Assembly (NCBI RefSeq): GCF_007176755.1
Contig: NZ_BJTV01000004.1
Span: 372,001-436,000 of the forward strand
Direction: 5' to 3'
From: Streptomyces sp. 1-11
GTDB taxonomy: Bacteria; Actinomycetota; Actinomycetes; Streptomycetales; Streptomycetaceae
DNA: 64,000 nt
Positions 1-64,000 of the stretch are shown piece by piece (the stretch's first letter is position 1; each line of letters begins with the position of its first letter). Made by a program: the position numbers and the translations under genes. The notes below the pieces were generated by a model. That model saw only the letters and a program-made list of their open reading frames with translations. It was not told where the DNA came from and ran no database searches.

Positions 1-64
1 GGCGGCGGCTCCTCCTGACCTCGCCGCACCTCGCACGCCGTCGCGGGCGTGGGACCCTTGGATC

Positions 65-457
65 ATGACGGACCACCTCGGCTCCCCGGCCCCGGCCGCC
101 CCCCTGCTCCTGATCGTCGACGGCGCGAACGTCGTCGGGTCGCGGCCGGACGGGTGGTGGCGGGACCGCCGGGGCGCCGCCGGGCGGCTGCGCGACCGGC
201 TGGCCGCCGAGGGGCTGCCCGGGCATGACGGCGCGGTGGAGATCGTGCTGGTGGTCGAGGGCGCGGCGCGCGGTGTGGAGTCCGTGCCGGGGGTGCGGGT
301 GGAGCCGGCGCCCGGCAGCGGGGACGACCTGATCGTGGAGCTGACGGCGCGGTACGCCGGCCGGCGCCGCCTCGTCGTCACGGCCGACCGTGAACTGCGG
401 CGCCGGGTGACCGAGTTGGGCGCGGAGGTGACCGGTCCGCGCGCGGTGCTCGGCTGA
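65..457 (+). CDS. NYN/PIN-like domain protein (putative small RNase)
   Basis: The 130-residue soluble product resembles a minimal NYN/PIN-fold nuclease. A hydrophobic strand ends in VDGANVV (first acid about residue 19, with the Asn typical of NYN proteins). GDDLIVEL (about 87-94) supplies a second acidic pair, and VTADRELRRRV (about 104-114) a third acid in the usual last-strand position. Such proteins cleave RNA or act in RNA processing, but the substrate here is unknown. Streptomyces annotations sometimes call this family an NTP pyrophosphohydrolase, which the motifs do not support. The ribosome site before the ATG is weak. It converges on the small membrane-protein gene that follows. The assignment rests on motif layout only. 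Confidence 0.6.
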   Translation: MTDHLGSPAPAAPLLLIVDGANVVGSRPDGWWRDRRGAAGRLRDRLAAEGLPGHDGAVEIVLVVEGAARGVESVPGVRVEPAPGSGDDLIVELTARYAGRRRLVVTADRELRRRVTELGAEVTGPRAVLG

Positions 458-514
458 GCTCGCGGGTCGCGGCCGCCGGGCGTCCGCCTCCCCCGGGCCG
501 GACGGCGGGCCGGC

Positions 515-802
515 TCAGCCGCTGAACATCGCCAGCAGGACGAAGAAGCCGGACAGGCCGAGGGCGCCGAGGACGGTGCCGGCCACGGCGGGCCACATGC
601 GGCCGATGCCCTGGCGGGCGTAGTGGATGCCCGCCAGGCCGGAGGTGACGGCGAAGGCGCCGGCCAGCCACGACCACGGCATCACGATGAACATGAGGCC
701 GGGCCAGACGCCCGGGGCGGCGATGATCCCGAGGACGAGCGCGATGGGGCCGAGGGCGACGGCGGGTGTGTCGTCGGGGTCCGGTGCGGTCGGCGCAGAC
801 AT
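515..802 (-). CDS. small DUF4190-like membrane protein
   Basis: This 95-residue protein has a short Pro/Asp-rich N-terminus followed by three hydrophobic stretches (about residues 17-35, 40-60 and 72-92). The middle part (AVTSGLAGIHYARQGIGR) is typical of DUF4190-type small actinobacterial membrane proteins, which contain a short conserved loop between two helices. Function is unknown. The start is an ATG preceded by a G-rich GGGGGATCAC. A perfect inverted repeat lies immediately upstream (816-831), so the gene is probably under a dedicated TetR-like repressor, but no such regulator is adjacent. Confidence 0.65.
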   Translation of the reverse strand: MSAPTAPDPDDTPAVALGPIALVLGIIAAPGVWPGLMFIVMPWSWLAGAFAVTSGLAGIHYARQGIGRMWPAVAGTVLGALGLSGFFVLLAMFSG

Positions 803-815
803 GTGATCCCCCTGA

Positions 816-831
816 TTTGAACGTGTTCAAA
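816..831. promoter_or_regulatory. perfect palindrome, TetR-type operator candidate
   Basis: TTTGAACGTGTTCAAA consists of two 7-base arms around a 2-base centre. It lies 14 bases upstream of the start of the DUF4190-like gene, where it would overlap the promoter. GAAC(N)GTTC-type palindromes are typical of TetR-family autoregulated operators; which regulator uses it is unknown. Confidence 0.55.
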
Positions 832-905
832 TACTTGTCGCGAGCATAACAGGGCACGGGGGCAACAGGGCACGGCGGCATGGCTCAGCCCGGGTCGAAT
901 CCCCG

Positions 906-2432
906 TCAACCGCGCGGGATCCGGGCGTAGAGCACCGCCCCGTCGACCCGGCCCACCTCCTCGTAGCGCCCGGTCAGCAGCCGGCGCAGGCTGGGGAGGC
1001 GGTCGGGGCGGTACGGCTCGCCCCGTGAGTCGTCGACCACCAGGGCCGGGGCCCGCGCGGTCATCTCCGCGCGGAAGACGGGCCAGGCGCCCGCCACCGC
1101 GTACCGCTCGCCGACCCGGGGGCCGTCGCGGCCGCCGCTGTAGTTGGTGAGCAGGCCGGCGGTGAGGTAGCGGCTCGCCGGGGTGCGGTCCGCCAGCCAG
1201 TACGTCTCGGGGTGCATGCCCCACACCAGGACCCGGTCGGCCGGCGTGGTGCGCTGCGCGAGCGCGCTCGCGAGGCGCTGGGCGTGGGCGAGTTCGGGGC
1301 GTGGGGCGTACAGGCCCCAGGCGAGGAACAGGGCGCAGCAGCAGGCCGAGGTGAGCACGGCGGACGTCAGGCGTGCGCGAGGCAGCAGTTGCAGCGCCGC
1401 GGTGGCCAGCAGGGCCGCGGGCGGCAGGAGTTGCAGGTAGTAGTGCCCGAAGAAGTGGAAGCCCAGCACGACGGCGGCGGCCGAGGAGGCCAGCCAGAGC
1501 CACAGGTCGGCCGCCGTGGCCCGGGTGGCGCGCAGCACCCGCAGGACGGGCGGGACCAGGCCCGCGCAGGCCACGGCCAGGATGGCGGTGTTGGCCAGCG
1601 CCCGGCCGAGGACGTGCGGTCCGGAACCGGCGAGGGAGGCGTAGGCGGTGCTTCCGGTGACCGTCCAGAACAGGAACCCGGCGGGGTCGGTGACCAGGGC
1701 CGCGCCCAGGACGGGTGCCGCGAACCCGGCCACGAGCCGCACGGCGCCCGCCCGCGCCGGGGCGTCCGGCCCCGCCCCCGCCCCGGCCCGCCGGTGGAGC
1801 AGCCAGAGGACCGGCAGCAGTACCGCGCCGCCGGTCTGCTTGGCGAGGAAGGCGCAGGCGACGGCGGTTCCGGCCGCGCCCCAGCGGCCGCGGTCCGCGC
1901 ACCACACGGCGGCCGCGGTGCCGGGCAGTATGAACACCTCGAAGGTGGCCGCCTGCGCGTCCTCGGGGTTGAGCCCGACCGACACCAGCAGGTACAGCAC
2001 CCCGGCGGTGCGCCCGGCGGTGTCGCCCCAGCGGCGGCGGGCCACGGAGGCCAGCAGGGCCGCGGTGAGCAGTTGGGCGGCGACGGCCAGCACCCGCAGC
2101 GGGGTGAGCGAACCGGAGCCGCAGACCGCGAAGGCGGCCTCGTACAGCCAGGGCACCAGGGGCGGCTTGCGGTCCACGACCGTCTCGTACAGCCGGCCGC
2201 CGTGCGCGAGCAGGCCCGCCTGGACGGCGAGATAGCCCTCGTCGGGGTTCCACAGCGGGCGGACGAAGGACGGCACCCGGGTGACGCAGGCCAGCGCGGC
2301 AAGGGCGGGCAGCAGCCGTATCCAGTACGCCGTCCGGGTGAGCGCGGGCCGTGCGGGGCTGGGCGGGGCGGCGAGCGTGGACAACACGGACAGCACGCTA
2401 TACGGCCCCGCAGTTCCGGCGAAGCGGAACAT
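906..2432 (-). CDS. GT39/ArnT-like integral membrane glycosyltransferase
   Basis: The predicted protein has about 508 residues and about 10-12 hydrophobic segments. Its first extracytoplasmic loop carries WNPDEGYLAVQAG and VDRKPPLVPWLY. This is the signature of the PMT/ArnT/GT39 fold, where an acidic residue (here the DE pair) in loop 1 coordinates the polyprenyl-phosphate sugar donor and the Lys-Pro-Pro follows. It probably transfers a sugar from polyprenyl phosphate to a lipid or protein on the outer membrane face; donor and acceptor cannot be read. The N-terminus is uncertain: the ATG has no clear ribosome site, and a TATAGC just inside the frame could give a leaderless GTG start about 15 codons later. 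It stands alone, 101 bases beyond the permease stop. Confidence 0.65.
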   Translation of the reverse strand: MFRFAGTAGPYSVLSVLSTLAAPPSPARPALTRTAYWIRLLPALAALACVTRVPSFVRPLWNPDEGYLAVQAGLLAHGGRLYETVVDRKPPLVPWLYEAAFAVCGSGSLTPLRVLAVAAQLLTAALLASVARRRWGDTAGRTAGVLYLLVSVGLNPEDAQAATFEVFILPGTAAAVWCADRGRWGAAGTAVACAFLAKQTGGAVLLPVLWLLHRRAGAGAGPDAPARAGAVRLVAGFAAPVLGAALVTDPAGFLFWTVTGSTAYASLAGSGPHVLGRALANTAILAVACAGLVPPVLRVLRATRATAADLWLWLASSAAAVVLGFHFFGHYYLQLLPPAALLATAALQLLPRARLTSAVLTSACCCALFLAWGLYAPRPELAHAQRLASALAQRTTPADRVLVWGMHPETYWLADRTPASRYLTAGLLTNYSGGRDGPRVGERYAVAGAWPVFRAEMTARAPALVVDDSRGEPYRPDRLPSLRRLLTGRYEEVGRVDGAVLYARIPRG

Positions 2433-2495
2433 ACGGGGCCGCGGGGAGCCGTCGGCGCTGGCGGGGCCCTGGGGCCTGGCGCGGGAGCGGGAGCG

Positions 2496-2512
2496 GCCGC
2501 CCTTCGGGCGGC
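2496..2512 (-). terminator. short hairpin after the permease gene
   Basis: GCCGCCC and GGGCGGC form a 7-bp perfect stem with a 3-base loop, 21 bases past the permease stop codon on the minus strand. This is a modest, U-tract-free terminator candidate. Confidence 0.45.
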
Positions 2513-2533
2513 GAGCCGTTTTCGCGACGGGTT

Positions 2534-4057
2534 CTAGCTCCGGGTGCCGGGCGGCGGTCCGGGCACCTCGCCCGCCGGGGCCTTCTCGCGCAGGGCGAGG
2601 ATGCTGTGGCTGCGGCCGTAGAGGAGGTAGACGGCGATGCCGATCACCATCCAGATGGCGAAGCGGAGCCAGGTCTCGGCGGGCAGGTTGAGCATCAGCC
2701 ACAGCGTGGCGCACACGGACACGATGGGGACCACCGGCACCCAGGGGGTGCGGAACGCCCGGGGCAGGTCCGGACGCGTCCTGCGCAGGATGATCACGCT
2801 GATCGCGACGACGACGAACGCGAACAGCGTGCCGATGTTCACCAGTTCGGCCAGTTCGCTCAGGCTGGTGAAGCCGGCCACGACCGCGATGATCACGCCG
2901 AGCAGGATGGTCGGCCGGTGCGGGGTCTTGAAGCGCGGGTGGACGCGGGAGAAGAAGCGCGGCAGCAGCCCGTCGCGGCTCATCGCGAAGAACACCCGGG
3001 TCTGGCCCAGCAGCAGGATCATGCACACCGTCGTCAGGCCGACGGCGGCGCCGAAGCTGATCACGCCCGCGTACCAGGGGTGCCCGACGGCCTTGAAGGC
3101 GTCGGCGAGCGGGGCCTCGACCGACAGGCGGGTGTACTTCTCCATGCCGGTGACGACGATGGACACCGCGACGTAGAGCACGGTGCAGATGACCAGCGAG
3201 CCGAGGATGCCGCGCGGCATGTCCCGCTGCGGGTTGCGGGTCTCCTCGGCGGCCGTGGCGACGATGTCGAAGCCGATGAAAGCGAAGAACACCACCGAGG
3301 CGGCGGTGAAGATGCCCATCACGCCGAAGTTGGCCGGCGCCCAGCCGATCATGAGCTGGATGAGCGGGGCCTTGAGACTGCCGCCCGCCGGCACCGGCTG
3401 GGCGGGCGGGACGAACGGCTTGTAGTTCTGGCCGTGGACGAAGAAGGCGCCGGCGATGATCACGATGAGGACGACGGCCACCTTGATGGCGACCACGATG
3501 GAGGTGATCCGCGCGGACAGCTTCATGCCGAGCACGAGGATGCCGGTGAGCACCAGGACGAGCGCGGCGGCGAGGATGTCGAAGCCGAAGCCGTGGGCCC
3601 CGTCCCGGCCGGCGAGGTAGCCCGGCAGGTGCCAGCCCGCGTTGTCGAGCAGTGAGCGGATGTAGCCCGACCAGCCGACGGCCACCACCGCCGTGCCGAG
3701 GGCGAACTCCAGGACGAGGTCCCAGCCGATGATCCAGGCGGGCAGTTCGCCGAGGGAGGCGTACGAGAAGGTGTACGCGGAGCCCGCCACGGGGACGGTG
3801 GAGGCGAACTCGGCGTAGCAGAGCGCGGCGAGCGCGCAGACCACGCCGGCCACGACGAAGGCCAGGGACACTGCCGGGCCCGCGTTGTTCTTGGCCACCT
3901 GTCCGGTGAGGACGAAGATGCCGGTGCCGATGATGACACCCACGCCGAAGACGGTCAGGTCGAGGGCGGAGAGGGACTTCTTGAGGGAATGCTCGGGTTC
4001 CTCGGTGTCCCGGATGGATTGTTCGACGTTCTTCGTCCTGAAGAGCGCGCTGCTCAC
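2534..4057 (-). CDS. APC-superfamily amino-acid permease (CAT-like)
   Basis: This 507-residue protein has 12 or more hydrophobic helices. The APC signature occurs in TM1 (VGVIIGTGIFVLTG), followed by PAGSAYTFSYA-type TM3 residues, FFAFIGFDIVATAAEE in the TM6 region, and RDGLLPRFF before the later helices. This matches cationic amino-acid transporter-like members of the APC superfamily, which import amino acids by proton or substrate exchange. The GTG at 4057 is chosen as start because GGGAGG lies 7 bases upstream; the in-frame ATG at 4090 lies upstream of that ribosome site. A strong hairpin separates it from dxs, so it is probably transcribed on its own. The syntenic S. coelicolor gene is, from memory, SCO6014. 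Confidence 0.85.
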   Translation of the reverse strand: MSSALFRTKNVEQSIRDTEEPEHSLKKSLSALDLTVFGVGVIIGTGIFVLTGQVAKNNAGPAVSLAFVVAGVVCALAALCYAEFASTVPVAGSAYTFSYASLGELPAWIIGWDLVLEFALGTAVVAVGWSGYIRSLLDNAGWHLPGYLAGRDGAHGFGFDILAAALVLVLTGILVLGMKLSARITSIVVAIKVAVVLIVIIAGAFFVHGQNYKPFVPPAQPVPAGGSLKAPLIQLMIGWAPANFGVMGIFTAASVVFFAFIGFDIVATAAEETRNPQRDMPRGILGSLVICTVLYVAVSIVVTGMEKYTRLSVEAPLADAFKAVGHPWYAGVISFGAAVGLTTVCMILLLGQTRVFFAMSRDGLLPRFFSRVHPRFKTPHRPTILLGVIIAVVAGFTSLSELAELVNIGTLFAFVVVAISVIILRRTRPDLPRAFRTPWVPVVPIVSVCATLWLMLNLPAETWLRFAIWMVIGIAVYLLYGRSHSILALREKAPAGEVPGPPPGTRS

Positions 4058-4142
4058 GTGCCTACCTCCCACGCTTGTCGTCCTCGACATGATCGAGAGG
4101 GCCGGGGTTGCGTATGCCCGGCACAGGCAGGTTCACGCAAAA

Positions 4143-4183
4143 GGGCCGGTTCCGCCACCGGGAGAGGGGGGCGGAACCGGCCC
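4143..4183. terminator. strong 14-bp hairpin between dxs and permease
   Basis: GGGCCGGTTCCGCC (4143-4156) pairs perfectly with 4170-4183 across a 13-base loop. It lies between the end of dxs and the permease start and would stop transcription leaving dxs. Confidence 0.75.
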
Positions 4184-4200
4184 GGGAACTGCTTCGTCCC

Positions 4201-4273
4201 AGGGTCCTTCGTTCGGATCAGGCCGGATCAGGCACCAGGGCCCGCGAGCGGCGTGATCCGAACGAGAGGCCCT
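4201..4273. repeat. dispersed palindromic element, copy 1
   Basis: A left arm (4201-4220, AGGGTCCTTCGTTCGGATCA) and a right arm (4254-4273) are complementary at 17 of 20 positions around a 33-base centre. The right arm runs into the dxs stop codon (TAG, 4274-4272). The same arms recur at 8478-8537, including the inner CGTTCGGATCAGGCCGGA. It is therefore a repeated mobile-like or structural element, not just a terminator. Confidence 0.7.
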
Positions 4274-6200
4274 AGTCGCGCGCGGGCTCGACGGAGTCGA
4301 CCTCCGCCGCCGTACGGTCGAACCTGCCGTCGAGCTTGGAGACCAGGCCGGTCACCTGGCGGGCGATGTCGGGCGCGGTCAGCCCGATCTCGGCCATGAC
4401 CTCGGCCCGGGAGGCGTGGTCGAGGAAGCGCGGCGGGATGCCGAAGTCGCGCAGCGGCACGTCCACCCCGGCGTCGCGCAGGGCCTGGGCGATCGCGGAG
4501 CCGACACCTCCGACCCGGCTGTTGTCCTCGACGGTGACGACGACCCGGTGCCGCTCGGCGAGCGGGGCCATGGCCTCGTCGACCGGCTTGACCCAGCGCG
4601 GGTCGACCACGGTGGTGGAGATGCCCTGCCGCTCCAGCAGGCCGGCGATCTCCAGGCACATCGGCGCGAGCGCGCCCACCGAGACCAGCAGCACGTCCGG
4701 GCGGTCGGTGCCGGGCTCGCGCAGCACGTCCATGCCGCCGACGCGGCCCACTGCCGGTACGGCGGGGCCGACGGCGCCCTTGGAGAAGCGGACCACGGTC
4801 GGCGCGTCCTCGACGGCGACCGCCTCGCGGAGCTGCGCCCGTACCTGGTCGGCGTCGCGCGGGGCGGCCAGCCGCAGGCCGGGCACGACCTGGAGGATCG
4901 ACATGTCCCACATGCCGTTGTGGGAGGCGCCGTCGGTGCCGGTGACGCCGGCCCGGTCCAGCACGAAGGTCACCCCGCACTTGTGCAGGGCCACGTCCAT
5001 CAGGACCTGGTCGAAGGCGCGGTTGAGGAAGGTGGCGTAGACGGCGAAGACCGGGTGGACGCCGGCGTGCGCCAGGCCGGCCGCCGACACGGCGCCGTGC
5101 TGCTCGGCGATGCCGACGTCGTAGACCCGGTCGGGGAAGCGCTTGGCGAACCGGTCGAGGCCCACCGGCTGGAGCATGGCCGCCGTGATGGCGACGACGT
5201 CCTCGCGCTCCTCGCCCAGCTTGACCATCTCGTCGCCGAAGACGGAGGTCCAGTCGGCGCCCGAGCTGGCGATCGGCAGACCGGTGTCGGGGTGGATCTT
5301 GCCGACGGCGTGGAACCGGTCGGCCTCGTCCTGCAGCGCGGGCTGGTAGCCGCGGCCCTTCTCGGTCAGGCAGTGCACGATGACGGGCCCGCCGAACCGC
5401 TTGGCCCGGGCCAGCGCCGACTCCAGGGCCTCGATGTCGTGGCCGTCGATCGGGCCGACGTACTTAAGGCCGAGGTCCTCGAACATGCCCTGCGGGGCGA
5501 TGAAGTCCTTCAGCCCCTTCTTGGCGCCGTGCAGGGTCTCGTACAGCGGCTTGCCGACGACCGGGGTGCGGTCGAGGATCTCCTTGGTCCGGGTCAGGAA
5601 GCGCTCGTAGCCGTCGGTGGTGCGCAGGGTCGCCAGGTGGTTGGCGAGGCCGCCGATGGTCGGCGCGTAGGAGCGCTCGTTGTCGTTGACGACGATGACC
5701 AGCGGACGGTCCTTGGCCTCGGCGATGTTGTTCAGCGCCTCCCAGGCCATGCCGCCGGTCAGCGCCCCGTCACCGATGACGGCGACGACGTGGCTGTCCC
5801 GCTGCTTGAGCTGGTTGGCCTTGGCGATGCCGTCCGCCCAGCCGAGCACCGTGGAGGCGTGGCTGTTCTCGATGACGTCGTGCTCGGACTCGGCCTGCGA
5901 GGGGTAGCCGGACAGGCCGCCCTTCATCTTCAGCCGGGAGAAGTCCTGCCGGCCGGTGAGCAGCTTGTGCACGTAGGACTGGTGTCCGGTGTCCCACAGC
6001 ACCTTGTCCTTGGGGCTGTGGAAGACGCGGTGCAGGGCGATGGTGAGCTCGACCACGCCCAGGTTGGGGCCGAGGTGGCCGCCGGTCTTGGAGACGGCGT
6101 CCACGAGGAAGGTCCGGATCTCCTCTGCCAGCCGGTCCAGCTCCTCCAGGCTGAGCCGGTCCAGATCGCGCGGTCCCCTGATGCGGGTCAGCAGCGGCAC
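4272..6200 (-). CDS. dxs: 1-deoxy-D-xylulose-5-phosphate synthase
   Basis: Dxs condenses pyruvate and glyceraldehyde-3-phosphate with thiamine diphosphate, the entry step of the MEP isoprenoid pathway in the cytoplasm. The 642 residues fit the family. Visible landmarks are [15 protein letters not shown] (substrate His region, about 70-84), the thiamine-diphosphate motif [16 protein letters not shown] (about 142-157), DGHDIEAL near 255, and the catalytic-Glu segment [14 protein letters not shown] (about 369). A transketolase C-terminal domain completes it. The GTG start at 6200 has AAGGAGG 5-6 bases upstream. Hairpins at 6280-6310 and 4143-4183 isolate it as a single-gene transcript. A dispersed palindromic repeat overlaps its stop codon. 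Confidence 0.97.
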
Positions 6201-6279
6201 CCGTGCCTCCTTGCAGTAGAGCTGATCGAGCTGTTGCCGGGCTTGTCGAGTCTAATGTTCCGGGTTTGCGGGACACGAC

Positions 6280-6310
6280 AGTGCCCGGCACCTTCCGGGT
6301 GCCGGGCACT
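6280..6310. terminator. 13-bp perfect hairpin between xylH and dxs
   Basis: AGTGCCCGGCACC (6280-6292) pairs perfectly with 6298-6310 across a 5-base loop. It lies 17 bases past the xylH stop codon and ends the xyl operon. Confidence 0.85.
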
Positions 6311-6326
6311 GGTTCGAGCCAGGGCG

Positions 6327-7640
6327 CTACGCGCGGCCCGCGGTCTTCTGCGTCTTGCGGGTGACGGAGTCGATGACCACGGTGGTCAGCAGCACCGCCG
6401 CGGTGATCATGTACTTCACCGGCTCGGCGATGGACTCGAGCTGGAGACCGTACTGGATGGACACGATCACCAGCACACCCAGCAGGGCGTTCCAGGTGCG
6501 GCCGCGGCCGCCGAAGAGCGAGGTGCCGCCGATGACGGCCGCCGCGATGGCGTTCATCAGCAGGTCGCCGGTACCGGCGCTCTGGTTGGCGGAGGCGATC
6601 TTGGAGGCCAGGAACAGACCGCCGATGGCGGCGAACCCGCCGGAGATGCCGAACACGGAGATGCGCACCGCGGTGACGTTGATGCCCGCGCGCCGGGAGG
6701 CCTCGACGCTGCCGCCGAGCGCGAAGATCTTGCGGCCGTAGGAGGTGCGGCGCAGCAGGAAGTCGGTGCCGACCAGGAATGCGAGGAAGATCACCGTGGC
6801 CAGCGGCAGGCCCTTGTACTGGTTGTACATGTACGCCGCGGCGAAGGAGACCACGGCCAGCAGGACGGTGCGCAGGACCGTGTCGCTGAGCGGCCGGGAC
6901 GGGACGCCCGCGGCCTCGCGGCGCCGGTTGCCGAGGAAGGAGCTGACGAAGAACAGCACGACCACGACGAGGGCCAGGCCGTAGGCGGCGGCCAGGTCGG
7001 TGAAGGTGTACGTGGTCAGCTTGCCGATCAGGCCGTCGCTGTCGAGGTTGATCGTGCCGTCCTCGCCCAGCACCTTCAGCATGAAGCCGAGCCAGAACAG
7101 CAGACCGGCCAGGGTGACGGCGAAGGCGGGGGCGCCGAGCACCGCGAAGAAGAAGCCGTGCAGCGCGCCGATGAGGGCGCCGGCGGCGATGGCGACCAGC
7201 ACGGCCACCCACTCGGGCCAGCCCTGGTTGACCGTGAGGACGGCCGCGAGGGCGCTCGCCGCGCCGCTGACCGAGCCGACCGACAGGTCGATCTCGCCGA
7301 GCAGCAGCACGAAGACGATGCCGACGGAGATCATGCCCGTGCCGACCATCGTGACCGTGATGTTGCTGATGTTCTGCGCGGAGAGGAACTCGGAGTTCAG
7401 GACCTGGAAGATGATGCAGATGATCGCGAGGCCCAGGACCACCGGGAGGGAACCCAGTTCGCCGGCCTTCATCTTCCGCTTGAACTCGGTCCAGTAGCCG
7501 AGCAGGCCCTGCTCGCGCACCAGCAGCCGGGGGTCGACCGCGGTGACCGCGGCGGTGGCCGCCTCGGGGTTCACGACGGGCGCGTCCCCGTCGGGCTCGG
7601 GCGTCTTGTCGACGTTCACGGAGGTCTTGTCGACGCTCAC
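6327..7640 (-). CDS. xylH: xylose ABC transporter permease XylH
   Basis: This is the membrane subunit of the CUT2-type xylose importer. The 437-residue protein has a 60-residue charged cytoplasmic N-terminus, then about ten helices. It shows the typical segments LLGEIDLSVGSVSGAASAL (about residue 110) and GGTSLFGGRGRTWNALLGVL near the C-terminus, both conserved in the RbsC/XylH family. Its start overlaps the end of xylG by 4 bases (ATGA), so translation is coupled. It pairs with XylG and receives xylose from lipoprotein XylF. It is the last gene of the operon, followed directly by a terminator. Confidence 0.92.
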   Translation of the reverse strand: MSVDKTSVNVDKTPEPDGDAPVVNPEAATAAVTAVDPRLLVREQGLLGYWTEFKRKMKAGELGSLPVVLGLAIICIIFQVLNSEFLSAQNISNITVTMVGTGMISVGIVFVLLLGEIDLSVGSVSGAASALAAVLTVNQGWPEWVAVLVAIAAGALIGALHGFFFAVLGAPAFAVTLAGLLFWLGFMLKVLGEDGTINLDSDGLIGKLTTYTFTDLAAAYGLALVVVVLFFVSSFLGNRRREAAGVPSRPLSDTVLRTVLLAVVSFAAAYMYNQYKGLPLATVIFLAFLVGTDFLLRRTSYGRKIFALGGSVEASRRAGINVTAVRISVFGISGGFAAIGGLFLASKIASANQSAGTGDLLMNAIAAAVIGGTSLFGGRGRTWNALLGVLVIVSIQYGLQLESIAEPVKYMITAAVLLTTVVIDSVTRKTQKTAGRA

Positions 7641-8419
7641 TTGGAAACCTCCCCGTTCGTGCGCGCCGCACGGCGGGTCACGGCGTTGTCGGTGGCGCCG
7701 GTGATGGCGGAGATGATCTCCTCCTGCGAGGTCGTCTTGACCTCGAAGACGCCGTTGTTGCGGCCGAGGCGCAGAACGGCGACCTTGTCCGCCACCGCCT
7801 TCACGTCCGCCATGTTGTGGCTGATGAGGATGACGGCGTGACCGCGCTCGCGCAGGCGCTCCACGAGGTCGAGGACCTGGGCGGTCTGCTCGACGCCGAG
7901 GGCGGCGGTGGGCTCGTCGAGGATGACCAGCTTGGGGTCGCCGAGCATCGAACGGGCGATGGCCACGGTCTGGCGCTGGCCGCCGGAGAGCGAGGCGATC
8001 GGGATACGGACGCTGGGGATGCGGATCGACAGCGTGGTGAGCAGCTCGCGGGCGCGGCGCTCCATCTCGACCTCGTCCAGGACGCCGAACTTCTTCAGCT
8101 CACGGCCGAGGAAGAGGTTGCCGACGACGTCGATGTTGTCGCACAGCGCGAGGTCCTGGTAGACCGTCGCGATGCCCAGGGCCTGGGCGTCGTGCGGCCG
8201 GCTGATCGACACGGGCTTGCCGTCCCACTCGATGGCGCCCTCGTCGATGGGGTGCACGCCGGCGATCGTCTTGACCAGCGTGGACTTTCCGGCGCCGTTG
8301 TCGCCCACCAGGGCGACCACCTCACCGGCGTGGACCTCAAGCTCTACGTCGGTGAGCGCCTGAACGGCACCGAACCGCTTGGAGACCCCGCGCAACGCCA
8401 GCACGGGCGTAGCGGACAC
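7637..8419 (-). CDS. xylG: xylose ABC transporter ATP-binding protein XylG
   Basis: This ATPase subunit powers XylFGH. About 260 residues hold one nucleotide-binding domain: Walker A GDNGAGKSTLVKT (about 38-50), Q-loop VYQDLAL, signature LSGGQRQ (about 140), Walker B LVILDEPTAAL and the switch His in LISHNMAD. E. coli XylG/RbsA are double-domain proteins of about 500 residues, so this is the half-size form, which must work as a homodimer. The GTG at 8419 is preferred because AAGGAG lies 9 bases upstream; the ATG at 8428 directly abuts that ribosome site. The stop overlaps the xylH start by 4 bases. Confidence 0.93.
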   Translation of the reverse strand: MSATPVLALRGVSKRFGAVQALTDVELEVHAGEVVALVGDNGAGKSTLVKTIAGVHPIDEGAIEWDGKPVSISRPHDAQALGIATVYQDLALCDNIDVVGNLFLGRELKKFGVLDEVEMERRARELLTTLSIRIPSVRIPIASLSGGQRQTVAIARSMLGDPKLVILDEPTAALGVEQTAQVLDLVERLRERGHAVILISHNMADVKAVADKVAVLRLGRNNGVFEVKTTSQEEIISAITGATDNAVTRRAARTNGEVSK

Positions 8420-8477
8420 GTGAACCATCTCCTTCGCCGCCTGACCCGGCGGGAGGTTGTGCAGAAAGTTGGGGGGT

Positions 8478-8537
8478 AGGGCCTGTCGTTCGGATCAGGC
8501 CGGAACAGAGCCCGGCACGATCCGAACGGCAGGCCCT
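8478..8537. repeat. dispersed palindromic element, copy 2
   Basis: Left arm AGGGCCTGTCGTTCGGATCA (8478-8497) and right arm 8518-8537 are complementary at 18 of 20 positions. It is homologous in arms and inner GGCCGGA to the element at 4201-4273 but has a shorter centre. It sits in the xylF-xylG intercistronic space. Confidence 0.75.
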
Positions 8538-8626
8538 GAGTTCCGTCCGGCGCCCCGTGCCTAGCTTGCGGGGCTGTGTGAATGCGCGGGGCGCCGGAGG
8601 AGCCTGGGAGCACCCGGTCCGGCCCG

Positions 8627-8655
8627 GTACCGGCGTTCTCGACGAACGCCGGTAC
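8627..8655 (-). terminator. intercistronic hairpin after xylF (attenuator candidate)
   Basis: GTACCGGCGTTC (8627-8638) pairs perfectly with 8644-8655 around a 5-base loop, 22 bases past the xylF stop. With the palindromic repeat just beyond, it probably reduces read-through or protects the xylF 3' end, giving more binding protein than membrane complex. Confidence 0.65.
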
Positions 8656-8677
8656 GTGGGGCGGGAGGTGGCGCCGT

Positions 8678-9793
8678 TTACTTCAGGCCGAGCTTGTCGC
8701 AGGCGGACTTGTACTTGCCCGTGCAGATGTCGGCGACGGTGTAGACGCCGTCCTTGATGACGGTGTCGTTGATGTTGTCCTTGGTCAGCGCGGTGACCGG
8801 GACCAGCACCGAGGGGACGTCCTTGGCGGAGCCGGAGGAGACCTTGTCCTTGGCGACGGAGTCCAGGCTCTCGCCCTTGGCGAGGGCGACGGCCATCTCG
8901 GCGGCGGCCTCGGCCTCGGGGGCGTACGGCTTGTAGACGCTCATGTACTGCTCACCGGAGACGATGCGCTGCACACCGGCCAGCTCGGCGTCCTGGCCGG
9001 TGACCGGGACGGAGACGCCCGCGGCCTTCAGCGCGGTGATGATACCGCCGGCCATGCCGTCGTTCGCCGAGTAGACACCCGCGATCTTGCCCTTGCCGAC
9101 CGCGGAGATCGCCGCCTCCATCTCGGAGTTGGCGTTGTCCGGCGACCACTCCTTGGTGTCGTACTCCTTGGCGATGGTGACCTTGCCGTCGAGGACGGAG
9201 TGCGCGCCCTTCTTGAACTGGGCGGCGTTCGGGTCGGTGACCGAGCCGTTGACCATGACGATCTTGGAGGACTTGGTGGCCTTGCCGCCCAGCGCCTTCA
9301 GCAGGGCCTCGCCCTGGGTCTTGCCGACCTCCTCGTTGTCGAACGAGGTGTAGGCGCTGATCGGGCCCTCGGCGAGACGGTCGTACGCGACGACCTTGAT
9401 GCCGGCGTCCTTGGCCTTCTGGACCGAGTTCTGGATCGCCTTGGCGTCCACCGCGTCCAGGATCAGCACGTCCACCTTGTTGGTGATCATGGTGTCGACC
9501 TGCTGGGCCTGCAGGTTCGCGTCCTGGCGGGCGTTGTTGTACTGGATCTCCGCCTTGTTGTTCGTCAGCTCCTGGATCTTCTTCGTGATCAGGGGCTTGT
9601 CGAACTTCTCGTAGCGGGCGGTCTTGTTCTCCGGAAGCAGGAGACCGACCTTGATGTTGTCGCCCTTCTTGGCGGAGGACGCCGAAGAGCTGTCGTCTCC
9701 CTTGGACTCCTTGGCACTGCCACAGGCGGCCAGCGAGACGGCCATCGCACCAGCGGCAACGGCAACGGCGGCACGACGCATACGCGTGTTCAC
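8678..9793 (-). CDS. xylF: xylose-binding lipoprotein XylF
   Basis: This extracellular solute-binding protein of the xylose importer has 371 residues from the GTG at 9793. The N-terminus MNTRMRRAAVAVAAGAM leads to the lipobox LAAC at about residue 24, so it is lipid-anchored outside the membrane. The mature part has the periplasmic-binding type 1 (ribose/xylose) fold, with DNIKVGLLLPENKTARYEKF at its start, DVLILDAVDAKA, NSEMEAAISAVGKGKIAGVY and VPVTGQDAELAGVQRI. GGGAGG lies about 9 bases upstream of the chosen GTG; an ATG 22 codons further up would bury the signal peptide. It is first in the xylFGH operon, downstream of rok7B7. Confidence 0.93.
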   Translation of the reverse strand: MNTRMRRAAVAVAAGAMAVSLAACGSAKESKGDDSSSASSAKKGDNIKVGLLLPENKTARYEKFDKPLITKKIQELTNNKAEIQYNNARQDANLQAQQVDTMITNKVDVLILDAVDAKAIQNSVQKAKDAGIKVVAYDRLAEGPISAYTSFDNEEVGKTQGEALLKALGGKATKSSKIVMVNGSVTDPNAAQFKKGAHSVLDGKVTIAKEYDTKEWSPDNANSEMEAAISAVGKGKIAGVYSANDGMAGGIITALKAAGVSVPVTGQDAELAGVQRIVSGEQYMSVYKPYAPEAEAAAEMAVALAKGESLDSVAKDKVSSGSAKDVPSVLVPVTALTKDNINDTVIKDGVYTVADICTGKYKSACDKLGLK

Positions 9794-9868
9794 TCTGTTA
9801 AACCTCCCTGACGAGGCCGCGTCGTTGCGGCCGAGGTGGCTGGAAGTCAACTCGGCCACGCGTGCGAC

Positions 9869-9881
9869 GTCAAGAAGTAAA
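9869..9881 (-). promoter_or_regulatory. candidate Rok7B7 operator upstream of xylF
   Basis: Read on the minus strand this is TTTACTTCTTGAC, which fits at all 13 positions the degenerate motif TTKAMKHSTTSAV that I recall for S. coelicolor Rok7B7. It lies about 80 bases upstream of the xylF start. The motif is recalled, not looked up. Confidence 0.5.
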
Positions 9882-9891
9882 TCCTTAACGA

Positions 9892-9909
9892 GATGGCAAC
9901 GGTGCCATC
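9892..9909. promoter_or_regulatory. 18-bp imperfect palindrome between rok7B7 and xylF
   Basis: GATGGCAACGGTGCCATC has 8 of 9 base pairs. It lies 7 bases beyond the rok7B7 stop and about 100 bases upstream of xylF. It could be a weak terminator or an operator; its position next to the Rok7B7-like motif favours regulation of xylF. Confidence 0.4.
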
Positions 9910-9915
9910 CGTTCT

Positions 9916-11127
9916 CTAAGTGAAGGCAGGGGTGGCCGCCGCGAGCGTGCCCGCGGCAGACCCGTCCAGAAGGGTCGAATCGCCCATCTCGCTGAGCGCG
10001 AGAGCGAGAGCGCCGAGCACCTCCGCACGGCCACCAAGTGCCCCGGGAAGAACGGACAGTTGACGCGCCGCGCTGGGGATCGCGTAGCGGCCGACGGACT
10101 CCCTGATGGGCCCGAGGACGAGCTCTCCGGCCTCGGCGAGATCACCGCCGAGGACCACCCGGCTCGGGTTCAGCAGATTGCAGAGGTTGGCCACTCCACT
10201 GCCGATGTGGCGGCCGACGTCGGCGATCACCCGACGGCAGCCCGGGTCTCCGTCCCTGGCCAGCCGTACGACGCCTTCCAAGGTGAGGTCGGCGCCGTGG
10301 CTGGGCTGGAGCAGCGGAAGCACGTAGCGCGCGGCCGTGAACGTCTCCAGGCAGCCGCGGTTTCCGCATCGGCAGACCGGGCCGGATTCGTCGAGTGTAA
10401 TATGTCCGATTTCGCCAGCCGTGCCGCCCGGGCCGCGGTAGATCTTCCCGTTGATCACGAGACCGGCGCCGACGCCGCTGGCGACCTTGATGTACGCCAG
10501 GTCGCGGACGCCCTTGCCGCTGCCCCAGACCAGCTCGCCGAGCGCGCCGAGGTTGGCGTCGTTGTCCACGTGCACGGGCACGCCGAGCCGCTCGCGCAGC
10601 TCCTCGGCGGGCTTGGTGCCGGTCCAGCCCGGCAGGATGGCGGTGGACCCCAGGGTCCCCGACTCCACGTCGATCGGGCCGGGCACGCCGAGCCCGACGC
10701 CGGCCACCTTGGCGCGGTCCACTCCGGTGGCCGCGATCAGCCGGTTGACCAGTTCCTCGGCCCGGTCGAAGCCCTGCGCGGAGGAGGCGTCCACGTCCAG
10801 CGGCTCGGACTCCTCGGCCAGCACCTGGTGCGCGAGGTTCCCGATCGCGACGCGCAGGTGGGTGTGCCCGAAGTCCACGCCGATCACGATGCCGGCGTCC
10901 CCGCTCAGCGAGACGCTGCGGGCCCGCCGCCCGCCCGCCGACGTGGGCGTGACCTCGACGGTTCCGCCGTCCTTCAGCTCCCGCACGATGTTGGAGACCG
11001 TCGCGGCGGACAGGCCGGTCGTCCGTGCGATCTCCGCCTGCGTGAGCGACCCGGCAAGCCGCACTGCCCGCACGACTCGTTCCAGGTTGGCTCGGTGCAG
11101 CGACGACTGCGACCCCGGAGTCTCCAT
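9916..11127 (-). CDS. rok7B7: ROK-family transcriptional regulator Rok7B7
   Basis: The roughly 403-residue protein has an N-terminal winged HTH (SLTQAEIARTTGLSAATVSNIVREL, about residues 25-50) and a ROK sugar-kinase-like domain. The latter contains GVDFGHTHLRVAI, PGPIDVESG, the zinc site GEIGH...CRCGNRGC and LGGDLAEAGE. In S. coelicolor the orthologue (SCO6008, from memory) represses xylFGH and affects carbon catabolite repression and antibiotic production. It lies between the xylose and chitobiose transporter operons, all on the same strand. I chose the ATG at 11127 (GGGAG 11 bases upstream); an in-frame ATG at 11226 would add 33 residues without family character. Confidence 0.92.
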   Translation of the reverse strand: METPGSQSSLHRANLERVVRAVRLAGSLTQAEIARTTGLSAATVSNIVRELKDGGTVEVTPTSAGGRRARSVSLSGDAGIVIGVDFGHTHLRVAIGNLAHQVLAEESEPLDVDASSAQGFDRAEELVNRLIAATGVDRAKVAGVGLGVPGPIDVESGTLGSTAILPGWTGTKPAEELRERLGVPVHVDNDANLGALGELVWGSGKGVRDLAYIKVASGVGAGLVINGKIYRGPGGTAGEIGHITLDESGPVCRCGNRGCLETFTAARYVLPLLQPSHGADLTLEGVVRLARDGDPGCRRVIADVGRHIGSGVANLCNLLNPSRVVLGGDLAEAGELVLGPIRESVGRYAIPSAARQLSVLPGALGGRAEVLGALALALSEMGDSTLLDGSAAGTLAAATPAFT

Positions 11128-11592
11128 CGACCCATCCACTCCCGCCATCGGCCGGGCGGCCCCAGTGCCGCCCGTGGCCCAGGTCACATCTGCGGAACCG
11201 GGCCACTTACAAGTTATGAACTCCAAGCTCGGCTGTACGGGTTACCGCAGTCAAGTCCTTGACGGAAATCGCTCTCGCTTCTCTGGTCGCGCCGAGGACA
11301 CCCCGACGACATGTACAGGCCACCCGCGAGCAGGGCGGAAGGGGCTCGGGGCGGGTGTTCCGACACGTGCGGGCGAGGGTGCGGCGGCCCGTCGCCGGCT
11401 TCCCCGCGATCGTTCAGCCGCGGAACCCGGCGGACCGCCCCGTTACCCGGCCGTGACCCGCCGCGGCGCCGGGCCGCGGGGCGACGGTGCGAATCGCGAG
11501 TGCGAAGGCGCGGGCCGGCCCAGCGGCGCGGGAGGTCCGCGGCGGCCGGGCCGGACGGGTGGGGCGGCGGTCCGGGGACGGCGGGCAGGCGG
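11128..11592. other. intergenic region between ngcG and rok7B7
   Basis: No convincing gene lies in this stretch. It must hold the rok7B7 promoter on the minus strand; a TTGACT is present near 11250 but has no good partner -10 sequence. The remainder is very G/C-rich and unremarkable. Confidence 0.5.
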
Positions 11593-11630
11593 ACGGGCCC
11601 GGGCCTCCCCCGCGGGAGGTCCGGGCCCGT
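11593..11630 (-). terminator. 17-bp terminator hairpin after ngcG
   Basis: The arms 11593-11609 and 11614-11630 pair at 16 of 17 positions around a 4-base loop. The hairpin starts 15 bases past the ngcG stop and ends the ngcEFG operon. Confidence 0.85.
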
Positions 11631-11644
11631 GCGCGGGCCTGCCG

Positions 11645-12568
11645 CTACTTCAGGGCGCCCGCCGTCAGCCCCGCCACCACCTGGCGCTGGAAGACGATGT
11701 ACGCCCCCAGGACCGGCAGCATGGCCATCACCAGGCCGGCGAAGAGTCCGGACCAGTCGCCCTTGTACCCCTGGCTGACCGCGAGCTGCACCAGGCCCTG
11801 GGTGAGGACGCGCTTGTCGGGGTCGGTGTTGAGGACCGTGGGCAGCATGTACTGGTTCCACTGGCCGAGGAAGTTGAAGATGCCGACGCTGATCAGGCCC
11901 GGCTTGGCCATCGGCAGCATGATCTGGAAGAACGTACGCGTGTGCGAGGCGCCGTCGACGAAGGCCGCCTCCGCCACCGAGGTGGGCAGGGTGCGGAAGA
12001 ACGCCGTCAGGAAGAACACCGTGAACGGCAGCGAGTACGCGATGTAGACCAGGATCAGGCCGTGGATGGTGTTCAGCAGGCCCATGTTGTTCACGACGTA
12101 GAACAGCGGGACCAGCGCCAGCATGATCGGGAAGCTCATGCCGCCGATGAACAGGAAGTAGATGAAGCGGTTGCCGGGGAAGTCGAAGCGGGCCAGGACG
12201 TAGGCCGCCATGGAGCCGAGCACCAGGGTGCCGATGAGCGAGCCGCCGACCACCAGGATGGTGTTCAGGAAGTAGTCGCTCATGTTGGCCTGGGTCCAGG
12301 CCCTCGACCAGTTGTCGAAGTGCAGCCGGTCCGGCAGCGACCAGGGCGAGCCGAAGATGGAGGCGTCGTCCTTGAAGGACGTCATCACCGCCCACAGCAG
12401 CGGCAGGACCACCATGATCGCCCACAGGACCAGCATGCCGTGGGAGAAGACGTTGAGGACGGAGCCCTCCCTCTTCTGCACGGCCGGCCGCGCCGGCGCC
12501 ACGTCGACCTTCGACACGGTCGCGCCGGACTCGGCCGGCAGCGGTGCGGGGGTCTCGGTCGTCTTCAT
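11645..12568 (-). CDS. ngcG: GlcNAc/chitobiose ABC permease NgcG
   Basis: This MalG-type membrane subunit of a CUT1 sugar importer has 307 residues. A 50-residue Pro/Ala-rich cytoplasmic N-terminus is followed by six helices and the EAA-type loop EAAFVDGASHTRTFFQIMLP (about 215-235), which docks the shared ATPase MsiK. There is no ATPase gene in the operon, as usual for streptomycete CUT1 systems. It follows ngcF by 4 bases, with GGAG overlapping the ngcF end. The S. coelicolor counterpart is, from memory, SCO6007 (NgcG). Confidence 0.85.
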   Translation of the reverse strand: MKTTETPAPLPAESGATVSKVDVAPARPAVQKREGSVLNVFSHGMLVLWAIMVVLPLLWAVMTSFKDDASIFGSPWSLPDRLHFDNWSRAWTQANMSDYFLNTILVVGGSLIGTLVLGSMAAYVLARFDFPGNRFIYFLFIGGMSFPIMLALVPLFYVVNNMGLLNTIHGLILVYIAYSLPFTVFFLTAFFRTLPTSVAEAAFVDGASHTRTFFQIMLPMAKPGLISVGIFNFLGQWNQYMLPTVLNTDPDKRVLTQGLVQLAVSQGYKGDWSGLFAGLVMAMLPVLGAYIVFQRQVVAGLTAGALK

Positions 12569-12572
12569 CGCT

Positions 12573-13499
12573 TCAGTACTCCAGCCGCTCGCGACGGCCC
12601 AGCCGCATCACGATCGCCGCGAAGGCGAGCGTGACCACGAGGAGGGCGACGCCGATGGTGGTGGCGTAGGCGGCCTGACCGTCCCGGAACGCCTTCTGGT
12701 ACACGTACAAGACCATCACGGTGGTCGAGTAGTCGGGGCCGCCCGGCCCGGTCGTCATGATCTGGACGACCGCGAAGGACTCGGCGCCGAGCGCGAGGAT
12801 GCCCATGTAGACCCAGCCGGACTGCACGGTGTCCCACAGCAGCGGCAGGGTGATGCGGAAGAACGTGGTGAAGCGGCTCGCCCCGTCGAGCAGGGCCGCC
12901 TCGTACATCTCCGCCGGGATCGACGCCATGCCGGCCGAGAACAGCACCACGAAGAAGCCGACCGTGGACCACACCAGCACGGCCATCACGCACCACAGGG
13001 CGAGGTCCGGATCGCCCAGCCACAGGGGCTGGACGCTGTCGAGACCGATCCCGCGCAGGAACGAGTTGATGGCGCCGCTGTCCGGGTTGTAGGCGAAGGC
13101 GAACAGCAGCGCGACGATCGCGATCGACAGCACCTGCGGGAAGAAGTAGACGATTTTGTAGAACCCGGAGCCGCGGACTCCGGAAATCACCGGACCGCCC
13201 CGCCGGCGCCGTCCGCCCACATTGATCATGAAGGCGAAGAACAGCGCCAGGCCGATCGTCACCAGCGGCAGGACCAGCGCGAAGAGCAGGCTGTGCTGCA
13301 ACGACTTCCAGAAGATGTCGTCGTCGAACATCCTCCGGTAGTTGTCGAAGCCGACCATCTTGAATTCGGGACTCAGTCCGGTCCAGTCCGTGAACGAATA
13401 GTAGATGGACTGGATGAAGGGCCATACGACGAAAAGCGCGTAGAGCCCGAGGGGTACCGCGAGGAACCCCACGATGAACCGGTACTTGCCGTGCTGCAT
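12573..13499 (-). CDS. ngcF: GlcNAc/chitobiose ABC permease NgcF
   Basis: This MalF-type partner permease has 308 residues and six predicted helices. The early motif VVWPFIQSIYYSFTDWTGLS and the EAA loop MYEAALLDGASRFTTFFRITLP are typical of CUT1 transporters for oligosaccharides. With NgcG it forms the channel that takes N-acetylglucosamine or N,N'-diacetylchitobiose from lipoprotein NgcE. The ribosome site is weak (G-rich, distant), fitting coupled expression from the ngcE message 60 bases upstream. Substrate is inferred from synteny with the studied ngcEFG loci of S. olivaceoviridis and S. coelicolor. Confidence 0.85.
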   Translation of the reverse strand: MQHGKYRFIVGFLAVPLGLYALFVVWPFIQSIYYSFTDWTGLSPEFKMVGFDNYRRMFDDDIFWKSLQHSLLFALVLPLVTIGLALFFAFMINVGGRRRRGGPVISGVRGSGFYKIVYFFPQVLSIAIVALLFAFAYNPDSGAINSFLRGIGLDSVQPLWLGDPDLALWCVMAVLVWSTVGFFVVLFSAGMASIPAEMYEAALLDGASRFTTFFRITLPLLWDTVQSGWVYMGILALGAESFAVVQIMTTGPGGPDYSTTVMVLYVYQKAFRDGQAAYATTIGVALLVVTLAFAAIVMRLGRRERLEY

Positions 13500-13559
13500 T
13501 ACTGCCGACCCCGATCTCCGGTCAGGTGCTGCCGCTGGTGACGAACCCTCACTTCGGGC

Positions 13560-15005
13560 CTACTGGTGCTTGTAGTGCTTGATCGACGTGTCCTTCGCGG
13601 CCTCGTCGGCGAAGCCCTGGATCTTCTTGATGGCCTCCGCCGGGGTGAGGCGGCCGGCCATCATCTCGCCGAGCCCGGCCACCCCGATCTTCTCCTTCTG
13701 CAGCTGCACGTACCAGTCCTGCAGACGCGGATTCACCACGTTGGCTCCGGCCTTGTCCAGCGCCGCCACGCCGGACTTCAGGCCGGGGGTGAGGGAGATG
13801 CCGTCGGTGCCGCCGTTGAAGGCGGTCAGCGACTTCACCTTGGAGGTGAAGTTCTTCGAGGAGGCCTCGGAGAGCATGATGCGCAGCTGCTCCATGCCCC
13901 CCTCGGAGTTCGCCGCCTTGGCCGGCACGACGAAGGGCTCGCCGCCGGACGCCCAGATGGTGCCGAAGGGCATCTTGTCGGAGCCGTCGAGGCCGGTGGG
14001 CGCGGAGACGGCGAGGTTGAAGTCGGCCGGGATGACGTTGGCCGACTCGTTCTCCACCCAGGAGCCGTTCGGGATGAACAGCGCCTTGCCCTTGGCCCAC
14101 GCCGTCTGCGACTGGATGTGGTCCAGGCCCGGGGTGCCCTTGAGGACGTAGCCCTTCTTGTAGAGCTCGTAGTAGGCCTCGAAGCAGGCCTTGACGGCCG
14201 GGTGCTTCCAGGCGTTCGGCTCCAGGTTGTCGATGGCGTCCAGCACCTCGCGGCCGCCGACCTTGCCGATCATCGGGTACAGCGAGAAGGGCAGGTAGTA
14301 CGGGTACTTGCCCGCGTACGTCCAGCCCGCCATGCCCTTCTTCTTGGCCTTCTCGCAGACCTTGAGCATCTCGTCCCAGGTCTCCGGGTACTTCTCGTCC
14401 AGCGAGTCCAGGGCCTTCTGCGAGTACCAGACGCCGTAGACCGTGTAGGCGTAGTAAAGGATCCAGACCTTGTCGCCGTCGAACTGGCCCATCTCCACGA
14501 TGCCCGGGCGCAGCGTGTCGCGGACCTTCTTGCCCGGGTCGTCGTACGACGGCGCGTCCAGCAGCGGGGTGAGGTCCGCGAGCTGGTTCTTGCCGACGAG
14601 CACGCCCATGTCCATCTGCTCGGCGCCGGAGTTGTCGATGAGGTCCGGCGGGTTGCCCTGGTTGAAGCGGGGCTGCAGGGTGGACTGGATCTTCTGGGTG
14701 GCGGAGAACTTCACCGTGGCCTTGGGGAAGTCCTTCTGGTAGATCTTCACCGCGTCCTGGGCGTACTCCTTGCCGAAGCCGCCGTCGAAGAGGACGAACT
14801 CCATCTTCGCGCCGTCGTTGACGCCGAGCGGGTTCTTCGCGGTCTTCTTGCCCGCCTTGGCCTTGTCCTGTCCGTCACCGCCACTGCTCGCGCAGGCGGA
14901 CAGCAGGCCCATTCCGGGGGCGGCCACCAGGCCGAGCGCAGCGGAACGCTTGATCAGATCGCGACGGCCGACGCCCTCGCCACCGTGGTGCGCAGTGGAT
15001 CCCAT
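13560..15005 (-). CDS. ngcE: GlcNAc/chitobiose-binding lipoprotein NgcE
   Basis: This is a family 1 solute-binding protein of 481 residues. Its export signal combines a twin-arginine motif (GRRDLIKRSAAL, about 13-24) with a lipobox (LSAC, about residue 41), indicating a Tat-exported lipoprotein. The mature part has the elongated extracellular solute-binding fold (VLFDGGFGKEYAQDAVKIY, NPPDLIDNSGA, FIPNGSWVENE). It binds chitin-derived sugars for NgcFG; the affinity cannot be read from sequence. The ATG at 15005 has GAGG 8 bases upstream. A DasR-like operator sits about 95 bases further up. First gene of the ngcEFG operon, divergent from the GH92 gene. Confidence 0.87.
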   Translation of the reverse strand: MGSTAHHGGEGVGRRDLIKRSAALGLVAAPGMGLLSACASSGGDGQDKAKAGKKTAKNPLGVNDGAKMEFVLFDGGFGKEYAQDAVKIYQKDFPKATVKFSATQKIQSTLQPRFNQGNPPDLIDNSGAEQMDMGVLVGKNQLADLTPLLDAPSYDDPGKKVRDTLRPGIVEMGQFDGDKVWILYYAYTVYGVWYSQKALDSLDEKYPETWDEMLKVCEKAKKKGMAGWTYAGKYPYYLPFSLYPMIGKVGGREVLDAIDNLEPNAWKHPAVKACFEAYYELYKKGYVLKGTPGLDHIQSQTAWAKGKALFIPNGSWVENESANVIPADFNLAVSAPTGLDGSDKMPFGTIWASGGEPFVVPAKAANSEGGMEQLRIMLSEASSKNFTSKVKSLTAFNGGTDGISLTPGLKSGVAALDKAGANVVNPRLQDWYVQLQKEKIGVAGLGEMMAGRLTPAEAIKKIQGFADEAAKDTSIKHYKHQ

Positions 15006-15098
15006 GCTCAAGTCCTCGCCTTCTCCAGGACTCAGGCGGTGAACCGGATCCTCCCCGGCACCGCTGTCGGGTAGTGCAGGGTCATGCGGGAAACGCCG

Positions 15099-15114
15099 AC
15101 AGGTATAGTCCACT
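15099..15114 (-). promoter_or_regulatory. DasR-responsive-element-like site upstream of ngcE
   Basis: On the minus strand AGTGGACTATACCTGT matches 12 of 16 positions of the known DasR box (A-C/G-TGGTCTAGACCA-C/G-T). It lies about 95 bases upstream of ngcE, as expected for a GlcNAc-regulon gene. Confidence 0.5.
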
Positions 15115-15255
15115 TCCCGCCAGCGGAGCAAGATCGAATGCAAGGTTCCCGGTGGGTCTTTTCCGAGTTGAGACCTCCCGGAAATATGAGCGGCCTGTGG
15201 GCGCCCTGCCGGAAAAAGTCGCGACATAAGGCCCTGAATGCCACGGCCAACACCC

Positions 15256-15316
15256 TTGACATCACGGGCCACTTGACCACCTACTGGTTCCTGCGCATCG
15301 AGCTGACAACGTTGTC
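15256..15316 (+). promoter_or_regulatory. promoter and operator of the first GH92 gene
   Basis: A TTGACA -35 hexamer lies at 15256-15261 with a plausible -10 region about 18 bases on. A perfect 12-bp palindrome GACAACGTTGTC follows at 15305-15316, between the likely transcription start and the ribosome site. A repressor bound there would block the transcript. The same palindrome occurs upstream of the second GH92 gene. Confidence 0.6.
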
Positions 15317-15345
15317 CGGAGTGAGCGCAGGAGGGGAAGCTGTAG

Positions 15346-18300
15346 ATGCAGCGCAGAAGTCGACTCAGAAACGGTCCGGCGGTCGTGCTCACGGCCGCCT
15401 TCGTCATGGCCGTCGGCACCCAGGGCGCGGCGGTCGCCCTGCCGGCGAAGGCACCGGCCGCCGACCGGGAGTTCGCGTCCTCGTTCGAGGCGGGCGACCC
15501 GGCGACGGACTGGCTGAACACCGTGGACACGGGGGCGGACGGGGGCAGACGCGCCTCGGGCGTGGACGGCGGCTACAGCACCGGCATCCCGGGCAACGTC
15601 ACCGACCACGTGACCGAGGTCCGGGCCAGCGCGGAGAACACGGGCGGGGGCGAGGTGAAGGAGAACCTCGTCGACGGCGAGCCCGGTACCAAGTGGCTGG
15701 CCTTCCAGCCCACCGGCTGGGCCGAGTTCGACCTGGACAAGCCGGTCAAGCTGGTGACGTACGCGCTCACTTCGGCCAACGACTTCGCCGAGCGGGACCC
15801 GAAGGACTGGACGCTCCAGGGCTCGGCCGACGGCAAGGACTGGAAGACGCTCGACACCCGCTCGGGTGAGAGCTTCAAGGAGCGGTTCCAGACGAAGAAG
15901 TACGACCTGGCCGAGCCCGCCGAGTACCAGCACTTCCGCCTCGACGTGAGCGCGAACAACGGCGCCTCGGGCATCCTGCAGCTCGCCGACGTGCAGTTCT
16001 CCACCGGCGGCGGCGACGCCCCGGTGCCCCAGGACATGCTCACCCTGGTGGACAAGGGACCGGCCGGCTCGCCCACGGCCAAGGCCGGCGCCGGATTCAC
16101 CGGAAAGCGTGCCCTGCGCTACGCCGGACGGCACACGGCCGCCGGGCGGGCGTACTCGTACAACAAGGTCTTCGACGTCAACGTGAAGGTGAGCGGCGAC
16201 ACCCAGCTCTCCTACCGGGTCTTCCCGTCGATGGCCGACGGCGACCGGGACTACGACGCCACCAACGTCGCCGTCGACCTGGCCTTCACCGACGGGACCT
16301 ACCTCAGCGACCTGGGCGCCACCGACCAGCACGGCTTCCCGCTGACGCCGCGCGGCCAGGGCGCGGCGAAGGCGCTGTACGTCAACCAGTGGAACAACGT
16401 GGCCTCCCGGATCGGCTCGGTGGCGGCCGGCAAGACGGTGGACCGGATACTGGTGGCCTACGACTCGCCGGACGGCCCGGCGAAGTTCCGCGGCTGGTTG
16501 GACGACGTCGCCCTGAAGCGGGTGGCGCCCGAGAAGCCCAGGGCGCACCTGTCGGACTACGCGCTGACCACCCGCGGCACCAACTCAAGCGGCAGCTTCT
16601 CGCGCGGCAACAACTTCCCGGCGACGGCCGTCCCGCACGGCTTCAACTTCTGGACGCCGGTGACCAACGCGTCTTCGCTGAGCTGGCTCTACGAGTACGC
16701 ACATGCGAACAACGACGACAACCTGCCGACGATCCAGGCGTTCAGCGCGAGCCATGAGCCGAGTCCCTGGATGGGCGACCGGCAGACCTTCCAGCTCATG
16801 CCGTCGGCCGCCGCGGGCACCCCGGACACCGGCCGCGCGGCACGCGGGCTGGCCTTCCGGCACGAGAACGAGACCGCACGGCCGTACTACTACGGCGTCC
16901 GGTTCGAGAACGGGCTGAAGGCCGAGATAGCCCCGACCGACCACGCGGCCGCGCTGCGCTTCACCTACCCGGGTGACGACGCGAGCGTGGTGTTCGACAA
17001 CGTGACCGAGCAGGCCGGCCTGACGCTGGACAAGGAGCACGGCGTCGTCACCGGCTACTCGGACGTGAAGTCGGGCCTGTCCACGGGCGCGACCCGGCTG
17101 TTCGTGTACGGCCGGTTCGACAAGCCGGTGACCGGCGGCGACTCCAGCGGGGTGAAGGGCTTCCTGCGCTTCGACGCGGGCGCCGACCGCACGGTCGGCC
17201 TGCGGCTGGCGACCTCGCTGATCAGCGTGGACCAGGCGAAGGACAACCTGGCGCAGGAGATCCCGGACGGCACGTCCTTCGGCACGGTCAAGGAGCGGGC
17301 CCAGCGGACCTGGGACGCGCTGCTCGGCAAGGTCGAGGTGGAGGGCGCGACCCCGGACCAGCTCACCACGCTGTACTCCAGCATGTACCGGCTCTACCTG
17401 TACCCGAACTCCGGCTTCGAGAAGGTGGGCGGCAAGGACCAGTACGCCTCGCCCTTCTCCCCCATGCCGGGCCCGGACAGCCCGACGCACACCGGCGCGA
17501 AGATCGTCGACGGCAAGGTGTACGTGAACAACGGCTTCTGGGACACCTACCGGACCACCTGGCCCGCGTACTCGTTCCTGACCCCGTCGCAGGCGGGCGA
17601 GATGGTCGACGGGTTCGTGCAGCAGTACAAGGACGGCGGCTGGACCTCCCGCTGGTCCTCCCCCGGCTACGCCGACCTGATGACCGGCACCTCGTCGGAC
17701 GTCGCGTTCGCCGACGCGTACGTCAAGGGCGTGAAGTTCGACGCGAAGGCGGCCTACGACGCGGCGGTCAAGAACGCCACGGTCGTCCCGCCCTCCTCGG
17801 GCGTGGGACGCAAGGGCATGAGCACCTCGCCGTTCCTCGGCTACACCAGCACCGACACCCACGAGGGCCTGTCGTGGGCGATGGAGGGCTACGTCAACGA
17901 CTACGGCATCGCCAGGATGGGCGAGGCCCTGTACAAGAAGACGGGCGAGAAGCACTACAAGGAGGAGTCGGAGTACTTCCTCAACCGCGCCCGGGACTAC
18001 GTGAACCTCTTCGACTCCAAGGCGGGCTTCTTCCAGGGCCGTGACGCCAAGGGCGACTGGCGTCTGGACTCCGCCAAGTACGACCCGCGCGTGTGGGGTT
18101 ACGACTACACGGAGACCAACGGCTGGGGCTACGCCTTCACCGCCCCGCAGGACAGCCGGGGCCTGGCCAACCTGTACGGCGGCCGGCAGGGCCTCGCGGA
18201 CAAGCTCGACGAGTACTTCGCCACGCCCGAGACGGCCTCGCCGGACCACGTCGGCTCCTACGGCGGCGTCATCCACGAGATGACCGAGGCGCGCGACGTC

Positions 18301-19149
18301 CGGATGGGCATGTACGGCCACTCCAACCAGGTCGCGCACCACGTCATCTACATGTACGACGCGGCCGGTGAGCCCTGGAAGGCGCAGGCACACGTGCGCG
18401 AGGCGCTGTCCCGGCTCTACACGGGCAGCGAGATCGGCCAGGGCTACCACGGCGACGAGGACAACGGCGAGCAGTCGGCCTGGTACCTGTTCTCCTCGCT
18501 CGGCTTCTACCCGCTGGTCATGGGCGGCGGCGAGTACGCCATCGGCTCCCCGCTGTTCAAGAAGGCGACCGTGCACCTGGAGAACGGCCGCGACCTGGTG
18601 ATCAAGGCCCCGCACAACAGCGCGAAGAACGTGTACGTGCAGGGCGTGAAGGTCAACGGCAGCCCCTGGACGTCGACCGCGCTGCCGCACTCGCTGCTGT
18701 CCAAGGGCGGGGAGCTGGAGTTCTTCATGGGGTCAAGGCCCTCGACGTGGGGCACCGGTGCGAAGGCGGCCCCGGTCTCCGTCACCCAGGACGACAAGGT
18801 GCCGGCCCCGCGCGCGGACGTGCTGAAGGGCGACGGCGCCCTGTTCGACAACACGTCGGCGACGAGTGCGACGGTCACCACGGTCGACCTGCCGGCCGCG
18901 GACGGCGCCAAGCCGGTCCAGTACACGCTGACCTCGGCGGCGGACCACACGAAGGCGCCGGCCGGCTGGACCCTGCAGGGGTCCGCGGACGGCACGACCT
19001 GGAAGACGCTGGACCGCCGCTCCGGCGAATCGTTCCGTTGGGACCGGCAGACCAGGGCGTTCACCATCGCCGCCCCGGGCGCCTGGGCGAAGTACCGCCT
19101 GGTCCTCGACGGTGAGGCGACACTGGCGGAGGTGGAGCTGCTGGGCTGA
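15346..19149 (+). CDS. secreted GH92 alpha-mannosidase with two discoidin domains
   Basis: This 1267-residue secreted enzyme has a Sec signal (about 1-38), an N-terminal F5/8 type C (discoidin) carbohydrate-binding domain (about 85-225), a jelly-roll domain, a GH92 catalytic domain (about 405-1130) and a second discoidin-like domain (about 1150-1267). GH92 landmarks are TDTHEGLSWAMEGY and the catalytic-loop GYHGDEDNGEQSAWY with its acidic residues. The family removes alpha-mannose by an inverting, calcium-dependent mechanism, typically from mannans or N-glycans. Both discoidin domains share a WTLQGSADG...WKTLD pattern, suggesting internal duplication. GGAGGGG lies 9 bases before the ATG. It converges on a second GH92 gene. 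Confidence 0.92.
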   Translation: MQRRSRLRNGPAVVLTAAFVMAVGTQGAAVALPAKAPAADREFASSFEAGDPATDWLNTVDTGADGGRRASGVDGGYSTGIPGNVTDHVTEVRASAENTGGGEVKENLVDGEPGTKWLAFQPTGWAEFDLDKPVKLVTYALTSANDFAERDPKDWTLQGSADGKDWKTLDTRSGESFKERFQTKKYDLAEPAEYQHFRLDVSANNGASGILQLADVQFSTGGGDAPVPQDMLTLVDKGPAGSPTAKAGAGFTGKRALRYAGRHTAAGRAYSYNKVFDVNVKVSGDTQLSYRVFPSMADGDRDYDATNVAVDLAFTDGTYLSDLGATDQHGFPLTPRGQGAAKALYVNQWNNVASRIGSVAAGKTVDRILVAYDSPDGPAKFRGWLDDVALKRVAPEKPRAHLSDYALTTRGTNSSGSFSRGNNFPATAVPHGFNFWTPVTNASSLSWLYEYAHANNDDNLPTIQAFSASHEPSPWMGDRQTFQLMPSAAAGTPDTGRAARGLAFRHENETARPYYYGVRFENGLKAEIAPTDHAAALRFTYPGDDASVVFDNVTEQAGLTLDKEHGVVTGYSDVKSGLSTGATRLFVYGRFDKPVTGGDSSGVKGFLRFDAGADRTVGLRLATSLISVDQAKDNLAQEIPDGTSFGTVKERAQRTWDALLGKVEVEGATPDQLTTLYSSMYRLYLYPNSGFEKVGGKDQYASPFSPMPGPDSPTHTGAKIVDGKVYVNNGFWDTYRTTWPAYSFLTPSQAGEMVDGFVQQYKDGGWTSRWSSPGYADLMTGTSSDVAFADAYVKGVKFDAKAAYDAAVKNATVVPPSSGVGRKGMSTSPFLGYTSTDTHEGLSWAMEGYVNDYGIARMGEALYKKTGEKHYKEESEYFLNRARDYVNLFDSKAGFFQGRDAKGDWRLDSAKYDPRVWGYDYTETNGWGYAFTAPQDSRGLANLYGGRQGLADKLDEYFATPETASPDHVGSYGGVIHEMTEARDVRMGMYGHSNQVAHHVIYMYDAAGEPWKAQAHVREALSRLYTGSEIGQGYHGDEDNGEQSAWYLFSSLGFYPLVMGGGEYAIGSPLFKKATVHLENGRDLVIKAPHNSAKNVYVQGVKVNGSPWTSTALPHSLLSKGGELEFFMGSRPSTWGTGAKAAPVSVTQDDKVPAPRADVLKGDGALFDNTSATSATVTTVDLPAADGAKPVQYTLTSAADHTKAPAGWTLQGSADGTTWKTLDRRSGESFRWDRQTRAFTIAAPGAWAKYRLVLDGEATLAEVELLG

Positions 19150-19167
19150 CCGGCGCACCGCGCGAGA

Positions 19168-19195
19168 GGGGGCGGACCCGGCCGGGTCCGCCCCC
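19168..19195. terminator. bidirectional terminator between convergent GH92 genes
   Basis: GGGGGCGGACCCG (19168-19180) pairs perfectly with 19183-19195. It lies 18 bases past the first gene's stop and 19 bases before the second gene's stop, serving both strands. Confidence 0.85.
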
Positions 19196-19213
19196 TTCCG
19201 CGTGCGGGTGCGC

Positions 19214-22200
19214 TCAGCCGGTGGCGAGGGCGAAGACGTGCAGGTCGGTGTCGTGCGGCAGGGTCACACTGCGGACGGCCCTGCCGTCCGGGGCGGCCAC
19301 GGGCTTCGTGGCGAAGACGTAGGTCGCCACCGGGTCCTTGTCCGCGCCCGCGACGTTGCGGTAGGCGGCCTTGGCGACCACCTCGTTGCCGTAGGCGACG
19401 GTGCCGCCCCCGCCGCCGACGGTCCAGTCGGTGAAGGCGAGGTCGACGGTGCCGGTGCTGCCGTCGGTGTAGGTGACGGTGGCCTTGGTCTGCTGGTTGC
19501 CGTTGACGGCGCTGCCGACGAAGGACAACCGGGCCGCGGGCTCGGCGAGTTCGATGGTCTGGCCGGCGGCCGAGGCGTTGTCCGGGCGGCCGGCGGGCGA
19601 GTCGGGCCAGGTGAAGGCGAGGCCGTCCACCGTGCCCCGGCCGCCCGGGGTCAGACCGGCCGCGGCGAGGGCCTGGCGGGAGTAGCTCCAGCCGCCGCCG
19701 TCGTAGTCGGCCTCGTCGTGGTCGCCCGCGTCGTCCGAGACGCCGGTGTTGTCGTAGGCGGCCAGCAGGGTGCCCGGGGCGGCGACGGTCAGGGCGACCG
19801 GCTGGTCGTAGGAGGTGTCGCCGGAGGTCACCGTGACCTCGGCGTCGTAGAAGCCCTGAGCTGCGTCCTCGGCCGCGGTCAGGGTGATCCGCCGGGCGCC
19901 GTCGGTGACGGTGCCCTCGGCGGGCGTGGCGGTGACCCCGGCCGGGGTCTTGACCCGGAAGCGCACCTCGGGTCCGGTGCCGCCGCTCAGCGCCAGCGCG
20001 CGGATGCCGATGCTCGTGGCTTCACCCGGCGCGACGGTGGCGGTGGTGGGTCCGACGCCGATCTGGTACGGCTGTTCGCCCTCCCGGAAGGACGGCGGCG
20101 GCGAGGACGCGCCCCAGGCGCGGTCCGGGGTGGTGGACAGGGTGTAGTCCAGCCGGCCGCCGTCGCGGACGAAGGAGGCGGGCAGCCAGGGCCGGTCCGC
20201 GGCGCGGCCGTTGACCTTGAGGGACCGGACGTACGGGGCGTCGGCCGCCGCGCCGGCGGCGCGCACGGAGATGTCGTTGCCGTGCGGTCGGTCTATCTCC
20301 ACCCGCTCGAACAGCGGTGAGGCGAGGACCAGTTCGGCGCGGGAGGGCACCTGCGGGTACATGCCGAGCGCGGAGAAGACGTACCAGGACGACATGGCGC
20401 CGAGGTCGTCGTTGCCGGGGATGCCGCCGGGCCCGGTCGACCAGAGCTGCCGCATCGCGGCGCGGACGGTCTCCTGCGCCTTGTACGGGGCTCCGGCGTA
20501 GTCGTACAGGTAGGGCACGTTGATGGAAGGCTCGTTGTCCAGCTCGGACTTGGCGCCGCCCTTGCCGGTCAGGGCCCAGCTCCCGTCGGCGTCGTGGAAG
20601 AAGGCGTCGAGCCGTTCGAGGGCCTTGCCGGTGCCGCCCATCGCGGCGAACAGCCCGGCCGGGTCGTGCTGGACCATCCAGGTGTACTGCGCGGCCGAGC
20701 CCTCCACGAAGCCGTTGCCCGTGTCGGGGGTGAAGCCCGTCACCCAGCTGCCGTCGGCCTTGCGGTTGGCGATGTAGCCGCCGTCCTGGCCGGCGGCGAG
20801 GTTGAAGTTGTTCTGCCACCACTGGGCCCGGCGGGCGAAGGTCCTCGCCGTGTCCTTCTCCCCTGCCGCCGCGGCCAGCTGGGCGAGGGAGAAGTCGGCG
20901 GTGGACATCTCCAGGGTCTCGGCGGCGCCGCCCCAGGCGTTGGAGACGCTCGGCATGTAGTGCAGCTTCAGGTACTTGTCGAGCGAGGGGCGCTGGCCCA
21001 CCGACAGCACCGGCTTGCCGGCCGCCGACAGGTCCTGCGCCGTGGGCACGGTCGCCGCCTTCACCAGTGACTTCAGCGCGCCCTTGAGGTCGAAGCCGGT
21101 GCCGCCGAAGGCGCGGATGCCGGCCAGGGCGGTCGGCGCGGGGTCGCCGTTCATGACGTGAGTGCCGCTCGCGCCGTGCAGCCAGCGGTCCCAGACGCCG
21201 CCGTTCTGCCGGGCCAGCTCGTACAGCGACTGGGCGATGTCGGAACCCGTGTCCGGGTCCAGCAGGGTCAGCAGCTGCACCTGGTCGCGGTAGACGTCCC
21301 AGCCGGAGAAGGTGCCGTACTGGGCGCGGTGACCGCGGCGGGTGCGGTGCACCTCGCCGTCCGCGCCCCGGTAGCGGCCGTCGGCGTCGCTGATGACGTT
21401 GGGGTGCAGCAGGGAGTGGTAGAGGGCGGTGTAGAAGGTGGTCCGCTCCGCGTCCGTGCCGCCGCCGACCCGGACGGCGGCGAGGCGGTCCCGCCAGGCG
21501 CCGCGGGCCGCGCCGGCGACCGCGTCGAAGGACCGTTTCCGCGGGTTCTCCGCCTCGAGGTTGGCCTCCGCGGCCGCCCGGCTCACGTAGGAGATGCCGA
21601 CCTTGACGTTCACCGGGCCGCTGCCGGGCGCGAACTCGACGTAGCCGCCGGCGCCCTTGCCCGCGACCGGCCGGCCGCCGTGCGAGAAGCCGCCGGTGCC
21701 GCCGCCGGCCTTGGTGGAGCCGGCCTGGAGCTTGTCGTCCTGCCAGGTTCCGGTGGTCTTGAAGGCGCGGTCGAAGCGGGCGGTGAAGTACAGCGTGTAG
21801 TAGGAGCGCCGGCCCTCCGGGTCGAGGTAGCCGCAGAAGTCGCCGGAGGTGACGGAGCCGGAGACGGTGCGGGTCGCCGGGTCGATGCTGACCGAGGAGT
21901 CCTCCGACCCCAGCTCGGAGTTGGCGGTGCGCACGAGCAGCGAGGCGGGCTTGTCCGCCGGGTAGGTGAAGCGGGCCGAGCCGGTGCGGGCGGTCGCCGT
22001 GAGGTCGGCGGTGACGCCGGAGGCGAGGCCCACCTTGTAGTGCCCGGGCTCGGCGTGCTCGTCGGAGTGCCGGAAGTCCGAGGCGTACACGGCGTCCTTG
22101 GTGTCGCTCGCCGGGGAGGAGGTGACCTCGCCCGCGTACGGGAAGAACGGGATGTCGCCGCTGCCGCCCGCGCAGCCGGTGCCGGACATGTGGGTCAGGC

Positions 22201-22480
22201 TGAAGCCCCGGATGCGGGTGGCGTCGTACTGGTAGCCGCCGGGCGCGGCGGTGCGGGTGGCGTCGTCTCTGGTGTTCTCCGGGCTCCAGGAGAGCATGCC
22301 GAACGGCACCACGGCGCCCGGGAAGACGTTGCCGCCGTTCCTGGTGCCGATCAGCGGATCGACGTACGGGGTCGGGTCCTTGACGAGTTCGGGTGGTGCT
22401 GCGGTCGCCGCGAGGGCGGGGGTGGCCCCGCCGGTCGCGAGGACCGCGGCCAGCAGCAGGGACGTGGGACGGAAACGCAT
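19214..22480 (-). CDS. secreted GH92 alpha-mannosidase with NEW3-type domain
   Basis: This 1088-residue secreted enzyme has a Sec signal ending near ALAATA (about 25). The catalytic GH92 region (about 38-770) starts with VDPLIGTRNGGNVFPG, contains THMSGTGCAGGSGDIPFFP and ends with the catalytic loop GNDDLGAMSSWYVFSALG. Two accessory modules follow: a NEW3/NPCBM-associated Ig-like domain (about 835-925) and a C-terminal sugar-binding module (about 935-1088) with NTGVSDDAGDHDEADYDGGG. It probably removes alpha-linked mannose from a different linkage than the first GH92. The ATG has GGAAGG 8 bases upstream. Two operator palindromes lie 150-210 bases upstream. Confidence 0.92.
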   Translation of the reverse strand: MRFRPTSLLLAAVLATGGATPALAATAAPPELVKDPTPYVDPLIGTRNGGNVFPGAVVPFGMLSWSPENTRDDATRTAAPGGYQYDATRIRGFSLTHMSGTGCAGGSGDIPFFPYAGEVTSSPASDTKDAVYASDFRHSDEHAEPGHYKVGLASGVTADLTATARTGSARFTYPADKPASLLVRTANSELGSEDSSVSIDPATRTVSGSVTSGDFCGYLDPEGRRSYYTLYFTARFDRAFKTTGTWQDDKLQAGSTKAGGGTGGFSHGGRPVAGKGAGGYVEFAPGSGPVNVKVGISYVSRAAAEANLEAENPRKRSFDAVAGAARGAWRDRLAAVRVGGGTDAERTTFYTALYHSLLHPNVISDADGRYRGADGEVHRTRRGHRAQYGTFSGWDVYRDQVQLLTLLDPDTGSDIAQSLYELARQNGGVWDRWLHGASGTHVMNGDPAPTALAGIRAFGGTGFDLKGALKSLVKAATVPTAQDLSAAGKPVLSVGQRPSLDKYLKLHYMPSVSNAWGGAAETLEMSTADFSLAQLAAAAGEKDTARTFARRAQWWQNNFNLAAGQDGGYIANRKADGSWVTGFTPDTGNGFVEGSAAQYTWMVQHDPAGLFAAMGGTGKALERLDAFFHDADGSWALTGKGGAKSELDNEPSINVPYLYDYAGAPYKAQETVRAAMRQLWSTGPGGIPGNDDLGAMSSWYVFSALGMYPQVPSRAELVLASPLFERVEIDRPHGNDISVRAAGAAADAPYVRSLKVNGRAADRPWLPASFVRDGGRLDYTLSTTPDRAWGASSPPPSFREGEQPYQIGVGPTTATVAPGEATSIGIRALALSGGTGPEVRFRVKTPAGVTATPAEGTVTDGARRITLTAAEDAAQGFYDAEVTVTSGDTSYDQPVALTVAAPGTLLAAYDNTGVSDDAGDHDEADYDGGGWSYSRQALAAAGLTPGGRGTVDGLAFTWPDSPAGRPDNASAAGQTIELAEPAARLSFVGSAVNGNQQTKATVTYTDGSTGTVDLAFTDWTVGGGGGTVAYGNEVVAKAAYRNVAGADKDPVATYVFATKPVAAPDGRAVRSVTLPHDTDLHVFALATG

Positions 22481-22630
22481 GACGCGGCCCTTCCTCGGGA
22501 TGGAGGGGTCGCGCACCACAGGTCGCACAAGCCGCAGGGACAGTAACGCGCGCCACCGGTACCGCGGAAGACCGCGTGCGCCGACCGGGCCCGCGCCTGC
22601 GCCGCCCGGCCGGGCTGCCCCAAGTGGGTT

Positions 22631-22687
22631 GACATCGTTGTCCGTTGGCACGGTAGAGTCATGTACGGACCATAAGACAACGTTGTC
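22631..22687 (-). promoter_or_regulatory. paired operators upstream of the second GH92 gene
   Basis: GACATCGTTGTC (22631-22642, one mismatch in the palindrome) and the perfect GACAACGTTGTC (22676-22687) are centred 45 bases apart. The perfect copy is identical to the operator at 15305-15316. Paired sites could allow cooperative repression by a LacI-type regulator; no such gene is nearby in the window. Confidence 0.65.
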
Positions 22688-22781
22688 GCGCTCCACTCGG
22701 TCGTGGCCGGGCCCGCGGGCCCGGCCACCACAAGCCAGCACCACCCGGACAGGGACCGAACCCCCCTCACCTGCCCGGCTC

Positions 22782-22813
22782 GCGGACCCGGTGCGTCACC
22801 CCACCGGGTCCGC
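22782..22813 (-). terminator. 12-bp terminator after the LPMO gene
   Basis: GCGGACCCGGTG (22782-22793) pairs perfectly with 22802-22813 over an 8-base loop, starting 11 bases past the LPMO stop. Confidence 0.8.
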
Positions 22814-22823
22814 CCAGAGCGGC

Positions 22824-23918
22824 TCAGCCGACCCGGCAGGGAAGGCTGCCGGAGTCGTCACCGCCGGAGCCCTGGACCACGTAGCCGAACGTCGTGCTCC
22901 GGCCGGGGCTCAGCGAGCCGTTCCAGCCGGCGTTGTGCACCATGACGTCCTGTCCCGTGTAGGTGGCGTCGCCGTTCCAGAGGCTGGCCACCGACTGGCC
23001 GGCGGGCAGGGTCCAGTCGACCATCCAGCCGAGCATCGGCACGCTCCCACTGTTGGTCACGGTCACCTCGGACTGGTACCCGCCGGACCAGGTGCCGGTG
23101 GTCCGGCGGGTGGCGGTGCAGGCGCCGGGCGGGGGCTCGCCGGGGGCGCCCGGGTCGTGGACGCCGGTGACCTCCCCGTTGCCGCCGTCGAAGACGACGT
23201 CGGAGCAGGAGTAGAAGGTCTCGGCGCTGTCCGAGCGCTGCCACACCATGTAGACGATGTGCCGGCCGGTCTTGCCCGACGGCAGCCTGCCCGACCAGGA
23301 GTAGTCGGCGTCGACCGTGCCCGGGGTGCCGTTCAGCGGCGGGTGGTCGACGGTGAGGAACGGCTGGTCCTCCATCTCGGACCAGGTGAGCGGCTTGGCC
23401 GGGTCGTAGCCGTCCTTGGTGACGTACACGTAGAACCAGCCCGGGTGGGCGGCCCAGGCGTTGTAGGAGAAGTCGACCGTGGCGCCGGCGGTCAGATGGG
23501 TCACCGGCCAGTCGTCGCGGGCCAGGTCGAACCCGGTGAAGTTGGGGTTCCCGCCGCTGCAGAGCTGCCCGTCCGGCACGAAGCCGCGGGTGCGGCCCGC
23601 GCCGTCCGAGCGCAGGACGGAGAACCAGTTGTAGAAGGGGGTCGTGCCGCCGGCCTGCTGGGCCGCCTTGCAGGCCGGGTTCACCGCCTTGATCTCACCG
23701 GTGCCGGTGAGCGCGTCGCGCCAGCACAGGAAGGTGCGGCTGCCCGGCTTCATGGGGGTGCCGTGGGCCGCGGCCGGTACGCCGGCGGCGAGCATCAGGC
23801 CGAGGGCGGGGATGGTGGTCAGCAGGGCCAGGAGGACCAGGAACAGGCCCTGGCCCCGGGTGGGGTGCGGTAATCGCGGGCGCCCGGTGCGGCCGGGCGC
23901 GCTGGCTGTCGCAGACAT
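22824..23918 (-). CDS. secreted AA10 lytic polysaccharide monooxygenase with CBM2
   Basis: This copper enzyme oxidatively cleaves crystalline cellulose or chitin outside the cell. The 364-residue precursor has a long signal peptide (hydrophobic core about 25-48) ending AAAHGTP, so the mature protein begins with the His that forms the copper histidine brace. The second brace His is in AWAAHPGWFYVYVT. The AA10 domain (about 52-255) is followed by a Pro/Gly linker and a family 2 cellulose-binding module (about 265-364: CTATRRTTGTWSGGYQSEV, GWMVDWTLPAGQ). CBM2 plus a CebR box favours cellulose as target. GGAGG lies 10 bases before the ATG. Confidence 0.93.
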   Translation of the reverse strand: MSATASAPGRTGRPRLPHPTRGQGLFLVLLALLTTIPALGLMLAAGVPAAAHGTPMKPGSRTFLCWRDALTGTGEIKAVNPACKAAQQAGGTTPFYNWFSVLRSDGAGRTRGFVPDGQLCSGGNPNFTGFDLARDDWPVTHLTAGATVDFSYNAWAAHPGWFYVYVTKDGYDPAKPLTWSEMEDQPFLTVDHPPLNGTPGTVDADYSWSGRLPSGKTGRHIVYMVWQRSDSAETFYSCSDVVFDGGNGEVTGVHDPGAPGEPPPGACTATRRTTGTWSGGYQSEVTVTNSGSVPMLGWMVDWTLPAGQSVASLWNGDATYTGQDVMVHNAGWNGSLSPGRSTTFGYVVQGSGGDDSGSLPCRVG

Positions 23919-24087
23919 GACACATACACCTCCGACTGGGTCCGCGGGCGCGCGGACGGGAGCGGGACGGGGCGGGCAGGAGCGGACGGAGCGTGCGCGA
24001 GCGGGCGGAGCGGATGGAGCCGAGCGGAGTGGGAGCGGACCCGGCCCGGCCGAGACGGGTTCCGGTCCGCCGGGGCCGCGCGTTGAT

Positions 24088-24101
24088 GGGAGCGCTCCCA
24101 C
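24088..24101. promoter_or_regulatory. perfect CebR-type operator
   Basis: TGGGAGCGCTCCCA is a perfect 14-bp palindrome identical to the known streptomycete CebR/CelR box, which releases its repressor on cellobiose. It lies 170 bases upstream of both the LPMO start and the divergent sensor phosphatase start. The rest of 23919-24270 shows no gene or other clear signal. Confidence 0.9.
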
Positions 24102-24270
24102 CCCTGACTCGTGAAGTTAGCGCGCACGGCACCCGCTGTAAACGCCTGCCGCGACACCTGTGACACGGCGCTGATGGGAGGGGCGGGGCGCAGGGGGCCG
24201 CCGGGACGTGGGGGCCCACAGCTCGGAACGGACGTAGCCACCGCCAATCACCCAGTGCTAGAAATATCGC

Positions 24271-26964
24271 ATGTCGGACCATTTCGGCCGATTCAGGCGC
24301 GTGTCTTGGCGCTCCATGGTCGGCAAGAGCCCACGCAGCGTCGCCGGACAGGTCTTCCTCCTGCAGGCGGCCCTCGTGATCCTCCTCGTCGTCTGTGCCG
24401 TCTTCGCCCTGGTACTGCAGTCGGAGCGGGACACCACCGCGGAGGCCAAGCGCCGGTCCATAGCCGTCGCGCAGACCTTCGCCCACGCGCCGGGCGTCCA
24501 GCAGGCGCTGGACAGCCCCGATCCCTCGAAGGTCCTGCAGCCCCTCACCGAGGCGGGGCGCAAGGCCGCGGGTGTCGACTTCATCGTGGTCATGGACACC
24601 AAGGGCATCCGCTACACCCATCCGATCCCGAGCCGCATCGGCAAACGGTTCGTGGGCCGGATCGGCCCCTCGCTGGCCGGCCGGGTCTACACCGAGAGCG
24701 TGCACGGCCCGCTGGGCCACGAGGTGCAGGCGACGGTGCCGGTCCGTGACACCGGCGGCAAGGTGACCGGCCTGGTCTCCGCCGGTCTGAAGGTCAAGAA
24801 CGTCACCAGCGAGGTCGACCGGCAGCTCCCGATCATCCTGGGCGCCGGGGCCGGCGCGCTCGTGCTGTCGACCGGCGGGACGGCCCTGGTGGGCCGGCGG
24901 CTGCGGCGGCAGACCCACAGCCTTGCCCCGGACGAGATGACCCGTATGTACGAGCACCACGACACGGTGCTGCACTCGGTGCGCGAGGGCGTGCTCATCG
25001 TCGGCCCCGACGGCCGGCTGGTGCTGGCCAACGACGAGGCCAGGCGGCTGCTGGAGCTGCCCCCGCAGGCCGAGGGACGCCATGTGCGGGAGCTGTCCCA
25101 TCTGGAGCCCGAGACGGTGGAGCTGCTCGGCTCCGGACGCGAGGCCAGCGACGAGGTGCACTTCGCCGGCGGGCGGCTGCTCGTGGTCAACCAGCGGCCC
25201 ACCGACGGCGCGGGCGCGTGCGGCGGGACCGTGGTGACGCTGCGCGACTCCACCGAGCTCCAGGCGGTCTCCGGCCGGGCCGAGGTCGCGAGGGAGCGGC
25301 TGGAGCTGCTGTACGACGCGGGCCTGTGCATCGGGACCAGCCTGGACGTGGTCCGCACCGCCGACGAGCTGGCCGCGGTCGCCGTCCCCCGGTTCGCCGA
25401 CTTCGTCACCGTGGACCTGGCCGACAACGTGCTGCACGGCGAGGAGCCGGCCCCCACCGCGACGGACATCCGGCGGGTCGCCGTGCACGGCATCCGGGAG
25501 GACCACCCGCTCTACGAGAAGGGCCGGCTGATCGACTTCCTGCCCGTCACCCCGCAGGCGCGCGGTTACGGCGCCGGCCGCTCCGAGCTGGTGCCCAGCC
25601 TGTCGACCGCCGAGGACTGGCAGGCCCAGGACCCCTCGCGCACCCGGCGAATACTGGAGTACGGCATCCACTCGCTCATCGCCGCCCCGATCCAGGCGCG
25701 CGGTGTCGTCCTGGGCATGGCCAACTTCTACCGCTCCAAACAGGAGCCGTTCGACGAGGAGGAGCTGTCGCTGGCGGACGAGCTGGTGGCGCGGGCGGCG
25801 GTCAGCATCGACAACGCCCGCCGGTACACCCGCGAGCACGCCCTCGCGGTCACCCTGCAGCGCAGCCTGCTGCCGCGGGCGCTGCCCGAGCAGAGCGCCC
25901 TCGACGTCGCCTACCGCTACCTCCCGGCGCAGTCCGGCGTGAGCGGGGACTGGTTCGACGTGATCCCGCTCCCCGGGGGCCGGGTGGCGCTGGCCGTGGG
26001 CGACGTGGTCGGGCACGGCCTGCACGCGGCCGCGACGATGGGCCGGCTGCGGACCGCGGTGCACAACTTCTCCACCCTCGACCTGCCGCCGGACGAGCTG
26101 CTCAGCCATCTGGACGACCTGGTCGGCCGCATCGACCAGGACGAGGCGCGCGCCGAGGCGGCCGCGGAGATCGTCGGCGCCACCTGTCTGTACGCGATCT
26201 ACGACCCGGTGACCCGCCGCTGCGTCATGGCGCGGGCCGGGCACCTGGCGCCCGCGCTGGCCTACCCCGACGGCCGGGTCACCTTCCCCGACGTGCCGGC
26301 CGGGCCGCCGCTGGGCCTGGGCGGCATGCCGTTCAGGACGGCCGAGCTGGAGCTGCCCGAGGGCAGCCGGCTGGTCCTCTACACCGACGGGCTCATCGAG
26401 GACCGCAGGCGCGACCTGGACGTGGGCATGGAGCTGCTGCGCCTGGCGCTGTCCGGCCATCCGGGGCGCTCACCGGAGGAGAGCTGCCAGGCGGTGCTGG
26501 ACGAGCTGCTGCCCGAGCGCCCCAAGGACGACGTGGCCCTGCTGATCGCACGCACCCGGGCGCTGCCGCCGGAGAACGTCGCCGACTGGGACGTGCCGCG
26601 GGACCCGGCGGCCGTGTCGGGGATGCGCGGCGCCGTGTCCGCCAAGCTGGAGGAGTGGGGCCTGTCGGAGCTGGGCTTCGGCATGGAGCTGGTCCTCAGC
26701 GAGCTGATCACCAACGCCATCCGCTACGGCTCGGACCCGATCCACGTGCGGCTGATCCGGGACCGGGTGCTGATCTGCGAGGTGGCCGACGGCAGCAGCA
26801 CCTCGCCGCACCTGCGGTACGCGGCGACCACCGACGAGGGCGGCCGTGGCCTGTTCCTGGTCTCCCAGATGACCGAGCGCTGGGGCACCCGGTACACGCC
26901 CCAGGGCAAGGTGATCTGGGCCGAGGTGGCGCTGCCGGACCTCTCGGCGCTGCTCGGGGAGTGA
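24271..26964 (+). CDS. membrane sensor with PAS, GAF, SpoIIE phosphatase and HATPase domains
   Basis: This 897-residue signalling protein belongs to the partner-switching type. It has TM1 (about 26-50), an extracytoplasmic CitA/DcuS-like Cache domain (about 50-180, with HPIPSRIGKRFVGRIGPSL), TM2 (about 186-206), PAS (about 230-330), GAF (about 345-515), a SpoIIE-type PP2C phosphatase (about 530-745: SGDWFDVIPL, VGDVVGHGLHAAATM, LVLYTDGLIE) and a C-terminal RsbW-like ATPase (about 765-890: ELITNAIRYGSDP, GGRGLFLVSQM). It probably senses a carboxylate-like ligand outside and both phosphorylates and dephosphorylates anti-sigma antagonists. It is transcribed alone, divergent from the LPMO gene, and shares the CebR-containing intergenic region. 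Confidence 0.88.
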   Translation: MSDHFGRFRRVSWRSMVGKSPRSVAGQVFLLQAALVILLVVCAVFALVLQSERDTTAEAKRRSIAVAQTFAHAPGVQQALDSPDPSKVLQPLTEAGRKAAGVDFIVVMDTKGIRYTHPIPSRIGKRFVGRIGPSLAGRVYTESVHGPLGHEVQATVPVRDTGGKVTGLVSAGLKVKNVTSEVDRQLPIILGAGAGALVLSTGGTALVGRRLRRQTHSLAPDEMTRMYEHHDTVLHSVREGVLIVGPDGRLVLANDEARRLLELPPQAEGRHVRELSHLEPETVELLGSGREASDEVHFAGGRLLVVNQRPTDGAGACGGTVVTLRDSTELQAVSGRAEVARERLELLYDAGLCIGTSLDVVRTADELAAVAVPRFADFVTVDLADNVLHGEEPAPTATDIRRVAVHGIREDHPLYEKGRLIDFLPVTPQARGYGAGRSELVPSLSTAEDWQAQDPSRTRRILEYGIHSLIAAPIQARGVVLGMANFYRSKQEPFDEEELSLADELVARAAVSIDNARRYTREHALAVTLQRSLLPRALPEQSALDVAYRYLPAQSGVSGDWFDVIPLPGGRVALAVGDVVGHGLHAAATMGRLRTAVHNFSTLDLPPDELLSHLDDLVGRIDQDEARAEAAAEIVGATCLYAIYDPVTRRCVMARAGHLAPALAYPDGRVTFPDVPAGPPLGLGGMPFRTAELELPEGSRLVLYTDGLIEDRRRDLDVGMELLRLALSGHPGRSPEESCQAVLDELLPERPKDDVALLIARTRALPPENVADWDVPRDPAAVSGMRGAVSAKLEEWGLSELGFGMELVLSELITNAIRYGSDPIHVRLIRDRVLICEVADGSSTSPHLRYAATTDEGGRGLFLVSQMTERWGTRYTPQGKVIWAEVALPDLSALLGE

Positions 26965-26977
26965 GCGCGGACGGCGC

Positions 26978-27013
26978 GAGGGCCGCACCCCCGGTGCCGG
27001 GGGTGCGGCCCTC
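26978..27013. terminator. 15-bp bidirectional terminator
   Basis: GAGGGCCGCACCCCC (26978-26992) pairs perfectly with 26999-27013 over a 6-base loop, between the convergent sensor and aconitase genes. Confidence 0.88.
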
Positions 27014-27034
27014 GTCCGCTCTGTGCCGTGCCGC

Positions 27035-29830
<2,796 letters not shown>

Positions 29831-29909
29831 GACAGTCTCCTTCATTGATGTGCGCGTACCACCGTCAATCGTGCCGCCACGCGGGCTCGGCCGATCCAGT
29901 GAGGTCAGG

Positions 29910-29928
29910 CTAAGTTAGGCAAGCCTTA
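29910..29928 (-). promoter_or_regulatory. iron-box-like site upstream of acnA
   Basis: CTAAGTTAGGCAAGCCTTA matches 14 of 19 positions of the DmdR/IdeR iron box (TTAGGTTAGGCTAACCTAA). It lies about 80-100 bases upstream of acnA. Aconitase is an iron protein, so iron-dependent control is plausible. Confidence 0.5.
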
Positions 29929-29960
29929 CCCGGGTGCCGACTACGGTGCGCCTCGGCAGA

Positions 29961-29978
29961 TATCTCGATGTCGAGATA
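29961..29978. promoter_or_regulatory. TamR-like 18-bp palindrome upstream of acnA
   Basis: TATCTCGATGTCGAGATA has perfect 8-base arms around TG. It resembles sites of the UrtR group of MarR regulators. From memory, S. coelicolor TamR binds the aconitase promoter and responds to aconitate/citrate. The ATCTC-N6-GAGAT spacing is also seen at 30426-30441. Apart from this and the iron box, 29831-30191 shows no gene. Confidence 0.55.
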
Positions 29979-30191
29979 ACTCTAGTACATGGGGGCCGAC
30001 TGGTCATGTCCGGCCGCACCCGCTCCCGCCGTTTTCCGGTGGCGTCCGCCACAGCACGGCACTCCGGCACCGGGCGGACCGGCGCACACCGGACACCCCC
30101 GCACCCGTCCGCGGCCGTACGCCATCTCCGCGCGGTTACGGGGTATCCGGGGTTGAGCGGCCCGGCCCGCGACTCACCGAAGGAGGCATCC

Positions 30192-30389
30192 ATGCCGCTC
30201 ACGTTCCGCAAGAGCTTCCGGATCCTGCCCGGGGTGCGGCTGAACATCAACCGGCACTCCTGGTCCATCACCACCGGCGGCAAGAACGGCCCGCGACACA
30301 CCCACAGCAGCACCGGACGACGTACGACATCAGTGGATTTGCCTGGACCTTTCGGGTGGCGCCGCACCCGTACGACCAGGGACCATTGA
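30192..30389 (+). CDS. DUF4236-domain small protein
   Basis: This 65-residue protein begins MPLTFRKSFRILPGVRLNIN and continues with SWSITTGGKNGPRHTHSSTG. That is the N-terminal signature of the DUF4236 family (FRKSFKI.PGVRLN..K.G.S.S.GG). Function is unknown; members occur as short stand-alone proteins or at the N-terminus of larger membrane proteins. AGGAGG lies 5 bases before the ATG, a very good ribosome site. The C-terminus is Arg/Thr-rich and less typical. It is followed after 64 bases by the HTH-MurA gene on the same strand. Confidence 0.7.
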   Translation: MPLTFRKSFRILPGVRLNINRHSWSITTGGKNGPRHTHSSTGRRTTSVDLPGPFGWRRTRTTRDH

Positions 30390-30425
30390 CGGAGCATCAC
30401 CCGAACGGACCCCCCGAGAGGCGCC

Positions 30426-30441
30426 ATCTCATATCTGAGAT
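30426..30441. promoter_or_regulatory. palindrome overlapping the -10 of the HTH-MurA gene
   Basis: ATCTCATATCTGAGAT has perfect 6-base arms around a 4-base centre. It overlaps a GATAAC -10-like hexamer (30439-30444) only 9 bases before the ATG, so the transcript would be leaderless. An HTH protein binding here would repress its own gene; the neighbouring product carries such an HTH domain. Confidence 0.55.
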
Positions 30442-30453
30442 AACCTCAGCCTC

Positions 30454-31983
30454 ATGGCAGACGACTACCTCGTACGCATCGGCAAGCTCATCCGTGACGC
30501 CCGGCAGCACCGTGGCTGGACACAGGCACAGCTCGCGGAGGCGCTCGGCACCAGCCAGAGCGCCGTCAACCGCATCGAGCGCGGGAACCAGAACATCAGC
30601 CTTGAGATGATCGCCCGCATCGGTGAGGCGCTGGACAGCGAGATCGTGTCGCTGGGCTACGCGGGTCCGATGCATCTGCGGGTGGTCGGCGGCCGCCGGC
30701 TGTCCGGCGCCATCGACGTCAAGACCAGCAAGAACGCCTGCGTGGCACTGCTGTGCGCCTCACTGCTGAACAAGGGGCGCACGGTGCTGCGCCGGGTGGC
30801 CCGGATCGAGGAGGTGTACCGCCTGCTGGAGGTGCTCAACTCCATCGGCGTGCGCACCCGCTGGATCAACGACGGCGTCGACCTCGAACTCGTCCCGCCG
30901 GCCGAACTGGAGATGGCGGCGATCGACGCCGAGGCGGCCGTCCGCACCCGCTCCATCATCATGTTCCTCGGCCCGCTGCTGCACCGCATGGACCGCTTCA
31001 AGCTGCCGTACGCCGGCGGCTGCGACCTCGGCACGCGGACCATCGAGCCGCACATGATCGCGCTGCGCCGGTTCGGCCTGGACGTCGCGGCCACCGAGGG
31101 CCAGTACCACGCCCAGGTGGACCGCGCCGTCCGGCCCGGCCGCCCGATCGTCCTGACCGAGCGCGGCGACACGGTGACCGAGAACGCGCTGCTGGCCGCC
31201 GCCCGGCACGACGGCGTGACGGTCATCCGCAACGCCTCCTCCAACTACATGGTGCAGGACCTGTGCTTCTTCCTCGAGGCGCTGGGCGTCAAGGTGGAGG
31301 GCATCGGCACCACCACGCTGACCGTGCACGGCGTGCCGAACATCGACGTGGACGTCGACTACTCCCCCTCCGAGGACCCGGTCGAGGCGATGAGCCTGCT
31401 GGCCGCCGCCGTGGTGACCGAGTCGGAACTGACGGTGCGCCGGGTGCCGATCGAGTTCCTGGAGATCGAGCTCGCGGTCCTGGAGGAGATGGGCCTCGAC
31501 CACGACCGGTCGCCGGAGTACTGCGCCGACAACGGCCGGACCCGCCTGGTCGACCTCACCGTCCGCCCCTCCAAGCTCGAAGCCCCGATCGACAAGATCC
31601 ACCCCATGCCCTTCCCGGGCCTGAACATCGACAACGTCCCCTTCTTCGCGGCCATCGCGGCGGTGGCCTCGGGCCAGACCCTGATCCACGACTGGGTCTA
31701 CGACAACCGCGCGATCTACCTGACCGACCTCAACCGCCTTGGCGGCCGCCTGCAGTTGCTGGACCCGCACCGCGTCCTGGTCGAGGGCCCGACCCGCTGG
31801 CGGGCCGCCGAGATGATGTGCCCGCCGGCCCTGCGCCCCGCGGTCGTCGTCCTGCTCGCGATGATGGCGGCCGAGGGCACCTCGGTCCTGCGCAACGTGT
31901 ACGTCATCAACCGGGGTTACGAGGACCTGGCGGAGCGGCTGAACTCGGTCGGGGCGCAGATCGAGATCTTCCGGGACATCTGA
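30454..31983 (+). CDS. XRE HTH domain fused to MurA-like enolpyruvyl transferase
   Basis: The 509-residue protein joins an N-terminal XRE/Cro-type helix-turn-helix (about 8-62: WTQAQLAEALGTSQSAVNRIERG) to a full EPSP-synthase/MurA fold (about 70-509). MurA landmarks are kept: the Lys-Asn pair in KTSKNACVALLC and the Cys loop LPYAGGCDLGTRTIEPH, which matches the PEP-binding/fosfomycin-target Cys of MurA. MurA transfers enolpyruvate to UDP-GlcNAc, the first committed step of peptidoglycan. The catalytic loop otherwise departs from the standard GARPVD, so the substrate may differ. From memory it is the SCO5998 counterpart. There is no ribosome site; leaderless translation is likely. Confidence 0.85.
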   Translation: MADDYLVRIGKLIRDARQHRGWTQAQLAEALGTSQSAVNRIERGNQNISLEMIARIGEALDSEIVSLGYAGPMHLRVVGGRRLSGAIDVKTSKNACVALLCASLLNKGRTVLRRVARIEEVYRLLEVLNSIGVRTRWINDGVDLELVPPAELEMAAIDAEAAVRTRSIIMFLGPLLHRMDRFKLPYAGGCDLGTRTIEPHMIALRRFGLDVAATEGQYHAQVDRAVRPGRPIVLTERGDTVTENALLAAARHDGVTVIRNASSNYMVQDLCFFLEALGVKVEGIGTTTLTVHGVPNIDVDVDYSPSEDPVEAMSLLAAAVVTESELTVRRVPIEFLEIELAVLEEMGLDHDRSPEYCADNGRTRLVDLTVRPSKLEAPIDKIHPMPFPGLNIDNVPFFAAIAAVASGQTLIHDWVYDNRAIYLTDLNRLGGRLQLLDPHRVLVEGPTRWRAAEMMCPPALRPAVVVLLAMMAAEGTSVLRNVYVINRGYEDLAERLNSVGAQIEIFRDI

Positions 31984-31992
31984 GGAACGACT

Positions 31993-32047
31993 GCCGCCGC
32001 ACCCTATGTGACCTGCACGAATGCGGGGCTGGAAGGGGTGCGGCGGC
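31993..32047. terminator. 12-bp hairpin between convergent genes
   Basis: GCCGCCGCACCC (31993-32004) pairs perfectly with 32036-32047 across a 31-base loop, between the HTH-MurA and antiporter stops. Confidence 0.6.
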
Positions 32048-32070
32048 GCCTCTGGGACTTCTCTGTGCGT

Positions 32071-33408
32071 TCAGCCGGCCGCACGGGTGCCCCGTCCGGG
32101 GGCGTCCGCGTCCTCCCCTGCCGCCCGCGCGCCCGGCCCTTCGGCGTCCGTGTCCGCCGCGGCCGGTCCGGCGCCGGCGGCCTCCGGCCCGGGCACCACG
32201 GCCAGGCCGCGCCGCGAACTCCGGGCGCGGATCAGGTTCAGCACCGGTCCCGTCATGGCGGTGGTCACCAGCGCCATCACGACCATCATGGAGTACAACG
32301 GGCCGTCCAGCAGGCCGAGTTCGAGGCCCACCCCGAGGACGACCAGCTCGGTCAGGCCACGGGTGTTCATCAGCGCGGCCAGGGTGCCCGAACTCTCGGC
32401 GGGCAGTCCCTGCGAGCGGGCGCCGAGGTAGGTGCCGCCGAACTTGCCCACGACGGCGACGAGAAGGACGGCGGCGAGTTCGGTGAGCCCTTTCAGGCCC
32501 AGGCCGCGCAGGTCGACCTTGAGGCCGGCGACCACGAAGTAGACGGGGAGCAGCAGCGAGGTGATCTCACCGGTGCGCTCGTAGATCTCCTCGCGCGGCG
32601 CCCGCGTGCCCTCGCGCGGCATCAGCGCGCCGAACAGGAAGGCGCCGAAGATGTAGTGCAGCCCCATCATCTCGGTCGCCACGGCGGACAGGAAGATGCC
32701 GACCATCACCACGGCCATGCCGGTCGGGGTGACGGAGCCGGAGCCGTCGTGGGTGAGGACCCGGCGCACCAGGGGCCGTACGGCCAGCAGGAGCAGGGTG
32801 AACGGGATGAGCAGGGAGACCTGCCAGTAGTCGTCGGCGCCGCCGACCGCCGCCTGCACACCGGCCAGCGCCGTCCAGGCGAAGACGTCGACGACCGCCG
32901 CGGTGGCCAGCGCGAGGCCGCCGATCGCCAGGCGGGACATGCCCCGGCTGACCAGGATGCGCGCGAGGACGGGGAAGGCGGTCACCGAGACGGACAGGCC
33001 GACGAACACCACGAAGGCGGCGTGCTGCTGGGTCGGGTGGTGGCGCAGCAGGAAGAAGGCGAGCGGGATGCCGAGGGCGAACGGCACCAGGGTGGAGCCG
33101 ACGGCAGCGCCGAGGGTGGCCCGCACCCGGCCGCGCAGGAAGCGGTGTTCCACCTCGAGACCGACGACGAACATGAACACCGCCACGCCGATGTCGGCCA
33201 GTGCGCCCAGCAGCGGCCGCACGTCGGCGGGGACGAGGCGGTCGGTGAACGCGGTGCCGAACAGCGTGGGGCCCATGAGGACGCCGGCCAGGATCTCGCC
33301 GACCACGGGCGGCTGGCCGATGCGGCCGGCCAGGGCGCCCAGGCCGCGGGCGAGCAGCACGATCAACCCGAGGTCCAGGAACAGGAATTGCACTTGGTGA
33401 CTGGTCAT
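32071..33408 (-). CDS. CPA2-family cation/proton antiporter (KefB/NapA-like)
   Basis: This membrane protein of about 445 residues has 12-13 hydrophobic helices. N-terminal GLGALAGRIGQPPVVGEILAGVLMGP, the TM5 region ALATAAVVDVFAWTALA with the core Asp, and LHYIFGAFLFGALMPR are typical of the Na+/H+ exchanger (CPA2) fold. MNTRGLTELVVLGVGLELG near the C-terminus is the conserved family segment. It exchanges monovalent cations for protons. No TrkA-N regulatory domain follows, only a 50-residue acidic/Ala-Gly tail. The ATG start has GAGG 11 bases upstream. It is an isolated gene in an accessory stretch. Confidence 0.88.
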   Translation of the reverse strand: MTSHQVQFLFLDLGLIVLLARGLGALAGRIGQPPVVGEILAGVLMGPTLFGTAFTDRLVPADVRPLLGALADIGVAVFMFVVGLEVEHRFLRGRVRATLGAAVGSTLVPFALGIPLAFFLLRHHPTQQHAAFVVFVGLSVSVTAFPVLARILVSRGMSRLAIGGLALATAAVVDVFAWTALAGVQAAVGGADDYWQVSLLIPFTLLLLAVRPLVRRVLTHDGSGSVTPTGMAVVMVGIFLSAVATEMMGLHYIFGAFLFGALMPREGTRAPREEIYERTGEITSLLLPVYFVVAGLKVDLRGLGLKGLTELAAVLLVAVVGKFGGTYLGARSQGLPAESSGTLAALMNTRGLTELVVLGVGLELGLLDGPLYSMMVVMALVTTAMTGPVLNLIRARSSRRGLAVVPGPEAAGAGPAAADTDAEGPGARAAGEDADAPGRGTRAAG

Positions 33409-34338
33409 GACCGGCACGTCCTCGATTGGCTGGCGTCGGTGAGCGGGGGTGGCGGAGCGCCGCCCGCGCGATGGAGCACGGTCGCACGACGGTCGGTGGG
33501 GTTCGGGGGCTGACCGCGTGGCCACCGGCTCACGTGGCGCCTCGCCCTCATGCGGCGGCGCGTCCCCGGTACGGGACAGGAGCGCGGCCTCGGTACGGAC
33601 AGGCGCGGGCGGTGGGCGAACCCGGCACGCCGGCCACCCCGTCCGGCGGCCGTGCGGCGGTTCCGCGCGGGGGAACGACGTCCCCTGTCGGCGTCCACAT
33701 CATGGCGGCCGGGCCACCGGCCTGTCATCGCCCAGATTGCTCGGCCGGCCGGCGTCCAGCGGCCGGAATCTGACGGCCGGAAACAGGCGCGGCACCCCGC
33801 CGGCCGCCCTTCCGCGCAGGCGTGTTACCGGTTGCTCCGAGGCGTACTCATGTGCGAAGCTCAAACCGTCGTGACAGATTGCAACGGGGGGGGTTGCCAC
33901 ATGTTCAAGGTTGAACTCAGGCGCCTGCAAACCAGAGTTCGGCACGCCGGGCCGTCCGGCCGGTTCCACTGATTCGCCGCTCATTCCTCCGCCCCGTCTC
34001 CCGGCCGGAGTTCCCGCACCACCGCCCGGCGAAAGCGTAACGCCCCGGCGTATTCGGCTGACGGCGCGGCCCTGCGCGCGGCCGCCTTTCCCGCCCCGGA
34101 CCGGAGGGCCGCTCACCACCGCCCGAGCCGCACGGCCGGCGGGCCCCGGTACGGGGTGTGCGACGAGTACGCGCGGAGCCTCGGCCGCCCGGTGATCTGG
34201 CCGGGCGAGCGTGACCCTGCCTTCGCACGGGTGCGTTCCGGCGCCGTCGTCACACGATCGCGCGGGACGGCGCGGACCCCATGACGGCCACACACCCACG
34301 CCGTACCGTCGTCGACCAGATCAGGGAGTGCCCGGACA
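33409..34338. other. 930-base region with little coding content
   Basis: Apart from one possible 23-codon ORF at 33901-33972, I see no convincing gene here on either strand. Base composition stays high-GC but codon-position bias is weak. It separates the antiporter from the AraC regulator and may contain decayed sequence. Confidence 0.5.
33901..33972 (+). CDS. possible 23-residue basic peptide ORF
   Basis: The short ORF (MFKVELRRLQ...SGRFH) has an exceptional G8 tract (33887-33894 region) about 7 bases before its ATG, flanked by GTTGCC/TTGCAAC inverted sequence. It is strongly basic (six Arg or Lys). No family is recognised. It could be a leader peptide, a small secreted signal or chance; the conspicuous ribosome-site-like tract is the only support. 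Confidence 0.3.
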   Translation: MFKVELRRLQTRVRHAGPSGRFH

Positions 34339-35076
34339 ATGGAGCGTCTCACCCGCCGTGCCGTCGCGACCATTCGGGAGAACTACCACGAGCCATTGGC
34401 ACTGGACGACCTGGCCCGTTCGGTGATGATGAGCAAGTTTCATTTCATCAGGGTTTTCCAGCGCACGACGGGTGTGACGCCGGGCCGCTTTCTGAGCGCC
34501 GTACGGCTGCACGAGGCGAAGTCCCTTTTGATACACAGCTCCCTGAATGTGGCCGAGATTTCCGCACGGGTGGGATACAGCAGCGCCAGCACTTTCTCCC
34601 GGCGTTTCACGGCCGCCGTCGGCCTCTCCCCCACCCGGTTCCGGCGGGCCGGCCGGTGCGACACGCTGGAGGGTCCGCGGATCACTCCCGCTCCGGCCGG
34701 GAGCGGCGCCCTCGGGTCCGTGGCGGGGACGGTCCGCACACCGGAGCGATCCCGGTACCCGGTCTGCCTCGGCCTGTTCGACGGCCCCATCCTCCAGGGG
34801 CAGCCGGTGGCCTGGACGACGCTCGACCGGGCGGAGGCGTTCGAGCTGCGGAGCGTTCCGCCGGGCGCCTGGCACCTGCACGCGGTGACGCCCGGCGCCC
34901 GGGCGACGGGCGACCAGTGGGGCGACTCCCCCCTGCTCGTGGGCACGGTCGGCCCCCTGCACGTGGACGCCGGCGTCCGCACCCGGGCCGACGTGACGCT
35001 GCGGCGGGAGGACTGGACCCGTCCGCCGGTCCTGCTGGCCCTCCCCGGCTTCGGCTCGCGGCCCGCCGCGGCGTGA
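34339..35076 (+). CDS. AraC-family regulator with N-terminal HTH and unknown C-terminal domain
   Basis: This 245-residue regulator has the AraC/XylS DNA-binding domain at the N-terminus (about 1-105), the reverse of the usual order. Both helix-turn-helices are visible: LALDDLARSVMMSKFHFIRVFQ and VAEISARVGYSSASTFSRRFTAAVG. The C-terminal half (about 130-245) is beta-rich (RYPVCLGLFDGPILQGQPVAWTTL, PPGAWHLHAVTPGA) and may bind an effector; I do not recognise the domain. GGGAG lies 10 bases before the ATG. Its stop overlaps the start of a short SpoIIE/HATPase remnant. Target genes are unknown. Confidence 0.8.
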   Translation: MERLTRRAVATIRENYHEPLALDDLARSVMMSKFHFIRVFQRTTGVTPGRFLSAVRLHEAKSLLIHSSLNVAEISARVGYSSASTFSRRFTAAVGLSPTRFRRAGRCDTLEGPRITPAPAGSGALGSVAGTVRTPERSRYPVCLGLFDGPILQGQPVAWTTLDRAEAFELRSVPPGAWHLHAVTPGARATGDQWGDSPLLVGTVGPLHVDAGVRTRADVTLRREDWTRPPVLLALPGFGSRPAAA

Positions 35077-35276
35077 CGACGCTCCCGGCGCCGGTGAACG
35101 CGCCCCTCGGCGTCGGGGGTGTGATCTACGAGCAGCGCCGCACCACGGTCGCGCCCGGCGCCCTCGTGCTGTACACGGACGGCCGCGGTCTGCTGCTGGT
35201 CCGCGCGCTCACCGACGACTGGGGCGTACGGCCCGCCGACGAGGGCAGGACGACCTGGTTCAGCCTGGAGCTGTGA
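35073..35276 (+). pseudogene. internally deleted SpoIIE phosphatase/HATPase remnant
   Basis: The 67-codon reading frame begins GTGA over the AraC stop. It reads PLGVGGVIYEQ...LVLYTDGRG, the late part of a SpoIIE PP2C domain, and then jumps directly to GRGLLLVRALTDDWGV...TTWFSLEL, the C-terminal end of an RsbW-like ATPase domain. In intact proteins, such as the one at 24271-26964, about 130 or more residues separate these motifs. An internal deletion between the two domains, plus loss of the 5' end, explains this. It has no catalytic capacity. Confidence 0.75.
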
Positions 35277-35373
35277 GGCCGGCCCACGTTCCGGCGGCCC
35301 GCCGGGATGAACGGGGCGGCCGTCGCTGTTGTGTCCGTGGGTGGTCGACGGCGTCCCGAACCGGGACGTACAG

Positions 35374-35691
<318 letters not shown>

Positions 35692-35856
35692 CCGGCGCCG
35701 GGCGGAACCCCGTGCGGGACGCCGGGGCTCCGCGCGTCGCCGCCCGTACGCCTGGCCCGCCCCCGTCCCCGGCGCCGGGGTCGGGCCCACGGACGGCCGC
35801 GTCGCACGGCCCCCCGGCACCGGACAGCTGAGGGACCCTCCGCTCCCGCCCGTGGC

Positions 35857-37017
35857 CTAGGCCGCGGGCGCGCCGGCCCGGTCGCGCCAGGGGATCCAGG
35901 TGGCCGACAGGGTGACGATCAGGGCCGACGCCGCGACCGTGGCCATGCCGAGGGTCAGCCCGGCCGCGCCCGCGACGAAGCCGATCAGCGCGGGCCCGGC
36001 CAGCAGGCCGGTCGTGCCCATCGCGGCGACCAGGGACAGCGCGTTCGAGCCGTGCCCGGCGGCGGCCACGTACACGCACGGGGTGACCGCGGCCGCGCCC
36101 AGGCCGACGCAGGCGAAGCCGAGCAGGGTGGGCACGATCCCGCCGGCGGTCAGCGCGAGGGCCAGGCCGAGGCCGGCCACGGCGCTGCCGGTGCGCACCA
36201 CGCGGGCGTCGCCCCAGCGGTCGCGCCAGCGGTCCGCGCGCACCCGGGCCAGCAGCATCATGGCCGAGACGACGGCGATGCCCAGCGGGGCCACCGCGGG
36301 CGAGGCCCTGACGACGTCCTTCAGGTAGAGCGTGGACCAGTCGTTCATGGCGCCCTCGGTGATGGTGCCGAACGCCATCGCGCAGCCCATGAGCAGCGTC
36401 TTCCCGGACGGTGCGGCGAGGCGGGCCCGCTTCCTCGGGGGCTCGGGACCGGGGTCGGTGTGCGGCGGCAGGCCGCGGCGCGCGGCGGCGAGCAGCAGGA
36501 GCAGCAGCGCCGCCGCCACCGCGAAGTGGGCCGGGACGGACGGGGTGAGGGCGGTGACGCCGGAGGCCAGGAGCGCGGCGGCGAGTAGGCCCGCGCTGAA
36601 GGTGGCGTGGAGCTGGGACATGGCGGTGCGGCCGTGGGCCGTCTCCAGGGCCGCGCCCTGCGCGTTCATCGCGACGTTCAGGCAGCCGACGGCGACACCG
36701 TCGGCGCAGACGACCAGCAGCGCCAGCGGGTAGTCCGGCACCACCGACAGGGCGGCCAGCAGCGCGACGAGCGCCAGCGCGGAGGCGAGGGACAGGCGCC
36801 GGGAGCCGAGCCTGCGCATCAGGTGGGCGACCAGCGGGAAGGAGGCCGCCGCGCCCGCGCCGCAGGCCATCAGCAGCAGCCCCACCTCGCCGGCGCCCAG
36901 GTCCAGCCGCGCCTTGAGCGCGGGGAGCCGGGCGGCCCAGGTGGCGTACTGCAGGCCGAGGAAGCAGAACAGCGCGGCGATGGACCACTTGGCGCGGCGG
37001 AAGCCGGAGTTCTCCAT
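35857..37017 (-). CDS. MFS transporter (exporter of the PhyH operon)
   Basis: This 386-residue protein has 12 hydrophobic helices and the major facilitator layout, with a charged central loop (about 190-210: PGPEPPRKRARL). LQYATWAARLPALK in TM1 and MAFGTITEGAMNDWSTLYLKDV in TM7 are typical of the YbjJ-like MFS subgroup. Its ATG overlaps the stop of the GNAT gene (TGATG), making it the last member of a five-gene coupled operon. It probably exports the operon's product or confers self-resistance; the substrate is not readable. It converges on the CsoR-family gene, with only a G/C palindrome (35767-35780) between. Confidence 0.85.
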   Translation of the reverse strand: MENSGFRRAKWSIAALFCFLGLQYATWAARLPALKARLDLGAGEVGLLLMACGAGAAASFPLVAHLMRRLGSRRLSLASALALVALLAALSVVPDYPLALLVVCADGVAVGCLNVAMNAQGAALETAHGRTAMSQLHATFSAGLLAAALLASGVTALTPSVPAHFAVAAALLLLLLAAARRGLPPHTDPGPEPPRKRARLAAPSGKTLLMGCAMAFGTITEGAMNDWSTLYLKDVVRASPAVAPLGIAVVSAMMLLARVRADRWRDRWGDARVVRTGSAVAGLGLALALTAGGIVPTLLGFACVGLGAAAVTPCVYVAAAGHGSNALSLVAAMGTTGLLAGPALIGFVAGAAGLTLGMATVAASALIVTLSATWIPWRDRAGAPAA

Positions 37018-37526
37018 CAGCCGGCCCTCCGGTGCGCGCCGGCCGCCACCCGCGCGGACATGTACACCGCGTCGTCGCCGTAGCCGGCGGGCAGCCGTGC
37101 CTCGGGGTGCGGCCGGTAGCCGTTGGCCCGCCAGAAGGCCTCCTTGCCGGCCACCGCGATCAGCGAGATGGTGCGGTGGCCGCGCGCGCCCGCCGCGTGG
37201 GTCAGGTGGCGCACCAGACGGCTGCCCAGTCCCCTGCGGCGCAGGGGCGCGCCGATCACGAGGTCGTGCAGGTGGAGGTTGGGCGACCGGTGGGCGGTCC
37301 GCTCCGGCCGGGTCAGGTCCGGGCAGCCGAACATCGGGTAGGGCAGGGCCAGTACGTAGCCCGCGACCCGGCCGTCGAGGTCGAGCACGAAGCTGGTGCC
37401 CGCCGAGGCGCGCGAGCGCAGGCCGGCCTCCCCCTCGGTGAGCGGGGTGCCGGCGTACGCGCCGGCCTCCAGGGCGGCGACCTGGGGCCAGTCGACCTCG
37501 GTGATGCCCCGTATCACGTCCGTCAT
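37017..37526 (-). CDS. GNAT-family N-acetyltransferase
   Basis: This 169-residue enzyme has the GNAT fold: SFVLDLDGRVAGYVLALP on strands 2-4, then LHDLVIGAPLRRRGLGSRLVRHL with the acetyl-CoA pyrophosphate-binding RRRGLGS, and a C-terminal FWRANGYRPHPE. It transfers an acetyl (or acyl) group from CoA to an amine. Within this operon the likely acceptor is an amine made by the upstream decarboxylase, or it may be a self-protection enzyme. It starts one base after the decarboxylase stop and overlaps the exporter start. Confidence 0.85.
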   Translation of the reverse strand: MTDVIRGITEVDWPQVAALEAGAYAGTPLTEGEAGLRSRASAGTSFVLDLDGRVAGYVLALPYPMFGCPDLTRPERTAHRSPNLHLHDLVIGAPLRRRGLGSRLVRHLTHAAGARGHRTISLIAVAGKEAFWRANGYRPHPEARLPAGYGDDAVYMSARVAAGAHRRAG

Positions 37527-37527
37527 G

Positions 37528-38709
37528 TCAGTGTCGTCCTTCCGGGCCGCGCGTGCAGACGCACGGCAGCGGGCGGATGCCGTTGAAGCCGCGGGTGGTG
37601 TAACTGGTGGCGTAGGCGCCGGCGGACAGGATCCAGACCGGGTCGCCGGAGGCCGCGTCGCGGGGGACGTGCGCGGGGTGCAGGCCGCCGCCGTAGGCGT
37701 CGTCGCTGTCGCAGGTGGGGCCCGCGACGACGGCGGGCACGCGGTCCCCGTCCGGGTGGGTGGGGAAGAGCAGCCGGTGGCTCACCTGGTCCATCTCGTA
37801 CAGGCCGTTGAAGCGGCCCACGCTGAGGTACAGCCAGCGGGAGCGGCCGCCGTCCGGCTGGGTCCGTTCGGTCAGGCGGTACACGTGCGCGCGGACGGCG
37901 CCGTGGTCGGCGACGAGGTGCCGTCCGGGTTCCATGACGAGGGCGAGCGGGCCGGCGGTGAGACCGCGCAGGCGCTCCATGCCCTCGCGGATCACGGTCA
38001 GGATCTTGTCCAGGGGCGGGTCGAGCGGGTGGCCGTGCCGGTCGAGGTAGCCGAGCGCGGGCAGGCCGCCGCCGAGGTTGACGTGGTCCGGCGCGATCCC
38101 CAGCCCGTCCAGCGCGACGAGCGCCTCGGCGAGCAGGTCGACGGCCTGCTGCCAGGCCTCGCCGGTCATCTGCTGGGAGCCGACGTGCACCGAGAGGCCG
38201 GCCGGGGTGAGTCCGCGGGCGCGGGCGGTGGCGAGGATGCGCACGGCGTCACCGGCGGAGCAGCCGAACTTGCGGTTCAGGCCCCACAGGGCGCCGTCGC
38301 CGCTGGTGGCGAGGCGGCAGAACACCGCGGCTCCGGGAGCGTGTTCGGCGATGGCCGTGACGTCCTGGAGGCTGTCGGTGGCGAAGGTCCGGACGCCGAG
38401 CCGGTGGGCTTCGGCGATGTCCGCGTCGGACTTGACGGTGTTGCCGTAGTGCACGCGGTCGGCGGGGACCCCCGTGCGCAGGGCCTGGCGGATCTCGTCG
38501 GGGCTCGCCGCGTCGAAGCCGGCGCCCCGGTCGGCCAGGCACCGCAGGACCTCGTCGACGGGGCAGGCCTTCAGGGCGAAGCGGACCCGGACGCCGGGCA
38601 GTTCGGCGCGCAGCCGGTCGAGCTGGCCCTCGATGCCGGCCAGGTCGTAGACGATGCGGTCGGCCGGGGCGCCGGCCAGTGCGGCGGCCAGCCGCGGGCC
38701 GGGTGTCAC
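37528..38709 (-). CDS. PLP-dependent fold-III decarboxylase (ornithine/DAP type)
   Basis: This 393-residue group IV amino-acid decarboxylase has an alanine-racemase-like barrel. The PLP Lys is in VRFALKACP (about residue 44), followed by HVGSQ, the phosphate-binding GGGLPALGY, EPGRHLV, the active-site Cys loop GPTCDSDDAY (about 330) and a C-terminal Tyr in GAYATSYTTRGFNG. This pattern fits ornithine, lysine or arginine-type decarboxylases better than LysA. It makes an amine by decarboxylating a basic amino acid or a modified one. The GTG start overlaps the DUF6271 stop by 4 bases. It probably supplies the amine core or building block of the operon's product. Confidence 0.88.
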   Translation of the reverse strand: MTPGPRLAAALAGAPADRIVYDLAGIEGQLDRLRAELPGVRVRFALKACPVDEVLRCLADRGAGFDAASPDEIRQALRTGVPADRVHYGNTVKSDADIAEAHRLGVRTFATDSLQDVTAIAEHAPGAAVFCRLATSGDGALWGLNRKFGCSAGDAVRILATARARGLTPAGLSVHVGSQQMTGEAWQQAVDLLAEALVALDGLGIAPDHVNLGGGLPALGYLDRHGHPLDPPLDKILTVIREGMERLRGLTAGPLALVMEPGRHLVADHGAVRAHVYRLTERTQPDGGRSRWLYLSVGRFNGLYEMDQVSHRLLFPTHPDGDRVPAVVAGPTCDSDDAYGGGLHPAHVPRDAASGDPVWILSAGAYATSYTTRGFNGIRPLPCVCTRGPEGRH

Positions 38710-40019
38710 GACGTCCCGCTTCCGGGCGCCGTGCCGCGGGCCGCGTCGACCAGCGCGGGCCAGGCCTCGGTGAGCCGGGCGAAGTCCTCGACGTCCCGGC
38801 GGGCGCGGTCCAGCAGTTCCTCGCGCCGTGGTGCGAGCCGCTCGGCGAACTCCTCGTAGCGTCCGCCGAGTTTGCGGTAGGCGGTGTCGATCCGGTCCAG
38901 GCGCCACACGTTCTCGGCGCGGTCGAGGCCGGTGCTCTCGCGCAGGAACTCCACGACCGGTTCGGCCCGTACGTGCTGCCGGCCGTCCAGGAGGCCGGCG
39001 CCGGCCGCGGCCATGCGGTCGTAGACGTGGTGGAAGTACAGCATCGACAGCAGGAACTTCACGAAGCGGGTCTGGTAGGCGAGGAAGCCCGTGTCGGTGC
39101 GGCGTTCGGGGGTGTGGAAGTTCTCGATGTGCCGGTTGTGCAGGACGCCGGGGAGCGTGGCGTCGTGGACCAGGTGGAGGAGGAAGTAGTCGCTGCCGAT
39201 GGTGTCGGTGGCCGGGGGCAGCGGGATGCGCTCGTAGACGTCGTGGTGGAGGGCGATGTTGCACATGTCCACCCGCATCGGGTCCACCAGGGTCAGCGTG
39301 GAGCGGTCCTCGGTGAAGGGGGTGGTGCCCGCTCCGGTGAAGGACTCCTCCACCAGCCGGCGCCTGTCCTCCGGCGAGCAGCCGGCGGGCGCCCACAGGC
39401 CGACGACGTCGTGGTAGATCCCCTCGTCGAGGCGGCGTATCCCGGCCACGTCGACGGAGAGTTCGCCGATGAAGGAGGCTCCGGCCAGGGACACCGGCCG
39501 GCCGGCGAGGTCCGGGGCGAGGTCGGTGACGGTGACGTGACCCGCGGCGTCGGCGGCCCGCAGGCCGAGCGGGACGAGCTCGTGGTGGACGGGGAAGACC
39601 TTCCGTCCGTGCCGCATCTGGTAGGTGCTGTCGGAGTCCCTGCGGTGCACCGACCGGCAGCCGAGGGCGGCGGCCAGCAGGAAGGCGCGGTCGGTGCAGG
39701 AGCCGTAGGAGACGCCGGCGGGGAGCAGGAGGTCGAGCACGCCGTCGGGGTCGGGCAGGCCGGCGCGCCGGATCGCGCGGCGCAGGAAGCCGGCCTGCGC
39801 GTCCTCGCCCAGGTGGTGCACGGTGACACCGGCGGCCGGCGGGAGCTGCGCGACCACGCGGGCGTGGGCGGCGCGGGTGCGGTCGTCGCAGGAGTCGAGG
39901 ATCAGCAACTGGACGTCGGCGCCGAAGTGCGCGGCCGCGTAGGCGGCTTCCTCGTGGACGGCGCGGATGGTGGCGGGGCAGGCCCGGTTGGTGGGCAGGC
40001 AGAGGCAGACGCGGTTCAC
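38706..40019 (-). CDS. DUF6271 family protein (glycosyltransferase-like)
   Basis: This 437-residue soluble protein starts MNRVCLCLPTNRACPATIRA, with VQLLILDSCDD as the next strand, which looks like the nucleotide-sugar-binding half of a GT-A Rossmann fold. A DxD-type metal motif, HRRDSDSTYQ, follows at about residue 130. I recognise it as the actinobacterial DUF6271 family, found in biosynthetic clusters without a proven reaction. A glycosyltransferase or other nucleotidyl-dependent role is inference. Later segments SDYFLLHLVHDATLPG and FLLSMLYFHHVYDR are helical. It overlaps both neighbours by 4 bases. Confidence 0.75.
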   Translation of the reverse strand: MNRVCLCLPTNRACPATIRAVHEEAAYAAAHFGADVQLLILDSCDDRTRAAHARVVAQLPPAAGVTVHHLGEDAQAGFLRRAIRRAGLPDPDGVLDLLLPAGVSYGSCTDRAFLLAAALGCRSVHRRDSDSTYQMRHGRKVFPVHHELVPLGLRAADAAGHVTVTDLAPDLAGRPVSLAGASFIGELSVDVAGIRRLDEGIYHDVVGLWAPAGCSPEDRRRLVEESFTGAGTTPFTEDRSTLTLVDPMRVDMCNIALHHDVYERIPLPPATDTIGSDYFLLHLVHDATLPGVLHNRHIENFHTPERRTDTGFLAYQTRFVKFLLSMLYFHHVYDRMAAAGAGLLDGRQHVRAEPVVEFLRESTGLDRAENVWRLDRIDTAYRKLGGRYEEFAERLAPRREELLDRARRDVEDFARLTEAWPALVDAARGTAPGSGTS

Positions 40020-41050
40020 GGCGCCCCCTGGGTGCCGGACCAGGAGTCCAGGCCGAGCAGTCTGCGCCCGAGCGCGTCGAGTTCGGCGGGACCGTAGCGC
40101 AGGGCCTCGGGCCGGCGGGCGTCGCCGAGCAGCGTCGGGTTCCAGTCGGGGGTGCTGAGCGTGCGCCAGGACTCGACGCGGGAGCGCCGCAGCTCGGTGT
40201 GCTCCTCAAGGGCGGGCATCATCGACAGGTACTGGACGGCCCGCAGGCCCCGTTCGGAGCGGTTGGGCGCCACTCCGTGCGCCAGCAGCCCGTTGAAGAT
40301 GAGCAGGTCGCCGGCCTGGAGGTCGGGGCGGACCACGGGGAACTCGGATCGGTCGGCCGCCGGGCGGACCGGGTCGCGGCCGGCCGGCTGGGCGAGGCGC
40401 CATTCCTCGAAGCGCCGGAACAGCTCCGGGGCGCACTGGAAGCCGCCGAGTTCGGGGCGGGTGTCGGTGAGCGCGATGATGCCCTGGACCCGCTGCGGCA
40501 GTACGGCGAGGGTGGTGTCGACGTCCCAGTGCAGCTCGATGTCGAAGCCCTCGTCGGTGGGCTCGATCAGGGAGCGGGAACGGGTGCCGACGTTGGGCGG
40601 GTTGAGGTTGAGCCGGTCGAGGGTGACCCACAGCTCCTCGCAGTCCCAGACGTCCACGAAGGCGTCGTGGACGCGCCGGGTCTGGCGGCTGTCCCAGATG
40701 AGCTGGTGGTGGTAGGCCTCGACGAAGCCGTAGATGTACAGGTGCCGGTCGAGTTCGGAGCGGAACTCCGGTTCCTCGTACCAGGTCTCGGGGCGGTCCG
40801 GGTCGAGGCCCTGGAAGTCGAGGGCGAGGTCGAGCAGGCCCTTGGCCTCGCCGGGGGTGATGGCCTCCCGGACGACGACGTAGCCGTAGGTCTGCCAGAA
40901 GGCGAAGTCCTCCTCGGACAGCACCCTCAGGGGCCGGGACTTCTCCAGGTCGCGCAGCGGGACGGGGGCGAGGTAGGTCTCGCCGTCCGCGCTGAAGTAG
41001 GGGCGGCCTGAGGCCGCCCGGTGGAGGTAGGGGGTGGTGGGCTGGTGCAT
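40016..41050 (-). CDS. PhyH-type Fe(II)/2-oxoglutarate dioxygenase
   Basis: This 344-residue oxygenase of the phytanoyl-CoA dioxygenase family has the iron facial triad HxD in IELHWDVDTTL (about 170) and the distal His in NGLLAHGVAPNRSERGLRAVQYLSM (about 263), where a following Arg would bind 2-oxoglutarate. Related enzymes hydroxylate free or carrier-bound amino acids. It is first in the operon and probably tailors the amino acid that is later decarboxylated. GGAG lies 7 bases before the ATG. The promoter contains TTGACA at 41113-41118 (minus strand) with a DasR-like site directly downstream. Confidence 0.87.
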   Translation of the reverse strand: MHQPTTPYLHRAASGRPYFSADGETYLAPVPLRDLEKSRPLRVLSEEDFAFWQTYGYVVVREAITPGEAKGLLDLALDFQGLDPDRPETWYEEPEFRSELDRHLYIYGFVEAYHHQLIWDSRQTRRVHDAFVDVWDCEELWVTLDRLNLNPPNVGTRSRSLIEPTDEGFDIELHWDVDTTLAVLPQRVQGIIALTDTRPELGGFQCAPELFRRFEEWRLAQPAGRDPVRPAADRSEFPVVRPDLQAGDLLIFNGLLAHGVAPNRSERGLRAVQYLSMMPALEEHTELRRSRVESWRTLSTPDWNPTLLGDARRPEALRYGPAELDALGRRLLGLDSWSGTQGAP

Positions 41051-41090
41051 GCCGTCACTCCGTGGTGATCGAACAGAAGCGCCCTCCCAA

Positions 41091-41118
41091 GCTGGACTAG
41101 ACCAATTGAAGGTGTCAA
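41091..41118 (-). promoter_or_regulatory. promoter of the PhyH operon with embedded dre-like site
   Basis: On the minus strand TTGACA (41118-41113) is followed after 6 bases by ATTGGTCTAGTCCAGC (41106-41091), 13 of 16 matches to the DasR box. The core on the plus strand, TGGACTAGACCA, differs from the DasR core at one base. The box fills the -35/-10 spacer, an ideal repressor position. Confidence 0.7.
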
Positions 41119-41191
41119 CGACTACCGGTCGGTACCCGCCCAAGGTGCCGCTCAACTGCCGGTGGAGTGCCGCTCGTCCGGCATGCGAAAG

Positions 41192-41226
41192 GCCGGGACC
41201 GGCCCCCGGTGGGGCCTGGTCCCGGC
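41192..41226 (-). terminator. terminator after the das-type operon
   Basis: The arms GCCGGGACC...GGCCCC and GGGGCC...GGTCCCGGC pair over 15 bp with one bulge and a 4-base loop. It starts 27 bases past the nagZ-like stop. Confidence 0.75.
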
Positions 41227-41252
41227 AGTGTCGTCGGCGCCGGCGCGGCCGC

Positions 41253-42752
41253 TCAGCCCGCGACGACGGCCTCCGCGGCCGCCACGCCGCAGACGCGGGC
41301 GGCGCCGTGGGTGGCGATGTGCGCGGCGCCGCGCGGCGGGGCCTGCGGGACGCCCATCTCGACCACGACGGTGTCCGGGCGGTCGGCGAGCAGCGCGTCC
41401 ACGGCGGAGCCCATCCAGCCGTGCCGGTGCTCGTCGCGGACCACGGCGACGATCCGCCGGCCGCCCGCCGCGGCGAGGGCCTCGCGGCCCGCGCCGGGCC
41501 CGGTGAACGAGCCGGCCGTGCTGCCCGGCAGCAGCCGCGTCAGCTCGGCGGCCACGCCCCACGGCGTCTCGTCGCCGACGGCGATGTTCGGCGCGGGGTC
41601 GAACCGGGCGACGTACACCGCCTCCGTGACCGGCGCGGCACCGGCGCCGCGGGTCACGGTCAGCGCGCGGCGGGCCGCGGCCAGGCCGATCTCCGGTTCG
41701 GGCGCGACGGTCCCGGCGTCCTCGCGGGAGGCGGCCGTCCAGCGGGCCAGCTCCCGCACCCGCGAGGCCGCTTCGGCCAGCCGCTCCTCCGGCAGCTCGC
41801 CGGAGCGCACCGCGGCCACCAGCGCGTCGCGCAGGCTGAGCACGGTGCCCTCGTCGCACAGGCCGCCGCCGACGCAGATGGCGTCCGCGCCCGCCGCGAT
41901 GGCGAGGACCACCCCGTGCTCAAGGCCGTAGGTGCCGGAGATGGCGCGCATCTCCATGCCGTCCGTGACGATCAGGCCCTGGTAGCCGAGTTCGCCGCGC
42001 AGCAGGTCGGTGAGGACGCGCCGGGAGAGGGTGCCGGGGCGGTCCGGGTCGAGCGCGGGGACGAGGATGTGCGCGCTCATCACGGCCCGGCTGCCGGCCG
42101 CGATGGCGGCGCGGAACGGGGGCAGCTCCCGCGCGTACAGCGTCTCGGCGTCCACGTCGATGCGCGGCACCGCGTGGTGGGAGTCGACGTTGGTGTCGCC
42201 GTGCCCGGGGAAGTGCTTGGTGCACGCGGCGACGCCGGTGGACTGCAGGCCCTCGACCCAGGCGGCGGTGTGCCGGGCGACCAGGGCGGTGTCCGCGCCG
42301 AAGGCACGCACGCCGATGACGGGGTTGTCGGGGTTGGCGTTGACGTCGGCGGAGGGCGCCCAGTCGAAGTTGACGCCGCAGGCGGCCAGGCGCCGACCCA
42401 GCTCGCGCGCCACGCCCCGGGTGAGGGCGGGGTCGTCGACGGCGCCGAGCGCGTGGTTGCCGGGGAAGGAGGAGCCGGTGCGCACGTCGAGGCGGGTGAC
42501 GTCGCCGCTCTCCTCGTCGATGGCGACCAGCAGGTCGTCCCGCTCCGCGCGCAGTTGCGCGGTCAGTGCGGTGACCTGCTCCTCGGAGACGACGTTGCGG
42601 CCGAACAGGGCGACGGAGGCGAGGCCTTCGCCGAGCCGGCGGCGCACCCAGTCCGGGGCGGTGGTGCCGTCGAACCCCGGCTGCAGCACCGCGAGCGCGT
42701 CCCGGGTGAGGGTGTCCGGCCCAGTGGCGAGTGTGGTCATCGGGGGCGTCAT
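41253..42752 (-). CDS. GH3 beta-N-acetylglucosaminidase (NagZ/DasD-like)
   Basis: This 499-residue cytoplasmic enzyme without signal peptide cleaves imported chitobiose to GlcNAc. The NagZ-type signature KHFPGHGDTNVDSHHAVP (about 165-182) carries the Asp-His catalytic dyad, and the nucleophile Asp is in GLIVTDGMEM (about 265). A C-terminal domain (about 370-499) follows. Its ATG overlaps the dasC stop by 4 bases (ATGA); a second in-frame ATG at 42740 is possible because AAGGG abuts the first. It is the last gene of the operon, matching the dasD position in the S. coelicolor das locus (from memory). Confidence 0.88.
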   Translation of the reverse strand: MTPPMTTLATGPDTLTRDALAVLQPGFDGTTAPDWVRRRLGEGLASVALFGRNVVSEEQVTALTAQLRAERDDLLVAIDEESGDVTRLDVRTGSSFPGNHALGAVDDPALTRGVARELGRRLAACGVNFDWAPSADVNANPDNPVIGVRAFGADTALVARHTAAWVEGLQSTGVAACTKHFPGHGDTNVDSHHAVPRIDVDAETLYARELPPFRAAIAAGSRAVMSAHILVPALDPDRPGTLSRRVLTDLLRGELGYQGLIVTDGMEMRAISGTYGLEHGVVLAIAAGADAICVGGGLCDEGTVLSLRDALVAAVRSGELPEERLAEAASRVRELARWTAASREDAGTVAPEPEIGLAAARRALTVTRGAGAAPVTEAVYVARFDPAPNIAVGDETPWGVAAELTRLLPGSTAGSFTGPGAGREALAAAGGRRIVAVVRDEHRHGWMGSAVDALLADRPDTVVVEMGVPQAPPRGAAHIATHGAARVCGVAAAEAVVAG

Positions 42753-43579
42753 CCCTTCACGGCGCCGTCGGTCAGACCGCTGACAGCCTTGCGTTGCAGG
42801 AAGATGAACAGGATCAGGATGGGCAGTGCGAAAAGGGACGAGGCTGCCATGGTGGCGCCCCAGTCGTCGCCGAAGGCGGTCTGGAACTGGGACAGCCACA
42901 GCGGCAGGGTCTGCTTCTCGATGTCCTTGTTGAGGATCAGGACCAGCGGGAACTCGTTCCAGGCGGTGATGAAGCCGAACAGCGAGGTGGCCATCAGACC
43001 CGGCGCGAGCAGCGGGAAGATCACCCGGACGAAGGCCTGGGTGCGGGTGCACCCGTCGACCATCGCGGACTCCTCCAGCTCCTTCGGCACGGCGGCCACG
43101 TAGCCGCGCAGGGTCAGGACGGTCAGCGGCAGCACCATGACCGCGTAGAAGACGGTGAGCGGGACCAGGCTGTCGAGCATGTCGTTGTCGCGGACCAGCA
43201 TGTAGATGGCGATGACCATGACCTCCCAGGGCGCCATCTGCGCCAGCATGAAGGTCACGATGAAACCGCGCCGGCCCTTGAACCGCATCCGGGCCAGCGC
43301 GAAGGCGGCGAACAGGGCGATGACGAGGGACAGCAGCACCGCGCTGACCGTGACGGTGACGGAGTTGAGGACCAGGGTCCAGAAGTGGTCGGCGTCCACG
43401 GCCTTGGCGAAGTGGCCGGCCGTGACGTCGGTCGGGAACCACACCGGGTTCTCGGAGATGATGTCGCCGGTCGGCTTGAAGGCCGTCGCGAACATCCAGT
43501 AGACGGGGAACACGAAGCCGGCGAAGAGGATGACGGCGGTCGCGTTGGGCCAGATACGGCCGAAGACCGAGCGCTTCAC
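42749..43579 (-). CDS. dasC: chitobiose ABC permease DasC-like
   Basis: This 276-residue MalG-type permease has six helices. The EAA loop is ELEESAMVDGCTRTQAFVRVIFP (about 180-200) and the C-terminus is LQRKAVSGLTDGAVKG, typical of DasC and related CUT1 subunits. It pairs with DasB; the shared ATPase MsiK is not encoded here. The GTG start overlaps the dasB stop by 4 bases, so the two permeases are made in step. Confidence 0.88.
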   Translation of the reverse strand: MKRSVFGRIWPNATAVILFAGFVFPVYWMFATAFKPTGDIISENPVWFPTDVTAGHFAKAVDADHFWTLVLNSVTVTVSAVLLSLVIALFAAFALARMRFKGRRGFIVTFMLAQMAPWEVMVIAIYMLVRDNDMLDSLVPLTVFYAVMVLPLTVLTLRGYVAAVPKELEESAMVDGCTRTQAFVRVIFPLLAPGLMATSLFGFITAWNEFPLVLILNKDIEKQTLPLWLSQFQTAFGDDWGATMAASSLFALPILILFIFLQRKAVSGLTDGAVKG

Positions 43580-44574
43580 AGCTCGTCCTCCTCTTGCTTG
43601 AGCACCATGCGCAGGTAGTACGAGGTGATGACGAGCAGTACCACGATGGTCAGGAAGGAGATCGCCGCGCCGACTCCGAAGTGCTGGTTGCCGACGCCCT
43701 CGACGAAGGCGTAGATCGGCAGGGTCTCGGTGAGGCGGTCGGGGCCGCCCTCGTTGATCGCGAAGATCTGCGGGAACGCCTTGAACACCCAGATGACCTC
43801 GAGGAACGTCGTGGCGTAGAGGAACGGCCTGAGGAACGGGAAGGTCACCGAGGTGAAGCTCTTCCACGCGCCGGCGCCGTCCAGGGACGCGGCCTCGTAC
43901 AGCTCCCTGGGGATCGTGGTGGTGGCCGCGTACAGGTTGATCGCCACGAACGGGATCGACATCCAGACGATCAGCAGCGTGATCACGGCGAAGGTGGAGA
44001 GCTGGGAGCCGAACCAGTTGTAGTCGGCCATGGAGTGCCAGCCGAGCTTGTCCAGCACCCAGTTGACGACACCGAAGCGCTGCGCGAACAGCCACTGGTA
44101 GACGGTGGTGGCCGCGATGACGGGCATGGCCCAGGCGAGCACCAGGCCCACCAGGAGCAGCAGCCGCATCTTCCTGCCGAGGCGGGCGAGCAGCAGCCCG
44201 GTCAGGGTGCCGAGCAGCATGATCAGGACGACGTTGACCGCGGTGAAGACCACCGAACGGCCGACGACGTGCCAGAAGTCCGAACCGGTCAGGACTTCCT
44301 TGTAGTTGTCGCCGCCGTTCCACTCGGTGAGGTGCTGGATGAGCTGCCGCGGGTTGAGGTTCTGGAACGACAGCATGCCGTTCTTCACCAGGGGCCAGCC
44401 GAGCAGGATCAGTGTCGCCAGCAGCGCGGGCAGCAGGAGCAGATAGGGAGCGGCGGCGCCGCGGCGGGCGGCGGGGGCGGAACCGCCGCCCTCACCCCTC
44501 GGCGGCGCCGGCGCCCCGGCCTTGCGGACAGCGGGCTCCCCGGCCGTGTCCGTGCCTTCGGTCTGCACTGACAT
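43576..44574 (-). CDS. dasB: chitobiose ABC permease DasB-like
   Basis: This 332-residue MalF-type permease has a 45-residue Ala/Pro/Gly-rich cytoplasmic N-terminus, then six helices and the EAA loop ELYEAASLDGAGAWKSFTSVTFP (about 220-240). With DasC it forms the membrane channel for N,N'-diacetylchitobiose. A stable hairpin (44639-44664) lies between dasA and this gene, which would lower its expression relative to the binding protein. Confidence 0.88.
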   Translation of the reverse strand: MSVQTEGTDTAGEPAVRKAGAPAPPRGEGGGSAPAARRGAAAPYLLLLPALLATLILLGWPLVKNGMLSFQNLNPRQLIQHLTEWNGGDNYKEVLTGSDFWHVVGRSVVFTAVNVVLIMLLGTLTGLLLARLGRKMRLLLLVGLVLAWAMPVIAATTVYQWLFAQRFGVVNWVLDKLGWHSMADYNWFGSQLSTFAVITLLIVWMSIPFVAINLYAATTTIPRELYEAASLDGAGAWKSFTSVTFPFLRPFLYATTFLEVIWVFKAFPQIFAINEGGPDRLTETLPIYAFVEGVGNQHFGVGAAISFLTIVVLLVITSYYLRMVLKQEEDEL

Positions 44575-44638
44575 GAGTTGCCATCTCTTCCGTGGCCGTA
44601 CGGGCCGTTGGGCTGTACGGGCTGTACGAACGACTGAG

Positions 44639-44664
44639 CCGGGGGCGTCCGCCGACGCCCCCGG
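44639..44664 (-). terminator. hairpin between dasA and dasB (attenuator candidate)
   Basis: CCGGGGGCGTC (44639-44649) pairs perfectly with 44654-44664 around a 4-base loop, 9 bases past the dasA stop. It probably acts as a partial terminator or a 3' stabiliser of dasA mRNA. Confidence 0.7.
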
Positions 44665-44673
44665 CGCGGGTCA

Positions 44674-45951
44674 TCAGTTCTGCTGGGCCAGGCGCTTGTT
44701 GATCTCGCCCTCGACCTGCTTGGCGGCGGCCGCCGGGGACTTACCGTTCAGCACCGCGGTCATGTAGGACTTGATCGGGTTGGGGGTGTTCTCCACCGCG
44801 GCCCACTCGGGGATCAGCGGGGTGGTGCCGCCGGCCGCGGCGCCGGGAGCGGCGGCCTCGGCGGCGCCGTTGCCCTTGAGGTTGCTCTCCAGCGACTCCT
44901 TGTTCGGGATGACGCCGTTGAGCTTGGCGAGCTGGCCCTCGTACTGGTCGGACAGCGCGATCTTCAGGAACTCCTTGGCCAGGGCCTGGTTCTTGCTGCC
45001 CTGCGCGACGGCGAGGTTGGAGCCGCCGAGGAAGACGCCCTCGGGCTTGTCCGCGCTCTCGCCGGGGATGGTGAAGTAGCCGAGGTCCTTCTCGATGGCC
45101 TTGTTGGCCTGGATCGCCGTGCCGGCCTCCCAGCCCATGCCGATGAAGGCGCCGGTCTTGCCCTTGGCGAAGATCGTGGCCTGCTGCGGGGTGGCCTCGT
45201 CCTTGTCCTTGGGGGCCTTGGAGTAGGAGGCGTACTTCTTGTAGAGCTCCATGGCGGCGGAGACCTTGGGGTCGCCGAGGTTGGAGACGTACTTGTCGCC
45301 CTGCTTCTTCACCAGGTCGGCGCCCTGGCCGATGGTCAGGCCGTCGAAGAAGTACCAGTTCTGGCCGGGCAGGTACAGCGGCTCGGCGTCGGTCTTCTTG
45401 CCGATGGCGTCCAGGTCCTTGAAGAACTCGTCCCGGGTCTTCGGGGTGTCCTTGAGGCCGGCCTTGGCCCAGATCTTCTTGTTGTAGATGACGACGCGGT
45501 TGGCGAAGTACCAGGGAGCGGCGTACTGCTTGCCCTCGTAGACGGAGGACTGCGAGACCGACGGGGTCCAGTCCGAGCCGATCTCCTGCTTGAGGTCGCC
45601 CAGTTCGGCGAGGCCGCCGGTGGCCGCGTAGGCCGGGGTCTGGGTGTTGCCGACCTCGATGACGTCCGGCGGGTTGGACTCGGAGAGGGCGGTGGTGATC
45701 TTCTGCTGGATCCCGTCCCACTTCTGGATCTCGAACTTGAGCTTGGCGCCGGTCTTCTTCTCGAAGGCCGCCTGCACGTCCTTGGACCACTGCGGCGGCG
45801 CCGAGCCGTCCATCGTCCAGACCGTCAGGGTCTGGCCCTTGAAGCTGTCCGGTCCCGCGTTCTTGCCCGTGTCCTTGTCGTCGTCGCCACACGCCGAGAC
45901 GGAGACCATCATGCCCGCGATCACGATCGCGGCAGCAAGCTTGCGCTTCAC
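44674..45951 (-). CDS. dasA: chitobiose-binding lipoprotein DasA-like
   Basis: This 425-residue family 1 solute-binding lipoprotein has a signal peptide from the GTG at 45951 (KRKLAAAIVIAGMMVSVSAC), with the lipobox Cys at about residue 21. The mature protein has VWTMDGSAPPQWSKDVQAAF, NPPDVIEVGNTQTPAYAA and YAAPWYFANRVVIYNKK, as in DasA. It captures chitin dimers for DasBC. GGAGG lies 5 bases before the GTG. Upstream, TTGACA plus two dre-like boxes form its promoter. Confidence 0.9.
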   Translation of the reverse strand: MKRKLAAAIVIAGMMVSVSACGDDDKDTGKNAGPDSFKGQTLTVWTMDGSAPPQWSKDVQAAFEKKTGAKLKFEIQKWDGIQQKITTALSESNPPDVIEVGNTQTPAYAATGGLAELGDLKQEIGSDWTPSVSQSSVYEGKQYAAPWYFANRVVIYNKKIWAKAGLKDTPKTRDEFFKDLDAIGKKTDAEPLYLPGQNWYFFDGLTIGQGADLVKKQGDKYVSNLGDPKVSAAMELYKKYASYSKAPKDKDEATPQQATIFAKGKTGAFIGMGWEAGTAIQANKAIEKDLGYFTIPGESADKPEGVFLGGSNLAVAQGSKNQALAKEFLKIALSDQYEGQLAKLNGVIPNKESLESNLKGNGAAEAAAPGAAAGGTTPLIPEWAAVENTPNPIKSYMTAVLNGKSPAAAAKQVEGEINKRLAQQN

Positions 45952-46045
45952 GCCACCCTCCTCAGGGATGCCACTAATCCCCCCACGCCCTCGGCGGTGA
46001 CCTGCGTACGACGCTGTTGCACGTAGGGCTCGGGACCTGGTCACT

Positions 46046-46097
46046 AATGGTGTAGACCAGTACGGTGGAGCTTGGCCTAGACCTTTTTGAGTGTCAA
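46046..46097 (-). promoter_or_regulatory. dasA promoter with two dre-like boxes
   Basis: Box 1 (46046-46061, AATGGTGTAGACCAGT) matches 14 of 16 positions of the DasR box. Box 2 (46071-46086) has the core TGGCCTAGACC. On the minus strand TTGACA (46097-46092) is followed about 7 bases later by box 2, so box 2 lies in the -35/-10 spacer and box 1 just downstream of the start point. Confidence 0.75.
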
Positions 46098-46175
46098 GGG
46101 TGGTTCGGAAAGGCGTTCCGGCCGTTACGAGAAAGTCACCGGAGCGCGTTCGTCCCCTTCCCGGCGGGCTCGCCG

Positions 46176-46213
46176 GCTGGACTAGACCTCTCGGCCAGTT
46201 GGACTAGACCATA
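46176..46213 (+). promoter_or_regulatory. two dre-like boxes before the dasR-like gene
   Basis: Sites at 46176-46191 (13 of 16 matches) and 46198-46213 (core TGGACTAGACCA) are spaced 22 bases, two helical turns, on the same face. A TATAAC at 46228-46233 may be the -10. This indicates autoregulation of the GntR gene. Confidence 0.7.
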
Positions 46214-46267
46214 GGGCAGTTGGTCGCTATAACGGGAGCCCCCACACCCACAGCCGGGAAGGCAGGC

Positions 46268-47068
46268 ATGGCCACCGACGTCAGCAGCGCCCAGCACCCC
46301 ACGGGGGCGGCCGGCCGCACCGCGCGCGTGCCGAAGTACTACCGGATCAAACAGCAGGTCCTGCAGATGACGCAGGCCCTCGAACCCGGCTCCGCGATGC
46401 CCGCGGAGCGCCTGCTCGCCGTGCGGCTCGGCACCTCGCGCACCACCGTCCGGCAGGCGCTGCAGGAACTGGTCGGCGAGGGGCGGCTCGACCGCATCCA
46501 GGGCAAGGGCACCTTCGTCGCCCAGCCCAAGCTGTACCGCAGCCTGCGGCTCACCTCGCACACCGAGGACATGCGCGCCCAGGGCCTGGAGCCCGCCTCG
46601 CAGGTGCTGGACATCGGCGAGGTGCCCGCGGACGCCCGGCTGTCCGCCCTGCTCGGCATCGGCGCCGGCGAGCGCGTGCTGCGCATCGAGCGGCTGCGGC
46701 TGGCCAGCGGCGACCCGATGGCCATCGAGACGACCCACCTGTCCGTGCGGCGCTTCCCCGGGCTGCGGCGCTCGCTCGCGACGTACCCCTCGCTCTACAC
46801 CGCCCTCGCCGAGGTGTACGGCGTGCACCTCGCCGAGGCGGACGAGACCATCGAGACCTCGCTGTCGACGCCCCGCGAGGCCCATCTCCTCGCCACCGAC
46901 GTCGGCCTGCCGATGCTGCTGCTGTCCCGGCATTCGCGGGACGCCGAGGGCACTCCGGTGGAGTGGGTGCGCTCGGTGTACCGGGGCTCGCGCTACAAGT
47001 TCGTCGCCGCGCTGCGCCGCCCGCCGGCCGGGCCGGCGTCCCCGGTGTCCGTCCGGGAGAACGGGTGA
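46268..47068 (+). CDS. dasR: DasR-like GntR/HutC regulator (paralogue)
   Basis: This 266-residue regulator has a GntR winged helix (about 22-90: [37 protein letters not shown]) and a UTRA/HutC effector domain (about 105-255: [44 protein letters not shown]). This is the DasR plan, in which GlcN-6-phosphate-type effectors release DNA. Compared with the S. coelicolor DasR sequence I remember, the N-terminal half is clearly diverged, while true DasR orthologues are nearly identical. I therefore take it as a second, local DasR. The ATG has GGAAGG 5 bases upstream. Its stop overlaps the next gene by 4 bases. Confidence 0.85.
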
Positions 47069-48381
47069 CGTTCCCGCACCCCTCCGGACCCGGACCGCAC
47101 CCGCCGGCGCCCGGGACCGGCCTCGCGGCGGCGCTGGTGCGGGCGCGGGAGGCCGCCTGCCTCACCCAGGACGAGCTGGCGGTGCGCTCGGGGCTGAGCG
47201 TGCGGGCCATACGGAACCTGGAGACCGGGCACACCGCCCGGCCGCGCAGGCAGTCGCTGGTGCTGCTGGCCGAGGCGCTCGGGCTGGCGCCCGCCGAGGC
47301 GCGGCGGCTGTTACGGCTGCCCCGGGGCGGCGGGCACCCGGCCGGTCCCGCCGCGCCGCCCGGCTCACCGGGGCCTGACGGCCCCCTCGCCCCGCACGCC
47401 GCCGCGGCGCCGGCCGAACTGCCCCCGGCGCCCCGGCACCGCCTGGCCGGCCGGGAGGCGCTCGCGGCCGCGCTGGCGGCCGGCCTGCCCGGCCGGGGCG
47501 CACCCGCGGTGGTGGTCGGGCCGCCGGGCGCCGGGAAGACCGCCCTGGTGCTGCGCACCGCGCACGCGGCACGCGACCGGTTCCCGGACGGCCAGGTCTA
47601 CGTCGACCTGCATCCCGCCTCCTGCCGTCCCGTCACCTCCGACCAGCTCGTCCAGCGCGTCCTGCGGTCCCTCGGCCGCGGCGCCGGCGTCCGCGGCCCC
47701 GAGGAGGCGCGGGCCCGGCTGCGGGACGCCCTCGCCGGACGGCGGGTGCTGGTGGTGCTCGACAACGTAGTCACCGAGGCGCAGGTGCGTCCGCTGCTCG
47801 TGGACGGCGGGCGCAGCGCCGTCCTGGTCGCCGCGCGCCGCGAACTGCCCGCCCTGCCGGGGCGGTCGGGTCACCGGATCGGCGTGCTCGGCCGGCCGGA
47901 GGCCCGCGAGGTGCTGGAGGACCTGGCGGGCGCGGCCCGGATCAGGGGCGACCGGCCGGCCGCGCTGGACATCGTGCGGTACTGCGGCGGGCTGCCGCTC
48001 GCCCTGCACCTGGCCGGGCTGTGGCTCTCGGCCCGCCCGCACCGGTCGCCGCGCGACCTGGCCGACCGGCTGGCGGACGAGCGGGACCGGCTGGACACGC
48101 TGTGCGTCGGGGACCTCTCGCTGCGGGCGAGCGTGGCCGCGTACCACCGCCCACTGCCGCCCCCGCTCAAGACCGCACTGCACGAACTACAACATCTGGC
48201 AGGCGAGTTCGGGGTGGAGGATATTCCGGCCCGGGTGGCGGCGTCCCGGCGGCTCGCCGTGGACCTGCTGGAGGAACTGGCGCACCGCCAGCTGGTCCTG
48301 GCCGGCGCGCCGGACCGGGCCGGGCGGGTCCGCTACCGGCTGCACGAGGCGGTGCGCCTGTACGTGGCGCACGGCGGGTGA
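47065..48381 (+). CDS. XRE HTH / NB-ARC ATPase regulator
   Basis: This 438-residue protein has an N-terminal XRE helix-turn-helix (about 25-75: [23 protein letters not shown]), a Pro/Ala-rich linker (about 95-130), then an NB-ARC/STAND ATPase with P-loop [14 protein letters not shown] (about 150), Walker [11 protein letters not shown] and GLPLAL near residue 315. The protein ends after a winged-helix part with no TPR or other sensor repeats, so it is a truncated AfsR-like architecture. The GTG start overlaps the dasR-like stop (GTGA), so it is co-translated with it. It may add a second control layer to the das or adjacent biosynthetic genes. Confidence 0.8.
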
Positions 48382-48386
48382 GCCGG

Positions 48387-49955
48387 TCAGTCCAGGAACG
48401 CCGTCTCGATCCAGCGGCGCACCGCCCGCGGGCGCATCCGGTGCAGCCCGCCGACGGTGTCGGCGACCTCGTGCGAGCCGCCGACCGAAAGGAACTTCTC
48501 CCGGACGAGCGCGGTGTGGTCCGCCCGGGTCTCGGGGCCGGCGGCGCCGACCGGGATCAACCGGGTGCGGGAGACCGTGCGGCCGTCCGTGAGCCGTACG
48601 GTGACCCGGGCGCCGGTGGCCTTGGTGGACCGGGAGAAGTCCCGGTCGTCGGCCTGCAACGCCCCGACCAGGTCGACCAGTTCGTCCCCGCCGAAGCCGC
48701 GCAGCCAGGGCACCGCCGACTCGCCGGCCTCGCGCACCGCCTCGCCGAACGGCGCGTCGGACAGGAACAGTTCACGGGTCATCTCGGTGTCGTGCTCCAG
48801 CCGGATCCGCTTGGCGAGCGCCCAGCGGTCGGGGTCGTCCAGGGCGGGCGAGGAGAAGTCGTCCACCGAGAACTCGCCGGTGAGCAGGGTGGTGGCCACC
48901 GGGTAGGGCACGTCGAGGACCAGCGCGCCCAGCGGGGAGCCGGGACCGGTGACGTACCGGGCGGCCCGCTCCCCCGCGAACAGCGTGTACAGCGAGGCCT
49001 CGACCACCACCTCGGCCACGTCCCGGGGTTTGAGCGCGCCGAGTTCGCGGTGGATCTCGGCGGCGCAGTCCACGGCGGCGTCGATGCCGGGGCCTCCGGG
49101 GTGCATCTTGAACGAGAGGGTGTCGGTGTGCCAGCGGCGGCCCAGCCCCTTCGCCACCGCCTGCGGCAGCGGCACGGTGGCGAACCGGGCCAGGAAGCCG
49201 TCGCTGTGCTCCATGATGTCCGGCGCCCCGCGCAGCCCGGCGTACGCCGCGTCGCAGGCGTCCATCGCGGTGCGCACCGGGGTGAAGGTGTTGAACAGGC
49301 GGGCGTCGCTGGCCAGGAAGGCGCGCATCAGCGGCCAGTTGGGCATCGCGAAGGCCAGCCCGAAGGCGTTCTCGTAGAGGCTCGCCGGGGCGCGGTCGCT
49401 GTGCAGCCGCCCCGCGACGGCGCCGGCCAGATGGGTGTGCACGGCGCTCTGGCCGCGCAGCGGGCCCAGGGTGGCGGAGGCGGTGATGCGGGCCGCGCAC
49501 TCGTTGGCCGCGACCACCGCGGTGAGCAGCGACAGCCCGTCGAGCCCGCGGGCGTAGGCGAAGGCGAGGGGGACCGCGACGGTGGAGTTCGACAGGTGTC
49601 CGGCGTAGGCGGTGTCGTCCAGGTTGAGCCAGGAGCCGAGCGCGGCGAACACGCCGGCGGCCTGCCGGGGGTCGCGCTGCATGGGGTGGCCGAAGGCGGC
49701 CACCAGCTTCCTGCCGAGGGGGTGCTGGAGACCGGCCCGGATGGACGCGATCTGCGACAGCACCTGGCTCGCGGCCAGCTTCAGCACCCGGCACGGTATG
49801 TGCTGCGGGCGCAGGGACGCGGCCCAGTGCGACAGCTCCCGCAAGGGGGTGTCGGCCGGTGCGCGGACGTGGCCGGCCCGGGGCAGGGTGTGTGCCTGCT
49901 CGGCCCAGTCGGCGCACAGGGCCTGGGCGACGCTCTCCCCGAGGACAGCGGTCAT
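48387..49955 (-). CDS. MmgE/PrpD family protein
   Basis: This 522-residue protein has the MmgE/PrpD fold of 2-methylcitrate dehydratase and cis-aconitate decarboxylase. Seen are the helical first domain with LDDTAYAGHLSNSTVAVPLAFA (about 115-135), AVVAANECAARITAS, TLSFKMHPGGPGIDAAVD (about 280) and PAGR-type C-terminal residues. It lacks obvious metal ligands, as usual. Outside propionate metabolism such proteins occur in polyketide clusters as dehydratases or decarboxylases. No prpB/prpC neighbours are present, so a methylcitrate role is unlikely. It is isolated by a hairpin upstream and converges on the NB-ARC gene at 5 bases. Confidence 0.8.
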   Translation of the reverse strand: MTAVLGESVAQALCADWAEQAHTLPRAGHVRAPADTPLRELSHWAASLRPQHIPCRVLKLAASQVLSQIASIRAGLQHPLGRKLVAAFGHPMQRDPRQAAGVFAALGSWLNLDDTAYAGHLSNSTVAVPLAFAYARGLDGLSLLTAVVAANECAARITASATLGPLRGQSAVHTHLAGAVAGRLHSDRAPASLYENAFGLAFAMPNWPLMRAFLASDARLFNTFTPVRTAMDACDAAYAGLRGAPDIMEHSDGFLARFATVPLPQAVAKGLGRRWHTDTLSFKMHPGGPGIDAAVDCAAEIHRELGALKPRDVAEVVVEASLYTLFAGERAARYVTGPGSPLGALVLDVPYPVATTLLTGEFSVDDFSSPALDDPDRWALAKRIRLEHDTEMTRELFLSDAPFGEAVREAGESAVPWLRGFGGDELVDLVGALQADDRDFSRSTKATGARVTVRLTDGRTVSRTRLIPVGAAGPETRADHTALVREKFLSVGGSHEVADTVGGLHRMRPRAVRRWIETAFLD

Positions 49956-50004
49956 GAGGCGGCTACCTTCCTTGCCGTGCGTGCGTCGGCGGTGTGCGCG
50001 CGAA

Positions 50005-50037
50005 CGCGGGAGCACCGGGGGCCCCGGTGCTCCCGCG
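50005..50037 (-). terminator. 16-bp hairpin between NTF2-like and MmgE genes
   Basis: CGCGGGAGCACCGGGG (50005-50020) pairs perfectly with 50022-50037; the tip melts to a small loop. It ends the lipid kinase/NTF2 transcript. Confidence 0.8.
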
Positions 50038-50049
50038 CTGGGTGCGTGC

Positions 50050-50418
50050 TCAGGCGGCCGGGACCTTGTCCAGGAAGCCGTAGACGCCCTTGATCTTGCC
50101 CTGGTCGTCGGTGACGAGGACGTCGAAGCCGATGGCGATCGGCTCCGCGCCGGGCTCGGTCACCAGGCCCCACTGGAAGCGGGCCTGGTTGTGGTGGGCG
50201 TCGACGGTGCCGTGCAGTTCGAAGGTGAGGCCCTTGAACTGGTCACGGGCGCCGGCCACCACGGCCCCGAAGCCCTCGTGGCCCTCGACCGCGGCGAGCG
50301 GGTCGATGTACGGAGCGTCGGCGGTGAACAGCTCGGCGATGGCCGCGGCGCGCTTGTCGGCGTCCGCCTCGTTCCAGATGTCGAGGTAGCGGGAGACGGT
50401 GGTGGTCAGGTCGCTCAT
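50050..50418 (-). CDS. NTF2/SnoaL-like protein
   Basis: This 122-residue protein has the NTF2-like cone fold: an N-terminal helix (SRYLDIWNEADADKRAAAIAELF), then YIDPLAAVEGHEGFGAVVAGARDQFKGLTFEL and strand pairs FQWGLVTEPGAEPIAIGFDVLVTDD. It resembles SnoaL-like small cyclases/hydroxylases, but catalytic residues cannot be assigned. It may act on a polyketide intermediate. GAAGGAG lies 9 bases before the ATG. It follows the lipid-kinase gene by 62 bases. Confidence 0.8.
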   Translation of the reverse strand: MSDLTTTVSRYLDIWNEADADKRAAAIAELFTADAPYIDPLAAVEGHEGFGAVVAGARDQFKGLTFELHGTVDAHHNQARFQWGLVTEPGAEPIAIGFDVLVTDDQGKIKGVYGFLDKVPAA

Positions 50419-50480
50419 GCGGGCGTTCTCCTTCGTGACTTGCCTGGTTGTGTTTCCGGAAGGTGGCTCTGGTACGGGCT

Positions 50481-51431
50481 TCAGGGGGTGACCGGCGCCC
50501 AGACCGGCAGGGCTCCGGGGAGCACCTCGAAGGTGGCCGAGTCGCCGATGCCGTGCTGGTACTCGCCGTCGTGCTCCAGCGGCAGCCGTCCGCCGTCGGT
50601 GCGCTCCACGGTGATCCGGCGGCCGCGCGCGTACACGGTCGCCGGGTGGTCCATGTGCGCCGCCTCCAGCGTCAGTCCCGGCACGTCGGCCGCGGGGATG
50701 CCGCCGCCTATGACGCAGACGTCGAGCAGTCCGTCGTCGAGCAGCGAGTCGGGCAGCACCTGGAACCGGCCGCCCCGGTAGCGGCCGCCGCCGACGTTGG
50801 CGAGGACCGTGGGGCCCTCGTGGACCACCCGGCCGTCGACGGTGACCCGGCCCGGGTAGGGCCGGTAGCCGGCGGCCGTGTCGGCGAAGGCGCGGGCGTA
50901 GCGCTCGCGTCCGGTCAGCGGCAGCTCCCGGGCGGTGATCAGCGCGTCGGCGATCACGCCGGAACAGGCGCCCAGGTAGACGTAGTTGCGGGTCTCGGCG
51001 AGGCGGGCCAGGTCCAGCCGGCGCAGGCGGGCGCTGCCGCCGATGCCGTAGTCGGTCAGGACCGCCTTCAGCGACTCGGTCCAGGGGCGTTCGCCCCACA
51101 GCATCTTGTAGCCGGAGTTCCCGGTGCCGCCGGGCACGACGGCCAGGGACGCCCGGCCGGTCGCGGGGACGAGTCCCTGGACGACCTCGCGGACCGTGCC
51201 GTCACCGCCGATGGCGACGACCAGGTCCGGTGCGCCCTGCTTGCGCTCCAGCGCCCGGCGCACCGCGCCGGTCGCGTCGCCCGGCGCGCTGGTCAGGTGG
51301 ACCTCGGCGCGCTCCAGGCAGGCCTCGCACAGCTCCGCGACCTGGCGGACCAGTTCGGGGCTGTGACTGCCGGAGGCCGGGTTGGCCACGATCAGGGCCC
51401 GGGTCGGCCCCGGGGCTGCGGTGTCTGCCAT
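50481..51431 (-). CDS. diacylglycerol/lipid kinase family protein
   Basis: This 316-residue protein has the DAGK catalytic fold: N-terminal VANPASGSHS, nucleotide-binding VAIGGDGTVREVVQGL (about 75-90), VVPGGTGN (about 102) and a C-terminal beta-sandwich with LLDDGLLDVCVI and LEHDGEYQ. It probably phosphorylates a lipid alcohol with ATP. Whether it serves membrane lipids or the nearby polyketide pathway cannot be decided. GAGGAG lies 10 bases before the ATG. Co-transcription with the NTF2-like gene is likely. Confidence 0.85.
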   Translation of the reverse strand: MADTAAPGPTRALIVANPASGSHSPELVRQVAELCEACLERAEVHLTSAPGDATGAVRRALERKQGAPDLVVAIGGDGTVREVVQGLVPATGRASLAVVPGGTGNSGYKMLWGERPWTESLKAVLTDYGIGGSARLRRLDLARLAETRNYVYLGACSGVIADALITARELPLTGRERYARAFADTAAGYRPYPGRVTVDGRVVHEGPTVLANVGGGRYRGGRFQVLPDSLLDDGLLDVCVIGGGIPAADVPGLTLEAAHMDHPATVYARGRRITVERTDGGRLPLEHDGEYQHGIGDSATFEVLPGALPVWAPVTP

Positions 51432-51736
51432 GACGAGCGTTCTCCTCACGTCGGACGCGCCGGCGGACCGGGACGGCAACGATGGGGTGTCCTCACCGCG
51501 AACGGACGCGGGCCACGGGTGCGGCCCCGGCTCGGGCGAGGAGGAGCGTGCGACAGGGACGACTCTGCCAAGTGCCGCTGACCCGCCCCTGACACGCGCC
51601 TGACGCCGTGAACCGGGTCGTCCGGAATGATCAGTAACGTGTCAGTGTGTCCGGTTCGAATGGGCCGGGTGCGCCCGCCGCGGCAGACCGCCGCGCCGCC
51701 GGTCCGCGCACGTCGACCCGACCGGAGTGAGGACTC
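51432..51736. other. divergent intergenic region
   Basis: About 305 bases separate the divergent lipid-kinase and DinB/MDMPI genes. It should hold both promoters, but I see no clear operator, hairpin or small gene. Confidence 0.5.
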
Positions 51737-52642
51737 ATGACCGCACAGCCGTACGTTCCGCTGCCCATGGACCGCTGCACCGCGGAACTCCGCCGGGAGG
51801 CGGCCCGCTTCGCCGCGGCCGCCCGGGACCTCCCGCTGACGCAGCCGGTGCCGACCTGTCCCGGATGGACACTGGGCGACCTGGTGCGGCACTTACGCCA
51901 GGGCCACGAGTGGGCCACGACGATCCTGGCCACCCGGAGCACCGGGCTCGTCCTGCCGGGCGGCGACCTCGCCGAGGCCGACAGCGCCGGCGACGGCGAC
52001 GGCGACGGCGACGGCACGAGCTGGACCGAGCGGGTGGCCGGGCTCGGGGTACGGGAGACGGACGCGGTGGACGGCCGGCTGCGGGACCCCGGATCGCGGA
52101 CGGAATTCGTCCTCGAGGGCGCCGGCCGGCTGGCCGAGGCGATCGGCGGGATCGGCGCAGAGGTGCCCGTCTGGGCGCCGCACGGCAAGCAGAACAAGGA
52201 GTTCTGGCCGCGCTGGGCGATGTTCGAGACGGCCGTGCACCGCGCGGACGTGGACCTGCTGGCCGGCCGGCCGTTCGAGCCGGCCGCCGACGTCGCCCTG
52301 GACTGCGTGGACTTCTGCCTGATGGCGTTCGGCGTGCCCGAGGCCCGGCCGTTCCTCTCCCCGCTGTTCGCCGAGGTGCCGCGCGGCGGTGAGACGCTGA
52401 GCTTCCGGCCGCTTGCGGGCGCCGCGGGCCGGATCTCCGACTGGCTGGTCACCTGCGCCCCGGACGGCGTGCGGGTCACCCGGGACGCCCCCGACGGCGC
52501 CCCGGCCGCCGTCACCGTGGTCGCCTCGCCCGCGGACCTGCTGCTCGTGGTCAAGGGCCGGCTGCGGCCCCGCAGCCCGCGCGTGACGGTGTCGGGCGAC
52601 CGCGATCTGCTGGACTTCTGGCTGAGCCACGCCGTCTCCTGA
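51737..52642 (+). CDS. DinB/MDMPI-type (maleylpyruvate isomerase family) protein
   Basis: This 301-residue protein has an N-terminal DinB-like four-helix bundle of the mycothiol-dependent maleylpyruvate isomerase group: PVPTCPGWTLGDLVRHLRQGHEW (metal His about 55-60) and FETAVHRADVDLLAGRPF (about 163-180) with the second His. A C-terminal SCP2-like domain (about 210-301) ends DLLLVVKGRL...DLLDFWLSHAVS. Family members use mycothiol as cofactor in detoxification or isomerisation. An Asp-Gly-Asp repeat interrupts the first domain at about residues 84-94, coded by a tandem hexanucleotide repeat. It converges on the MFS exporter. Confidence 0.8.
   Translation: MTAQPYVPLPMDRCTAELRREAARFAAAARDLPLTQPVPTCPGWTLGDLVRHLRQGHEWATTILATRSTGLVLPGGDLAEADSAGDGDGDGDGTSWTERVAGLGVRETDAVDGRLRDPGSRTEFVLEGAGRLAEAIGGIGAEVPVWAPHGKQNKEFWPRWAMFETAVHRADVDLLAGRPFEPAADVALDCVDFCLMAFGVPEARPFLSPLFAEVPRGGETLSFRPLAGAAGRISDWLVTCAPDGVRVTRDAPDGAPAAVTVVASPADLLLVVKGRLRPRSPRVTVSGDRDLLDFWLSHAVS
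51988..52015 (+). repeat. tandem CGGCGA hexanucleotide repeat inside a gene
   Basis: Four and two-thirds units of CGGCGA encode a Gly-Asp run in the DinB/MDMPI gene. Such in-frame hexamers can vary in copy number by slippage without frameshift. Confidence 0.8.
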
Positions 52643-52655
52643 CCGCGGGACATGT

Positions 52656-52693
52656 GAAGAGGGCGGGCACGCCGTCGCGTGCCCGCCCTCTTC
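52656..52693. terminator. 17-bp perfect bidirectional terminator
   Basis: GAAGAGGGCGGGCACGC (52656-52672) pairs perfectly with 52677-52693 around a 4-base loop, between convergent genes. The arms begin and end with A/T-rich flanks that give a short U run. Confidence 0.92.
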
Positions 52694-52720
52694 CCCTGTC
52701 CGGGCCGGGGCCCGGCGCGC

Positions 52721-54178
52721 TCAGGACGCGGGGGCCGGCCGCGGGCGCGGGATGAGCTGGACCAGCGCGGCCACGGCGAGCGCGAGGGGCGCCAGCAGGT
52801 AGACGCTGGCCTTGAAGGCGTCGGCGTAGGCGTGCGGGCCGCTGCCCTGCCCGAGGACGTGGTAGAAGACCACGCCGACCGCGGCCACCCCCACCGCGCC
52901 GCCGACCTGAGCTGCCGTGGAGAGCACGCCCGAGGCGGCTCCGGCGTAGCGCGGGTCGGTGCCGGCGAGCGCGATGGAGGCCAGCGGGGCCATCACCATC
53001 GCCATGCCCGAGCCGCCGACCAGCAGTCCGGGCACCAGCCAGGCCACGGCGCCCTCGGTGCCGATGTGGTCGACCGCCTCCCACAGTCCGCCGAGCCCGG
53101 CCAGCAGCACCAGGGCGCCGACCGCGAGGACCTGGCGGCCCAGCAGCGCGGCCACCTTGCGGGCCAGCAGCGAGGTGGCCAGGAATCCCACGCCGAGCGG
53201 CAGGAAGACCAGGCCCGACTCCAGGGCGGTCAGCCCCACCCCGGCCTGCAGGTAGAGGGCGAGGACCAGGAAGAAGGACGACATGCCGGAGTAGTACACG
53301 ACACCGGCCACGACGCCGACCGTGAACGGCCGCTTGTGGAACAGCACGGGGTTGACCAGCGGGCTGCCGCCGCCGTTCGCCAGGCGCCGCTGGTGGGCCG
53401 CGAACAGCAGGAGCAGCACGGGCGAGGCGGCCAGGCACAGCCACGTCCACAGCGGCCAGCCCTTCTGCTGGCCCTCGGCGAGCGGCAGGACCACCGCGAC
53501 CAGGCCGGCCGAGACCAGCACCATGCCGAGCGGGTCCAGGTGGGCCCGGCCCTCGGCGCGGGACTCGGGGATGAGCCGCGGTCCGAGCAGCAGCGCGGCG
53601 ATGCCGACCGGCACGTTGACCAGGAAGCAGGTCCGCCAGCCGAGGCCGGCGATGTCGGCGTGGATCAGCAGGCCGCCGATGAGCTGCCCGAAGACGCCCG
53701 CGAGGCCCATGGTCAGACCGAACGCGTTGAACGCCCGGCCCCGGGCCTGGCCCTGGTAGGTGACGCCGATGATGGCCAGCACCTGCGGACCCATCAGCGC
53801 GGAGGCGAGGCCCTGCGCGACCCGGGCCACGACGAGCTGCCCGGCGGTCGGCGCCATGCCCGCCCACGCGGACGACAGGGTGAACAGCGCGACGCCGAGC
53901 AGGAACATCCGCCGCCGGCCGTACAGGTCGCCGAGCCGGCCGCCGGTGATGAGCCCGGCGGCGTAGGCGAGGGCGTACCCGGCGACCACGAACTCCACGG
54001 CGGAGGCGCTCGCGTGCAGGTCGCGCTGGGTCTCGGGGATGGCGACGTTCACGATGAACACGTCGAGCGTGATCACGAACGTGCCGACCAGGATGAGCGG
54101 CAGCGTCGCCCAGTGCGGGCCGGCCGGCTCCCGCTCCCGGGTCTCGGCGCCGGCTGTCCGCGCTTGCTGCAGGGACAT
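52721..54178 (-). CDS. MFS multidrug exporter (DHA2, 14-helix type)
   Basis: This 485-residue protein has about 14 hydrophobic helices. Motif C-like and loop signatures are clear: LDVFIVNVAIPETQRDLHAS in TM1, GRLGDLYGRRRMFLLG (motif A, about 85-100) and RAFNAFGLTMGLAGVFGQLIGG (motif C). DHA2 pumps export drugs and secondary metabolites by proton antiport. As the last gene of the polyketide operon on the minus strand it probably exports the product. AAGGA lies 10 bases before the chosen ATG at 54178. A strong terminator follows. Confidence 0.88.
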   Translation of the reverse strand: MSLQQARTAGAETREREPAGPHWATLPLILVGTFVITLDVFIVNVAIPETQRDLHASASAVEFVVAGYALAYAAGLITGGRLGDLYGRRRMFLLGVALFTLSSAWAGMAPTAGQLVVARVAQGLASALMGPQVLAIIGVTYQGQARGRAFNAFGLTMGLAGVFGQLIGGLLIHADIAGLGWRTCFLVNVPVGIAALLLGPRLIPESRAEGRAHLDPLGMVLVSAGLVAVVLPLAEGQQKGWPLWTWLCLAASPVLLLLFAAHQRRLANGGGSPLVNPVLFHKRPFTVGVVAGVVYYSGMSSFFLVLALYLQAGVGLTALESGLVFLPLGVGFLATSLLARKVAALLGRQVLAVGALVLLAGLGGLWEAVDHIGTEGAVAWLVPGLLVGGSGMAMVMAPLASIALAGTDPRYAGAASGVLSTAAQVGGAVGVAAVGVVFYHVLGQGSGPHAYADAFKASVYLLAPLALAVAALVQLIPRPRPAPAS

Positions 54179-54250
54179 GGTTGACGGTTCCTTTCTTGTC
54201 CTGCGTGTGCCCGGCCGGGGCGGCGGACCGGAACCGGCGGACACGCGCGG

Positions 54251-55270
54251 CTACTGCCAGTCGGGGACGTCGAGGATCTCGACCACGGCGGCGGAGAAAC
54301 TGAAACCGGCCCCCGCCGCCACCATGAGGACGAGGTCGCCGGGGCCCACGGCCCGCTGTCGGACGAGGTGTTCGAGGCCGAGGAACTGGTCGCCGGCGCC
54401 TATGTGGCCCACCCGGCGGCCCAGCTCCCAGGTGCTCTGCTTCTCGCTGAAGCCCAGCACGTCGTAGTTCTCGGGGTACTCGCCGCGGTGTATCAGCGGG
54501 GTCACCACGCGGGAGATGTCCTCGGCGCTGACGCCCGCGTCGGCCAGCGCGCCGGCCGTGGTGCTCTTCAGCCCGGCCTCGATGCGCGCCCAGGAGCCCT
54601 CCGCCTCCGCGGTGAGCGCGTGCTGGCGGCCGCGTGCGCGCAGCGGCACCGGCATCTCCCGGCCCGGTATGGTGCCGAACGGCTCCAGGCCGCGGTTCCA
54701 GCGCTCCAGCGAGTTGTCCGCGCTCACGCGCGCGGAGACGACCCGGGCGAAGCCGCCGCGCCCGGACAGCAGCAGCGCGCTGCCGCCGTCGCCGAGGATG
54801 AGGTTGAGCTGGAGGTTCCAGCGGTCCACCCACGGCGGCGCGAAGTTGTCCCCGGTGGTCAGCAGCACCGACTCGGTGAAGCCGGCGGCGATCTGCCCGG
54901 CGGCCAGGGTGAGCGAGGCGAGTCCGGCGTTGCAGCGCTGCTGCAGTTCGAAGCCGGCCGCCGCGCGGCCCACGGTCTCGTTGGCGACGTACGCCGCCGC
55001 AGGCCACATGTCGTGGCCCTGGTAGCCGCACGTGGAGTGCAGGACCAGGCCGACCTCGTGGCCGTCGGAGCCGGCCCGCTCGAGCGCCAGCCGCCCCGCG
55101 CGCACCGCCATCTCGGGTCCCGAGTCGGCCTCGGCCACCGCGATGGACTCGTAGCCGAGATTCTGGTGCTCCTCGTCGACGAGGCCCGCGGCGACCGCCT
55201 CGCTCAGCGGGCGGGCGTCCGGCAGCCAGGACGCGGCGGCGGCGACGTACAGCTCTGTGTTCAGCTTCAT
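54251..55270 (-). CDS. KASIII-like acyltransferase, copy 1
   Basis: This 339-residue thiolase-fold protein has the KASIII layout. The catalytic Cys is in LQQRCNAGLAS (about residue 113) and the His in TPLIHRGEYPENYD (about 255). Where FabH has Asn in GNTSAAS, this protein reads RVGHIGAGDQFLGLEHL, giving an Asp (about 293). A Cys-His-Asp triad is known from KASIII-like acyltransferases that form esters or amides in antibiotic pathways (CerJ, ChlB3 type) rather than C-C bonds. It probably transfers an acyl unit onto or off the polyketide. It is closely similar to the next gene upstream in the operon, clearly a tandem duplicate. Confidence 0.85.
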   Translation of the reverse strand: MKLNTELYVAAAASWLPDARPLSEAVAAGLVDEEHQNLGYESIAVAEADSGPEMAVRAGRLALERAGSDGHEVGLVLHSTCGYQGHDMWPAAAYVANETVGRAAAGFELQQRCNAGLASLTLAAGQIAAGFTESVLLTTGDNFAPPWVDRWNLQLNLILGDGGSALLLSGRGGFARVVSARVSADNSLERWNRGLEPFGTIPGREMPVPLRARGRQHALTAEAEGSWARIEAGLKSTTAGALADAGVSAEDISRVVTPLIHRGEYPENYDVLGFSEKQSTWELGRRVGHIGAGDQFLGLEHLVRQRAVGPGDLVLMVAAGAGFSFSAAVVEILDVPDWQ

Positions 55271-55430
55271 GTCTGGTGAATCCTTCGCTCAGGGGTGAGG
55301 GGGGTGGCATGCCCTGCCCGCCTGCGCGCGGACGGCGGCGGTCTCCCGTGTGCGTCGGACGGCCACTGTCCCGCAGCCCGCTGACACGGCGCTGACGCGC
55401 CGGCCGGGCGGGCCGCGGGAGCGGCACCGG

Positions 55431-56450
55431 CTACTGCCAGTCGGGGACGTCGAGGATCTCGACCACGGCGGCGGAGAAACTGAAGCCCTCGCCGGCGGCC
55501 ACCAGCAGCACCAGGTCGCCCGGGCCGACGGCCCGCTGCGCGACGAGGTGTTCGAGGCCGAGGAACTGGTCGCCGGCGCCCATGTGGCCCACCCGGCGGC
55601 CCAGCTCCCAGGTGCTCTGCTTCTCGGCGAAACCGAGGAGCTCGTAGTTCTCCGGGGACTCGCCCCGGTGGATGTGCGGTACGACGGCCCGGGCGATGTC
55701 CTCGACGGTGACGCCGGCGTCGTCGAGGGCCCGTGTCGTGGTGTCCAGCAGGCCGGCCTCGAAGCGCTCCCAGGAGCCCTCCGCCTCCGGGGTGAGGGCG
55801 TGCTGGACGCCGCGTTCGCGCAGCCGCAGCGGCAGGTCCCGGCCGGGCGCGGTGCCGAACGGCTCCAGGCCCCGGTTCCAGCGCTCCAGCGAGTTGTCCG
55901 CGCCCACGCGCAGGGAGACCACCCGGGCGAAGCCGCCGCGCCCGGACAGCAGCAGCGCGCTGCCGCCGTCGGCGAAGATGAAGTTGAGCTGGAGGTTCCA
56001 GCGGTCCACCCACGGCGGCGCGAAGTTGTCCCCGGTGGTCAGCAGCACCGACTCGGTGAAGCCGGCCATGATCTGCCCGGCGGCGAGCCACACCGAGCCG
56101 AGGCCGGCGTTGCAGCGCTGCTGGACGTCGAACCCGGCCGCCGAACGGCCCACGGTCTCGTTGGCGACGTACGCCGCCGCAGGCCACATGTCGTGGCCCT
56201 GGTAGCCGCAGGAGGAGTGCAGGACCAGGCCGACCTCGTGGCCGTCGGTGCCGGCCCGCTCGAGCGCCAGCCGCCCCGCGCGCACCGCCATCTCGGGGCC
56301 CGAGACGCCGTCGGCCACCGCGATCGACTCGTAGCCGAGGTGCCGGTGCTCCGCGTCGACGCGGCCTTCGACGACGGCGTCGGCCAGCGGGCGCGCGCCG
56401 GGCACCCAGGCCGCGGCCGAGGCTATGTACAGGTCGGAGGGAAGTTTCAT
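55431..56450 (-). CDS. KASIII-like acyltransferase, copy 2
   Basis: Also 339 residues, with the same start (MKLP versus MKLN) and identical end (EILDVPDWQ). The catalytic Cys is in VQQRCNAGLGS, the His in VPHIHRGESPENYE and the Asp in HMGAGDQFLGLEHL. Differences concentrate in the N-terminal 40 residues and in the region after the Cys (SVWLAAGQIM versus SLTLAAGQIA), positions that could change acyl or acceptor selectivity. Long stretches of DNA are identical between copies, e.g. the last 50 bases, suggesting recent duplication or gene conversion. It lies 160 bases upstream of copy 1 and 95 bases after the thioesterase gene. Confidence 0.85.
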   Translation of the reverse strand: MKLPSDLYIASAAAWVPGARPLADAVVEGRVDAEHRHLGYESIAVADGVSGPEMAVRAGRLALERAGTDGHEVGLVLHSSCGYQGHDMWPAAAYVANETVGRSAAGFDVQQRCNAGLGSVWLAAGQIMAGFTESVLLTTGDNFAPPWVDRWNLQLNFIFADGGSALLLSGRGGFARVVSLRVGADNSLERWNRGLEPFGTAPGRDLPLRLRERGVQHALTPEAEGSWERFEAGLLDTTTRALDDAGVTVEDIARAVVPHIHRGESPENYELLGFAEKQSTWELGRRVGHMGAGDQFLGLEHLVAQRAVGPGDLVLLVAAGEGFSFSAAVVEILDVPDWQ

Positions 56451-56545
56451 GTGTCTCTCTCTTTCGCTTCTCGGGGCGCCGGCGCGGCTCGCTCCGAGCG
56501 CGTGCGGCAGCGGCCGGCCCGGTCGGCCGCCGCCGAGAAGGGGGA

Positions 56546-57346
56546 TCAGGCGGGCTGGGTCGCGGCGATCCGCTGCAGCCGGTGTGCGAAGTGGGCGGTG
56601 ACGGACTGGGCGTGGGTGTCGATGTAGAAGTGGCCGCCCGGGTACTCGTTGTGGCCCAGGTAGGCCGGGGTGCGCCCGGCCCAGTGGGACATGGCGTCCG
56701 GGTGCTCCTGCAGCGGGTCGGAGCGGCCGCCGTAGGAGGCGAGCGGGCACGCCACGCCGGCGCCGTCGTCGTCGTGGTCGGCGGCGACGCGCAGGTCGGC
56801 ACGGAGCGCCGGGACCACGAGGGCGAGCATCTCGGGGTTGTCGTAGATCTCCGCCGGGAAGGACCCCAGCTTCTTGATCCACTCCACCATCTCCGGCTCG
56901 GGCATCCGGCTCTGCTCCTCGGTGGGCTTGAAGAAGCCCTGCGGGGACCAGCCGGAGGTGCCGAGCATGATGGGCGAGGGGCCGCCCTCCTCCTCCATGC
57001 GGATGGTGAGCCGGAACGCGAGCTGGGCGCCGAGGCAGTGCCCGAAGAAGGCGAACGGCCGGTCGTCGAGGTCGTCGAGCACGGCCTCGTGCAGCGCCTC
57101 GAGCAGCGGCTCGAACTCCTCGTACGTGCGCTCCTCGCGGCGGTTGTGCCGGCCGGGCAGGGTCACCGCCTGCGGGGCGATGTCGGGCGGCAGCAGGCGC
57201 TCCCAGTCGCGGTAGATGATGGCCCCGCTGCCCGCGTGCGGCAGCATGAACAGCCGGATCGAGGCGTCGGGCGAGGGGTCGGCGGGGTGGAACCACTGCC
57301 CCGCGCGGGACATGTCCTGGCCGACGGCGGCGATGGCACTGGTCAC
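56546..57346 (-). CDS. type II thioesterase with Cys nucleophile
   Basis: This 266-residue alpha/beta hydrolase of the PKS/NRPS-associated type II thioesterase family has oxyanion region LFMLPHAGSGAIIYRDW (about 32-48), GRHNRREERTYEEF, the nucleophile elbow FGHCLGAQLAF (about 100) and C-terminal GGHFYIDTH with the catalytic His. The elbow reads GHCLG, where the family normally has GHSMG or GHSLG; the codon is TGC. A Cys nucleophile may slow hydrolysis or favour acyl transfer. Its usual job is to clear aberrant acyl groups from carrier proteins. The GTG start overlaps the LLM stop by 4 bases. Confidence 0.9.
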   Translation of the reverse strand: MTSAIAAVGQDMSRAGQWFHPADPSPDASIRLFMLPHAGSGAIIYRDWERLLPPDIAPQAVTLPGRHNRREERTYEEFEPLLEALHEAVLDDLDDRPFAFFGHCLGAQLAFRLTIRMEEEGGPSPIMLGTSGWSPQGFFKPTEEQSRMPEPEMVEWIKKLGSFPAEIYDNPEMLALVVPALRADLRVAADHDDDGAGVACPLASYGGRSDPLQEHPDAMSHWAGRTPAYLGHNEYPGGHFYIDTHAQSVTAHFAHRLQRIAATQPA

Positions 57347-58344
57347 GACTGGGTGCTCCCAACGGTGGGGCCGAGGGCGCGTACCGCGGGCAGCAGCACC
57401 TCGGCGATCTCCTTCAACTGCGGTTCGGGGTCGAGGGATCCGATCCGTACGACCAGGTGCCGGGCGCCGGCCCGGACGTACTCGCCGAGCCACTCGGCGC
57501 ACTTCTCGGCGCTGCCCCAGGCGTAGGCCTGGATGGTCCGCATCTGGTCCAGGGACCGGCCGTAGTAGTGGCTGATGTAGTGCTCCAGCTCGGCCCTGGC
57601 CGCCGACTCGTCGCTGTTCACGGTGACCGTGGCGTACAGCGCGGGGGTGACGGCGCCGGCGCCGCGCCCGGCCTCCTCGGCGAGTTCGGCGATACGGCGG
57701 CGGGCGCTGCCGTAGGCCTCGACGTCGGGCAGGAACGGCAGCCAGCCGTCGTAGCGGGTGGCGGCGCGGGCGAGGACCTTCGGGGTGTCGCTGCCGGCCA
57801 GCCACAGCGGGGGGCCGCCGGCGACGGCCGGGGAGGGCAGCCGGTCGAGGTGCTCGGCCTGCCAGAACCGGCCCTGGAACTCGACGGGTTCGCCGTCCTC
57901 GCCGGAGCGCCAGGCGGTGCGCCACAGCGCGGTGATCTCGTCCAGGCGGCCCACCCGGCCCTGGAAGGAGGCGCCGACCGAGGCGAACTCCTCCTCGGTC
58001 TCGGGCATCGGGAACCCGGAGCCGAGGCCGAGGATCAGCCGGCCGGCGGCGACATGGCTGAGGCTCGCGGCCATGTTGGCGCCGATCAGCGGGTGGCGCA
58101 GGGCGGGGGTGAGGGCGGCGGTGCCGACGGCGATGCGCTCGGTGGCCGCGGCGGCGGCCGACAGCACGACGAGCGGGTCGAGGCGGGGGCGGGCGGTGAG
58201 GGAGTCCCCGGCCCACAGCGAGTCGAAGCCGAGCGCTTCCGCCTGGCGGGCGAAGTCCAGCAGCGGAGCGGCCGCGTAGGTGCCGTTGATGGCCTGTTCC
58301 CGGGTGGGCAGGAGGATGCCGATCCGCAGGGGCTCGGTGCTCAT
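57343..58344 (-). CDS. LLM-class flavin-dependent monooxygenase
   Basis: This 333-residue luciferase-like TIM barrel has LRIGILLPTREQAINGTYAAAPLLDFARQAEALGFDSLWAGDSL at its start and GRLILGLGSGFPMPETEEEF (about 105-125), the F420/FMN family hallmark. FQGRFWQAEHLDRLPSP and GGPPLWLAGSD follow. It probably oxidises a biosynthetic intermediate using reduced flavin (or F420). AAGGGA lies 7 bases before the ATG at 58344. It lies 38 bases after the acyl-CoA ligase gene, within the PKS operon, and overlaps the thioesterase. Confidence 0.88.
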   Translation of the reverse strand: MSTEPLRIGILLPTREQAINGTYAAAPLLDFARQAEALGFDSLWAGDSLTARPRLDPLVVLSAAAAATERIAVGTAALTPALRHPLIGANMAASLSHVAAGRLILGLGSGFPMPETEEEFASVGASFQGRVGRLDEITALWRTAWRSGEDGEPVEFQGRFWQAEHLDRLPSPAVAGGPPLWLAGSDTPKVLARAATRYDGWLPFLPDVEAYGSARRRIAELAEEAGRGAGAVTPALYATVTVNSDESAARAELEHYISHYYGRSLDQMRTIQAYAWGSAEKCAEWLGEYVRAGARHLVVRIGSLDPEPQLKEIAEVLLPAVRALGPTVGSTQS

Positions 58345-58382
58345 GGTCAGGTCCCTTTCGGGCATGGGGTGCCGGTTCGGTG

Positions 58383-59996
58383 TCATACGGTGCTCGCGAG
58401 CGGGTCCCGGGCGGGCGCGGCGAGCTGTTCCCGGACCGCGCGGCGCAGGATCTTGCCGGAGGGGTTGCGGGGCAGGGACTCGGCGAAGTGGTAGGTGCCG
58501 GGGATCTTGTAGTCGGCGATCCGGCCGCGCAGGGACAGCAGGAGTTCGCGCGGGGTGGCCTTCGTGCCGGGCCGCAGGACGACGACCGCGTGCACGCTCT
58601 CGCCCCAGCGCTCGTCGGGCAGTCCGACCACGGCGGCGTCGGCGACGGCCGGGTGCGCGGCGAGCGCCTTCTCCACCTCGGCGGGGTAGATGTTCTGCCC
58701 GGCGACGATGATCGTGTCGTTGATCCGGTCGCACAGGTGCAGGTAGCCGTCCTCGTCGAGGTAGCCGGCGTCGCCCATGTGCAGCCACTCCCCCACCAGG
58801 GTGCGGGCGGTGGCCTCGGGCAGGTTCCAGTAGCCGAGCATCCGGGAGGGGGCGCGGACGCAGATCTGCCCGATGGCGCCGGGCGGGAGTGTCTCGCCGT
58901 CCGGCCCTATCACCTTGATCTCGTTGCCCGGGCAGGGCAGGCCGACCGAGGTGAGCACGGTGCTGCCGGGGTGGTGCGCCTCAGGCGGCAGGCAGACCGC
59001 CACGCTGCCGGTCTCGGTGCTGGCGTAGATCTGCGCGAACTCGCAGCCGTAGGTCTCCAGGCACTGCTTGAGCAGCGTCTCGGACATCGGGGCCGCCCCG
59101 TAGGCGATCTTGCGCAGGGACGTGAACGCCTCCGGGCCCGCGCCGCGTTCGGCCGCCATCGCCTGCAGCATGGCGGGTGCGGCGAAGGTGGTGGTCACCC
59201 GGTGGGTGCGGATGAGCCGCACCGCTTCCTGCGGGTCGAACTGCGGCATGATCACGTTGGTGCCGCCGGCGTTGAAGGTGTGCAGGAACCAGCCGATGCC
59301 CGCGACCCCGAAGCCCGGCAGGGAGATCAGGCCGACGTCCTCGGGCAGCCAGTCGATCCAGTCGACGCCCCGCTCCCGGCTGGCGTGCGGCAGGGTGAAG
59401 AAGCTGCGGTGGGCGAGGACGGCGCCCTTGGGCAGACCGGTGGTGCCGCTGGTGTAGATCTGGATGACCGCGTCGTCCGGGCCGGTGCCCGGGGTGAGGT
59501 CGGTGTCCGGCTGGTCGGCGGCCCAGGCGGGCAGTCCGGCGCCGCGGGCGGGCTCGCCCTCGGCGTCGGTGCCGTCGACCCGGATCACCTTGCGCAGTCC
59601 GCGCAGCTGGTGGCGGACGGTGGCGACGGTGTCCCAGAACTCGTCGTCGACGAAGATCAGGGCGGCGCCGGAGTCGCGCAGGATGTGGTCCACTTCGCTG
59701 GGCGTGAGCCGCCAGTTGACCGGTACCAGGACCGCGCCCGCCTTGGCGCAGGCGATCATCACCAGGTAGTAGTTCTCCGACTCGCGGCCCAGGTAGGCGA
59801 TCCGGTCGCCGCGCCGGACACCGCAGGCGCGCAGGGCGTGCGCGGCGCGGTTGCTCTCCCGGTGGAACTTCTCGTAGGTGGTGACGCGTCCCTCGCAGAC
59901 GATCGCCGGATGGTCCGGGCGGCTGCCGGCGTGGGCGCGGGCGGAGTGGTGGAGCGTCCAGCGCTCCCTCGGTATGCCACTGGAGATGTCAGTCAT
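58383..59996 (-). CDS. ANL-family acyl-CoA/acyl-AMP ligase
   Basis: This 537-residue adenylating enzyme has core motifs IYTSGTTGLPKGAVLAH (A3, about 178-194), YGAAPM, YASTETG (A5), GEWLHMGDAGYLDEDGY (A7), DRINDTIIVAGQNIYP (A8) and the catalytic Lys near the end, PRNPSGKILRRA (A10). It activates a carboxylic acid with ATP, then transfers it to CoA or a carrier protein. In this operon it may provide the starter acid or reactivate an intermediate for the KASIII-like acyltransferases. AAGGACGG lies 6 bases before the ATG. It starts 22 bases after the PKS stop. Confidence 0.92.
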   Translation of the reverse strand: MTDISSGIPRERWTLHHSARAHAGSRPDHPAIVCEGRVTTYEKFHRESNRAAHALRACGVRRGDRIAYLGRESENYYLVMIACAKAGAVLVPVNWRLTPSEVDHILRDSGAALIFVDDEFWDTVATVRHQLRGLRKVIRVDGTDAEGEPARGAGLPAWAADQPDTDLTPGTGPDDAVIQIYTSGTTGLPKGAVLAHRSFFTLPHASRERGVDWIDWLPEDVGLISLPGFGVAGIGWFLHTFNAGGTNVIMPQFDPQEAVRLIRTHRVTTTFAAPAMLQAMAAERGAGPEAFTSLRKIAYGAAPMSETLLKQCLETYGCEFAQIYASTETGSVAVCLPPEAHHPGSTVLTSVGLPCPGNEIKVIGPDGETLPPGAIGQICVRAPSRMLGYWNLPEATARTLVGEWLHMGDAGYLDEDGYLHLCDRINDTIIVAGQNIYPAEVEKALAAHPAVADAAVVGLPDERWGESVHAVVVLRPGTKATPRELLLSLRGRIADYKIPGTYHFAESLPRNPSGKILRRAVREQLAAPARDPLASTV

Positions 59997-60018
59997 GGTC
60001 GTCCGTCCTTAACGTCCG

Positions 60019-63000
60019 TCACGCGGCCGGTGCCGGGCCGATCCGCTCGCCGAGGAAGCCGGCGAGCTGCCGTACCGTCGGGTGGTCGTGGGTGAGGGAG
60101 GCCGGCAGGGGCAGCCGGAAGGCCTGCTCCAGACCGGACCTGACCTGCTGGGCCATCAGCGAGTCCAGGCCCAGCGACACGAACTCGGTGTTCGGATCCA
60201 GTTCGTCGCCCTCCTCGAGGTGCAGCACGGCGGCGACCTTCTCCCGGACCACGGCGGTGACGGCCGTGGCGCGTTCCTCCGGGGACAGGGCGGCGAGCGC
60301 CGCGACGTCGAGGCCGTCGTCCTCCTCGGGGGCCCGGCGGGCCAGGCGGTCGAAGAACAGGTCTCCGGTGACCCGGCCCGCCATGTAGCGGTCCCAGTCG
60401 AAGTCGCCCACCACGCGCTGGCTGCGCGGCTGGTCCCAGAGGCTGACCAGGGTGTTCAGGGCCCGGGTCGGCGAGAACAGGTGGACGCCGCCGCGCTCCA
60501 GCTCCTGGATGAGGACGTCGTTCATGCGGGAGGACATGCCGACCCGGGACCAGGAGCTCCAGTTGAGGGCGAGTCCGGGCAGGCCGCGGCGGGCGCGCCA
60601 GTCGGCGAGGCCGTCGAGGGCCGCGTTGCCGGCGGCGTAGTGCCCCTGGGCGACGAAGCCGCCGAGCACCGAGGAGACCGAGGAGTAGACCACGAAGAAC
60701 TCCAGGTCGGGGAAGGCCTGTTCGGTGGCCTCGTGGAGCAGCCAGCCGCCGTACGCCTTCGCCTCGAGCTGGTCCTCGATGGACTCCCAGGTGAGTTCGG
60801 AGATCAGCCGCTCGTCGTAGGAGCCGCCGGCGGCGTGCACGATGCCGCCGAGGCGGTGCGGTCCGGCCTCGATGTGGCGTACCAGCCGGGCGACGTCCTC
60901 GGCCCGGCCGAGGTCGGCGCGGACGATGTCGACCTCCGCCTCCTCGGCGAGGCCGGCGAGCAGCTCGGCGGCCTCGGGGGCGGCCTTGCCGCTGCGGCTG
61001 ACCAGCGTCAGGTGCCGGGCGCCGAGCGCGGCCAGCTTGCGGGCGGTGGCCAGGCCCAGGCCGCCGAGGCCGCCGGTGACGAGGTAGGTGCGGTCGTCGC
61101 GCAGTCCGGCCGGCTGCCGCTCGGCGGTCTCGCTCCGCCGGGCCGCCGGGTCCTCGGGCAGGGACACCCAGACCGGGCCGGACGGGTCGGTCAGCGTGGT
61201 GCGCAGCGCCTCGCCGGTCTCGTCGAGGCCGAACCGGGCCGCCGCGTCCGCGGGCGCCGGGGCGTGCACGACGGCGGTCGCGGGCACGGTGAGCGTGGAG
61301 CGGAAGGTGCCGTCGTGGCGGACGAGGACCTCGTCGCCGGCCGCGAAGCCGGTGCCCGCCCCGGCGGCCAGCACCGTGCCGTGCGCGGTGCGGCCGAGCA
61401 ACGGCGGCGGGGTGTCCCCGGCGTCCTCCTCCTCGTACTCCTCGCGGTCGGCGCGACCGGTGTCCAGCGCGGTGCGGGCGTCCTCGGCGGTCAGGCCGAC
61501 CAGGCGGACCCGGACCTGCACCTCGTCCTCGGCGGGCTCTTGCACCGCGGCCGGGGCGAGCGCCAGGTCGGACAGGTCGCCGGACTCGGCGGCGCGCAGT
61601 TCGAAGTCGCCGCTCCAGTCGAGCGCCTCGTCACCGGCGAGCAGCCGGCGCACGTAGCGGCGGCCGGACCGGTAGGCGACCTGGTACTCGCCGGCCGGCT
61701 CGGTGCGCCACTCCTCCAGCAGCGGGGCCAGGCCGCTGCCCGGGGCGAGGTCGACCAGGGTGGAGCGCAGTTGCGGGTACTCGGTGAGCAGCACCCGTCC
61801 GAAGCCCCACAGGGTGGCGGCGGCGAGGTGGCCGCCGTCGCCCGCCGGGTCGCCGGGCAGCGCCTGGGCGCCCTGGGTGACCAGCCACAGCCGCGGCGGC
61901 CTGGACAGGCCGGCCGCGTCCAGCACGCCGACGACGGCGAGCAGTTCGCGGTAGTTGTCCTCGCACTCGGCGCGCAGCCGGGCCACGGACATCTCGCCGG
62001 GCCGGGTGCGCCAGACGCGGACGATGTCGGTGACGGTCGGGTCCTCGAGGACGGTCTTGAGCTCGGTCGGGTCGGCGAGCCGGGTGACCTTCAGACCGGG
62101 CTCGCCGGCGAGTTCGGCGGCGCGGCCGGCGGCCGGGTCGAGCAGCACGGCGTGCCGTTCGGCGGGGGCGGCGGCGTCGGCGGGCAGGGCCCGGCGGATC
62201 CACTCGGGGCGGTGCAGGAAGCGGCGGCGGCCGGTGCGGTCCTCGGGGCGGGCCAGCCGGACGCCGAGGAGCTCGGCGACCGGGTCGCCGCTCTCCAGCA
62301 GCAGCACGTCGGCGAGGCGGCGGTCCTGGTCGCCGCGGATCCGGGCGAGGACGCGCAGGTCCTCGCCGCGCGGCTTGCGGAAGTGCCGCACGGAGGCGAT
62401 CTCGCGGGGCACGAACACCGGGCCCTCGGGGTCGAGGACGACCAGCGCCTGGGCGGCGGCCTCCAGCAGCTCCGCCGGGACGTGTTCGACGGCGGTGGCG
62501 TCGCGGCCGGTCAGTTCGCCGGTGACGACGCCGTCGCCGTGCCGGGTGACGTGCTGGAGCAGCCGCATGCGGGGGCCGGCGGGGCGGCCGACGGAGGCGA
62601 GGTCGGTGTAGATGTCCTCGTCGTCGATGCGCTGCCCGGCCGGGGCCAGCGCGGCCTCCAGCTCGGCCAGTTCGGACACCGGGACGAGCGCCTCGCGTTC
62701 GGCGGCGATCACGGCGGTGGCGTGCGGGTTCTCCTCGCCGCCGACCACGGTGAACACCTCGATGTCGGCGCCGCCCGCGGGGCGCGGCCGCCAGCGGGTG
62801 GTCAGGGTCAGGGTGGTCTCGGCGGGCAGCTCCAGCGGGGCGAGCAGCCTGAGGTCGCGGATCGCGGAGCGGGCGTGGCCCTGGACCGCGTCCTGCGCGG
62901 CGAGCAGCAGGTCGACGTAGGCGCCGGCGGGCAGGGTGGCGCGGCCGCCGTCGGCGAGGTCGGCGAGCGCGCCGAGCTCCTCGGCGGTGAACTCGGCGGT

Positions 63001-64000
63001 GAACTCCCGCACGCCGCTGGCGAACCGCTCCTCGGTGCCGAGCAGCAGGTGCCGGGCGCTGCCGCCGGCGGCGGACCGCCGGGGGGTGACGGAGGGCAGC
63101 CAGTAGCGCTTGCGCTGGAAGGCGTACGTGGGCAGGTCCACCTTGGCCGGGGTGGCGTACCCGGCGTGGTAGCCCTGCCAGGAGACGCCGAGCCCGGCGG
63201 CGTAGTAGTCGGCGAGCGCGGTCAGGGTGGTGCGCGTGGTGGTGTCGCGGCGGCGCAGGCTGGCCAGCCACAGGTGGTCCTCGACGGTGACGCCGCGGCG
63301 GGCGAGCGCGGTGAGCGCGGCCTGCGGGCCGACCTCGATCAGGGCGTGCCGGCCGCGCTTGGCGACGGCGCGGATGCCGTCGAGGAAGCGGACGGGCTCG
63401 CCGATGTGCCGCACCCAGTAGTCGGCGTTGCCGATCTCGCGCAGGCGGGCCAGGCGGCCGGTGACGTTGGAGATCAGGCTGATCTTCGGCTCGTGGAAGG
63501 CGATGCCGTCAAGGGCGGCCCGGAAGTCGTCGTAGACCTCGGCCATCAGCGGAGAGTGGAAGGCGTGCGAGACCTTGAGCCGGTCCACCTTGAAGCCCCG
63601 GCCGGCGAGGACGGCGGTGACCTCGTCGAGGGCGGCGGTGGCGCCGGAGACGACGGTCTGGTCGGGGGCGTTGACCGCGGCAAGCGCCAGGTCGTCGCGG
63701 CCCTCCAGCAGCGGGGCGACCTCCTCGGCGGGCGCGGCGACCGCGGCCATGCCGCCCTCGGCGCGCACCGCCTGCATCAGCCGGGCGCGGGCGGCGACCA
63801 GCTTCACGGCGTCGGGCAGGGTGAACAGGCCGGCGACGGCGGCCGCGACGACCTCGCCGATGCTGTGCCCGATGAGCACGTTCGGGCGTATCCCCCAGGC
63901 CATCCACTGCTGGGCGAGGGCGTACTCCAGGGTGAACAGGGCGGGCTGGGTGTACTCGGTGCGGTCGATGGCCTCCGGGTCGGCGGCGGTGCCGAGCAGC
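60019..64000 (-). CDS. modular type I polyketide synthase, C-terminal part (runs off the window)
   Basis: About 1327 residues are visible; the gene continues beyond 64000, so its KS is not seen. Order: acyltransferase (GHSIGE nucleophile near 63860; HAFHSP near 63565 predicts malonyl-CoA), degenerate DH (about 63070-62230), structural KR half (about 62220-61560), truncated ER-like stretch (about 61540-61180), ketoreductase (TGGLGGLG near 61085, Ser in VYSSVSS, Tyr in GHYAAGN) and ACP (LGLDSLMAQQ near 60170). The DH lacks the HxxxGxxxxP His (LADGGRATLPAG instead) and a clear second-half Asp. The ER piece has no NADPH-binding half. The active set is thus AT-KR-ACP, giving a beta-hydroxy unit. 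Confidence 0.93.
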   Translation of the reverse strand, partial: LLGTAADPEAIDRTEYTQPALFTLEYALAQQWMAWGIRPNVLIGHSIGEVVAAAVAGLFTLPDAVKLVAARARLMQAVRAEGGMAAVAAPAEEVAPLLEGRDDLALAAVNAPDQTVVSGATAALDEVTAVLAGRGFKVDRLKVSHAFHSPLMAEVYDDFRAALDGIAFHEPKISLISNVTGRLARLREIGNADYWVRHIGEPVRFLDGIRAVAKRGRHALIEVGPQAALTALARRGVTVEDHLWLASLRRRDTTTRTTLTALADYYAAGLGVSWQGYHAGYATPAKVDLPTYAFQRKRYWLPSVTPRRSAAGGSARHLLLGTEERFASGVREFTAEFTAEELGALADLADGGRATLPAGAYVDLLLAAQDAVQGHARSAIRDLRLLAPLELPAETTLTLTTRWRPRPAGGADIEVFTVVGGEENPHATAVIAAEREALVPVSELAELEAALAPAGQRIDDEDIYTDLASVGRPAGPRMRLLQHVTRHGDGVVTGELTGRDATAVEHVPAELLEAAAQALVVLDPEGPVFVPREIASVRHFRKPRGEDLRVLARIRGDQDRRLADVLLLESGDPVAELLGVRLARPEDRTGRRRFLHRPEWIRRALPADAAAPAERHAVLLDPAAGRAAELAGEPGLKVTRLADPTELKTVLEDPTVTDIVRVWRTRPGEMSVARLRAECEDNYRELLAVVGVLDAAGLSRPPRLWLVTQGAQALPGDPAGDGGHLAAATLWGFGRVLLTEYPQLRSTLVDLAPGSGLAPLLEEWRTEPAGEYQVAYRSGRRYVRRLLAGDEALDWSGDFELRAAESGDLSDLALAPAAVQEPAEDEVQVRVRLVGLTAEDARTALDTGRADREEYEEEDAGDTPPPLLGRTAHGTVLAAGAGTGFAAGDEVLVRHDGTFRSTLTVPATAVVHAPAPADAAARFGLDETGEALRTTLTDPSGPVWVSLPEDPAARRSETAERQPAGLRDDRTYLVTGGLGGLGLATARKLAALGARHLTLVSRSGKAAPEAAELLAGLAEEAEVDIVRADLGRAEDVARLVRHIEAGPHRLGGIVHAAGGSYDERLISELTWESIEDQLEAKAYGGWLLHEATEQAFPDLEFFVVYSSVSSVLGGFVAQGHYAAGNAALDGLADWRARRGLPGLALNWSSWSRVGMSSRMNDVLIQELERGGVHLFSPTRALNTLVSLWDQPRSQRVVGDFDWDRYMAGRVTGDLFFDRLARRAPEEDDGLDVAALAALSPEERATAVTAVVREKVAAVLHLEEGDELDPNTEFVSLGLDSLMAQQVRSGLEQAFRLPLPASLTHDHPTVRQLAGFLGERIGPAPAA

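Follow-up and report, generated by a model that had tools for sequence, protein, structure and literature searches.

A conserved oxygenase–DUF6271 operon beside dasABCD in Streptomyces, probably for a new exported small molecule

The five minus-strand genes at 35857-41050 of the window, as we call the whole 64,000-nucleotide stretch of Streptomyces DNA analysed here, are a real operon. The conserved unit is wider than the five genes, with a DasR-type site in front and a GH3 gene beside most relatives of the same type (type A, below). The operon probably makes a new exported small molecule while chitin is eaten. In our judgement there is an even chance that it is a DasR-repressed, GlcNAc-responsive specialised-metabolite operon, whose product would be glycosylated, decarboxylated, N-acetylated and exported. 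In Streptomyces, GlcNAc is the signal by which antibiotic production is tied to feeding on chitin. New here are the place of the operon downstream of dasABCD, the enriched DasR-type sites and the linked DasD-family genes. In line with the earlier note, no characterised pathway with this five-gene set was found in the literature searched. The operon offers a testable product of a GlcNAc-tied pathway, which would give a function to DUF6271 (PF19787), a family that is common yet patchy in the window's genus (89 of 295 sampled genomes, about three in ten) and of which no description was found in the literature searched. The five genes are as follows.

40016-41050, minus strand: PhyH-family 2OG/Fe(II) oxygenase, core gene 1 (ATG start, GGAG shortly upstream; Pfam PhyH, E 3e-12)
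38706-40019, minus strand: DUF6271, GT-A fold, likely NDP-sugar-dependent glycosyltransferase, core gene 2 (GTG start; Pfam PF19787, E 1e-223)
37528-38709, minus strand: fold-III PLP amino-acid decarboxylase, type-A tailoring (Pfam Orn_Arg_deC_N, E 1e-42)
37017-37526, minus strand: GNAT N-acetyltransferase, type-A tailoring or self-protection (Pfam Acetyltransf_1, E 7e-11)
35857-37017, minus strand: MFS transporter, presumed exporter with the direction of transport inferred (Pfam MFS_1, E 4e-22)

The coordinates bear out an arrangement in which every gene touches or overlaps the next. Oxygenase and DUF6271 overlap by 4 bases, as do DUF6271 and the decarboxylase; a gap of 1 base lies between decarboxylase and GNAT, and GNAT and MFS overlap by 1. 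The dN/dS values of the window genes against three relatives are 0.15-0.47. No NRPS or PKS modules (A/C/T or KS) are found among the five genes, and a promoter and terminator scan gave no sites, of which few are expected by chance anyway. All five genes are present in 75 of 80 related loci by tblastn, thus the set is not a chance one, and the proposal of one coupled pathway is supported. Of the five exceptions, L064 and L069 end at a contig edge, L079 is without an MFS match, and L068 and L085 are of type B. The MFS gene of L055 is on the opposite strand.

The whole set recurs in these 75 loci, but the conserved core consists of the oxygenase and DUF6271 only. These two co-occur in all 105 loci that have a close DUF6271 and so probably act together. 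The 105 include some places fetched twice (for example, L002 is the window, L005 equals L101, and L086/L088 are one species). The two genes overlap by 19 nt in 68 of the 105 pairs and by 4 nt in 26, according to the simple purpose-made gene caller that was used for the relatives. Decarboxylase, GNAT and MFS, which with the core make up type A, are only one way of finishing the pathway, and there is a second, alternative set. The partners of the core in type B are an aaRS-like amino acid:carrier-protein ligase, a free condensation domain, a carrier-protein-like ORF and a different MFS protein. Type B is monophyletic in an analysis that left out L001-L005, L088 and L108. Its ligase is homologous to the Bll0957-type amino acid:carrier-protein ligases (E 4e-21); this homologue and the carrier-protein-like ORF are found in type-B relatives, whereas they are absent from the type-A operon of the window. 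A single oxygenase–transferase core is thus combined with either of two unrelated finishing sets.

The operon of the window comes immediately downstream of dasABCD, and DasR is 5 kb away. The features of this neighbourhood are listed below.

41091-41106, no strand assigned: dre-like DasR-type operator GCTGGACTAGACCAAT, ahead of the oxygenase start codon by 40 bases (differs from the published dre at 3 positions)
41253-42740, minus strand: DasD-type GH3 beta-N-acetylglucosaminidase, directly upstream of the operon (Glyco_hydro_3, E 3e-70; PDB GH3 beta-N-acetylglucosaminidase, E 2e-75; GH3 trees)
42749-43579, minus strand: DasC-like ABC permease (Pfam BPD_transp_1; same gene order in das-linked relatives)
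43576-44574, minus strand: DasB-like ABC permease (Pfam BPD_transp_1)
44674-45951, minus strand: DasA-like solute-binding protein (Pfam SBP_bac_1, E 6e-43)
46046-46061, no strand assigned: DasR-type operator in the dasA–dasR intergenic region (differs from the published dre at 2 positions)
46268-47068, plus strand: DasR, GlcNAc-responsive repressor (PDB DasR, E 8e-115)

The dasABCD/DasR system is a chitobiose uptake system that imports and hydrolyses chitobiose (PMC12370203). With the operon it shares the adjacency in the window, the operator type and, in relatives, the linked DasD paralogue, while it lacks the oxygenase, the transferase and the exporter. At this level of matching, four matches to the published dre are found in the 64-kb window against 0.24 expected. 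Relatives were scored with a slightly looser dre, ANTGGTCTAGACCANT. With it, 65 of 93 loci have a DasR-type site ahead of the oxygenase, compared with 14 of 700 control genes from the same loci; the other 28 loci have none in the stretch searched. This count leaves out L088 and L108, which duplicate L086 and L009, and loci with less than 600 bp upstream, and from the controls we removed operon-family and das-family genes and those whose start lies within 2.5 kb of that of the oxygenase. The site is present in every one of the 15 type-B entries, among which one species appears twice. The operon stands beside dasABCD in 22 of 80 loci, and in this group, to which the window belongs, only 4 of the 22 das-linked relatives have a site, so that transcription of the operon there would have to start at the das promoter. 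The earlier note contained a hint of induction by GlcNAc, which is strengthened by the putative site just before the first start codon and by its recurrence in most relatives. Judged from these sites, the operon would be under DasR control and GlcNAc-responsive.

Type-A loci usually have a DasD-family beta-N-acetylglucosaminidase gene alongside, mostly as an extra paralogue. No GH3 gene stands beside the oxygenase in 14 of 73 evaluable non-type-B loci (L011, L032, L034, L075 and L077 have too little upstream sequence and were left out), and none of 14 type-B loci has a linked one; a GlcNAc-containing product is therefore not required. In the GH3 tree the operon-side genes mostly form a paralogue group apart from the DasD orthologues (40 + 39 sequences; support 0.995 and 0.989). 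Among 13 further operon-bearing genomes, 9 have an operon-side copy on top of a closer DasD homologue. Each of 25 genomes of the genus that lack a DUF6271 match has a single copy in the DasD range, at 57-64% identity, and its next match reaches at most 48%. KHFPGHGD...DSHH, the catalytic motif, is conserved. The idea of a strictly operon-bound paralogue was given up, as an unlinked further copy in genome G598 falls in the paralogue group. When three sequences were added to the tree, the GH3 of G687, which is not beside its operon, moved to the paralogue side of the midpoint root. The first tree looked operon-bound because it contained only operon-linked and das-type copies.

These GH3 genes raise the question whether the type-A product is a GlcNAc mimic, either an inhibitor of beta-N-acetylglucosaminidase or a GlcNAc-capped amine that would be imported by DasABC and cleaved by DasD, with the linked paralogue as resistant target copy or product hydrolase. 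The separate paralogue group, the conserved catalytic motif, the contrast between the 9 of 13 and the 0 of 25 genomes and the lack of linked GH3 genes in type B all point in this direction. Against it, the genome of the window has no such paralogue, the 14 non-type-B loci do without a neighbouring GH3, membership of the group does not depend strictly on the operon (G598, G687), and the paralogue may merely aid chitobiose use. We consider the mimic unlikely. A bolder version, a weapon of the chitin niche, appears rather unlikely to us: an exported decoy bearing GlcNAc or a GlcNAc-like group, produced once DasR senses GlcNAc, would enter chitin-feeding rivals through their chitobiose transporter and act on, or be released by, their DasD-type glucosaminidase, a DasD paralogue and the acetyltransferase would protect the producer, and DUF6271 would found a new transferase family on a sugar-mutase fold.

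DUF6271 of the window scores 743.5 bits against PF19787 (cut-off 25). Its AF2 model (pLDDT 91.3) predicts a GT-A fold, with MtdL (Z 23.1-23.8) and UAM2 (Z 20.8), both NDP-sugar mutases, as the closest structures and Z 16.8 for the next fold. The GT-A fold agrees with the nucleotide-sugar step proposed earlier, but the nearest folds are those of mutases and not of a classical glycosyltransferase. As in MtdL/Hyg20 and plant UAM (GT75), the GT-A fold with C-terminal helices spans nearly the whole of DUF6271, although the identity in structural alignments is 9-16%. A search of the DUF6271 profile against PDB sequences gave chance-like matches only, and the profile comparison with GT75 (hhalign) was not significant; within these non-significant runs, the DXD regions were aligned with each other in one and the His-x-Arg regions in another. 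PF03214 (RGP), looked for solely as a source of comparison sequences, gave 0 matches in 99 genomes of the order and 2 in 296 of the phylum. The small-acceptor transferases MpgS, GpgS and MGS share the GT-A fold with clearly lower scores (Z about 15-17) and were without a sequence match in the PDB search. They transfer a sugar to a small acid acceptor and, to our knowledge, have no oxygenase partner.

The DXD motif RRDSD is present in all 105 DUF6271 relatives. By motif, HRRDSD, Asp277, His294 and Arg296 can be matched to the DXD, base, Mn ligand and phosphate-binding arginine of MtdL, whose roles, like the essential Arg159, are described in PMC9937993. They are kept in four relatives of about 26% identity where covered, except that Arg296 is missing in one. 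A shared FP motif matches Val144 to the position of MtdL Arg159, and Thr273 is matched by motif to Arg257; on this motif matching only, the autoglycosylated and substrate-binding arginines of MtdL and UAM are apparently not conserved. Also in contrast to MtdL and UAM, the close DUF6271 family is always paired with an oxygenase. Since the metal and nucleotide motifs are there and the mutase arginine apparently is not, a glycosyltransferase is likelier than a mutase. Were DUF6271 nevertheless to interconvert the pyranose and furanose forms of an NDP-sugar as MtdL and UAM do, for which these clearly closest folds speak, the operon would make or use a furanosyl donor. With Val144 and Thr273 apparently in place of the arginines and no second transferase in the five-gene set to use such a donor, this is quite improbable.

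The iron triad of the oxygenase (HxD...H, as HWD...H[GN]V) is found in 105 of 105 relatives, and Pfam PhyH is above cut-off. Its AF2 model is poor (pLDDT 49.3) and was left unused. The oxygenase profile gave one weak match in the PDB (E 0.08), and the single-sequence search one doubtful match to an unrelated protein. PhyH enzymes also catalyse other oxidations and halogenations. The decarboxylase matches lysine/ornithine decarboxylases in the PDB (E 2e-33). Its Cys-Asp motif GP[TS]CD is present in 86 of 86 relatives and the PLP lysine in 85 of 87 alignment rows, the remaining two being gaps. Where the DDG stretch is expected, all 86 decarboxylases have WLYLSCGKFNGLYE or variants, and the aspartate for the ornithine side chain is not kept. 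In ODC this residue, Asp332, binds the side-chain amine of the substrate. Because it is absent, we do not file the enzyme as an ornithine or lysine decarboxylase.

The chemical steps, their order, the sugar, the DasR control and the activity of the product are all inferred. The PhyH oxygenase would hydroxylate a small, probably amino-acid-like substrate. DUF6271, as a metal-dependent GT-A glycosyltransferase co-translated with the oxygenase, would take a sugar, perhaps GlcNAc, from an NDP-sugar donor and probably place it on the new hydroxyl. The fold-III PLP enzyme may then decarboxylate the bulky amino acid, GNAT may acetylate an amine, and the MFS protein would export the product. The type-B pathway would instead aminoacylate the core product, by way of the aaRS-like ligase, the carrier protein and the condensation domain. 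Hydroxylation followed by glycosylation is known from LH3 (PLOD3), a 2OG lysyl hydroxylase joined to GT-A sugar transferases; the human protein is found at rank 42 of the Foldseek matches of DUF6271 (E 2.5e-3). LH3 acts on collagen lysine within one polypeptide, while the operon of the window has two small bacterial proteins.

A minimal version, in which an amino acid is hydroxylated, glycosylated, decarboxylated, acetylated and exported with no special tie to GlcNAc, would follow from the gene content alone. It leaves the enriched DasR-type sites and the linked GH3 genes unexplained, and we hold it to be highly improbable. Most improbable of all is that the operon serves as a side route for breaking down or detoxifying amino sugars that are modified or come from chitin: the das adjacency and the DasR-type sites would suit this, but next to its presumed exporter the operon encodes no importer, its occurrence is patchy, and ligase, carrier protein and condensation domain give type B a biosynthetic look.

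Two further observations concern matches to DUF6271. On Agrobacterium pDG3-1c, an ORF that overlaps the homologue of the oxygenase was considered as a DUF6271 relative and rejected, as it matches neither Pfam nor the DUF6271 profile. An in-frame TGA flagged in some DUF6271 matches was weighed as a candidate for recoding and also set aside, the match overhanging the C-terminal stop in relatives such as L008 and L010, where the called ORF ends at 9290 and the match continues to 9305.

Gene calls and Pfam searches bear out the coordinates and families that the earlier note gave for five genes on the minus strand (35857-41050): a PhyH-type 2OG oxygenase, DUF6271, a fold-III PLP decarboxylase, a GNAT acetyltransferase and an MFS transporter. 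In this order, the first two junctions are overlaps of 4 bases, the third is a 1-base gap and the last a 1-base overlap. Purifying selection acts on the operon genes (dN/dS 0.15-0.47 against three relatives). None of the five has a specific NCBIfam model: the decarboxylase and GNAT match only far under the cut-offs, and no matches came up for the oxygenase, DUF6271 or the MFS protein. A gene at 30454-31983 encodes a helix-turn-helix domain with an EPSP-synthase/MurA-type domain fused after it.

The set, which the earlier note had proposed as one pathway, proved to be conserved. A scan of the genome collection returned 149 DUF6271 relatives, and tblastn finds all five genes in 75 and the oxygenase in all 80 of the best 80 loci. 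Gene clustering pairs the oxygenase with a close DUF6271 in 105/105 loci, a set that adds further genomes and plasmids to the scan loci and in which some entries duplicate one another. The oxygenase is absent from five loci whose DUF6271 is only distant (L089-L093, ~25-27% identity). In one of them (L091:2633-11825) the homologue lies amid DegT-type aminotransferases, a GT2 glycosyltransferase and an asparagine-synthase-like protein, which suggests another sugar or aminocyclitol-like cluster. DUF6271 occurs in 89/295 genomes of the genus (three with distant copies only), 56/197 of the order, 13/394 of the class and 5/396 of the phylum.

Two finishing sets are found behind the oxygenase-DUF6271 core. 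The window's arrangement, type A, is the majority. In type B (14 distinct loci) the core is followed by a protein with a condensation domain and by an MFS protein other than that of type A. Divergent from them is a homologue of the amino acid:carrier-protein ligase Bll0957 (E 4e-21), accompanied in nearly all loci by a small ORF that resembles a carrier protein but has no Pfam match; the gene caller missed this ORF in locus L096. Both the DUF6271 tree (support 0.997) and the oxygenase tree (1.0) recover type B as monophyletic. Streptomyces clavuligerus carries a type-B locus, after which comes a split transketolase pair (L088:20007-21650). The plasmid record pF1D10B (strain F1D10) has the core pair with neither finishing set.

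Upstream of the window operon are a GH3 beta-N-acetylglucosaminidase (PDB match E 2e-75), a DasABC-like transporter and, divergent from dasA, dasR, whose product matches DasR structures at E 8e-115. Directly 3' of dasR, with a 4-base overlap, a regulator-like protein with HTH and NB-ARC ATPase domains is encoded (47065-48381). In PMC12370203, dasABCD is described as a DasR-controlled chitobiose importer with an intracellular beta-N-acetylglucosaminidase. A scan with the consensus published in PMC4398421 places one site before the operon:

41091-41106, DasR-type site, 40 bases in front of the start codon of the oxygenase gene, at most three mismatches to the published consensus

With this threshold the window holds four such sites against 0.24 expected. 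Among relatives (at least 11/14 matches, between 600 bp upstream and 60 bp into the gene), predicted sites precede the oxygenase in 65/93 loci versus 14/700 other genes from these loci under the same criteria; they are present in 15/15 type-B entries (14 distinct) and 51/79 type-A entries. Against this reading counts the window's own group of das-linked relatives, where only 4/22 have a site (L006, L007, L020, L046); in the others the operon may be transcribed from the das promoter. In the oxygenase tree the das-linked pair L046/L048 is placed away from the remaining das-linked loci, so the linkage to das may have more than one origin. In L024, L026 and L027 the operon, a DasD-type GH3 gene and a member of gene cluster c6 (taken to be DasR) stand side by side, and dasABC was not found between them.

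Linkage to GH3 was counted over 80 loci, five of them too short to judge. A GH3 gene lies within 2.5 kb upstream of the oxygenase in 59 of the 73 evaluable non-type-B loci and is absent in 14; 33 are divergent and 26 co-directional, 22 of the latter in das-linked loci. All 14 distinct type-B loci are without such a gene. A tree of 79 GH3 sequences, which took in operon-linked and das-type copies only, divides into 39 DasD orthologues, including the window's, and a 40-member paralogue group, every member of which adjoins an oxygenase-DUF6271 operon. After three sequences were added, the paralogue group also took in an extra G598 copy not linked to the operon, while the G687 GH3, which lies away from its operon, shifted to the paralogue side of the midpoint root. 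G598 has a third DasD-family GH3 gene (L133:5848-7461) besides its linked paralogue and DasD. In nine of 13 other operon genomes a paralogue-type GH3, with 57-61% identity to that of the window, adjoins the operon, and there is also a closer DasD homologue, either adjacent or at another place; of the remaining four, G696 has a DasD-type GH3 there and three have none. As a control, 25/25 genus genomes without a DUF6271 match each have just one copy whose identity to a paralogue query is in the DasD range (57-64%), the rest being at most 48%. Locus L125 holds both kinds in a row: a DasA-like gene, dasB, dasC, dasD, the paralogue and then the five genes. The window genome lacks the paralogue, most likely through loss in its lineage.

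The AlphaFold2 model of DUF6271 (38-sequence alignment) has pLDDT 91.3 and pTM 0.92. Its closest fold is MtdL, the GDP-sugar mutase of A201A biosynthesis, which ranks first in VIA-align (Z 23.1-23.8, 312-314 residues, rmsd 3.3-3.5), ahead of rice UAM2 (Z 20.8), MpgS (16.8), and GpgS and MGS (~15), and first in Foldseek (E 2e-8 to 1e-7), ahead of GlfT2, TarP and GpgS. The MtdL working residues named in PMC9937993 were matched through an actinobacterial RGP as bridge and through residues conserved in four distant DUF6271 relatives, one of them without the N-terminal part. By motif, the DXD (128-130), the Mn-binding His294, the base Asp277 and the phosphate-binding Arg296, lost in one distant relative, can be matched; the mutase residues Arg159 and Arg257 of MtdL correspond to Val144 and Thr273. 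Because this match is by motif and not by superposition, confidence in calling DUF6271 a transferase is no more than moderate.

The closest matches of the decarboxylase are lysine/ornithine decarboxylases (E 2e-33), and it retains both the PLP lysine and the GP[TS]CD motif. Where ornithine decarboxylase has its amine-binding aspartate stretch, 86/86 relatives have WLYLSCGKFNGLYE or similar. With this replacement the substrate should differ from that of ornithine decarboxylase; an amino acid that is bulkier or modified would be in keeping with this.

Together these data support a DasR-linked specialised-metabolite operon. Its core step would be hydroxylation plus, probably, glycosylation, and the transferred sugar may be GlcNAc; decarboxylation, acetylation and export would finish the type-A product. 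GH3, however, accompanies type A and not type B, so it is associated with the final product of type A rather than with the core reaction. This suggests a product that DasD-type enzymes recognise or that is directed against them. The enzyme classes are each known; for the gene combination, its regulation and the role of DUF6271, no description was found in the open-access papers searched.

On Agrobacterium pDG3-1c (L113:6665-8951) an oxygenase homologue of 42% identity overlaps an ORF of 459 aa, which has no Pfam match and by eye resembles GT-A proteins (DxD-like NDIDCC). Carbamoyltransferases and a glycosyltransferase lie alongside, and the two overlapping genes are possibly a second, unrelated oxygenase-transferase pair. 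A plasmid of Streptomyces sp. NBC_01431 (L115:5532-15166) carries another oxygenase homologue (46%), together with genes for a radical SAM protein, an MFS transporter and two carbamoyltransferases.
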